Source: a virus. Taken from it: a stretch of DNA of 34,757 nt. Positions 1 to 34,757 of the stretch are shown here, piece by piece. Every line of letters starts with the position of its first letter. Position 1 is the stretch's first letter. The stretch covers positions 1-34,757 of the IMG/VR virus record IMGVR_UViG_3300021142_000096; one strand, written 5' to 3'. Made by a program: the position numbers and the translations under genes. The notes below the pieces were generated by a model that did not search any database, was not told the DNA's origin, and saw only the letters and a list, made by a program, of their open reading frames with translations.

Positions 1-1
1 G

Positions 2-406
2 GCTAATGGTACCTTTAGAAAGTATGTAATTGGTAGAAAATTTGTCATTAAAGTAGATTGGAAAGATGTGCCAACTTTGGACTCAAACCTCGTAGACTGG
101 GATGGTAGTACCTTTGGCCCCGCTTGGATAAAATCTTTTTATGAGGCTAATGCATTCAATCCTATCTATGTTAGATTTAATTTTGCTAAAGATAATGCAT
201 ATCTATCAGGAACCCCAACACCAAATACAATTCCAGATTCAACAAGCTATCAGGATACAAGAGCAACAGGCATTGCTAAAAGTGGACAAACTTACAGTGC
301 TTTTATGACAACATTTACGTATGATATATCCAAGAGAATGCCAGGTACTTTGGGGGCAGTTGGATACGACTATGTAAATATATCAATAGAATTTACGGAA
401 GTATAA
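2..406 (+). CDS. Tail protein, 5'-truncated by window edge
   Basis: The frame is open from the first bases of the window (Ala-Asn-Gly-Thr-Phe-Arg...) to a TAA at 404-406, giving 134 visible residues. The first possible start is a GTG at 68, but it has no Shine-Dalgarno sequence, and coding-quality sequence continues upstream, so the true start is very probably outside the window. I see no catalytic motif. The TAA overlaps by one base the ATG of the 1400-aa tail-tip gene, so the two are probably co-translated. Position just before the hub protein suggests a distal-tail or minor tail component. That role is inferred from context only. Confidence 0.6.
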   Translation, partial: ANGTFRKYVIGRKFVIKVDWKDVPTLDSNLVDWDGSTFGPAWIKSFYEANAFNPIYVRFNFAKDNAYLSGTPTPNTIPDSTSYQDTRATGIAKSGQTYSAFMTTFTYDISKRMPGTLGAVGYDYVNISIEFTEV

Positions 407-3400
407 TGATACCTACAGTTGATAATAGTATATTTTTAAATTCAACTGCAGTAGAAATGCTGCCAATTGTTTCTTGTGAGTTTAATCAAAACCTTTTTAA
501 TCCCGCCTATGTTACTGTGGCGGGAACGGGTAATAAAGAAACTGTTACTTTTAATGGTTCTACTCCAACACCTGCATCATCATCAGATGCAAAGCCAGGG
601 TCAGTAACAAGTAAGTTTGCATTTAATGGCTCCCAACTAGTCCTAACATATACTGTTAATACTTCTACACCAGCTCCAGCTTACAAAATAATTACATATG
701 TCAAAACAGATAACTCAACTCCCATTATAGCCAATGCTCATGCCACGGGAACTGCAACACAGTTCGGATCAGCAACTGCAGATGTCAATTCTTTTGGTTA
801 TACACCAATAATTACTTATATTGGATCAACAGGTATTGGTGACAATATATCTTCAATTACATATACATTAACATTTAATGCATATACAAGCGATTCCCTT
901 GTTACAGAAGGTGCCATCAATATATTTGTGACTAATCCTGAAGTTTACCAAACAACCTATTTTGACTATCAAAACGGTTCTCTGTGGCCTACTGACAGCC
1001 CATTTACGTACTTTAGACCAGGTGAGTCATATGTTGGTTCTGGAAACTCACAGGCAACTTTTCCTTCTAATTTTAGAAAAGTTAATACAACTCTTTTAAA
1101 TGGTCAAACAACACTTTATGCACCAGTAACTCCAATATTACAAAACCCAACATTTGGACTTGTGTCAGCTCCTACCCCATTTTATAAAAATGCTATGCCA
1201 AACTCCCTTGCTCCATATAAGTATTTTGTTTCTGATCCAGGCGACGGAACAAACAATAGTGGACTGACATATACAAATACCACGTATAGCCCAAGTATAT
1301 CTGCAATATATGAACCAAATGTAAATACAAATAAAATTGTTTTAAAGTTTAATACTACAATAACTGTCCCTACAATATCAGTTAGCTTGGACGGTTCAAG
1401 CATTTGGTCAGGTGCGATACCTTCAAATGGGGTTCTAGTTTTATATTATAATGGCAGTTCATGGACTACATCTAACTGGTCTTCTATGCCACAATATAAC
1501 AATTCGGGAGCTTTGTCTACTTATACTAATTTTAAAAAGATAACTGTTACTCAAACTGCAGTGACTGTAAACTCTAATTTTTCTGGTTTCCCAGCAAGAT
1601 CAAATTATTTAAAGCAAGACATTTTAAGAATGCATCTTGTGGAAGCTTCACCAAGACTTGAAATAGATGTTTCAAACTATGTCATGGAATTAGACATAAA
1701 TAAGCAACTGGATTCAAAAAATAACTATATTCCAATTTCATCTATAAACCCAAATGATGCTACCCTAACGTTATCAGCTATTCCTTTTAATGTTGATGGA
1801 TCTGCAGTCCCAGTTTTTTCAAGTCAAAATGATCAGGCTATAAATGTTTTAACTAATACTTTGAGAAAAAATATTAAATTCTATTTTGGTTGGGAACTTA
1901 AATCTTATTTCTTGAATGGTCAAAATTATACTACTAATACTTATATCCCAGCAGGAGTTTATTACTCAAGTGCTTGGGACGAAACTGATATTCAAACTGT
2001 AAAGATTACATGTTATGATATTGTAAATTATCTTCAAACGAACCCAGTTCCAGATTATGTATCAAATCTCAAGCCAGTATTTGATACCATCACCACTCTT
2101 CTGGACCTTGCTGGCTTTACAGACTACGATTACGATAGTCTTTATAAAGTATGTAACGATAATTCAAGACCGATGGATCTTTATTATTTCTTCTGTAATT
2201 CACAAGATTCAACTATTTATGATTCTTTGTCTGAGATATTTTTATCTTATCAAATAGGTGCTTATATAGATGAGTGGGGAATTATGCAGTTTCTCAGTCT
2301 ATCAGATATCATGAGCAATAATTCTTCTGCAAATGTTGCTTTATCCGATCCAGAAATTATTCAGGGCGGGTATTCAATAACCAATAAAGCTAAGCCAGGA
2401 AAGATATCAATCAGATATCAAACACCAAAAGTCTTGCAATCACTTGCTATTCAAAATGCTACTGACCCAACACAGCAAAATTCACCATCATTTATTTATA
2501 CAACATCTAACGACATCCTCTGGGAGCAAAAAAACTCTGATGCTGTAGGGTTTAACTATCTAAACTCATCAGATAGTATGGGGCCAAATGACAGTGTATT
2601 TTCTCTTAATGTAAATGATATTCAAGATATTTTTCACACATACTCTTTAAATGCAGATGGTTATGCTGCAATAGAAAACGAAATAGTTTCTTTTCTTTAT
2701 AAAGAATATACAATCTCAGATACATCTGGACACACACAAACTGTTTCTGTAAAGAATGATCTTGAGCTTTCAGCAGCAATTAATTCATTCGTCAAAAGGT
2801 TTGAGACGGGATTGCAAGTCTCAACTATTGATATTAATGGTTTTCCAACACAAGCTACCGATTATAATATAACTGTAGCAGCAACAGGAAGAATAACAAA
2901 TGTTCAAAGAGGACTGTTTGGTACTGTTCCTACAAGTCATTCAGCTATTGCTAATGGTGCAAGTTTATCAACAAAGGGCCTGTCAGAAGCCACCCTTAGC
3001 CCTAGCTATTCAGTTACACTAAATACTACAAACTCTAACGGCGTATCTTCTTCCTATTCAAATAATAATATTGTAGTCGCAAATCCAGCATTACAAAAAG
3101 TTCAGACTACTATACCAACAAGTAATAAAGTATTGATATATCCAACATCTCAAATTGATCCAGGTTTCCATACATATTCTGCAAAATTTGATTTTAAAGA
3201 TGCTGCAACTTGTGTAAGCTCAGGTATATTCTTTAATATGCCAGTGAGACTTTCGAGTGCAGAAGGTGCGTATTTTGTTGAGTTTACTAGATTTGAAAAC
3301 TTTAATACCAAAGCAAGTACTTTTAACCCAGTTACTTATGCATGGAACTATGTCTTTTATAATCCCCCACAGTACAAATATTATATATCTATTTATAAGA

Positions 3401-4608
3401 TAGTAAACGGCTCGCCTATCTTGGTTGCATTTGCAGATGCCACGGGTGCAGCAACAAACATAGTAGCTAACTTTGAAAAAATACTTGTAAAACAAACTGT
3501 TTCAGGCTCAGATACATATTCTTATGCAACTGCACAAGATTCTTTCTTTGATCTAAAAGTTGTATGGTCAACTTCAACGGGAGATGACGGAGAAATTCCT
3601 GGCCCACTAATTGAGGTATTTCTTAATAACTTTGAAATAACTGGATGGAATTTGCCAAATGGTGGTGTTCCAAAAAAGAATAAGGTCACAAGTACAAGAC
3701 AGCTTGTTTCGTTACCATCAACCCCTTCTTCAGGAACACAGTTTGGATACTTTACAACAACAAATCCATATGTACCTTCAAACTATAATATTCCAGTTCC
3801 TACAACAAGTACATTGCAGGGAAGTAATTTTAGAGAATTATACGCAACTTCAAAACCTTTAAGAGAAAGAAGCGTTAGCTACTTCTTCCAAGATAGAGAA
3901 TTTCTTAATGGATTAATTCAGGGACAGAATTTGTTTGCACAATACTATCACTATATATTCCAAGCAAACCCAGATGTAAAGGGCATAAACGTTTATGATG
4001 TTCAATACACAACTCCAGGAGCGACGGTTGCAGATATCAATCCAGTTTTTTATACATGGTTTTACTTCCCAGGAACAAATCCAACAGACCAGCAATACTA
4101 CCAGCAACAGATTGTTGATGAGTATGCACTGTCTTATTCTACAGCGATCAATACTGGATTCCGTGGAAAGTTCGCAATAGCTAATAATTCAAATCATATG
4201 GTTTATTTGCAGCACTCGTCAGATACATTAAACTCGTTTACAACAGCAGTTAATTTGTGGACTCATGAAGTAATTGCCCCATCAGATGCACAAATACTTG
4301 AAAAGGTTTTGGATCCAGCAAATATGTCAGAAGTAGTTCAAGTAGACTCTGCATGGATTCAATCAAGAGAGGCAGCTAATAGACTAGCTAGTGTAGTGGC
4401 TTTTGGAAATGACGGGTTCTCTAGAGATACTGCTGTACAAATCTTTGGTAATCCTTTGATTCAAGTAGGAGATATAGTAGATTTAACATACACTTTGGCG
4501 GGTATAAACCATCAGAAGTATCTTGTACACGAAGTATCGCATGTATTTAAGAATGGTTTAAAGACTACCTTGACCTTAAATCAGTTAAGTAGGGGTACAA
4601 CATACTAA
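406..4608 (+). CDS. Tail hub / tail-tip (minor tail) protein, 1400 aa
   Basis: A very large structural protein beginning at an ATG that overlaps the upstream stop (TAATG). The first 400 residues are Ser/Thr/Asn-rich beta-type sequence. Residues about 410-660 look like the hub domain of siphophage tail-tip proteins (SYVMELDINK; YYSSAWDETDIQTVKITCYD). Residues about 920-1090 resemble a concanavalin/LamG-like beta-sandwich (HTYSAKFDF; FFDLKVVWST; PGPLIEVFLNNFEITGW). The C-terminus (IQVGDIVDLTY, then KYLVHEVSHVFKNGLKTTLT) is the typical end of hub proteins. It probably forms the tail tip contacting the cell surface, perhaps binding glycans through the LamG-like part. Family assignment rests on pattern and context; no enzyme motif was seen. 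Confidence 0.75.
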   Translation: MIPTVDNSIFLNSTAVEMLPIVSCEFNQNLFNPAYVTVAGTGNKETVTFNGSTPTPASSSDAKPGSVTSKFAFNGSQLVLTYTVNTSTPAPAYKIITYVKTDNSTPIIANAHATGTATQFGSATADVNSFGYTPIITYIGSTGIGDNISSITYTLTFNAYTSDSLVTEGAINIFVTNPEVYQTTYFDYQNGSLWPTDSPFTYFRPGESYVGSGNSQATFPSNFRKVNTTLLNGQTTLYAPVTPILQNPTFGLVSAPTPFYKNAMPNSLAPYKYFVSDPGDGTNNSGLTYTNTTYSPSISAIYEPNVNTNKIVLKFNTTITVPTISVSLDGSSIWSGAIPSNGVLVLYYNGSSWTTSNWSSMPQYNNSGALSTYTNFKKITVTQTAVTVNSNFSGFPARSNYLKQDILRMHLVEASPRLEIDVSNYVMELDINKQLDSKNNYIPISSINPNDATLTLSAIPFNVDGSAVPVFSSQNDQAINVLTNTLRKNIKFYFGWELKSYFLNGQNYTTNTYIPAGVYYSSAWDETDIQTVKITCYDIVNYLQTNPVPDYVSNLKPVFDTITTLLDLAGFTDYDYDSLYKVCNDNSRPMDLYYFFCNSQDSTIYDSLSEIFLSYQIGAYIDEWGIMQFLSLSDIMSNNSSANVALSDPEIIQGGYSITNKAKPGKISIRYQTPKVLQSLAIQNATDPTQQNSPSFIYTTSNDILWEQKNSDAVGFNYLNSSDSMGPNDSVFSLNVNDIQDIFHTYSLNADGYAAIENEIVSFLYKEYTISDTSGHTQTVSVKNDLELSAAINSFVKRFETGLQVSTIDINGFPTQATDYNITVAATGRITNVQRGLFGTVPTSHSAIANGASLSTKGLSEATLSPSYSVTLNTTNSNGVSSSYSNNNIVVANPALQKVQTTIPTSNKVLIYPTSQIDPGFHTYSAKFDFKDAATCVSSGIFFNMPVRLSSAEGAYFVEFTRFENFNTKASTFNPVTYAWNYVFYNPPQYKYYISIYKIVNGSPILVAFADATGAATNIVANFEKILVKQTVSGSDTYSYATAQDSFFDLKVVWSTSTGDDGEIPGPLIEVFLNNFEITGWNLPNGGVPKKNKVTSTRQLVSLPSTPSSGTQFGYFTTTNPYVPSNYNIPVPTTSTLQGSNFRELYATSKPLRERSVSYFFQDREFLNGLIQGQNLFAQYYHYIFQANPDVKGINVYDVQYTTPGATVADINPVFYTWFYFPGTNPTDQQYYQQQIVDEYALSYSTAINTGFRGKFAIANNSNHMVYLQHSSDTLNSFTTAVNLWTHEVIAPSDAQILEKVLDPANMSEVVQVDSAWIQSREAANRLASVVAFGNDGFSRDTAVQIFGNPLIQVGDIVDLTYTLAGINHQKYLVHEVSHVFKNGLKTTLTLNQLSRGTTY

Positions 4609-4621
4609 TTTTGTCAAAAAA

Positions 4622-4630
4622 TGGTATAAT
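4622..4630 (+). promoter_or_regulatory. Extended -10 promoter before the 167-aa tail protein gene
   Basis: TGGTATAAT lies in the 47-nt gap after the hub gene, a perfect TGnTATAAT extended -10. No -35 hexamer sits at the usual 16-18 nt; a TTGTCA at 4611 is only 8 nt away. Expected transcript start is near 4637, followed by a purine-rich ribosome site (AAAGGGGAAAC) before the ATG at 4656. Confidence 0.65.
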
Positions 4631-4655
4631 GTTTGTAGTGTAAAAAGGGGAAACA

Positions 4656-5159
4656 ATGGCTTATGTAAAAATTTCAGATCCATATGTGATTGATCTCACA
4701 GCCTGGCATCAGGTTATCAATGTGGTAAATCAGCATAGTGACTCTTTAAGTGCTATCACAAACAACTTCGGTGGCACGGGTGCTTCGGTAGACTATAGCC
4801 TTACAGATACCGCTCATAGATTTGATATAGGATCAATGCAGATCCTCTTTGGAAGAGCTACAAGCACTTCCTCAGACTCCCCAACTGGCGGAACAACCAG
4901 CATGTATTATAATACAGTAAACTTTGCTGATTCCGCTACAGGTGCTCAAGCATTCAATGGAACCCCTGTGGTGACGATTACAGCCCAATCAGGAGGACAA
5001 TCTGGTTCGTCTACTCCTGCATCTACAAATGAAGATGTGATTGCTTCTGTTTATGCAGTGACTACCGATAGTTTTAGCTACAGACTATTCAGGTCTGGTT
5101 CAACAAAGCCTATTACTGGAACAGTTTATGTAAACTGGACAGCGATTGGCCCAAGCTAA
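4656..5159 (+). CDS. Small tail-associated protein with lectin-like C-terminus, 167 aa
   Basis: It begins at an ATG with a good ribosome site (AAAGGGG) and has its own extended -10 promoter. The N-terminus (YVKISDPYVIDLTAWHQV) is followed by residues about 85-167 that resemble the beta-sandwich of H-type-lectin-like small tail proteins: TPVVTITAQ, then FSYRLFRSG, then a closing VYVNWTAIGPS. Placed between the hub and the large fibre genes, it probably decorates the tail tip or fibre, or binds sugars. The lectin resemblance is to the general pattern of the C-terminus only; no binding residues can be assigned. Confidence 0.55.
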   Translation: MAYVKISDPYVIDLTAWHQVINVVNQHSDSLSAITNNFGGTGASVDYSLTDTAHRFDIGSMQILFGRATSTSSDSPTGGTTSMYYNTVNFADSATGAQAFNGTPVVTITAQSGGQSGSSTPASTNEDVIASVYAVTTDSFSYRLFRSGSTKPITGTVYVNWTAIGPS

Positions 5160-5173
5160 AATAAGGGGGAAGC

Positions 5174-8100
5174 GTGAAGATTGAACCACCAAAATACAGA
5201 TCCAGTCAATCTGTAGCTCAAGCTAAACCTATATACATAGATGTTAGAGACCCTCGTGTTTCTAAACAAAACTATGGAAGAACAGTGGCAAGAGCGGGTG
5301 CTCCAGTTGTTGTCGTTGATAGTACAAGTAAAAGCCTTATGGCTATTTCTGCAAATTTGGTTGCAGCAACAACTCAATCAGCAACTACTTCAACAGGCTC
5401 AAATCCAACAGGTGATCCATCTTTATATCCAGTAATTAGTTGTACACTTCCACTAATAACAAACTTAACTGCAGCATGGGTAGGCAAAAGCGTTGTCCTA
5501 ACTTTTACGTTTGATACCACTATAGGTGCATCATCTAACTTTTTTGGATATCAAGTTCAAGTTTATGATGGATCAATTTGGTGGCCATTTGCAAATAAGA
5601 TAGTTGCATCTCAATCAACAGGACAACCATGGACTTTGGCAAGTACAGATAACATTAATTGGACACTAACTTTACCATCAACGCTTATCGCTCAAACTGG
5701 TGTATTTAATCCAATATCAATAACGCAAATAGAGATAGAGCCTATAGATGCAGATTTTCTTACTCCTTCGTATACCGTTGCAACTATAACTGGAGGTTAT
5801 ACTTCTGATCTTCCCGCCCCAATAATATCGGTAACTGCTGCAACAGATTCCTATACTGTAACTACTAGCAATTTTGCAACAGCTTCAGCGATAGCAGATT
5901 TTAATGCTGAAACTATTGAAGAGTATGTAACCCCGATAACTGATTCAACACAGTTGCCAACAGCAGCGGGTGCTCCATGGGTAGTAGTAAACCAAAATGC
6001 AACAAAAAGCCCAATAGGAATATCTGCTCCAGATGATGCACACAGATGGGTAAGAGCACGTTTTCAATCTAAAGATGCTGGTTTTTCTGCATACTCAAAC
6101 TATGTTGATGTAACTCCAAAATCATTTATTCCATCTAACACTTATCCTCCAGTAATGGTAAGCAATGTAAATGCACAGTGGGCAGCACTAGGCTCACCCT
6201 CATCTTCTGGAAATGACGTACTAGTAACTTATACTCAACCAGACCCTAATACAATTACAGCAACACAGACTGCCCCATCTCAAATTAAAGTAAAACTTGT
6301 TCCAGTAATTGGTGGTGTAGCAAGCACATTATACGCAGCATACTTTTATCATACATTAATAGGTACTGCTGATACTTCATTTGTTATTTCAAAATCTGAT
6401 ATGTTTAATACTTTTGGTAAGTATTATGCAAGTTATACTGCTTATGTTTCTGTACTATCTGCAGCTGGAATTGAAAGTACTACTAATTATCAAGTTACAA
6501 CATTTTCTAGAAGCAACCCACTGGCTGGAATAACTCCAGTGCTGGGTGTTCCAAATATAAATAATCCAGATGGCGTATTTAGAGTAACAGCAATTACAAA
6601 TGGATATACTGTAGATTGGGATTTGCCTGCAGGAGCAACATATGCAGAAGTTTACGATAGTACAACTGCATGGACATCATATCCTGCAGATGATAGCGAT
6701 GTAGTTTATAGAGGTTTAAGTCCTGCTGTTGTTCAAACTCCAGATTATAATAATCACTATATAATAATGCATTACTATGATGATTATGGTAATTATTCTA
6801 ATTATAGCACTTACCTAAATGGAGGAGCTTTAGTTACTCCAGTTGATATCGGTAAGAATTCCCTTATTAATGATCCAATTAAGATATCTACAAATGGTTC
6901 TATTTTTTCTGGAGCAGGTGGGTCTTCAGTTTATCCTCAAGTATTCTTTAATGATCAAGGTCTATTTGCTTACGATGCAAGCGGTAATTGGACAACAGAG
7001 ATTATCAATAATGCATCTACAAATGCCCCAACATTTGTAACTAAAAGAGCACAAATCGCAGACTGGACAATTGCCCCTTCAGCAATTGAAAGTACATTAA
7101 TACCAAATGTTATTACCACTTATACTGGTATGTCTGCATCTAACCCAAGCTATGCATTTTGGGCTGGATCTTCGCAATCTCAGAACTCTTCTGGAGATGC
7201 CCCATTTTATGTAACACCTACAGGATCTGTACACGCTACCAATCTCTCTATAGTTGGAAATGGGATATCTGGATCTTATCTAATAACAGCTGGCGGTGCA
7301 AGTAATTTTTCAATTACCCAGGATGGTATATTAAATGCACGTCAAGCAAATATTAGCGGATCACTTAATGTAACTCAATCATCTAATTTTTCAAGCAACG
7401 TTAACGTAGGAATAAATGGTATTATTACTGCAGGTGCATCTCAGCAAACAGGTGCAAGCGTACAGATCAACTATACTGGACTTGTAGCATATGATTTAAA
7501 CCATAACCCTACAACAAAAATTTATGGAAATGCTGTTGCAAATGGAGCAACATTTTGGACTCAAAATGCACAAATTGGTGGGTGGAATGTTAATGCTACC
7601 CAAATAGCAAGCACCAAAATAACACTTGATTCATCTGCTAACACCATAACAATATTGGCATCAGATAATTCTGCATATGGAGTTCAGCTAGCTGTTGGAA
7701 CTTATCAGGGAACAGTAGTCCCAGGAATAGCAATTGGTAACCTGTCAAATCCATCTTTTAAGGTAACTATGGGTGGAATATTGACTGCAAATGGTGCAAC
7801 AATTGGCGGAGCCGTAAATGTTACTGATCACCTACAAATTGGTACAAAGACAGCGATTGGTGATTATACACACCCAGGTGGTTATGTAGACTCAGCAGGA
7901 AGTTTTATTTTTGGTAATTCTACTGCTTACATACAGTATGATCAAACTTCATCAAGCACAAATATAAACTTAACAACTACTGTAAGAAATTATGGAAATA
8001 CAGCATACTCAGGGTATTCACAAATAGTTTTGGGTTCAGGCGGAACCATAATAAAAGGAATGCCAATTCAAGGAGATAATTTTTCTAATGGGTATCCAAC

Positions 8101-8308
8101 AACATTGTATAATGACAATAACCCGTCAATAGGTTTAGGTGCTTTGTCAAGACAAAGAATGCTTGTTGAAGATCCATACGATGGTATAACTCGTTTAGGA
8201 ATGGCTGTTTATTATCAAGACTCGACGGGACCACACAACAGTAATCCCGTTGGTAGTACTGGAGGATCAGACTCTGGTTCTGTAGGAGATTTATGGGTGG
8301 TATTCTAA
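5174..8308 (+). CDS. Tail fibre / receptor-binding protein with Fn3-like and repeated 'AQI-W' modules, 1044 aa
   Basis: It starts at GTG 5174 after an AAGGGGGAAG ribosome site 14 nt downstream of the previous stop. The N-terminus (residues 1-45) is polar and probably attaches to the tail. Residues about 90-540 are beta-sandwich repeats like fibronectin type III. From about 555 the protein becomes fibre-like with two related segments: GLFAYDASGN...AQIADWTIAPSAIEST and GLVAYDLNHN...AQIGGWNVNATQIAST, a pattern common in phage tail fibre stems. The end (GSVGDLWVVF) is typical of such proteins. It is the probable side or central fibre. Coding runs to the TAA immediately before the next gene, so the two are likely translationally coupled. 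Confidence 0.75.
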   Translation: MKIEPPKYRSSQSVAQAKPIYIDVRDPRVSKQNYGRTVARAGAPVVVVDSTSKSLMAISANLVAATTQSATTSTGSNPTGDPSLYPVISCTLPLITNLTAAWVGKSVVLTFTFDTTIGASSNFFGYQVQVYDGSIWWPFANKIVASQSTGQPWTLASTDNINWTLTLPSTLIAQTGVFNPISITQIEIEPIDADFLTPSYTVATITGGYTSDLPAPIISVTAATDSYTVTTSNFATASAIADFNAETIEEYVTPITDSTQLPTAAGAPWVVVNQNATKSPIGISAPDDAHRWVRARFQSKDAGFSAYSNYVDVTPKSFIPSNTYPPVMVSNVNAQWAALGSPSSSGNDVLVTYTQPDPNTITATQTAPSQIKVKLVPVIGGVASTLYAAYFYHTLIGTADTSFVISKSDMFNTFGKYYASYTAYVSVLSAAGIESTTNYQVTTFSRSNPLAGITPVLGVPNINNPDGVFRVTAITNGYTVDWDLPAGATYAEVYDSTTAWTSYPADDSDVVYRGLSPAVVQTPDYNNHYIIMHYYDDYGNYSNYSTYLNGGALVTPVDIGKNSLINDPIKISTNGSIFSGAGGSSVYPQVFFNDQGLFAYDASGNWTTEIINNASTNAPTFVTKRAQIADWTIAPSAIESTLIPNVITTYTGMSASNPSYAFWAGSSQSQNSSGDAPFYVTPTGSVHATNLSIVGNGISGSYLITAGGASNFSITQDGILNARQANISGSLNVTQSSNFSSNVNVGINGIITAGASQQTGASVQINYTGLVAYDLNHNPTTKIYGNAVANGATFWTQNAQIGGWNVNATQIASTKITLDSSANTITILASDNSAYGVQLAVGTYQGTVVPGIAIGNLSNPSFKVTMGGILTANGATIGGAVNVTDHLQIGTKTAIGDYTHPGGYVDSAGSFIFGNSTAYIQYDQTSSSTNINLTTTVRNYGNTAYSGYSQIVLGSGGTIIKGMPIQGDNFSNGYPTTLYNDNNPSIGLGALSRQRMLVEDPYDGITRLGMAVYYQDSTGPHNSNPVGSTGGSDSGSVGDLWVVF

Positions 8309-11300
8309 TTGGCTTTATACCTAAAGAAAACATCATCTGCATGGACAACTGTTAAATCAGTATATGTAAAAGCTTCATCCAGTGCTTGGAAAACAGCAAA
8401 AGCAATATATGTAAAAACATCAAGTGGGTGGACTCAGTTTTGGCCAACCTCTTTAAACATATCTACTAAGCCAACTTTGACTGAAACACTTAATTCTGAT
8501 TATACTATTAAGCTAACTGCAACCTCTTATAACTGGAAAACAAACCCAACACTTTCTTATGATTTTCAATGGTCAACAGATGGAACAAGTTGGCAATCTA
8601 TGCAGGGTGGATTTATTTCGACAACTAATCCTGCATCAGGGTCTTATAATACTTACACAATTAACTCTGTTTCTTCAGCTTATGTTTCTCCAAATAAAAA
8701 TAACTACTATCAGTTTGTTGTAAAAGCCACAACCTCAACAGAAGCTGGCATAGCAACTTCTAATCAAGTTTCATTTCAAGGAACAACAGATATCACTGTT
8801 ACTGCATCAGCAGCCTCATCTTCTTCGATTAACGTATCATGGACATCTTCTTTAAATGCAAGTAGATATATGGTTTGGTATCAAAGTTCTTACTCAGGTA
8901 CTTATACAATAATTGGAACAGGTGGAACTTCTATAACGTTAACAGGGTTAACGCCAGATACAAATGACGATCCATTCTATATCTTTGTTCAGCCTTGGAC
9001 GGGATCAAATAATAGCTCTGGGTATTCAGGAAATTACTCTAATACAGTAGCTGTAACTTTGCCATCAGTACCAAATACCCCCACCAACTTATCTATAACA
9101 CCCTTATATGATGGTTTAGGAACTGTAAGAGTTTCATGGACAAACCCAACTATAGGTGCACCTTTTACAAATTTTGTTTTGCAATATATAGATACTACAT
9201 TGCACCCACTTCCTCAAGCACTATCAAATTATTCCACCCTGTCATTAGGTACTACAAGCCCAGTAAATGTTGTTGTTACAACACCTGGCAGCCCAATACC
9301 AAACCATCATTACGATGCCTATATTTATGCTGTAAATTCAGTGGGGTCGGGGCCAATTTCTAATGAAGCTAGTTTTTCAAATGGAATGTTACAAGGATTA
9401 CTTCCAACATTTGGAACTCCTGTAAGTGCACCAACAACTTTAAACATAGGAGGAACAAACTATGCTCCAGCAGTATATGTTCCAATAACAAATTACAGCA
9501 CATCTTTATACCCAACTTGGACTGCATCAGGTACTGCAGGCATTACCTTTATTGCAAATATTAATGGTCAGACATGCGTTGTTACCGAAGGCGGTAGTCC
9601 AGGACAAACAATAACTTTGTATGCTTCCACCTCTGGAAGATCTGGATATTCTTCTGCAACATCAACAATAACAGTAAGAATGCCTCCAGGAACACCTTCA
9701 TATGCAGGAGGAACTTATGAAGGAAATTTAACTATTGATGGTCAAATACAGTGCTCTGTTGCAGGAGCAGATTCTATAAATTATTTTATAGAAAGATCGG
9801 GAACTGGTGTTGCCATATCTGGCTCAGTTTCAGCGGGAACCTACAAAGGGTATGGAAATAATTATTTGTTGTACCAAGGTGCGACAGTAGTATCAGGCTC
9901 TTATGTTGCATATGGAATACCAGTAAATGGTTATTACTATATGGGTGCTACAGGACAAAATTCATATTCTGGAACAGATAGCAATGGTATGAATTATACA
10001 CAGGTTGATCAAAATAATTTTTCTACTATAAATGGCCCATTGGCATATTCTACAGACTTTTTAAGTAATGACTGGTTTTATAATGGACAAGCATCTCTTA
10101 CCGCTCCATCTGGGGGCTCAGCTGCTATTTCTGGTAATACAACTGTGGGTTCAACACTTACATGTACTGTATCAAATGCAAGTGGTAATCCAACTCCCAC
10201 CTATACAATTACTTGGTCTGATGGAGAGACTGGAGCAACTGCTACCCCAGCAGCAGCTGGAAATTACTATGCAACAGTTGTGTTTACAAATAGTCAAGGA
10301 ACACAAACTGTAACTACAAATACAATTACTTTAACAAGCACTATCGGCACATACGGTATCGGCACTATTAGTACAGGAATTGGAACAATTAGTACAGGAA
10401 TTGGAACAATTAGTACTGGTATTGGAACTATCAGTACGGGCATCGGCACAATTAATACTGGTTATGGTATTGGTACAATCGGAACAATCAACACAATTGG
10501 TACAATCGGCACGATTGGAACCATTAATACTGGTTATGGTATTGGTACAATTGGTACAATTAACACTATTGGCACTATTGGTACAATTGGTACAATTAAC
10601 ACTATTGGCACTATTGGTACAATTGGTACAATTAACACTATTGGCACTATTGGTACAATTGGTACAATTAACACTATTGGCACTATTGGTACAATTGGTA
10701 CAATTAACACTATTGGCACTATTGGTACAATTGGTACAATTAACACGGGCTACGGTAACTCGCTTGGATTCTTGACAAATGTAAGAACTCCAGATGGATT
10801 AAAGCCAGCACACTTGGTACAGGTTGGAGATGCTTTGCTTTCTGCTAATATGATTAATGTTCCAGATGTTAATCAAACAGATACCGCAGAGTTAGCTGCC
10901 TGGTCAGCAGATCAAAACCCAGTAGGGGCACAAGATATAACCTATGTAACAGATGTTCACTCAAGAATTACTAATGTTATTGTTGTTATAAATGGAGAAT
11001 ATTTCTCAGATACCCACTATGTAATGGTGCAAAGAGATGGAAAAACAATAATAGTTCCAGCTAATACTATTGATGAAAATAATGATTTAATTTGGTCTTA
11101 TGCAAATCAAGAATGGCAAAAGATTGGTTCTTATGCTATTATTACTTCTGCATACTATGAGGTTATCTCAATTACAACTTCTCCAAATGCATGGTTTTAT
11201 ACTGAAGATATGCTTGTTTATGATTCTCCAGCTCCACTACCAGGAAGTGCAGAAATTCCATCAGCTGCAGTAAATGTAAGCTTAGGTTTCCCAGAGGGAA

Positions 11301-11779
11301 CCCGTGTTCAAATGGCAGACGGATCATATCAAAATATAGAAACAATAACCATCGGTGATGAAATAATGTCTGCTTCTATACCAGGATTTGATAGTTCAAG
11401 TAAAGATCCAGAAAATATGGCATGGGCATCTGAATCAATTGATGGGGCATCAAAAGAAACAACAACTGTTATGAATACGTGGATTATATCTTCTACAAGC
11501 TATCTTCTTATTAATAATGGTTTGCCAAATGGTAATATAGCTGTGGGATCAAATTCATATGTATTTGCAAAGATCAATAATGTATGGCAACTATGTCAAG
11601 CCACTGATCTAGTTGTTGGAGCAAGCTTAATAAATAATGATTTAACTGAAAATATTATTGAAACAATCTCGGTAGTAAACGCAGACACAAATACTATTGC
11701 ACTAGATACTGCTGACTCTGATATTTACTTTATAGAAGGAATGCTTGTTAACAACTTTACCATAGAACATAATGGATAG
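8309..11779 (+). CDS. Tail adhesin: Fn3/Ig modules, GIGT repeat spacer and two degenerate Hint-like domains, 1156 aa
   Basis: I place the start at TTG 8309, directly after the upstream TAA; GGGTGG at 8295-8300 is a plausible ribosome site and no ATG lies near. Residues 1-47 hold three imperfect copies of a W..VK..YVK.SS unit, known at the start of tail adhesins. Residues about 160-350 are Fn3-like and about 595-680 Ig-like (TVGSTLTCTVSNASGNPTPTY). Residues about 681-811 are Gly-Ile-Gly-Thr repeats. Two Hint-like domains follow: about 818-980 (GFLTNVRTPDG...VQVGDALLSA...WFYTEDMLVYDS) and about 990-1156 (GFPEGTRVQMADGSYQNIET...GDEIMSA...YFIEGMLVNN). Both have Gly where self-splicing Hint domains have the nucleophilic Cys, and the usual C-terminal His-Asn is absent, so autoproteolysis is unlikely. 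Probable receptor-binding or display protein. Confidence 0.75.
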   Translation: MALYLKKTSSAWTTVKSVYVKASSSAWKTAKAIYVKTSSGWTQFWPTSLNISTKPTLTETLNSDYTIKLTATSYNWKTNPTLSYDFQWSTDGTSWQSMQGGFISTTNPASGSYNTYTINSVSSAYVSPNKNNYYQFVVKATTSTEAGIATSNQVSFQGTTDITVTASAASSSSINVSWTSSLNASRYMVWYQSSYSGTYTIIGTGGTSITLTGLTPDTNDDPFYIFVQPWTGSNNSSGYSGNYSNTVAVTLPSVPNTPTNLSITPLYDGLGTVRVSWTNPTIGAPFTNFVLQYIDTTLHPLPQALSNYSTLSLGTTSPVNVVVTTPGSPIPNHHYDAYIYAVNSVGSGPISNEASFSNGMLQGLLPTFGTPVSAPTTLNIGGTNYAPAVYVPITNYSTSLYPTWTASGTAGITFIANINGQTCVVTEGGSPGQTITLYASTSGRSGYSSATSTITVRMPPGTPSYAGGTYEGNLTIDGQIQCSVAGADSINYFIERSGTGVAISGSVSAGTYKGYGNNYLLYQGATVVSGSYVAYGIPVNGYYYMGATGQNSYSGTDSNGMNYTQVDQNNFSTINGPLAYSTDFLSNDWFYNGQASLTAPSGGSAAISGNTTVGSTLTCTVSNASGNPTPTYTITWSDGETGATATPAAAGNYYATVVFTNSQGTQTVTTNTITLTSTIGTYGIGTISTGIGTISTGIGTISTGIGTISTGIGTINTGYGIGTIGTINTIGTIGTIGTINTGYGIGTIGTINTIGTIGTIGTINTIGTIGTIGTINTIGTIGTIGTINTIGTIGTIGTINTIGTIGTIGTINTGYGNSLGFLTNVRTPDGLKPAHLVQVGDALLSANMINVPDVNQTDTAELAAWSADQNPVGAQDITYVTDVHSRITNVIVVINGEYFSDTHYVMVQRDGKTIIVPANTIDENNDLIWSYANQEWQKIGSYAIITSAYYEVISITTSPNAWFYTEDMLVYDSPAPLPGSAEIPSAAVNVSLGFPEGTRVQMADGSYQNIETITIGDEIMSASIPGFDSSSKDPENMAWASESIDGASKETTTVMNTWIISSTSYLLINNGLPNGNIAVGSNSYVFAKINNVWQLCQATDLVVGASLINNDLTENIIETISVVNADTNTIALDTADSDIYFIEGMLVNNFTIEHNG
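10370..10453 (+). repeat. Four 21-bp direct repeats (Ser-Thr-Gly-Ile-Gly-Thr-Ile) inside the adhesin
   Basis: Four tandem 21-bp units start at 10370, 10391, 10412 and 10433, each encoding STGIGTI. The first two are identical; the third and fourth differ mainly at third codon positions, showing older copies under protein-level selection. They run straight into the 36-bp array. Confidence 0.9.
10453..10740 (+). repeat. 36-bp tandem array inside the adhesin; last five copies perfect
   Basis: Units of exactly 36 bp begin at 10453, 10489, 10525, 10561, 10597, 10633, 10669 and 10705. The last five (10561-10740) are identical base for base and encode NTIGTIGTIGTI in register; the first three are variants, two of them with TGYG in place of TIGT. 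Nucleotide-perfect copies indicate recent expansion by slippage or recombination. All changes keep the reading frame. Confidence 0.95.
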
Positions 11780-11784
11780 GAAAA

Positions 11785-12369
11785 ATGGAAAAAGAAATAC
11801 TTGCTGAAAAAATTGTAGTCTACAAAAATGTGATCGAAGATGGAATGTCCATAATCAAAGAGATAGAGGAAGGTTTCAAAAGCTTTGGTAGAACATGGGG
11901 TCCATCTATTATAGGTGATTATAGAGAGGTAAATACTGATTTAAGATCATGTACTATTTTAAACCTTACTCCAGATCCAGGTGATTCTAAAGAATTTATT
12001 AAAATGAAGAATGATTTAGACAATAAAATAAACAAAAAAATCATAAAAGCTTTGGCAGATTATAACAAAACTTATGGGTTTCAAACAAAAAGCAAAGAAC
12101 CTTGGGAAGTTTGTAGATATGAAGAAACTCAGAAGCTTATATGGCATAAGGATAATGGCCCAGCTCATCCATGTCAAGTTTCTTATGTTTTATATTTTAA
12201 TGATGATTACGAGGGCGGAGCTATACAGTTCAAGGATCACCTAGACGGATATCCATATCAACCTTTGGCTAACAGTTTAGTTGTTTTCCCATCAAGTGAA
12301 GATTTTATTCATCGTGTACTTCCTACGACAAAGGGGGTTAGGTATGCAGCAATCAGCTTTGCACTATGA
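11785..12369 (+). CDS. 2-oxoglutarate/Fe(II) dioxygenase, prolyl-4-hydroxylase type (copy 1), 194 aa
   Basis: A double-stranded beta-helix oxygenase that would couple 2-oxoglutarate decarboxylation to hydroxylation of a substrate. Visible iron ligands are His121 and Asp123 (WHKD) and His176 (DFIHRVLP); Arg186 (GVRYAAI) fits the 2-oxoglutarate-binding residue. The core signature YFNDDYEGGAIQF lies between. Length matches phage P4H-like proteins. It starts 5 nt after the adhesin gene with AGGAAAA as a ribosome site, and is first of three consecutive paralogues plus a fourth nearby. Substrate is unknown: tail protein side chains, host proteins or a sugar are all possible. Confidence 0.85.
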   Translation: MEKEILAEKIVVYKNVIEDGMSIIKEIEEGFKSFGRTWGPSIIGDYREVNTDLRSCTILNLTPDPGDSKEFIKMKNDLDNKINKKIIKALADYNKTYGFQTKSKEPWEVCRYEETQKLIWHKDNGPAHPCQVSYVLYFNDDYEGGAIQFKDHLDGYPYQPLANSLVVFPSSEDFIHRVLPTTKGVRYAAISFAL

Positions 12370-12919
12370 AGAGCTATCGTTATACCAAGCAAAAGAAGAT
12401 CCAGGATTTCTTATAGATTTGATAGAAAACCTTGTAGAATCATGCCCAGAAATAGAATGGAATCAATCAAAAATAATTGAAAATAGGGACGGGGAGTACG
12501 TTGTCAATAAAGCAATAAGAGACAATTTACTATTTAACCTAGAACCGAGTATGCAGTGTTCTAGTGAAAGTAAAAATAAAATACTTTATCTAGAGAAGAA
12601 GATCCATTCTTTTTTAAATGGTTGTATATCTGATTATTTAAAGTATCATAATGTATCTGTAAATGGTAAAACTTCTTACGAAATATTAAAATATCAAGGT
12701 GGTAATCATCTGTGGTGGCACGATGATATAGGGCATGGAAATAAAGTTTCTTTATTATTTTATTTAAATAGTGATTTTGAAGGTGGAGAACTTGATTTTA
12801 AGTTTATGCTACATCAACCAAAAAAGGGTGATATAATTATATTCCCGTCAAAATATGAACATAGGGTTCTGCCTATAAAGGAAGGGGTAAGGTATTGCAT
12901 CAATGCTTTTATGTACTAA
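12344..12919 (+). CDS. 2-oxoglutarate/Fe(II) dioxygenase (copy 2), 191 aa
   Basis: I chose ATG 12344, which has AAGGGGG at 12331-12337, six bases upstream, over an earlier in-frame ATG at 12281 that would bury deep in copy 1. This still overlaps copy 1 by 26 nt, and the ribosome site falls in bases encoding copy 1's conserved KGVRY. Iron ligands are His126 and Asp128 (WWHDD) and His173 (YEHRVLP), with Arg183 (GVRYCI) for 2-oxoglutarate. The SYEILKYQ and FYLNSDFEGGELDF signatures are present. It is closest by eye to copy 4 (shared SYE.LKY, KKGD..IFPS). Substrate unknown. Confidence 0.85.
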   Translation: MQQSALHYEELSLYQAKEDPGFLIDLIENLVESCPEIEWNQSKIIENRDGEYVVNKAIRDNLLFNLEPSMQCSSESKNKILYLEKKIHSFLNGCISDYLKYHNVSVNGKTSYEILKYQGGNHLWWHDDIGHGNKVSLLFYLNSDFEGGELDFKFMLHQPKKGDIIIFPSKYEHRVLPIKEGVRYCINAFMY

Positions 12920-13459
12920 ATGAATACTAGAATAATCATGCCAGGGGTTGTAGGGTATTCCGACATACTTGAAGATCCAATGGCACTCTTTAGAAAAGCA
13001 GACGAAAACAATTCTTGGTTTCCAGCTACAGCAGCATATCATGGCGATAAGAAAAGCACGGTAATTCCAGATATAAGAACTGGGTTTGAATGTATAGTTA
13101 GTCCCAGTGCAGAAATAGATTTACTTTCAAAGGCTGCAACGGAATGTCTAAAAGACTATAAGACAAAGTTTTATGTTAATATAAAAAGCAGAGAAGGCTG
13201 GAGTATGCTAAAGTATAATCCAGGCGATTTCTTTACCTATCACACGGACGACTCACATGAGCACCCAAGAAGACTATCTTTAGTTTATTATCCAAATGAT
13301 AATTACGAAGGTGGGGAGTTAGAATTCTCAGCTTTTAATACCAGCATAAAGCCGTTGGCAGGTGAACTGATAATGTTCCCTTCTAGCTATTTGTATGTCC
13401 ATAGAGCTAACAGGGTCACCTCGGGTACCAAATACTGTGCTTTGACATTCATGAACTAA
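12920..13459 (+). CDS. 2-oxoglutarate/Fe(II) dioxygenase (copy 3), 179 aa
   Basis: It starts at an ATG immediately after the TAA of copy 2. His108 and Asp110 (YHTDD) and His161 (LYVHRANRV) form the facial triad. The usual arginine is replaced by Lys171 (SGTKYCAL), which can also bind the 2-oxoglutarate carboxylate in this fold. YYPNDNYEGGELEF is the family core. The N-terminus (MPGVVGYSDILEDP) differs from copies 1, 2 and 4, so substrate choice may differ too. Likely co-transcribed with copies 1 and 2. Confidence 0.83.
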   Translation: MNTRIIMPGVVGYSDILEDPMALFRKADENNSWFPATAAYHGDKKSTVIPDIRTGFECIVSPSAEIDLLSKAATECLKDYKTKFYVNIKSREGWSMLKYNPGDFFTYHTDDSHEHPRRLSLVYYPNDNYEGGELEFSAFNTSIKPLAGELIMFPSSYLYVHRANRVTSGTKYCALTFMN

Positions 13460-13474
13460 GTAGTATGGTATAAT
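13442..13474 (+). promoter_or_regulatory. Promoter TTGACA / TGGTATAAT before the 76-aa coiled-coil gene
   Basis: A perfect extended -10 (TGGTATAAT, 13466-13474) stands in the 32-nt gap. TTGACA at 13442-13447, inside the end of oxygenase copy 3, is a perfect -35 but 21 nt away, so recognition probably rests on the extended -10. AAGGAGG at 13479-13485 follows as ribosome site. Confidence 0.65.
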
Positions 13475-13491
13475 TAACAAGGAGGAAAAAC

Positions 13492-13722
13492 ATGGCCGAT
13501 TTGAGTAATGAAGATAAACTTGGGATTATTTCGTCCCATCAAAGAAATGTTGAATATAATCAGTACAACATTCAAATGAGCATGCTTGAAGAAAAAGCAA
13601 AAGCAGCTCCAGATCAAACGATTATTGATAATTTGCAGGCACAACTAAATGATTGTGCAGCCCAAATTTCTGTGCTTGAAGCACAAGCAGCTGCCTTAAC
13701 TCCAGCAGCTCCAACTAACTAA
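13492..13722 (+). CDS. Small coiled-coil protein of unknown function, 76 aa
   Basis: The ATG has an ideal AAGGAGG six bases upstream and its own extended -10 promoter, so it is likely well expressed. The sequence is mostly helical and charged with heptad-like spacing (NLQAQLNDCAAQISVLEAQ) and ends in an Ala/Pro-rich tail. I do not recognise a family. Strong signals in the tail region suggest a small structural or scaffold-like protein, which is inference only. Confidence 0.6.
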   Translation: MADLSNEDKLGIISSHQRNVEYNQYNIQMSMLEEKAKAAPDQTIIDNLQAQLNDCAAQISVLEAQAAALTPAAPTN

Positions 13723-13736
13723 ACGAACGGAATAAA

Positions 13737-13925
13737 ATGGATAAAGCAGAACTAATCATTACTGCTCTACAGCAACGTATTGGTGAGTTAACATCAAGTT
13801 ATGAATTGCAGATTGCTGGGATAAGAGCAGAGTATACTGAGCTTATTGAAAAGCTTAAAGAGTATGAAGATAATTCAAAGGCTAAAGAAGATTACTCAAA
13901 AGAGATTGAAGAGCTTATCAAGTGA
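13737..13925 (+). CDS. Small coiled-coil protein of unknown function, 62 aa
   Basis: A highly charged, almost entirely helical protein (ALQQRIGELTSSYELQ; ELIEKLKEYEDN) starting 14 nt after the previous stop with only a weak ribosome site (GGAAT). Its TGA overlaps the GTG of oxygenase copy 4 (GTGA), pointing to translational coupling. It resembles the upstream 76-aa protein in composition, but not clearly in sequence. Function unknown. Confidence 0.55.
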   Translation: MDKAELIITALQQRIGELTSSYELQIAGIRAEYTELIEKLKEYEDNSKAKEDYSKEIEELIK

Positions 13926-14515
13926 TATTTCCAACGCTATCCCCTTTTATGGGATTAAAAGTTTACAATATTGGCGAAATCATAGCTGAAGAAACTCTTA
14001 AAAGAATATTGGCTACAGCAGAGTCTTCAGAAAGATTTAAATGGGAAGACTCTGAGATATATGATCACGAGCTGGGCAAAACAGTTGTAAAGAAAGACTT
14101 TAGAAATAGTAGTAGAATTAGTTTTACATCTGTTCCAGAAGATCAATCTGATGAGGTAAAAAAGATTACAGAAGTATTTCAACCAGCACTTAGGGATTGC
14201 ATCAGTTCTTACCTAAATGAATTTCACTTTGACCCAAAAAGAAAAGCAACTAGTTATGAAGTTTTGAAGTATGGGGTAGGTAATAAATTAGGTGATCACT
14301 ACGATGATGGCGGTGAAGTCCCACTTAGAGTATCTATTTTGTTTTACCTTAACGATGACTACGAGGGTGGAAATATTGAATGGATTTATGGCAAGTTCAA
14401 TTACAAGCCAAAGAAAGGTGATGTTGTAATATTCCCATCATCTTATGTATACAGACATGAGGTTCATGAGATTAAGTCGGGAACTAGATATGTCATTACT
14501 AACTTTTTATCTTAA
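13922..14515 (+). CDS. 2-oxoglutarate/Fe(II) dioxygenase (copy 4), 197 aa
   Basis: GTG start in a GTGA overlap with the preceding gene. The iron site is His126 and Asp128 (GDHYDD) plus His179 (VYRHEVHEI), with Arg189 (SGTRYVI) for 2-oxoglutarate. The family core FYLNDDYEGGNIEW is present. The SYEVLKYGVGNKL and PKKGDVVIFPSSY blocks match copy 2 closely, so these two look like recent paralogues separated by the two coiled-coil genes. It probably acts on the same kind of substrate as the other copies. Confidence 0.85.
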   Translation: MIFPTLSPFMGLKVYNIGEIIAEETLKRILATAESSERFKWEDSEIYDHELGKTVVKKDFRNSSRISFTSVPEDQSDEVKKITEVFQPALRDCISSYLNEFHFDPKRKATSYEVLKYGVGNKLGDHYDDGGEVPLRVSILFYLNDDYEGGNIEWIYGKFNYKPKKGDVVIFPSSYVYRHEVHEIKSGTRYVITNFLS

Positions 14516-14522
14516 GGAAATT

Positions 14523-14903
14523 ATGAATATTTTTAAGCAAAAACCAAAAAAAGTTTATAATCCCGTCGTACCTAGTGGGCTAATTGCTCATACAGAAAGC
14601 GGATATTTTTATATTAAGTCTGGTAAAAAGTTTAAATTTGTATCTGATAGAGCAAGGGAAACATGGAAGCTACCTATAGTTGAAACAAAAGATTATGTAA
14701 TGTCTGATTACAAATCTGGGGGGATACTAGGATTTCGTGACGGCACTTTGGTTCAGGACATATCAGATGGTAAAATATACTTAATAAGCGATTCAAAACG
14801 CAGACATGTAGTTGATCCAGATGTTATAGAATGGGTTGGTGGTACAGTGGTTAAAATCGGGCAGAAAGAAATTTTTGTTCATGCTGAGGGCGAAAAGCTA
14901 TAA
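14523..14903 (+). CDS. Small protein with two 'GK.Y.I..GKKR' repeats, 126 aa
   Basis: Start taken at ATG 14523 (AAGGA just upstream) instead of an earlier ATG at 14445 inside oxygenase copy 4. Two related segments are visible: SGYFYIKSGKKFKFVSDRA and DGKIYLISDSKRRHVVDPD. This unit recurs in phage and bacterial surface-associated proteins as a small beta domain of unclear function. No signal peptide or membrane segment. Location between tail-related oxygenases and an HNH gene suggests an accessory structural protein. Confidence 0.6.
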   Translation: MNIFKQKPKKVYNPVVPSGLIAHTESGYFYIKSGKKFKFVSDRARETWKLPIVETKDYVMSDYKSGGILGFRDGTLVQDISDGKIYLISDSKRRHVVDPDVIEWVGGTVVKIGQKEIFVHAEGEKL

Positions 14904-14904
14904 C

Positions 14905-15165
14905 ATGTATCAGCCTATCAGGTTTTGGACAAAGCGTGATAGGAAAATTGGTAAAGAAGGTTATGTTCTAATTAAAGTCCCAGAACATCCTAAAAATTTT
15001 AAGGGCTGGTATTATGAACACCGCCTAATAATTGAAAAAGAATTTAATAGAGTAATAGAAGATTGGGAAACTGTGCATCATATTAATCATGATAAAACGG
15101 ATAATAGATTAATCAATCTTTTTCTATGTTCAAGAATAGAGCATAATAAAGCTCACGCAGCTTGA
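14905..15165 (+). CDS. HNH endonuclease (homing-type), 86 aa
   Basis: ATG 14905 is one base after the previous stop; a longer reading to 14836 would only overlap that gene. The HNH signature is clear: YYEHRLIIEKEF, then ETVHHINHDKTDNRLINL with His58/His59 and Asn66, and RIEHNKAH with His80. This is the compact HNH_3-type arrangement of free-standing homing endonucleases in phages. An N-terminal FWTKRDRK stretch could contribute to DNA binding. It is probably a selfish insertion between the repeat protein and the phosphoesterase operon. Confidence 0.85.
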   Translation: MYQPIRFWTKRDRKIGKEGYVLIKVPEHPKNFKGWYYEHRLIIEKEFNRVIEDWETVHHINHDKTDNRLINLFLCSRIEHNKAHAA

Positions 15166-15191
15166 CAAAATCAAACAAGTAGCAGTACAAT
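15162..15191 (+). promoter_or_regulatory. Sigma70-type promoter before the phosphoesterase gene
   Basis: TTGACA (15162-15167), an 18-nt spacer and TACAAT (15186-15191) lie across the 51-nt gap. Predicted transcript start is near 15198, leaving a short leader with AAAGGA before ATG 15217. It probably drives the rightward block of small genes and replication genes. Confidence 0.7.
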
Positions 15192-15216
15192 ATATTAAAC
15201 CTAAACAAAGGATTTT

Positions 15217-16020
15217 ATGAGTAATGACTTAAAGTGGATGCTATCATCTGATCAGCAATTCCCGTATCAAGATGATAAGGCTATTGAACTGTGGTTCAAG
15301 GTTATGAAGTGGATGAAGCCAGACGTTGTTGACTATCTAGGTGACACAGATGACCAAGCATGCTATAGCAAATATACGGAAGGACGTTCAGCAGAGTTCC
15401 TTCAATTACATAAGAATGATAGCAAAGATCTTATTGTTCCTATGATGAGACATGAAGCAAAAGGTGCAAGAGATTTCTATGCCAAGACAAGAGAGATGCT
15501 TCCAAATGCACAATTGTTTTCAGCTTTAGGAAATCATGATATCCGAATCTTTGATTATCTTGATAAAAAGCTTCCAGAATATCTTTCTGAAGTTACACCA
15601 GAATCCCTTTGGTCATTAGATTCACTTGGGTACGATTATATTTATTATAATGAATTGCCTAAGCATCGCTTTGGAGATATCCATGTTCATCATGGACTTT
15701 CAATTGCAGATACGGGTGCAGTTAGAAAAGATATTGATGATTTACAGATTTCTTTAATTAGAGGTCATTCACATAGAATAGCCTCACATTTTCAAACTTA
15801 TGAGTTGCCAGTTGCAACTAATGGAAGAACAATCCGTGGATATGAAATTGGTCATATGTGCGATGAAAAAAGTGATGGTATGAAGTATGCCACTAACCAC
15901 AACTGGCAAAAAGGTTTCGCAGTCGCAACAATTGAGAATGGACAACATCCTCATGTGCAGATTGTGGAAATTTCCCCTAACTACACTTGTGTAGTTGATG
16001 GAAAACTATTTAGTCTATAA
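15217..16020 (+). CDS. Calcineurin-like metallophosphoesterase, 267 aa
   Basis: Metal-binding motifs appear in order: SDQQFPY (Asp12), LGDTDD (Asp43), LGNHD (Asn106, His107), HHG (His159) and RGHSHR (His184, His186). The first motif has Gln where many relatives have His (DxQ, not DxH), a form found in phage phosphoesterases. Length is normal for a stand-alone enzyme. It likely hydrolyses phosphodiester or phosphomonoester bonds, perhaps in nucleic acid; the substrate cannot be read from sequence. First gene after a good sigma70-type promoter. Confidence 0.85.
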   Translation: MSNDLKWMLSSDQQFPYQDDKAIELWFKVMKWMKPDVVDYLGDTDDQACYSKYTEGRSAEFLQLHKNDSKDLIVPMMRHEAKGARDFYAKTREMLPNAQLFSALGNHDIRIFDYLDKKLPEYLSEVTPESLWSLDSLGYDYIYYNELPKHRFGDIHVHHGLSIADTGAVRKDIDDLQISLIRGHSHRIASHFQTYELPVATNGRTIRGYEIGHMCDEKSDGMKYATNHNWQKGFAVATIENGQHPHVQIVEISPNYTCVVDGKLFSL

Positions 16021-16030
16021 AGGAGACAAA

Positions 16031-16327
16031 ATGAAGATAACAAATTCGGAGAAGGCTCTAGTAGAGCACTACGTATATGCAACAGCATCAGCAGCAGTCA
16101 TTCTTTGGCAGCGTGGTGGTGTAGCAAACCATAACCTCAAGCATGTTGCATTTGCAGCACTGTATGGTGTTATTGGACCAGTTCTTGCAAAGGTTAACCC
16201 CCGTGGTTTGGTTGCAAAGCTTACTAAGCAGGAGCATTTGTCTGCACCAGAGGCAGCAGTACTTACTAATGTTGTAGCAACAGCACAGTCAGATGCTGAA
16301 AAGGCACTTGCAAAGGCAGCTAAGTAA
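16031..16327 (+). CDS. Small protein with one or two hydrophobic segments, possible holin-like, 98 aa
   Basis: Start set at ATG 16031, which has AGGAG five bases upstream; an earlier ATG at 15995 lacks a ribosome site. Residues about 13-25 (YVYATASAAVILW) and 37-54 (HVAFAALYGVIGPVLAKV) are hydrophobic, followed by an Ala/Lys-rich amphipathic tail. Size and topology fit a small membrane protein such as a class II holin, but no endolysin is nearby to support this. It could equally be a soluble helical protein. Confidence 0.5.
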   Translation: MKITNSEKALVEHYVYATASAAVILWQRGGVANHNLKHVAFAALYGVIGPVLAKVNPRGLVAKLTKQEHLSAPEAAVLTNVVATAQSDAEKALAKAAK

Positions 16328-16336
16328 TTAGATAAT
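16308..16336 (+). promoter_or_regulatory. Tentative promoter TTGCAA-17-GATAAT
   Basis: TTGCAA (16308-16313), a 17-nt spacer and GATAAT (16331-16336) precede ATG 16348. The expected transcript start near 16343 would leave at most a 5-nt leader, and no ribosome site is present. The match is moderate in AT-rich sequence. Confidence 0.35.
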
Positions 16337-16347
16337 AAAACTTAATA

Positions 16348-16536
16348 ATGCTTAAATGTAAAAAGTGCAAAGGTAGAGTTTTTGTGGATAGAATCTATTC
16401 GCAAAATTTAAGAATTGAACTTTCTTGCCTTTTGTGCGGTAAGAGATGGTTCGTTAGACGAGACACAAGGTTTGGTGCATGGCTGGCAAGAATAGAAGAT
16501 CAATTTCAAAGAAACCTGAACGGTATTTCTACTTAA
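16348..16536 (+). CDS. Small zinc-ribbon protein, 62 aa
   Basis: Two Cys pairs, CKKC (residues 4-7) and CLLC (27-30), each in a short beta hairpin (GRVFVDRIYSQ; GKRWFVRRD), make a classic zinc ribbon. The C-terminal 25 residues are basic and amphipathic. There is no ribosome site before ATG 16348. Its last 58 nt overlap the next gene in another frame. Probably binds nucleic acid or protein; exact role unknown. Confidence 0.65.
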   Translation: MLKCKKCKGRVFVDRIYSQNLRIELSCLLCGKRWFVRRDTRFGAWLARIEDQFQRNLNGIST

Positions 16537-16997
16537 ACGGTAAATTACACAAGGTTTTAAGAAGGTCACGTGCCGAGGATCTAATAATCGCTTGGGACTA
16601 TCAATTGGCAAAGCGTGTTGCTTATAATTTAACGGATGTTAATAAAAATAAGCAACATGCTTATCCAATATCTCATGTTTCCAAAATAATAGGAAAGCAT
16701 GAAGATACTATAAAATTACATCTATATGCGGGGAGATTGAAGTTTCCTCAACAATCTTATTCTTTAAATGGTAATAGAACTCCAGGTAAGTACTTCTGGA
16801 GCGAAGATGATATTAGGGAAATGCATGATTTTTTTAAAACAGTTCATAGAGGTAGGCCTAGAATTGATGGCGGTATTACACCTGGTGATATGCCATCGAG
16901 AGCCGAATTAGAAGCTATAATTAAACAAGAAGACATCTTGTATATTAAAAACAACGATGGGGAATTTGTCCCAGTTTGGAAGGCACCAGAATGGTAA
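16479..16997 (+). CDS. Predicted DNA-binding protein with MerR/excisionase-like HTH, 172 aa
   Basis: The ATG at 16479 lies 58 nt inside the zinc-ribbon gene; no other start exists before conserved-looking sequence. Residues about 65-115 (YPISHVSKIIGKHEDTIKLHL, then KYFWSEDDIREMHDFF) have the layout of a winged HTH of the MerR/Xis type, where a helix-turn-helix is followed by a wing and WSEDDI helix. Basic residues are dense at the N-terminus. Probably a transcription regulator or replication accessory protein for the early genes. Confidence 0.55.
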   Translation: MAGKNRRSISKKPERYFYLNGKLHKVLRRSRAEDLIIAWDYQLAKRVAYNLTDVNKNKQHAYPISHVSKIIGKHEDTIKLHLYAGRLKFPQQSYSLNGNRTPGKYFWSEDDIREMHDFFKTVHRGRPRIDGGITPGDMPSRAELEAIIKQEDILYIKNNDGEFVPVWKAPEW

Positions 16998-17218
16998 ATA
17001 AGTCTGATAAAGAAGCTAAGCATGTTCTCAATCAAGCATTAAAAGTTTTAGAATTCACAATGGACTTGGCTGTACAAAAGCAGGATATTGATGCTATGAT
17101 AGGGATATCAGATCGTTTGATGGTGCTATATCAGCATTTATCAGAAGGTGGTATTAAAAAGTTTAAGCCAGGGTTTGCAATCCATAAGGAGGAAGAACAG
17201 AGTGACGAATCAGACTAG
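16991..17218 (+). CDS. Hypothetical helical protein, 75 aa
   Basis: ATG 16991 has GGAAGG seven bases upstream and overlaps the previous gene by 7 nt; a TTG 15 nt earlier would be within that ribosome site. Two helices are predictable (EAKHVLNQALKVLEFTMDLA; IDAMIGISDRLMVLYQHLSE), followed by an acidic tail. No family recognised. Confidence 0.6.
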   Translation: MVNKSDKEAKHVLNQALKVLEFTMDLAVQKQDIDAMIGISDRLMVLYQHLSEGGIKKFKPGFAIHKEEEQSDESD

Positions 17219-17411
17219 CGTTAGAGTTGAGCTTCAGTTTACCAAAAATCTAGGTAATTATGAGAGTCTGAAGGTTGCTATTGGCATCGAAGACTTTAGA
17301 CGTGATGGAGAGACTATAGAAGAAGCAACAGAGCGTGTATATGCTTTTGTTGAAAATAAAGTTATCCAAAAAGTTGAAGAAATTAATCAAGAGTTAAAGA
17401 GTGGCAAGTGA
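17202..17411 (+). CDS. Hypothetical small alpha/beta protein, 69 aa
   Basis: GTG 17202 is preferred because AAGGAGG (17186-17192) precedes it by nine bases; an ATG at 17148 lies deep in the previous gene. The sequence opens with a beta strand (SVRVELQFTKNLGNYESLKV), then a strand and helix (GETIEEATERVYAFVENKVI). No catalytic residue seen. It precedes the helicase-related genes, so it may be a replication accessory protein. Confidence 0.6.
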   Translation: MTNQTSVRVELQFTKNLGNYESLKVAIGIEDFRRDGETIEEATERVYAFVENKVIQKVEEINQELKSGK

Positions 17412-17764
17412 TTGAAAATCTAACAGAGTTTAATCCTGAAAAAGAAGAAAAGTATCCATACGCACTTATTTCTTATTACATCGCTTCGTATAAGCAAAGA
17501 TATAAGAAGCAGCCAATTGTAAATAAGTATCGTGAAAAGTGGGCGATGCGTGACGTTATTGATACTGTTGGTTTTGTTCGTGCAAAAGAATTAATGGATT
17601 ATTACTTTAAACTTGATCGTCCAAACCACAGCCTAGATTGGTTTACAAATAACTTTGATAAGCTGCATGCAACCTTAAACAAGATTGATGCAGATAAAAA
17701 AAGAACAGAATTAATAATGGCAAAAACAAAGACTATGGTTGAAGAAAGGGAAAATGAACGTTGA
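17408..17764 (+). CDS. Unknown protein before the helicase; candidate helicase-loader, 118 aa
   Basis: It starts with GTG in a GTGA overlap and ends 11 nt inside the helicase gene, so it is tightly coupled to it. The protein is helical with many Tyr and Lys (YALISYYIASYKQRYKKQP; AKELMDYYFKLDRPNHSLDW), with a charged C-terminal helix. No Walker motif, so it is not a DnaC-type AAA+ loader. Small helical loaders without ATPase activity exist in phages, and position is the only argument for that role here. Confidence 0.5.
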   Translation: MIENLTEFNPEKEEKYPYALISYYIASYKQRYKKQPIVNKYREKWAMRDVIDTVGFVRAKELMDYYFKLDRPNHSLDWFTNNFDKLHATLNKIDADKKRTELIMAKTKTMVEERENER

Positions 17765-18980
17765 GTCAGCTGTAATTACAGCAGTATGTGCTAACAAGGA
17801 TATCTCAACCGTACTCGCAGATAATATTGATGAGGTTTTCACGTCTCACAGAGATGTCTGGGAGGGTTTGAAATCTTATTATGCAAAATTTAAGGCTGTC
17901 CCAGATGTTTCTGTTCTTACGGAAAGATTTAAAGACTTTTCTCCAACTCCCGTAAAAGGCGAGACTGCCTACTATCTAGACAGATTAAAGAATGAATATT
18001 TGGCATCAAGGATTAGAAATCTTTTGCTGACAACTGGTGCAAGCCTTAAAACAGAAGCATCATCACAAGTAATTGCAAGCATGCAAAAAGAACTTAATTC
18101 CTTGGGTAAACTTACCTCTGCTGTTCGAGATGTTGACCTTACTGATTTTAAGTTAGCTGAAAAGCATTTTGAAGCGGTTAGAACAAGGTCTGAAGCCATG
18201 GGCGGTAGTCCAGGTATTCTTACAGGCTTTAAGGCTATTGACTACGCATACCCTACTGGAATGGCTCCAGGACACCTTATTGTGATGATTGGTTGGCCAG
18301 GTAGAGGTAAGACTTGGTTCTCCTCTTATTTGGCTTGTAAGGCTTGGGAGCAAGGCTTTAAGCCAATGATTGTATCTCTTGAAATGACACCAGAGAATAT
18401 GCGTGACCGTATCTATACAATGATGGGCTCTGGTTTGTTTAAATCTTCTGATTTTGCAAGAGGTAACATTGATATCAGTACGTTCGATGACTGGGGTTCT
18501 AAAAAGTTTGCTGGGAAGAATCAGTTCATCTTGGTTTCAAATGAGGGTTCAGGACCAGTTACTCCTACAACAGTTCAAGCTAAAATTGATCAGCATAAGC
18601 CAGATATTGTAATCTTGGATTACCATCAGCTTTTTACAGATTCAAATAACTCTAAAAACCCTACTGAGCGTAACATGAATATTTCTCGTGAATTCAAAAA
18701 CCTTGCAATGCGAAATAATATTCCTGTAATTGATATTACTGCTGCAACTCAGGATGACACTTCAGATCAGGAAAATCCTCCCATGCTTAACCAGGTTGCT
18801 TGGTCTAAGGCAATTGAGTATGATGCTGATATGGCCATTGCAGTCCATAAAGGTCTTGATACAAATGTCATGGAAATTGTCAGTCGCAAAAACCGTCATG
18901 GTACTGAATTTGGTGTGTATTTGGACTGGGATCTCAATAGAGGTATAATTACAGAGTTATACGATAAAGGGGATGCCTAA
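17754..18980 (+). CDS. dnaB: Replicative DNA helicase, DnaB-type, 408 aa
   Basis: ATG 17754 follows AAAGGG by three to four bases and is preferred over ATG 17739. Residues 1-120 are a short DnaB-like helical N-domain (ESAVITAVCANKDISTVLAD). The RecA-fold motor follows: GILTGFKAID, Walker A GWPGRGKT (about 180-187), IVSLEMT (about 206-212), Walker B VILDYHQL (Asp289), and SKAIEYDADMAIAV near the end. It is a 5'-3' hexameric fork helicase by family. It works with the separate primase encoded at 19917. Slightly shorter than cellular DnaB (about 450-470 aa). Confidence 0.9.
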   Translation: MNVESAVITAVCANKDISTVLADNIDEVFTSHRDVWEGLKSYYAKFKAVPDVSVLTERFKDFSPTPVKGETAYYLDRLKNEYLASRIRNLLLTTGASLKTEASSQVIASMQKELNSLGKLTSAVRDVDLTDFKLAEKHFEAVRTRSEAMGGSPGILTGFKAIDYAYPTGMAPGHLIVMIGWPGRGKTWFSSYLACKAWEQGFKPMIVSLEMTPENMRDRIYTMMGSGLFKSSDFARGNIDISTFDDWGSKKFAGKNQFILVSNEGSGPVTPTTVQAKIDQHKPDIVILDYHQLFTDSNNSKNPTERNMNISREFKNLAMRNNIPVIDITAATQDDTSDQENPPMLNQVAWSKAIEYDADMAIAVHKGLDTNVMEIVSRKNRHGTEFGVYLDWDLNRGIITELYDKGDA

Positions 18981-19588
18981 TGATTGATTGGTCTAAGCAA
19001 AAGAATTATGTAGTTGAGAATGTGTTCACTGATGAGCAAGTTCAATATTTGCACGATTTAATTAATAGTTCAATGATTAGCGTTGTAGATGATTACAATG
19101 GTCGTTATATTAAGGGTCTTGATGGAAGAGTTAGACAAGATATTATTGAAAGAACAAAGCAAATTGCTAAAGAAGCTACAGGATATGACTTGGTTCCAGC
19201 AGACACTGGATACTCATACTACAATAATCAATACGGCAAGGTAGAGCTTCATCCTCATATTGATAAAAACAGAACTGAATTTGTTATTGATTATCAATTG
19301 CACGGCAATGTAGATTGGTCTATAGTTGTAGAAAGAAAAGAGTTTAATTTAAAAGATAACCAAGCTTTGGTTTTTGCAGGCGGAGAACAGCCACACTGGA
19401 GACCACAGAGAGAATTTGTTGATGGAGAATACCTCGGCATGATTTTCTTTCATTTCATCGCCCCTGACCACTGGACAATAGTTGGCGGGGAAGATTACAA
19501 AGAAAAGCCTGAGTGGATTCTTAAAAAAGAAAAAGCCTATCAAGACTATGCTTCAGATTGGCATGGACATCAAATAGATTTTTTATGA
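18980..19588 (+). CDS. 2-oxoglutarate/Fe(II) oxygenase-like protein (copy 5), 202 aa
   Basis: The ATG overlaps the helicase stop (TAATG). The fold is inferred from an iron-site pattern: His93 and Asp95 in LHPHIDKN and His139 in GEQPHWRP, with cupin-like strands between. It lacks the DDYEGG core of copies 1-4, so it belongs to a different branch, and the 2-oxoglutarate-binding residue is not obvious. Placement between helicase and primase is odd for a tail-modifying enzyme and suggests a nucleic acid, nucleotide or host metabolic target. Confidence 0.7.
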   Translation: MIDWSKQKNYVVENVFTDEQVQYLHDLINSSMISVVDDYNGRYIKGLDGRVRQDIIERTKQIAKEATGYDLVPADTGYSYYNNQYGKVELHPHIDKNRTEFVIDYQLHGNVDWSIVVERKEFNLKDNQALVFAGGEQPHWRPQREFVDGEYLGMIFFHFIAPDHWTIVGGEDYKEKPEWILKKEKAYQDYASDWHGHQIDFL

Positions 19589-19612
19589 CATGACTAGTTA
19601 TCTTGGTATAAT
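19585..19612 (+). promoter_or_regulatory. Promoter ATGACA-16-TATAAT with extended -10
   Basis: ATGACA (19585-19590) is one base from the -35 consensus. After 16 nt comes TATAAT (19607-19612) preceded by TGG, giving an extended -10. Expected start is near 19619 in the 44-nt gap before the 19633 ATG. Likely drives the primase and perhaps the following replication genes. Confidence 0.7.
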
Positions 19613-19632
19613 TTATACAAAGATAGGTGATC

Positions 19633-19914
19633 ATGTACCCAAGAAAAATACATGACTTCTGGATAAATGGAATTATCAAAGATGATTCTAAGTTTCAGGA
19701 TTCAAGGGAGAACTACGAAAGGCTTTTAGTCCAGCAAATGCGGGACAAAGGTTATGTTCCAGTACTTGACATACAACCACAATTTAATGTAAGATATAAT
19801 CAAGAGAAAGATCATTACACCTTTAATTTGGTTATGTATGGTATGTATCTCGGTAAAACAAAAGCTTTGCAATATGAAGGTTTTTCAGGTTTCAGTTTAA
19901 TACCTAAAGGATAA
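19633..19914 (+). CDS. Hypothetical protein upstream of primase, 93 aa
   Basis: I take ATG 19633 (TAGGTGA about five bases upstream) over a GTG six bases earlier. A mixed alpha/beta protein (RKIHDFWINGIIKDDS; HYTFNLVMYGMYLGKTK) with no motif I recognise. It ends 2 nt before the primase ATG, so the two are surely one transcription unit. Confidence 0.6.
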   Translation: MYPRKIHDFWINGIIKDDSKFQDSRENYERLLVQQMRDKGYVPVLDIQPQFNVRYNQEKDHYTFNLVMYGMYLGKTKALQYEGFSGFSLIPKG

Positions 19915-19916
19915 AA

Positions 19917-20882
19917 ATGACAGATGCATATACTAAAGCGGATCTCCGCTCTATTTTACGTGCAATAAATGTATCTATAGTTTCAGAAACTGGCACAGAC
20001 TATCTTTGCCTATGCCCATTTCACAGAAATATGTCTACACCTTCATTTGCTATTAGCTATGCTAAAGGCCTATACGTATGTTATAACCCTTCTTGCGATG
20101 CCTCTGGGACGGTTCTAGACTTAGTTAAAGCAATGACTAATAGAAATGATTATGAGGCATTAAGATTCATAAGTTCTAATAGGATGACTTCTGAACAGCT
20201 ATTTGATGATAGCTTAAATGAACTGTTAAATCAAAAGCCCGACTTTGAAGAGTTTCCTCAATCTGTTCAAGATAAGATGCATGAAGACCTTGTTAAGAAT
20301 AATCTAAATGGATCTCAAAACTATTTTGAATCAAGAAAGATTTATTCGGATGCTTGGGAGTATTTTCAACTAGGGTATTCAGTACTTCAAAAGATGGTTA
20401 CAGTTCCTCTACATTCACCAGATGGAATTTTGGTAGGAGTTATTGGTCGTTCTGTAGAAGGCAAAGCTTTTAAAAACAGTCCAAACCTTCCACGTAATAA
20501 AACTATGTTTAATATTCATAGGGCAAAGCGTGAAGGCGGAACAATCATAGTTGTAGAATCTAGTTTTGATGCTATTCGTTTATGGCAGGCAGGTTTTCCA
20601 AATGCCGTTGCTACTTTGGGTGGAAGTATTTCAGATATTAATATTCAATTATTAAATAAATATGCATCTAAAATAATTATTATGACTGACAATGACGAGG
20701 CTGGAAGAGCATTGGGTATGAACATTGCTAATAAATTAAAGAATAAAGATGTTCTGTGGGCATCATATGATAATGAAACGGTTTATCCACATCATGCAAA
20801 AGACGTGGGTGATATGACAGATGAAGAAATAAAAAAGTGTATTAAAAATGCAATTCCGCATTTTGAGTACGCTATTATGTGA
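19917..20882 (+). CDS. DNA primase with CHC2 zinc finger and TOPRIM domain, 321 aa
   Basis: DnaG-type primase that would make RNA primers at the fork. The zinc finger is CPFH (Cys33, His36) with Cys55 and Cys60 (YVCYNPSC). The TOPRIM core has Glu214 (VVESSFDAI) and the DxD pair Asp258/Asp260 (TDNDEAGR). At 321 aa it is much shorter than cellular DnaG (about 600 aa): it lacks the C-terminal helicase-binding domain, and unlike T7 gp4 it has no fused helicase. It must pair with the separate DnaB-like protein. ATG preceded by AAAGGA. Confidence 0.9.
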   Translation: MTDAYTKADLRSILRAINVSIVSETGTDYLCLCPFHRNMSTPSFAISYAKGLYVCYNPSCDASGTVLDLVKAMTNRNDYEALRFISSNRMTSEQLFDDSLNELLNQKPDFEEFPQSVQDKMHEDLVKNNLNGSQNYFESRKIYSDAWEYFQLGYSVLQKMVTVPLHSPDGILVGVIGRSVEGKAFKNSPNLPRNKTMFNIHRAKREGGTIIVVESSFDAIRLWQAGFPNAVATLGGSISDINIQLLNKYASKIIIMTDNDEAGRALGMNIANKLKNKDVLWASYDNETVYPHHAKDVGDMTDEEIKKCIKNAIPHFEYAIM

Positions 20883-20888
20883 TATAAT
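20880..20888 (+). promoter_or_regulatory. Extended -10 promoter before the SSB gene
   Basis: TGATATAAT spans the primase stop codon and fits TGnTATAAT exactly. No strong -35 at the right distance. The transcript would start near 20895, directly before the hairpin at 20897. Confidence 0.55.
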
Positions 20889-20896
20889 AAAAGAGC

Positions 20897-20914
20897 AGGG
20901 CATTAAACAGCCCT
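20897..20914 (+). promoter_or_regulatory. 5'-UTR hairpin ahead of the SSB gene
   Basis: Five-bp stem AGGGC/GCCCT closes an 8-nt loop (ATTAAACA). If transcription begins at the extended -10 just upstream, the hairpin is within a few bases of the mRNA 5' end and 19 bases before the ATG. It is not followed by a U-run, so it is not a terminator. It could stabilise the mRNA or serve in autoregulation of SSB. Confidence 0.45.
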
Positions 20915-20932
20915 TATACTAAGGAGAAACAC

Positions 20933-21613
20933 ATGGGAATAGTAAGAGGCTTGAACGCTCTAACAGAGCAAATGGAATCAAAGACACAAACAAATGATTC
21001 ACAAAAGGGAAGATGGCTACAACTTAAAGATGGCCAATCTGTAAAAATCCGCTTCATGCAAGAAATTGATCCAGACTCAAAGAATTATATTGAGAATGCT
21101 GGATTGGCTTTTATTGCAGTAGAGCACACAAATCCAAAAGACTATAAGCGTAAGGCACTTTGCACAATTGATGACCAAGGCCGTTGCTTTGGCTGCGAGC
21201 AATATCGTCGTGACCCTAAGTCTGGCTGGAAGGGACGTTCACGTTTTTATGCAAACGTTCTTGTAGATGATGGCGAAAATGAGCCATATGTCGCAATCTT
21301 TTCTCAAGGGGCAGGTCCAAAGTCTGCAACCCCAGAGATTATTCAGTATGCAGGTGAGACTGGTAGCATCTCCAATTTGACTTGGAAACTAAAGCGTACG
21401 GGTACTGCAACTGATACCAACTACTCAATCATTCCTCTGCCAACAGCAGAAGTAGGTCCTATTGACCTAGAGAAGAATGAATTGTTTGACCTTGAAAAGA
21501 CTGCAGTTCGTGATGTAAAGTATGAAGAGCAAGAGGCATTTTACCTCGGTATTGCTTCAGAAGGAACATCATCTCAAGCAGTTGTTGCAACATCATCCTC
21601 AGTAGATTGGTAA
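20933..21613 (+). CDS. Single-stranded DNA-binding protein, zinc-containing gp32-like, 226 aa
   Basis: AAGGAG precedes the ATG by six bases. The N-terminus (GLNALTEQMESK) leads to an OB-type core (GRWLQLKDGQSVKIRFMQE). Cysteines in LCTIDDQGRCFGCEQYRRD form a small zinc site like that of phage gp32-type SSBs. A Ser/Thr/Val-rich linker ends in SSVDW, a short acidic-aromatic tip comparable to SSB tails that contact partners. It coats template strands for the polymerase and recombinase encoded next. Assignment rests on layout and context, without a search. Confidence 0.75.
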   Translation: MGIVRGLNALTEQMESKTQTNDSQKGRWLQLKDGQSVKIRFMQEIDPDSKNYIENAGLAFIAVEHTNPKDYKRKALCTIDDQGRCFGCEQYRRDPKSGWKGRSRFYANVLVDDGENEPYVAIFSQGAGPKSATPEIIQYAGETGSISNLTWKLKRTGTATDTNYSIIPLPTAEVGPIDLEKNELFDLEKTAVRDVKYEEQEAFYLGIASEGTSSQAVVATSSSVDW

Positions 21614-21618
21614 TATAA

Positions 21619-24600
21619 ATGTCGTTTACCCACCTTCATGTGCATAGTCACTATTCACTCATGGACGGACTTAACACTCCCTATGAGTTGCTAGAGGCTG
21701 CTAAAAAGGTGGGTCAAACTTCATTGGCAATCACAGATCACGGAACGTTGTCATCTCATAGAGATATGCAAATTGCTGCCAAAGAATTAGGCATGAAGCC
21801 TATACTCGGTCTAGAAGCTTATATCTCAGCAACAGATCGTTTTGATAAAAGAGCGGTAGCCAAAAGAGATGACAATACTTCCCTGTATAACCACATTATT
21901 CTTCTTGCCAAAGATGATCAAGGCTTAAAGAATTTACAAAAGCTTTCTCAAATTGCGTGGACAGAAGGATATTATCACAAGCCTCGCATTGATATGGAAG
22001 TACTTTTTGAATATGGCGACGGTATAATTGTAGTGTCAGGTTGCATGAATGGACTTATCTCTAAGGCGATTGAGCGTGGAGATTTGGACAAAGCAAAAGA
22101 AATTACTAAAGCTTTTAAGAATCGTTTTGGTGATGACTTTTATATGGAAGTGCAAGCTCACAATCCAAAAGAATTAAATAAAACTTTGTTGGCTATTGCT
22201 GACGAATTTGGGGTGAAGCCAGTTGCTACAGGAGACTGTCATTTTGCAAAGAAAGAGGAGAGGGATTTGGAAGAACTCCTTCTTATCCTCTCTACCAAGC
22301 CCACGCAAAATAAAGAAGCAGATTATTCCAGTGGCCGTAAGAGATCTAGCATCCTTGATCGCTTTGATCATATTTATCCCGATAGGCCTATTAGTTTTGC
22401 TGATATCAACGTTTATATTCAATCCCGTGCTGAGATTGAGGAAGACTTTGTTGCAGCGGGTTTTGAAAGAAAAGATATCTTCGAATCCTCAATAGAAATT
22501 GATAGTAAGATTAAGGCTTATGATTTTCATGAGAACCTTGACTTACTTCCAGTACCAAAGAAGAACGCTCTAAAGCTTTTAAAAGACATGTGTGAGAAGT
22601 CTCTAGTAGAAAAGGGATTAGACAATGAGACGTACAGAGCAAGGCTACAAGAAGAATTACAAGTCATCGCTGATAAAAATTTTGCTAGTTATTTCCTTAT
22701 CGTTGGTGATATGGTGGGCTGGTCAAAAGAAAATAAAATCATGGTTGGACCAGGAAGAGGATCAGCTGCTGGAAGTTTAGTATGTTATTTAATGGGTATT
22801 ACGGAAGTTGACCCTATTAAATTTGACCTACTGTTTTTTAGATTCATTAATCCTGAGCGTAATGATTTTCCAGATATTGATACAGACTTTATGGATAGTC
22901 GTCGTGGCGAGGTCAAAGATTATTTAAAGAAAAAGTTTAAGCATGTTGCTTCCATTTCTACTTATACAAAATTTAAGGATAAAGGAGTTATCCGTGACGT
23001 TGCTAGAGCATTTCTTATCCCACTCGGTGAAGTTAATAAAGCACTTAAGACTGTTGAGACGTTTGAAGAATTTGAAACCAGTCAAAGTACAGAAGAGTTT
23101 AGAAAAAAGTATCCAGAAGTAGTTAAGTTTGCATCTCAGTTGCGTGGTCGTATTAGAAGTAATGGTATGCATGCAGCTGGAGTTGTAGTGGCACGAGATG
23201 ACATTAGTCAATACGTACCAATCGAAACCAGAAAAGATCCAGACGATTCCGTATCTGGTCGTATTCCAGTAGTTGCTTATGATATGGAGCAAACAGCTGA
23301 TTTGGGCCTTATTAAGCTTGACGTTTTGGGACTTAAAACTCTTTCTGTTATTGATGATGCTATTAAAATCATTAAAGATAACAAGCAAAAGGATGTAGTG
23401 CTAAATGACATTCCTCTTGATGATGCAAAAGTTTATCGTATGCTTTCTGAGGGATTTACAAAAGGTGTATTCCAAGCTGAAGCAACACCCTATACCAATT
23501 TGTTAATAAAGATGGGTGTTGATAATTTTGAAGATTTAGCTGCTTCAAATGCTTTGGTTCGTCCAGGTGCTATGAATACAGTAGGAGGAGCATACATCAG
23601 GCGTAAAAAGGGTGAAGAAATGACAATTTATGCTCATCCTATTATGCAGGAGTTTACAAAGCGTACATACGGAGTTATTATTTATCAGGAACAGGTTATG
23701 CAAGCTTGCGTACACTTGGGCGGTATGACATGGGCAGATGCTGATAAGGTTAGAAAGATTATTGGAAAGAAAAAGGATGCAAGTGAATTTGATGCGTACA
23801 GAGAAAAGTTTATTACAGGAGCAAGTAACCACATCACACAAGAAGATGCAGCAAAGTTATGGCATGATTTTGAAGCCCATGCGGGATATTCGTTCAATCG
23901 CTCTCATGCTATTGCTTATTCCATGCTTAGCTATTACACTGCTTGGCTTAAGTATTATTATCCTATTGAGTTTATGTTTGCCATTCTTAAGAATGAAAAA
24001 GATAAAGATGCTCGGACTGACTACCTTTTGGAGGCAAAGCGACTTGGTATTAAAGTATTGCTTCCTCACGTTAACGAATCGGACCTAGACTTCAGTATTC
24101 AGGGCAACTCTTTACGTTTTGGCTTGTCTGATATTAAATTTATCTCAGAGAAGATTGGCTCAAAACTTATTAAGATGAGACCTTTTGCTAACTACGCTGA
24201 CCTTATAACTAAGACCAGTGAAAAGGGTAGCGGGGTAAACTCAAGAGCTATCGAGTCTTTGAATATGATCGGTGCAGCAGCTTTTAAAGATAACCCACGT
24301 TCTGGTAATGAGAATGAAAAGCTTTATGAGTATCTTGGTATTCCAAAGTTCGACACTGGCAGATTAAGTCCTGCAATTAAATCTCAGGTAAATCCTCTTG
24401 AAGAGTTTTTGGAAGAGGGATGCTTCGTGCTATTGGCTATGGTAAAGTCAATTAAAAAGGGGCAGGGATGGTCTAGAGTTGAACTAGTAGATGACACTGG
24501 GTCTGTTGGTATATTCCATAGTGAAAATACACAGATTGAACCAGGAATGATGTACTTCTTCTTAGTAGGAGACAATAGAATTCATCAATATGTTACAATT

Positions 24601-24891
24601 GATGATGTTGTAAACAAAGCAGATTTGCCTTTCGTTCATTGGCTTTACAGAGATAAATTAAAGATTGATGATGGAAAGAGATTGGTTTTAGATTTTACAC
24701 ATTATAAAACAAAAGCAAACAAGATGATGGCTCATATTATTTTATCTGATGCAGATAAAAATCTAGAGCGTGTAATTGCTTTTCCAAAGATTTATGCGAA
24801 AGCCCTTGGTAAAATGAAACCAGGCTCCGTATGTGACCCTGCTATACATAGCATGGAAGATGGAACACTATTTGTTAAGGAGGTGATTTAA
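21619..24891 (+). CDS. dnaE: DNA polymerase III alpha subunit (DnaE-type, family C), 1090 aa
   Basis: Replicative polymerase. The N-terminal PHP domain is intact: LHVHSHYSLMDG (His7, His9), AITDHG (Asp40, His41), GLEAYIS (Glu66) and GDCHF, so metal-dependent proofreading is possible. The palm has GPGRGSAAGSL, PDIDTDF (Asp421, Asp423) and LIKLDVLGLKTL (Asp568) as the three catalytic aspartates. A helix-hairpin-helix region follows (YSFNRSHAIAYSMLSYYTAWLK), then a C-terminal OB fold (FVLLAMVKSIKKGQGWSRVEL). Somewhat shorter than bacterial DnaE (about 1160-1180 aa), mainly at the C-terminus. Starts 5 nt after the SSB stop. No clamp or clamp loader is visible. Confidence 0.95.
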   Translation: MSFTHLHVHSHYSLMDGLNTPYELLEAAKKVGQTSLAITDHGTLSSHRDMQIAAKELGMKPILGLEAYISATDRFDKRAVAKRDDNTSLYNHIILLAKDDQGLKNLQKLSQIAWTEGYYHKPRIDMEVLFEYGDGIIVVSGCMNGLISKAIERGDLDKAKEITKAFKNRFGDDFYMEVQAHNPKELNKTLLAIADEFGVKPVATGDCHFAKKEERDLEELLLILSTKPTQNKEADYSSGRKRSSILDRFDHIYPDRPISFADINVYIQSRAEIEEDFVAAGFERKDIFESSIEIDSKIKAYDFHENLDLLPVPKKNALKLLKDMCEKSLVEKGLDNETYRARLQEELQVIADKNFASYFLIVGDMVGWSKENKIMVGPGRGSAAGSLVCYLMGITEVDPIKFDLLFFRFINPERNDFPDIDTDFMDSRRGEVKDYLKKKFKHVASISTYTKFKDKGVIRDVARAFLIPLGEVNKALKTVETFEEFETSQSTEEFRKKYPEVVKFASQLRGRIRSNGMHAAGVVVARDDISQYVPIETRKDPDDSVSGRIPVVAYDMEQTADLGLIKLDVLGLKTLSVIDDAIKIIKDNKQKDVVLNDIPLDDAKVYRMLSEGFTKGVFQAEATPYTNLLIKMGVDNFEDLAASNALVRPGAMNTVGGAYIRRKKGEEMTIYAHPIMQEFTKRTYGVIIYQEQVMQACVHLGGMTWADADKVRKIIGKKKDASEFDAYREKFITGASNHITQEDAAKLWHDFEAHAGYSFNRSHAIAYSMLSYYTAWLKYYYPIEFMFAILKNEKDKDARTDYLLEAKRLGIKVLLPHVNESDLDFSIQGNSLRFGLSDIKFISEKIGSKLIKMRPFANYADLITKTSEKGSGVNSRAIESLNMIGAAAFKDNPRSGNENEKLYEYLGIPKFDTGRLSPAIKSQVNPLEEFLEEGCFVLLAMVKSIKKGQGWSRVELVDDTGSVGIFHSENTQIEPGMMYFFLVGDNRIHQYVTIDDVVNKADLPFVHWLYRDKLKIDDGKRLVLDFTHYKTKANKMMAHIILSDADKNLERVIAFPKIYAKALGKMKPGSVCDPAIHSMEDGTLFVKEVI

Positions 24892-25139
24892 TGACTGATG
24901 AAACAACAACCCCAGATACTTCAAATAATGTGCAGATTAGCGTAGAGCAAATTTGTGCAGCAATCCTAGCAACTGTAGGAAGTATTGAAGTTCCGCTAGA
25001 GAATCTTGTTTCCAACTATGCTGGAAAAACAATTTCTGTTAGCCAAGATGAAACAACTAAGGCTGTAACTTTTGCTTTGGCTGATATTCCAGCCGATGCA
25101 ACTGCCATCCTAGAAACAGAACAGACACCTGCAGAATAG
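24891..25139 (+). CDS. Hypothetical small acidic protein, 82 aa
   Basis: ATG overlaps the polymerase stop (TAATG), and GGAGG at the polymerase's 3' end serves as ribosome site. The N-terminus is Thr/Asp-rich and disordered; the middle (VEQICAAILATVGSIEVPLE) is helical and the end is acidic. No family recognised. Position suggests a polymerase- or recombinase-associated accessory. Confidence 0.6.
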   Translation: MTDETTTPDTSNNVQISVEQICAAILATVGSIEVPLENLVSNYAGKTISVSQDETTKAVTFALADIPADATAILETEQTPAE

Positions 25140-25141
25140 TG

Positions 25142-25147
25142 TATAAT
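25142..25147 (+). promoter_or_regulatory. Tentative -10 (TATAAT) ahead of the 84-aa gene and recA
   Basis: A perfect TATAAT sits in a 16-nt gap, eight bases before ATG 25156, which has no ribosome site. A transcript from it would carry almost no leader. No -35 hexamer or TGn extension is seen, so this is weak. Confidence 0.35.
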
Positions 25148-25155
25148 ATAAGTAT

Positions 25156-25410
25156 ATGGCTGAGTCCTACATACTTAAAGGTACGGAAAACGAGTATCTT
25201 CTGGTTATCAGAGCAGAAGATGTAAAGGCGGTTTGTAGCATCATAGATGTTTTACTGACCAGCCGTAACGAAGAAATAAAAGAAGTAGCTATCGAATTAG
25301 AAAAGAGTTTGTATGATAACGGAAGAGATTCTGGCAAAGCTGGATCCAAAAACAAGGTCAAGACTTCAACTAGCAACAACAGTAAACATAGAAAAACAAA
25401 AGACTCCTAG
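25156..25410 (+). CDS. Hypothetical protein overlapping recA, 84 aa
   Basis: The first 55 residues look like a folded alpha/beta unit (YLLVIRAEDVKAVCSIIDVLL; EIKEVAIELEKSLYDN). The last 30 are low-complexity basic Ser/Lys/Asn sequence and lie over the recA 5' end in a different frame for 98 nt. No ribosome site precedes the ATG. No family recognised. Confidence 0.5.
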   Translation: MAESYILKGTENEYLLVIRAEDVKAVCSIIDVLLTSRNEEIKEVAIELEKSLYDNGRDSGKAGSKNKVKTSTSNNSKHRKTKDS

Positions 25411-26311
25411 CATCGGCCTTACTATGGCTTTAAAAGGCGGTCTTGGTTTTGGTCGTCAAGTTCTTATTTGGGGAAACAAGTCTGCTGGTAAATCTTCATT
25501 TTGCTTACAAATGATTGGTGAGGCCCAAAAAGCTGGTAAAACCTGTGCTTGGATTGATGCAGAAGCATCTTATGATCCTGCTTGGGCTGCCCGTCTAGGG
25601 GTTGATTCAGAAGCTCTCATTTATTCTTCAGCCAAATCTATTAATGATATGGTTGACGTTGCACAACAACTTATGGAGGCGGGAGTAGATATTATTGTTG
25701 TAGATTCTATTTCAGCATTACTCCCCGCCATTTATTTTGAGAAAGATAGTTCTGACCTTAAAAAATTAGAAGACACCAAGCAAATTGGTGCAGAAGCAAA
25801 GGATATGACACATGCAGTCAAAATGCTTAACTATGCCAATAAGAATACGCTACTCGTTCTTATTTCTCAGCAGAGAAATCAATTTGGAAGTATGCATGCG
25901 TCGCATATTCCGACTGGGGGTATGGCAGTTAAATTTTTCTCCAGTACCGTTATTAAACTTTGGGCATCCGAAGCTGATGCAAATGCTATTAAATCTGGAA
26001 TCCAAGTTGGTGATAAAATTATTGAACAAAAAGTTGGGAGACCCGTTAACTGGATCATTGACTATAACAAAACTGGACCAATGGGTCTCAGCGGTCAGTA
26101 CGATTTTTATTTCCAAGGGGATAAAGTTGGAGTTGATTCCGTTGGAGAAATCCTAGATGTTGCTGAAATGATGGGTATTGTTCAAAAAGGCGGGGCTTGG
26201 TATACAGTTGGAGAAGAACGTTTTCAAGGAAGATCTAAGGCTGTAGAGTATATCAGGGCAAACAAGGATGTGCAGGATAAATTGATTGGGGAAATTTATG
26301 ACAAGTCTTGA
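25313..26311 (+). CDS. recA: RecA-type recombinase, 332 aa
   Basis: Walker A GNKSAGKS (residues 54-61) follows ALKGGLGFGRQVLIWG, the RecA/UvsX order. WIDAEASYDPAWAARLGVD carries the conserved Glu84, Walker B is DIIVVDSISAL (Asp131), and QQRNQFG with TGGMAVKFFSS matches the loop L2 region. It forms filaments on ssDNA for strand exchange and repair. The long N-terminal helix of cellular RecA is reduced to about 30 residues and the C-terminal domain is short, giving 332 aa instead of about 350. ATG 25313 lies inside the preceding gene. Confidence 0.92.
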   Translation: MITEEILAKLDPKTRSRLQLATTVNIEKQKTPSIGLTMALKGGLGFGRQVLIWGNKSAGKSSFCLQMIGEAQKAGKTCAWIDAEASYDPAWAARLGVDSEALIYSSAKSINDMVDVAQQLMEAGVDIIVVDSISALLPAIYFEKDSSDLKKLEDTKQIGAEAKDMTHAVKMLNYANKNTLLVLISQQRNQFGSMHASHIPTGGMAVKFFSSTVIKLWASEADANAIKSGIQVGDKIIEQKVGRPVNWIIDYNKTGPMGLSGQYDFYFQGDKVGVDSVGEILDVAEMMGIVQKGGAWYTVGEERFQGRSKAVEYIRANKDVQDKLIGEIYDKS

Positions 26312-26486
26312 AAAATTTTTGAATAAAGAAACTGATCCAAACACTGTTATGGATCCAGCAAGTGGTTCCTTTACCTGTCAAAACACGGAGTGTTTAGAGG
26401 TTGTTTATGAGGGATATGTTGATAGAACTCATGGAAAATTAAAGTGGACATGCAGTAAAGGCCATGACTCGGCGGTTGCTATTTAA
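26298..26486 (+). CDS. Small zinc-binding protein, 62 aa
   Basis: ATG 26298, with GGGGAA just upstream, overlaps the recA end by 14 nt. A pair CQNTEC and a later CSKGH could bind one zinc ion, with strands between (EVVYEGYVD; GKLKWTC). No known family; nucleic acid contact is a reasonable guess given its place after recA. Confidence 0.6.
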   Translation: MTSLEKFLNKETDPNTVMDPASGSFTCQNTECLEVVYEGYVDRTHGKLKWTCSKGHDSAVAI

Positions 26487-26797
26487 TGTCTGAAAGAGGC
26501 GAAGTTAAGCGTGATAGTGCAAAGGCACAAAAGAATTCAGGGCGTGGTGATTACCAAAAAGGCGACGCTGTATGGCATGATTTTGTGGTTGACTATAAAG
26601 AGTATTCAAAGTCAATATCTATTAGTAAGGAAATTTGGGCAAAAATCTGTACTGATACTTTTAAAGTATCACGTGAGAAATATCCTGTACTCAAACTTAT
26701 CCTTGGTGGAGATGGAACAAAGACTAGACTTGCTGTTGTAGAATGGGCATTGTTTGAACAAATGGTAGAGTGTTGGGAGACACAAAATGATAACTGA
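26486..26797 (+). CDS. Small PD-(D/E)XK-like protein, possible resolvase or nuclease, 103 aa
   Basis: ATG overlaps the previous stop by one base. The N-terminus KNSGRGDYQKGDAVWHDFVVDYKEY resembles small Holliday-junction or Hjc-like nucleases: a basic SGRG loop, an Asp in GDAVWHDF, and D-Y-K as the (D/E)xK pair. The later helix IWAKICTDTFKVSREK and strand LAVVEWALFEQMV fit the fold. Catalytic residues are a proposal; the alternative is an unrelated hypothetical protein. Confidence 0.45.
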   Translation: MSERGEVKRDSAKAQKNSGRGDYQKGDAVWHDFVVDYKEYSKSISISKEIWAKICTDTFKVSREKYPVLKLILGGDGTKTRLAVVEWALFEQMVECWETQNDN

Positions 26798-26969
26798 TCA
26801 AGATCAACCAGAGTTTCTAATCTGGTTTAACAATGGAGTAGAACGTGGCTGGATTAGTGATATGGTTTGTGCCACACACGATGGAATTCCCCCTATTGAT
26901 GAAGAAGAAGAAAAAGAATGGGAAGAAGGCGGAGACCCATGTCAGTTTGTTGTTAGGATTTTAGAATGA
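26787..26969 (+). CDS. Small acidic hypothetical protein, 60 aa
   Basis: Overlaps the upstream gene by 11 nt and the downstream gene by 4 nt (ATGA). Residues 1-30 contain FLIWFNNGVERGWIS; then a run EEEEKEWEEGG of acidic residues precedes a final strand. No family recognised; compact acidic proteins like this are frequent in phage early regions. Confidence 0.6.
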   Translation: MITDQDQPEFLIWFNNGVERGWISDMVCATHDGIPPIDEEEEKEWEEGGDPCQFVVRILE

Positions 26970-27292
26970 CGGACAAGCCTGTTATTGAACTTGTAAGTGA
27001 ACTTACAGAGTTTAACGATATGAAAGCATACATGAATGATCCAGATCTTGACTATGCCCTTGATTTAATCATTAAATTAATTGCTAAGCCCGATGTGCCA
27101 TCATCTAAGGCCCCTGATCTTATAGTTAAGATGCAAGCTTTGTCTGCAAAGTTTGCAGTCATGTCAAGATTTTACACCACCTTTGAAAAAGGCGGGGAGA
27201 ATGCAAAGAAGAAGAATGTGTATTACACAGCTGAAGAAGCTATTAATAGATTAGTAGATGCCCTAAAGTATTCTGCTAGATATGGGGCATGA
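26966..27292 (+). CDS. Hypothetical helical protein, 108 aa
   Basis: Starts in an ATGA overlap and ends overlapping the next ATG by one base. Mostly helical (YALDLIIKLIAKPDVPSSKA; DLIVKMQALSAKFAVMSRFY), then a polar loop with KKKN and a helix (AEEAINRLVDALKYSARYG). No catalytic motif. Co-transcription with the nuclease genes suggests a recombination or early-function accessory. Confidence 0.6.
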   Translation: MTDKPVIELVSELTEFNDMKAYMNDPDLDYALDLIIKLIAKPDVPSSKAPDLIVKMQALSAKFAVMSRFYTTFEKGGENAKKKNVYYTAEEAINRLVDALKYSARYGA

Positions 27293-27420
27293 TGAATATA
27301 TTTAAGAAGCTATTTCATAAGCATGAAGTAGAAGAGGTTAGCTGTCCTTATACCATGAAAACATATTCTTTATGCAAGTATTGTGGAAAAAGATTTGGTT
27401 GGAGGCATACTAGTGGGTAG
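27292..27420 (+). CDS. Very small zinc-finger-like protein, 42 aa
   Basis: ATG 27292 overlaps the previous TGA (TGATG) and the frame runs to TAG 27418-27420. The product has a single Cys at residue 18 (VSCPYT) and a CKYCGKRFGWRH segment with a Cys pair and His, the pattern of half a zinc ribbon. Its 3' end carries the GGAGG ribosome site of the nuclease gene. Junction geometry matches neighbours, so I regard it as real in spite of its size. Confidence 0.6.
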   Translation: MNIFKKLFHKHEVEEVSCPYTMKTYSLCKYCGKRFGWRHTSG

Positions 27421-28198
27421 AGATATAATTGCAAACCTTAAATTTCAAAAGATATCTGATCCAGAAGGATTTGATCCAATTAAATTTGCAGAGATGTATG
27501 AAGAAGCAGTTTTAAGTGGAAAGAGACCAAATGAATTTACTCAAAAGAAAACTTTTAGTCCTAGTACTGTTGGCTATGGTAATGGTAACTGTCCTAGATA
27601 TTGGTTCATTGCTTTTACTGGTGCTGAATTTGAAAATGAAACCGATGCTATGGGTGTCATTAACATGGATAACGGTACGTATGTTCATGATCGCATTCAG
27701 AAAGTTATGGCTAAGCTCCCAATCTTCAAAGCAAATGAAACAGAAGTTACCCATGATGATCCGCCAATTCGAGGATATGCAGATACGTTTATTGAATGGA
27801 ATGGCAAAGAGGTAGTAGGAGAAATCAAGTCTGCAAAAGAAGAGATTTTTGCTATTCGTCAAGCTGAGATGCAGGGACTTACTTACCATAAGGTTCAACT
27901 ACTTACATATATGAAGATCCGTGGAGCACAGCAGGGTTTTTTCTTTTATGAAAATAAAAATGACAATTCATTTCTTGTAATCCCGATTAATATGGATGAA
28001 AAGAATACTAAACTCGTAGACGGTGTTTGGGATTGGATGAGAAAAGTATATTCTGCATACGAAGCTAATACTCTTCCAGAAAGAACATTTACTAAATCTC
28101 AATGGGCTTGTAAAGGATGCCCAGTAAAGAAAGTTTGTTGGGCGGATAAAAAAGATTTGGGAGAAGTTTATATAGAACCTTTGGTGCTTGAAAAGTGA
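27413..28198 (+). CDS. Cas4/RecB-type PD-(D/E)XK exonuclease with probable Fe-S cluster, 261 aa
   Basis: I choose GTG 27413, seven bases after GGAGG (27401-27405), over a GTG at 27383 lying before that ribosome site. Nuclease motifs: His92 (YVHDRIQ), Asp124 (RGYADTFIEW), Glu137-x-Lys139 (VGEIKSA) and Gln162 (KVQLLTYM). Cys60 (NCPRYW) and the C-terminal cluster Cys233, Cys236, Cys242 (WACKGCPVKKVCW) give the four-cysteine pattern that holds a 4Fe-4S cluster in Cas4 and AddB. It likely resects DNA ends for RecA-dependent recombination. No CRISPR array is present, so a role in spacer acquisition is not implied. Confidence 0.88.
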   Translation: MGRDIIANLKFQKISDPEGFDPIKFAEMYEEAVLSGKRPNEFTQKKTFSPSTVGYGNGNCPRYWFIAFTGAEFENETDAMGVINMDNGTYVHDRIQKVMAKLPIFKANETEVTHDDPPIRGYADTFIEWNGKEVVGEIKSAKEEIFAIRQAEMQGLTYHKVQLLTYMKIRGAQQGFFFYENKNDNSFLVIPINMDEKNTKLVDGVWDWMRKVYSAYEANTLPERTFTKSQWACKGCPVKKVCWADKKDLGEVYIEPLVLEK

Positions 28199-29391
28199 AA
28201 TGTAGAGCCTGCGACAGTAAGAGTTTATTTAAAGCTATGGACCTAGGGAATCTCCCCCTTTCCCTAGAGTTCCTTTCAGATGAGTATTGTGATTTTGAAA
28301 CGTTTGAAACAATCATGATGGTATGCAGGGACTGTGGCCTAGGGCAATTAACTGTTGATGCGGGGAGAGAAAGAATGTTCTCTGATTATACCTATAAGAC
28401 ATCTGTAAGTAATAGTTTTGTTAAGCATGCAGAAAAGTATGTTGATGACATTGTTAGTAATGATTTAATAAACAATAACGGATGGGTTCTTGAGATAGCA
28501 AGTAATGATGGTTATATGCTTGACTTCTTTATGCAAAAGGGCATAGATTGCTTGGGCGTTGAGCCAGCTGTTAACCTAGCTCAGATATCACTAGAAAAGG
28601 GAATACCAACAATAAATGAATTCTTTGGTACTGAACTTGCAAAAAAGATCCTTGAAGAAAAAGGAAACCCATCTTTAATTGTTGCCAACAATGTTATGGC
28701 ACACGTACCAGATATTCAAGATTTTATGCAGGGAATTGCTATTCTATGTGGGGACAAAACTGTTGTAAGCATTGAGAACCCTACAATAATGAATATTCTT
28801 TTAAAGAATCATTTTGATACTATTTTTCACGAACATTATTCCTATTTGTCTGCCACTTCAGTATCTAAACTTGCAGAAAAATTTGGGCTAGAACTATTTA
28901 GTGTACAGGAAATACCAACTCAAGGTGGTTCAAATAGATATTGGATAATGAAAAACCCTCCATTTACTATGGACATACCTCAAAGAATTAGATTTGAATG
29001 GTCCAACGGTCTGTTTGATGAAGCAAAATGGCAATCTGTTATGAATAGAATAAAGAACAAGATGGCTGATTTTAAAGATAAGATTTACTACATATTGCAT
29101 GATCAAAGTGTAGTTTGTGGGTATGCAGCATCTTCTAAAGCAACTGTTCAGATTAATTTTGCAAAAATTGGTGGCGATGCAATTGAATGTATTGCCGATG
29201 ATGGAGAAGAAAAGCTTGGCAAATTTGTTCCAGCTATGGATAGAAACATACCAATAGTAAGCATGTCAGAAATGCTCTCTAGAAACCCAGACCATATAAT
29301 TATATTCCCGTGGAATATACAAACAGAATTAACAGAAAAGCTTAGAGCTTTAGTACCACAACACGTCAGAATTTGGAGCTGGTTAGATTAA
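28195..29391 (+). CDS. Sugar C-methyltransferase (SAM-dependent, three-domain), 398 aa
   Basis: GTG start in a GTGA overlap. Residues 1-60 are the zinc-binding domain of this family (Cys3, Cys6, Cys44, Cys47). The SAM fold is next, with motif I VLEIASNDGYML (from about residue 98) and GVEPA. Family hallmarks FHEHYSYLS and TQGGSNRYW follow. The C-terminal domain GYAASSKATVQINFA and CIADDGEEKLGKFVPAMDRNIPI completes the architecture of NDP-deoxysugar C-3 methyltransferases (TylC3/NovU type). It would methylate a dTDP-4-keto-6-deoxysugar; the 4,6-dehydratase-like gene at 30405 could supply such a substrate. It is not a DNA methyltransferase. Confidence 0.85.
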   Translation: MKCRACDSKSLFKAMDLGNLPLSLEFLSDEYCDFETFETIMMVCRDCGLGQLTVDAGRERMFSDYTYKTSVSNSFVKHAEKYVDDIVSNDLINNNGWVLEIASNDGYMLDFFMQKGIDCLGVEPAVNLAQISLEKGIPTINEFFGTELAKKILEEKGNPSLIVANNVMAHVPDIQDFMQGIAILCGDKTVVSIENPTIMNILLKNHFDTIFHEHYSYLSATSVSKLAEKFGLELFSVQEIPTQGGSNRYWIMKNPPFTMDIPQRIRFEWSNGLFDEAKWQSVMNRIKNKMADFKDKIYYILHDQSVVCGYAASSKATVQINFAKIGGDAIECIADDGEEKLGKFVPAMDRNIPIVSMSEMLSRNPDHIIIFPWNIQTELTEKLRALVPQHVRIWSWLD

Positions 29392-29687
29392 TGATTTGTG
29401 CATATGATAAGTGTGATAATTCCTTTGAGCCTAGAACTCATAATCAAAAATATTGTTCAGATGAATGCTGTCGTAGTGCTACGAATGAAAAGCTAAAGGA
29501 GCAGTATTACGAAAAAAAGGCTAGGCTTGCAGGAAAGAAAAGGGTCTGTAAAGGCAGTAACTGTAATACTATTTTGAGTAGATACAATGAAAGCTCAATT
29601 TGTGATTCTTGTAAAAACAAAAGTAGAAAAGAAGAAAAAAGAAAAATTTTAGATATGGTCAGAGATGTCACTAGCAAAACTAGCTAA
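29391..29687 (+). CDS. Double zinc-finger protein, 98 aa
   Basis: ATG 29391 overlaps the preceding TAA (TAATG). The first finger is ICAYDKCDNSFEP...QKYCSDECC, a C-x4-C...C-x3-C unit recurrent in phage proteins; the second is CKGSNCNTILSRYN...ICDSCKNK. A charged helix (EKLKEQYYEKKARLAG) separates them, and the C-terminus is basic. Likely binds DNA or RNA. Its last 23 nt overlap the RuvC-like gene. Confidence 0.65.
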   Translation: MICAYDKCDNSFEPRTHNQKYCSDECCRSATNEKLKEQYYEKKARLAGKKRVCKGSNCNTILSRYNESSICDSCKNKSRKEEKRKILDMVRDVTSKTS

Positions 29688-30222
29688 GCCACAAGTCAGT
29701 AAGGTTTTAGGTATAGATGCAAGTACAAATAGCTTTGCATTTTGCCTGATGCATGAAAAGACTGCGGTAAAGTGGGGAGAAATTAATTTTGAAGGCGGGG
29801 ATGTCTATGAAAGAATACTCGACGCAAAAAATAAGATAAAAGCATTTAAGCATACATTAGACTTTGATTTCGTTGTTATTGAGGCAGCAATCTCAGTTAA
29901 ATCTGTTCATACAGGAATGAAGATGGCATACGTATTTGGTGTTATAATGGGAGAGTTACTTAGTGATAATGTTGAAGTTGTTGAGGTTCACCCCATAACT
30001 TGGCAGTCCTATCTGGGTAATAAAAATTATACCAAGGCGGAAAAGGATGCAATCAAAGCTGAATTTCCAGACAAATCCGACAACTGGATTAAAGGAAAGA
30101 TCAGGGAACGTAGAAAGCAAAGAACAATTGACTTTGCTAGAAATATGGGCATCAAAACTAAGTCAGATAACGTGGCGGATGCTGCGGGAATTGCATGGTA
30201 TGCGATAAATGAGATTGTGTGA
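29665..30222 (+). CDS. RuvC-like Holliday junction resolvase, 185 aa
   Basis: RNase H-fold nuclease with the RuvC order of acidic residues: Asp18 (LGIDAST), Glu73 (VVIEAA) and Asp168/Asp172 (KSDNVADAAGIAW). The latter corresponds to the H/D-xx-D final motif. HPITWQSYLG in the middle is typical of phage and mitochondrial-type RuvC relatives. It would cut four-way junctions before packaging. Basic KGKIRERRKQR lies near the third motif. ATG 29665 is inside the end of the zinc-finger gene. Confidence 0.85.
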   Translation: MSLAKLAKPQVSKVLGIDASTNSFAFCLMHEKTAVKWGEINFEGGDVYERILDAKNKIKAFKHTLDFDFVVIEAAISVKSVHTGMKMAYVFGVIMGELLSDNVEVVEVHPITWQSYLGNKNYTKAEKDAIKAEFPDKSDNWIKGKIRERRKQRTIDFARNMGIKTKSDNVADAAGIAWYAINEIV

Positions 30223-30231
30223 GGAGGTATA

Positions 30232-30408
30232 ATGGCTAAGAGTTTAAAACTTTGGGAAAACAAAGACTGGGTATACAAGAGATACGTAGTTGAAAAGAAA
30301 AGTGTATTAGATATGGCTATGGAAGCAAAGTGCTCTCATATGACAATTCAAAGAGCGTTAGAGCGTTTTGATCTAATTAAGAAACCTAGAAAGTGGACTA
30401 AAAAATAA
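30232..30408 (+). CDS. Small helix-turn-helix protein, 58 aa
   Basis: ATG 30232 follows GAGGAGG by four bases, a strong ribosome site. The product is basic; residues 22-50 (SVLDMAMEAKCSHMTIQRAL then ERFDLIK) have HTH spacing, with an MTIQRAL recognition helix as in homeodomain-like resolvase and Mor-type HTHs. The end KKPRKWTKK is strongly basic. Probably a DNA-binding regulator. TAA 30406-30408 overlaps the presumed start region of the next gene. Confidence 0.65.
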   Translation: MAKSLKLWENKDWVYKRYVVEKKSVLDMAMEAKCSHMTIQRALERFDLIKKPRKWTKK

Positions 30409-31409
30409 AAAGAGTATTATTGACTGGAGCATCAGGATTTGTGGGTGCTCATGTACTTCGTTACATATTAAAAAATACTGATTGGTTTGTCGTGTGCCCC
30501 ACAACCTTTAGGCATAAAGGGGTACAGGATAGAATTAGTTTTGCAATTAAAGATATTGACAATGCTTTGAAAAGAATCAAGGTAATTAATTGTGACCTAA
30601 GCTCTCCGATATCTAGCTTAACCGCAAAAGAGTTTGGCAAAATTGATTATGTTTTCAATGTTGCTAGTGAAAGCCATGTTGACAGAAGTATTCAGTATCC
30701 TGAACCATTTATAATGAACAATGTATCTTTAATTTGTAACTTGCTTGAATGGGCAAGGAATAATGATATAGAAAAGTTCTTGCAATTTTCTACAGACGAA
30801 GTATATGGACCATCAAGAAATGGTAATAAGCACAAGGAATGGGACACACACCTACCTAGTAATCCATACAGTGCTAGCAAGGCTGCACAAGAAAACATAG
30901 CTTACTCTTACTGGAGAACATATGATATTCCTCTTATAATTACTAATACTATGAATATTATAGGGGAAACTCAAGACCCAGAAAAATTTGTTCCTAAAAT
31001 TATTAAGAAGGTTTTAGATGGGGATGTGCTTGATCTTCATACAAGCAATGGCAGAATAGGTAGCAGATACTATTTGCATGCTGAAAACCAAGCTTCAGCA
31101 CTACTGCATATTATTGATAGACCAGTAATTACTTTCAAAAAATCTCTTTTGCCAGATAAGTTTAACATTTTTGGTGAAAAAGAAATTAATAATCTTGATT
31201 TAGCAAAACAAATTGCTGATATTATCGGAAAGCCACTTAATTACAGTTTAGTAGAAGGCAATACCATAAGGCCAGGGTATGACATAGATTATGCTTTAGA
31301 CGGAACTAAGCTGGAAGAATCTGGCTGGGAGCCTCCATTAAAGTTTGACAAAGCACTTGAGCAAACTGTAAAATGGACATTAGACAATAGAGAATGGCTG
31401 GAAACATGA
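30405..31409 (+). CDS. RmlB-like NAD-dependent sugar dehydratase/epimerase (SDR), about 334 aa; start uncertain
   Basis: Extended SDR: TGASGFVGAHV is the NAD-binding glycine motif, NVASESHVDRSI and FSTDEVYGPS are diagnostic of dTDP-glucose 4,6-dehydratases, and NPYSASKAAQ holds the catalytic Tyr/Lys, with Asp-Glu of STDEVYG as the dehydratase pair. The only normal start, TTG 30420, would remove the first beta strand; the frame reads (ATA)-K-R-V-L-L-T-G-A-S-G from 30405, which restores it, but ATA is not a usual start. An in-frame stop at 30399-30401 bars anything longer. It probably makes a 4-keto-6-deoxysugar for the C-methyltransferase, though epimerase activity is possible. Confidence 0.8.
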   Translation: MKRVLLTGASGFVGAHVLRYILKNTDWFVVCPTTFRHKGVQDRISFAIKDIDNALKRIKVINCDLSSPISSLTAKEFGKIDYVFNVASESHVDRSIQYPEPFIMNNVSLICNLLEWARNNDIEKFLQFSTDEVYGPSRNGNKHKEWDTHLPSNPYSASKAAQENIAYSYWRTYDIPLIITNTMNIIGETQDPEKFVPKIIKKVLDGDVLDLHTSNGRIGSRYYLHAENQASALLHIIDRPVITFKKSLLPDKFNIFGEKEINNLDLAKQIADIIGKPLNYSLVEGNTIRPGYDIDYALDGTKLEESGWEPPLKFDKALEQTVKWTLDNREWLET

Positions 31410-31726
31410 TATCCCCAAAAGACTATGAAGATCTTTATTTGCATGCAAACACTGCCCCATCAGGACTTAGAATCTTGGGGCAATGCATGAAGACTGCAAA
31501 GATGTTGGTTGACAAAAATATTTCATATGGAGACTCTGCACTTTCACCAAAACGTGTATTCTCAAAATCAGATAATGTCGAGCAGCTTAAGGTAAGAATT
31601 GATGACAAATTAAATCGTATTTCAAATTCTCAAGGCTATCCAGGAGACAATGATATTGATGATATGATTGGTTATTTAATTTTACTTAAAATTGCAGTTG
31701 ACAAGAACAGGGAATATGAGTTATAA
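31406..31726 (+). CDS. Nmad1/DUF1599-like nucleotide-modification-associated protein, 106 aa
   Basis: ATG 31406 in an ATGA overlap; an ATG at 31394 is also possible. The pattern SYGDSALSPKRVFSKSDN...LKVRIDDKLNRI...IDDMIGYLILLKIA matches the small family named nucleotide modification associated domain 1 (DUF1599), helical and found in phages. The family name refers to gene neighbourhoods with modified-base pathways; its biochemical role is unclear. It sits directly after sugar-nucleotide genes. Its 3' end contains the -35 of the next promoter. Confidence 0.65.
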   Translation: MISPKDYEDLYLHANTAPSGLRILGQCMKTAKMLVDKNISYGDSALSPKRVFSKSDNVEQLKVRIDDKLNRISNSQGYPGDNDIDDMIGYLILLKIAVDKNREYEL

Positions 31727-31727
31727 T
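31698..31727 (+). promoter_or_regulatory. Consensus promoter TTGACA-18-TATAAT, possibly leaderless
   Basis: TTGACA (31698-31703), 18 nt, TATAAT (31722-31727): both hexamers perfect, the strongest promoter in the window. Only five bases separate the -10 from ATG 31733, so the predicted start falls on that ATG. It probably drives the zinc ribbon and the terminase genes. Confidence 0.8.
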
Positions 31728-31732
31728 TAAGT

Positions 31733-31912
31733 ATGCCAGTTTATGAATACAATTGTGTCGAGTGCGATACAAAAAAGGAAATAACTAGGGGCTTCAAAGA
31801 TGATGAAGTTCTACCACCATGTCCAACTTGTGGATATAAAATGACAAGGGTTTACAGTCCTGCAGGAATTCAATTCAAAGGATCAGGGTTTTATAAAACA
31901 GATAATGGATAA
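31733..31912 (+). CDS. FmdB-family zinc ribbon protein, 59 aa
   Basis: ATG 31733 to TAA 31910-31912. The start MPVYEYNCVECD and the pair CPTCG, followed by RVYSPAGIQFKGSGFYKTD, match the FmdB-type regulatory zinc ribbon, including its ending. Two Cys pairs (8/11 and 30/33) bind one zinc. It has no ribosome site, and the transcript predicted from the adjacent promoter begins at its ATG. Overlaps the terminase small subunit gene by 8 nt. In bacteria FmdB proteins are putative regulators; here it may act in late gene control or packaging. Confidence 0.8.
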   Translation: MPVYEYNCVECDTKKEITRGFKDDEVLPPCPTCGYKMTRVYSPAGIQFKGSGFYKTDNG

Positions 31913-32432
31913 TGAAATAGAATTAGCTGGTCAATTTGATCAAATGAATAAGGTTGTTGAAGAATTGCTTAAAGGCAATACTCCTTCATCAATTGCCAGA
32001 ACGCTTGAGCTTACACGTGTTCAAGTAGATACTCATATCCAAACATGGAAAGAGCTTGTTCAGGATAACAATGCTATAAAGGCACGTGCTAAAGAGGCAC
32101 TAGCTGGAGCAGACGAGCATTATAATATGCTGATTAAAGAGGCTTGGCGTACAGTAGAGCAAGCAGATATGCAGGATGCACTTAACGTTAAAGCACAGAC
32201 ATTAAAGCTTATTGCTGATATTGAAGCTAAACGTATTGACATGTTGAACAAGGCGGGAGTCTTGGAAAACAATGACATGGCAGATGAGATCTTGGAATCA
32301 GAAAGAAAACAAGAGATATTGGTTGGCATACTTAGAGATGTCACATCCTCGTGTGATCATTGTAAATGGGAAGTATCAAAAAGACTTTCACAAGTAACTG
32401 GCCAAGTAGAGGCTGTAATAATTAATGAGTGA
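31905..32432 (+). CDS. Terminase small subunit (TerS-like), 175 aa
   Basis: An N-terminal HTH (LLKGNTPSSIARTLELTRVQVDTHI) for pac/cos DNA recognition is followed by a long helical region (NAIKARAKEALAGADEHYNMLI; AQTLKLIADIEAKRIDMLNKAG) suited to oligomerisation and TerL contact. This layout, the length and position immediately before TerL (8-nt overlap) support TerS. A Cys pair near the end (CDHCKWEV) is unusual and might bind a metal. Confidence 0.75.
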   Translation: MDNEIELAGQFDQMNKVVEELLKGNTPSSIARTLELTRVQVDTHIQTWKELVQDNNAIKARAKEALAGADEHYNMLIKEAWRTVEQADMQDALNVKAQTLKLIADIEAKRIDMLNKAGVLENNDMADEILESERKQEILVGILRDVTSSCDHCKWEVSKRLSQVTGQVEAVIINE

Positions 32433-34272
32433 TTTTGATATCTTTTTAGATGCATTAAGTGGAGATGAGTTTGATGAAACTCCAGCCACATTAGAAGACT
32501 TTGTAACTAAAAAAGAGTATCTTGGATTGCCACCATTGTCTGAATTGCAGTATACAATGATTAAAGCATCAACTCAAATTTATAAGCGTGATACTCTTCA
32601 TAGAATTTATGGAGAAGTTGAAGGCGAAAAAATATTTAAACAAACTTGTAATGAAGTTATTCTGCAACTTGGTAAAGGTTCTGGAAAAGACTATACATCA
32701 ACTATTGCTTGTGCTTACATGGTTCACATGCTTTTATGTTTAAAGGATCCAGCAAAATATTATGGCAAGCCTCCAGGAGATGCTATTGATATTATTAACA
32801 TTGCTATTAACGCTGTTCAGGCCAATCGAGTATTCTTTAAAGGTTTTAATCAGCGTATCGAAAAGTCACCTTGGTTTCAAGGAAAATATGTTGCTAAGGC
32901 TAACATGGTTGAATTTGATAAGGGTGTTACCGTGCACTCTGGTCACTCCGAATCGGAAGCATGGGAAGGATATAACGTTATTGCGGTTATCCTTGATGAA
33001 ATTGCGGGTTTTGAGCTAGAATCAACGTCGGGACATCAAAATGCAAAAACTGCATCATCTATCTATAAAATGTATAAGGGATCTATTACATCTCGCTTTC
33101 CAGATTTTGGAAAACTTGTGTTGCTTTCATTCCCACGTTTTAAGAATGACTATATCCAGCAAAGGTATAATGAGTCTATAGCAGAGAAAGAAATAGTTTT
33201 AAGGCATTATAAATTTAAAGTTGACCCAGATCTTCCTGATGGAACACAGGGAAATGAATTTGAGATTGAATGGGAAGAAGATCATATTGTATCTTATAAA
33301 ATGCCAAAAATATTTGCATTGAAAAGGCCAACATGGGAAATTAATCCTACAAGAAAAATCGAAGATTTTACCGAGGCTTTTTATTCAGATCCAATGGATG
33401 CCCTTATGCGTTTTGCATGTATGCCACCAGAAGCAACAGATGCTTTCTTTAAAAACCGTGAAGTTATTGAAAAAGCATTTAGCAACCATAAATTAAATGT
33501 TGATGAATATGGTAGGTTTGATGATCATTTTCAACCAGATCCAGACAAACTTTATTTTGTTCACGTTGACTTAGCACAGAAACATGACCATTGTGCAGTA
33601 GCAATGTCACATGTGGATGGCTGGGTGACAATGAAAATTGGTGAAAAATATAAGGAAGCAGCTCCTAGAATTATAGTTGATGCTGTACGTTTTTGGACCC
33701 CGACTGCATCTAAATCTGTAGATTTTACTGAGGTAAAAGAGTATATAATTAGTTTAAGACAGCGGGGATTCAATCTAAAAATGGTTACATTTGACCGATG
33801 GAATTCACATGACATGATGCAACAGCTAAAAGCACATGGAATCAATACTGAATTACTTTCTGTTGCTAAAAAACATTATGAAGATATGTCTCTTTGTATC
33901 ACCGAAGAGCGTGTACTTGGTCCACATATCCAGTTATTGATTGATGAATTGCTTCAGCTACGTATTGTTAAAGACAAGGTAGATCACCCCAGAAAGGGAT
34001 CTAAGGACCTTTCAGATGCTGTCTGTGGTGCAATCTACAACTCAGTAGCCTTGACCCCTAGAGATATGAATCAGGACTTAGAATTGTATACTTATGGAAC
34101 CGTATTCCAGTCTGATATTGAAAAGCTAAAAGAAGAATCTGATGCAAGATTAAAATCAAGAAACACTATTGTGGTACCAGATAAACCTGTGATGCCAACC
34201 ACATTACGTGAATTTATGGGCATTGAAGAAGATGAGGATGACTTCCCTGTTGACAGCATGAGAATACTGTAG
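32425..34272 (+). CDS. terL: Terminase large subunit, 615 aa
   Basis: The motor-nuclease of DNA packaging. ATPase: Walker A-type LGKGSGKDY (residues 82-90) and Walker B NVIAVILDEIAG (Asp191, Glu192 as catalytic carboxylate). The nuclease RNase H-fold has Asp383 (FVHVDLAQKHDH), Asp458 (VTFDRWNSHDM) and Asp532 (KDLSDAVCGA). The Walker A form with Lys88 before Asp-Tyr is a phage variant. Complete and undisrupted. It works with TerS on concatemeric DNA at the portal, whose gene is not in the window. Confidence 0.93.
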   Translation: MSDFDIFLDALSGDEFDETPATLEDFVTKKEYLGLPPLSELQYTMIKASTQIYKRDTLHRIYGEVEGEKIFKQTCNEVILQLGKGSGKDYTSTIACAYMVHMLLCLKDPAKYYGKPPGDAIDIINIAINAVQANRVFFKGFNQRIEKSPWFQGKYVAKANMVEFDKGVTVHSGHSESEAWEGYNVIAVILDEIAGFELESTSGHQNAKTASSIYKMYKGSITSRFPDFGKLVLLSFPRFKNDYIQQRYNESIAEKEIVLRHYKFKVDPDLPDGTQGNEFEIEWEEDHIVSYKMPKIFALKRPTWEINPTRKIEDFTEAFYSDPMDALMRFACMPPEATDAFFKNREVIEKAFSNHKLNVDEYGRFDDHFQPDPDKLYFVHVDLAQKHDHCAVAMSHVDGWVTMKIGEKYKEAAPRIIVDAVRFWTPTASKSVDFTEVKEYIISLRQRGFNLKMVTFDRWNSHDMMQQLKAHGINTELLSVAKKHYEDMSLCITEERVLGPHIQLLIDELLQLRIVKDKVDHPRKGSKDLSDAVCGAIYNSVALTPRDMNQDLELYTYGTVFQSDIEKLKEESDARLKSRNTIVVPDKPVMPTTLREFMGIEEDEDDFPVDSMRIL

Positions 34273-34282
34273 TAAACTACAG
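34267..34282 (+). repeat. Inverted repeat over the terL stop codon
   Basis: Two 7-bp arms, CTGTAGT and ACTACAG, are separated by AA and span the terL TAG (34270-34272), ending two bases before ATG 34285. It could be an operator or a 5-bp hairpin with a 6-nt loop. One such palindrome by chance in this length is not surprising. Confidence 0.5.
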
Positions 34283-34284
34283 AC

Positions 34285-34572
34285 ATGATAGCAGACGGAA
34301 CACTTAAAACAATCGAAGATGAGGAAGATATCTATGTATCTTTAACTCAACTATGTGAATACTTTACTCAATCAACTAACCTTATGGTGCAAGAAGTTAA
34401 AAACTTAGATGAAAAAGAAATCCCCTATGCTCGTGGTATGGTTGACATGATTGCAGCTATTGCAAACGAGTTTATTGAATTTGGAAAATTTGAAGCACAA
34501 AGGAGACTAATTGATAGTCCTGAAGATTTGCTTGCAATGATTGACAAAGCAGGCGGAGGTATAGTAGAATAA
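34285..34572 (+). CDS. Hypothetical helical acidic protein, 95 aa
   Basis: ATG lies 12 nt after terL with no ribosome site, only the inverted repeat upstream. Helical (VSLTQLCEYFTQSTNLMVQE; ARGMVDMIAAIANEFIEFGK) with many Asp and Glu. No motif or family recognised. Placed between terminase and tRNA genes; an accessory packaging or head role is possible but unsupported. Confidence 0.6.
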   Translation: MIADGTLKTIEDEEDIYVSLTQLCEYFTQSTNLMVQEVKNLDEKEIPYARGMVDMIAAIANEFIEFGKFEAQRRLIDSPEDLLAMIDKAGGGIVE

Positions 34573-34580
34573 TCCTATAA

Positions 34581-34656
34581 TGGGATGTAGCTCAGCAGGC
34601 AGAGCGTTCGACTGTTAATCGAAATGTCGTAGGTTCGACCCCTACCATCCCAGCCA
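34581..34656 (+). tRNA. tRNA-Asn (GTT), CCA encoded
   Basis: A complete 76-nt cloverleaf: acceptor TGGGATG pairs with CATCCCA, D arm GCTC...GAGC, anticodon stem TTCGA/TCGAA with loop CTGTTAA (anticodon GTT), T arm GTAGG-TTCGACC-CCTAC, discriminator G and genomic CCA. All stems pair perfectly. It lies 8 nt after the previous gene and could help decode Asn, abundant in the tail proteins. Confidence 0.95.
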
Positions 34657-34657
34657 A

Positions 34658-34731
34658 GGTCCGTTAGCTCAGTTGGTTAGAGCGTTGCCCTGTCACGGCA
34701 AAGGTCGTCGGTTCAAGTCCGATACGGATCG
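34658..34731 (+). tRNA. tRNA-Asp (GTC)
   Basis: A 74-nt cloverleaf: acceptor GGTCCGT pairs with ACGGATC (one G-T pair), D arm GCTC-AGTTGGTTA-GAGC, anticodon stem TTGCC/GGCAA with loop CTGTCAC (anticodon GTC), T arm GTCGG-TTCAAGT-CCGAT and discriminator G. CCA is not encoded, unlike the adjacent tRNA-Asn. One base separates the two genes, so they are processed from one transcript. Confidence 0.95.
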
Positions 34732-34733
34732 CT

Positions 34734-34757
34734 TGGATGTAGTGTAATGGTTAGCAC
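34734..34757 (+). tRNA. Third tRNA, 3'-truncated by the window end (possibly tRNA-Gln)
   Basis: Only the 5' acceptor strand (TGGATGT) and D arm (TGTAATGGTTAGCA) are inside the window. A D stem beginning TGT and pairing with GCA recalls actinobacterial tRNA-Gln, but the anticodon is outside, so identity is a guess. It continues the tRNA cluster after 2 nt. Confidence 0.6.

Follow-up and report, generated by a model that had tools for sequence, protein, structure and literature searches.

Do two Hint-like domains that both lack the catalytic Cys at position 1 necessarily form an inactive pair? The question is raised by a tail adhesin gene within the 34,757-nucleotide stretch of viral DNA analyzed here (the window), whose product ends in two such domains (copy 1 and copy 2). 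A first-pass annotation answered it in the affirmative, holding that each copy carries Gly as its nucleophile and an altered terminal His–Asn pair, and that the fold has been reused as a structural module. That view stands in part: two C-terminal Hint domains are present and position 1 is Cys in neither; however, Gly is not the nucleophile residue of copy 1. The explanation that we favor, at a probability of roughly 0.6, is that copy 1 is a self-processing Ser-type domain and copy 2 a dead domain of the Cys-type lineage, with self-release during fiber folding or maturation as the likely role.

The adhesin gene (positions 8309–11779, plus strand) is a single open frame with a TTG start that encodes 1156 aa, comprising, in order, N-terminal "YVK..s.W" repeats, an FN3-like region (a Pfam fn3 match at residues 258–355, 1.6e-4, under the cut-off), a low-complexity linker and the two Hint domains. 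The linker (GTIGTINT...) is encoded by a tandem repeat detected with TRF directly before copy 1 (10358–10746, plus strand), and equivalent TINT/TIDT linkers precede Cys-type Hint domains in related adhesins. Copy 1 spans residues 818–972 (10760–11224) and copy 2 residues 993–1149 (11285–11755); between them lies the linker PAPLPGSAEIPSAAVNVSL, read from the ORF translation (11228–11284), and the chain closes with a seven-residue tail, FTIEHNG (11756–11776), comparable with the tails of 5–10 residues in the Cys-type kin (all features on the plus strand). The counterpart of this protein in the related phage L082 is a syntenic adhesin that shares 39% identity with its N-terminus over 191 aa and carries an intact Cys-type Hint domain at its C-terminus. 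A frameshift or assembly artifact was rejected on the strength of the single open frame, the gene order shared with L082 and the tails that resemble those of kin. A homing endonuclease remnant was likewise rejected, as Pfam gave no endonuclease match and the Hint domains, at only 155–157 aa, leave no room for one. The source of the adhesin is a lake phage.

By profile similarity and predicted beta fold, copy 1 is a member of the Hint superfamily. Alone, it matched no Hint profile in Pfam, and single-protein scans with either copy found no close relatives. A profile built exclusively from the family of copy 1 (18 sequences, without Cys-type members) matched just four sequences in the PDB at E ≤ 1, all of them inteins or BIL domains (the 9hth, gp41-1 and 2lwy entries), with the Aes123 PolB1 Ser1 intein as the nearest solved sequence. 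The AlphaFold2 model of copy 1, for which the underlying alignment took in Cys-type kin, reached a pLDDT of 90.1 and matched 6y75 in Foldseek (1e-6, TM 0.67–0.72). Copy 2 is also placed in the superfamily by profile and fold similarity: by itself it matched Hom_end_hint (1.5e-5) and PT-HINT (7e-5) in Pfam, both under curated cut-offs, and the intact Hint domain of L082 at 3e-19, and it was confidently modeled as a full-length fold (pLDDT about 90) that matched 2lwy in Foldseek (6e-8). For both predicted copies the best PDB structures were BIL domains and inteins. For both copies the similarity exceeds chance, and the profile searches and structure predictions agree with the first-pass annotation that two Hint-like domains end the adhesin.

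Copy 2 is almost certainly catalytically dead, since it carries Gly, GxxS and NN where its kin have an intact Cys, TxxH and HN. Position 1 is indeed Gly (Gly993), as had been claimed; the Thr and His of block B are replaced by Gly1080 and Ser1083; of the terminal pair only the penultimate His has changed (to Asn1148), with the terminal Asn kept; and the +1 residue, Phe1150, is no nucleophile. Cys1, TxxH and HN are found in 11/11 distinct Cys-type viral relatives, and so one half of what the first-pass annotation had named as grounds against itself (homologues that retain Cys, together with observed cleavage) is present in the lineage of copy 2. The nearest named relative is the Hint domain of phage NCTB ("large intein domain protein"), which, along with those of Erwinia phages Alexandra and Yoloswag and Alcaligenes phage Afa-NA1, is likewise C-terminal in tail or virion proteins; unlike copy 2, all of these keep Cys1, TxxH and HN. 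A class 2 intein was rejected for copy 2 (Phe at +1, block B lost) and a class 3 intein for either copy, since F:4 is Ser954 in copy 1 and Ala1131 in copy 2 and holds no Cys; the sole Cys across both domains, Cys1096, is not at F:4.

The phylogeny indicates that the pair joins two Hint lineages of different descent. Copy 1 falls within a Ser clade supported at 100/99, and copy 2 within the viral Cys clade, for which support is 98/99; each sits on a long branch (1.51 for copy 1 vs. a median of 0.24; 1.9 for copy 2); the copies share 18% identity, and this together with their separate clades excludes a recent tandem duplication. A further reading, which concerns copy 2 only, is simple decay, in which an adhesin with one active Cys-type Hint domain gained a Ser-type domain and the older domain drifts without function. 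We put the chances of this at about even, and it is compatible with our favored explanation. The long branch, the loss of nearly all catalytic positions and the sporadic occurrence of Hint domains among syntenic adhesins all speak for decay; against it, the frame is intact to a natural stop and the sequence still yields the 3e-19 match and a confident model. Copy 2 has probably become either a relic without activity or a cap with a structural role.

For copy 1, ungapped alignments with the gp41-1 intein (the C1A structure), with Cys-type kin and with its own family all assign position 1 to Ser818 (10760–10762, plus strand) and position 3 to Gly820, and Gly as the nucleophile was therefore rejected, as it requires a two-residue gap. 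Block B reads Ser900-Asp-Thr-His903 (11006–11017, plus strand; S/T-x-x-H), and the C-terminal junction is Tyr971-Asp972 followed by Ser973 at +1 (11219–11227, plus strand). In class 1 inteins, position 1 is Cys or Ser, and the C-terminal Asn is replaceable by Asp, Glu or Gln with function kept (PMC4031507). Copy 1 has the corresponding class 1 residues (Ser at position 1, S-x-x-H in block B and the C-terminal Asp972) as well as one of the +1 residues (Cys/Ser/Thr) that serve splicing rather than cleavage, but has Tyr971 in place of the penultimate His; the His-Asn terminus of BIL type A domains is absent from both copies (YD in copy 1, NN in copy 2). Because copy 1 keeps all Ser-type signature residues plus Ser973 at +1, the most likely reading of it is a functional oxyester autoprocessing domain. 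Counting against its activity are the lack of a penultimate His, of an Asp at F:4 (Ser954 instead) and of an NX-like His in the family (a feature specific to Ser1/Ser+1 inteins; PMC10189870), along with the long branch and the changes at some non-catalytic residues that the family conserves (E to S, D to A).

Members of the family to which copy 1 belongs occur at the C-terminus, or close to it, in adhesin-like proteins encoded on about 50 uncultured phage contigs; the adhesins of L146 and L153 (PASTA domains) are among these proteins. All 48 distinct members have Ser1, the block B His and a block B Ser/Thr, and the last residue is only ever Asp, Glu or Asn. In 44 of these, Ser1, His B10 and Ser/Thr B7 are each present in 44/44 and the domain ends in Asp (41) or Glu (3); the remaining four, recovered with patterns placed away from the active site, each retain Ser1 and S-x-S-H and have D or N as the final residue. 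The count for the block B His is partly ascertained because that His was in a pattern that found most members; no pattern included Ser1 or the last residue. Among 26 sequences at <80% identity (median 34%), Ser1 and the block B His are two of the six invariant columns out of 152, and the columns conserved at ≥90% include no second His of the NX type. The residue before the last is F, H, L or Y, and the +1 residue is not conserved (Ser in 25/44, Thr in 3/44, many others M, R, A or G). There is no curated NCBIfam model for this family, the phage collection yielded no isolate with a Ser-type Hint domain, and a search of open-access papers turned up no account of Ser-type Hint domains at fiber tips.

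Copy 1 probably still works, given that dozens of other uncultured phages carry these serine-based catalytic residues without variation. The earlier proposal of two inactive copies, in which the Hint fold persists at the tip for structure or receptor binding, fits only copy 2, which remains a full-length, confident fold although the terminal Asn alone survives of its catalytic positions. As an account of both copies we find it doubtful: it has in its favor the missing penultimate His and long branch of copy 1 and the existence of degenerate relatives (an NCTB stand-alone ORF and L109), but it would have Ser1, His and Asp of the copy 1 family retained for packing or hydrogen bonding, and an invariant Ser1 and block B His with a last residue of D, E or N at a median identity of 34% is a pattern of catalysis and not of packing.

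The Hint homology, the active-site residues, the two lineages and the conservation across the family are computed results; for our favored explanation we infer the following chemistry, order of steps and biological role. After folding, Ser818 would attack the Asn817–Ser818 bond in an N-to-O acyl shift aided by Ser900 and His903, and the ester would then react with water or a different nucleophile, which separates the 84-kDa shaft from a 36.7-kDa C-terminal part. Copy 2, as the putative dead descendant of the Cys-type Hint domain located at the end of the equivalent adhesin in related phages, would be at most a folded cap, or cargo removed by copy 1. By analogy with the S74 chaperone domains of other fibers, the likely role is that of a self-releasing C-terminal module for fiber folding or maturation.

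For copy 1, cleavage is more likely than splicing. Splicing would pass the ester to Ser973 with cyclization of Asp972, excising copy 1 (17.2 kDa) and joining shaft to copy 2, which would then sit directly on the shaft in a mature fiber of ~103.8 kDa. The Ser residues at 1 and +1 and a cyclizable terminal Asp are all in place, and Ser occupies +1 in 25/44 family members; nonetheless we consider this outcome improbable, as the penultimate His is missing, kin with tails of 3–7 residues after the Hint domain have almost nothing to join, and the many members with M, R, A or G at +1 mean that splicing cannot be the shared function of the family. Transfer of the fiber end from the Ser-type ester to an outside nucleophile (another fiber chain or a host-surface group), with copy 2 as a recognition or capping part comparable to the Hedgehog sterol-recognition region and tail fibers consequently cross-linked covalently or locked to the cell, is suggested by the analogy of Hedgehog and cholesterol and is very improbable.

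Among known systems, BIL domains (2lwy; 6y75, BIL2) resemble the two copies in fold, in the frequent absence of a +1 nucleophile among kin and in their occurrence in variable, non-conserved proteins. Unlike inteins, which sit in frame within a conserved host protein between intact extein flanks, the domains described here follow low-complexity linkers and occupy the C-terminal end, or a place close to it, of variable adhesins. BIL type A domains differ in ending with His-Asn, whereas the copy 1 family has Ser1 and ends in Asp, Glu or Asn after F, H, L or Y. The cysteine-less Ser1 class 1 inteins (Aes123 PolB1, 9hth; PolB16 OarG) share the Ser at position 1 and the block B His; however, they interrupt DNA polymerases and have Ser/Thr+1 and an NX His, whereas the copy 1 family occupies the C-terminus of adhesins, has a terminal Asp and lacks the NX His. 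The Hedgehog Hog domain is also a C-terminal Hint fold that releases an N-terminal domain (1at0 and 6tyy are among the fold matches), but its Cys nucleophile, sterol-recognition region and cholesterol transfer have no evident equivalent in either copy.

To our knowledge, S74-type chaperones supply most of what is known about autoprocessing at phage fiber tips. Peptidase_S74 chaperone domains undergo C-terminal, serine-dependent self-release from fiber proteins in which low-complexity sequence is often abundant (PMC7824862); they and the adhesin Hint domains are unrelated families whose likeness is one of functional analogy only, and an S74 chaperone was rejected here, as the adhesin has no S74 match in Pfam. 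If our favored explanation is true, the Ser-type Hint family would be a second solution to fiber-tip autoprocessing, unrelated to S74, and a natural set of Hint domains for intein enzymology with Ser1 but no NX His and with Asp for His-Asn. A Hint domain without Cys need not be dead, which corrects a tempting error, and this adhesin offers a compact test case, in that one chain holds both an active site with its complete signature and another that has been lost. Directly downstream of the adhesin gene are three consecutive 2OG-Fe(II) oxygenase genes (11785–13459, plus strand; Pfam PF13640 at 6e-14, 6e-14 and 2e-14), which form its neighborhood and for which a role in the mechanism is only conceivable.

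The window is a virus record of 34,757 bases. Its tail adhesin, encoded by an uninterrupted frame at 8309-11779, ends in two Hint domains (copy 1, residues 818-972; copy 2, residues 993-1149), which the first-pass annotation had described as two inactive copies in which Gly replaces the catalytic Cys. The motif SLGF is present in both copies; however, when position 1 (the nucleophile position) is set by counting back from the pattern T-x-V/I-x-x-x-D-G, common to both, the replacement holds for copy 2 (GFPEGTRVQMADG; Gly993 at position 1, in agreement with a match to PI-SceI) and not for copy 1 (SLGFLTNVRTPDG), where position 1 is Ser818 and Gly falls at position 3. The register of copy 1 is shared by its kin SLGGGTYVLTLDG and SVGVNTLIRTVDG and by ALDLKTQVQTPQG of the C1A gp41-1 structure. 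The catalytic positions of copy 1 (Ser818; Ser900/His903 in block B, S/T-x-x-H; Ser954 at F:4; Tyr971-Asp972; Ser973 at +1) make up a complete Ser-type signature, whereas those of copy 2 (Gly993; Gly1080/Ser1083; Ala1131; Asn1148-Asn1149; Phe1150) are those expected of a dead Cys-type domain, such that inactivity would apply to the second copy and probably not to the first.

The assignment of both copies as Hint-like is borne out by profile matches and by predicted structure. Copy 2 matches the Pfam families Hom_end_hint (1.5e-5) and PT-HINT (7e-5), both below the curated cut-offs, and tblastn finds a "large intein domain protein" of phage NCTB (4e-4 with both copies as one query, 3e-5 with copy 2 alone); copy 1 alone matched nothing useful in Pfam. 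Built from three kin of copy 1 and no Cys-type domain, a profile recovers Cys-type domains (E down to 5e-16) and, in the PDB, the Ser1 Aes123 PolB1 intein (5.5e-6) and gp41-1 (4e-4), and an 18-sequence profile matches only inteins and one BIL domain in the PDB at E<=1. Foldseek comparisons with AlphaFold2 models of copy 1 (pLDDT 90.1, pTM 0.84) and copy 2 (pLDDT 89.5, pTM 0.84) retrieve BIL domains, inteins and Hedgehog, evidence that depends in part on the sequence evidence because the input alignment mixed Ser-type and Cys-type domains.

Scans of IMG/VR with a conserved tail-module protein and the Hint domains yielded two sets of kin. The Cys type (11 distinct viral domains) has G-C1, T-x-x-H and H-N throughout, with mostly non-nucleophilic residues at +1 (I, N, S, A, F, Y, L). 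Among 44 distinct Ser-type domains, copy 1 included, Ser1 is present in 44/44 and block B has S/T in 44/44 and His in 44/44, the last count being partly ascertained because this His belonged to one search pattern (Ser1 and the last residue belonged to none). The last residue is Asp (41) or Glu (3), preceded by F (21), H (19), L (3) or Y (1, copy 1); +1 is Ser (25), M (7), R (5), A (3), T (3) or G (1), and -1 is Lys (27), Asn (11), His (3), Glu (2) or Phe (1). A further scan with patterns outside the active site added four Ser-type domains (L180-L183); each has Ser1 and S-x-S-H, and their final residues are HD (one) or YN (three). Variation at the last residue is therefore confined to the cyclisable Asp, Glu and Asn. 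In a set of 26 members sharing less than 80% identity (median 34%, minimum 23%), six columns out of 152 never vary, among them those of Ser1 and the block-B His.

In a tree of 46 sequences, the Ser-type domains, copy 1 among them, fall into a single clade (support 100/99) and copy 2 lies inside the viral Cys-type clade (98/99), with long end branches for both copies (1.51, 1.9). Recent duplication was rejected, since the copies are 18% identical. A related phage (L082) has, in the corresponding position, an adhesin that is 39% identical to that of the window over 191 N-terminal residues and carries a single intact Cys-type Hint at its C-terminus; kin of this domain carry the linker ...TINTIDTGGGG immediately before Cys1, and the window adhesin has ...TIGTINTGYGN immediately before Ser818. 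We infer as the simplest history that a Ser-type domain was inserted between linker and Cys-type domain, whose chemistry was then lost.

Class 1 inteins can use Ser1 as well as Cys1, and Asp, Glu or Gln may stand in for their C-terminal Asn (PMC4031507). BIL domains have no +1 nucleophile and yield mainly cleavage products, and type B BILs cleave without splicing. The most likely reaction of copy 1 would accordingly be an acyl shift from N to O at Asn817-Ser818, after which water would resolve the ester. Splicing via Ser973 is possible for copy 1; as a general function of the Ser-type family it is ruled out by the M, R, A or G found at +1 in many members. That copy 1 is itself inactive would fit its lack of a penultimate His and of the NX His (PMC10189870) and the Ser at F:4. 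By analogy only, acyl shift and hydrolysis could make copy 1 a self-releasing folding module resembling S74 domains (PMC7824862), the likeness lying in the C-terminal place and the low-complexity shafts.

Databases already contain tail proteins that end in a Cys-type Hint domain (NCTB, Erwinia jumbo phages), labelled "intein domain protein" or "virion structural protein". The Ser type matched no curated NCBIfam model, and among isolated phages (50,697 records) only distant similarity to Cys-type proteins was found; 10 of 18 members match PHROG 38766, "virion structural protein", and, judging by fold matches, BFVD probably includes the type among proteins of uncultured phages whose names refer to PASTA, fibronectin type III or Hint. 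We found no description of the family in the open-access literature searched. The tandem of a signature-complete Ser-type and an almost certainly dead Cys-type domain was found in the window only; contig 3300044695_006284 (L102, L118, L165) also has both kinds, in separate genes.

Other Hint arrangements were observed. Beyond copy 2, a further degenerate case is a stand-alone 153-aa ORF of NCTB (L009:729-1190), which has lost the position-1 nucleophile and block B, retains the terminal HN and lies adjacent to two intact Hint domains; at L109:4855-6348 a degenerate Hint-like domain, whose position 1 is Lys and whose block B reads T..S, is internal to the protein. Tandem pairs occur outside phages, as a 1907-aa frame of a Thermoplasmata MAG (L119:1798-7518) has two apparently intact Cys-type domains. 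In several phages a Ser-type Hint domain terminates each of two separate genes (L159, L160, L162; L053 and L149, on one contig). Hint domains of Streptomyces proteins (L120, L121, L124, L125, L127, L129) make up another Ser1 group; they have TxxH, HN and a +1 Cys, a C-terminal junction unlike that of the phage Ser type.

The adhesin gene is immediately preceded by a 1044-aa gene, a placement shared by counterparts in related contigs, and the neighbourhood is a tail module, since a 1400-aa upstream protein is a minor-tail relative (PHROG 10359, 2.7e-38) whose matches among annotated phages are distant only, to Streptomyces phages. PASTA domains, which bind peptidoglycan in bacteria, occur in the Ser-Hint adhesins L146:4666-6258 (four, 7.9e-32) and L153:4645-5613 (one), which suggests a Gram-positive-type host surface. 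Directly downstream of the window adhesin lie three consecutive 2OG-Fe(II) oxygenase genes (11785-13459), and such genes also lie immediately 3' of the Ser-Hint adhesins in L144 and L146; a link to hydroxylation is conceivable because proline is common in the shafts of many kin. Genes for tRNA-Asn and tRNA-Asp (34581-34732) lie at the window end.
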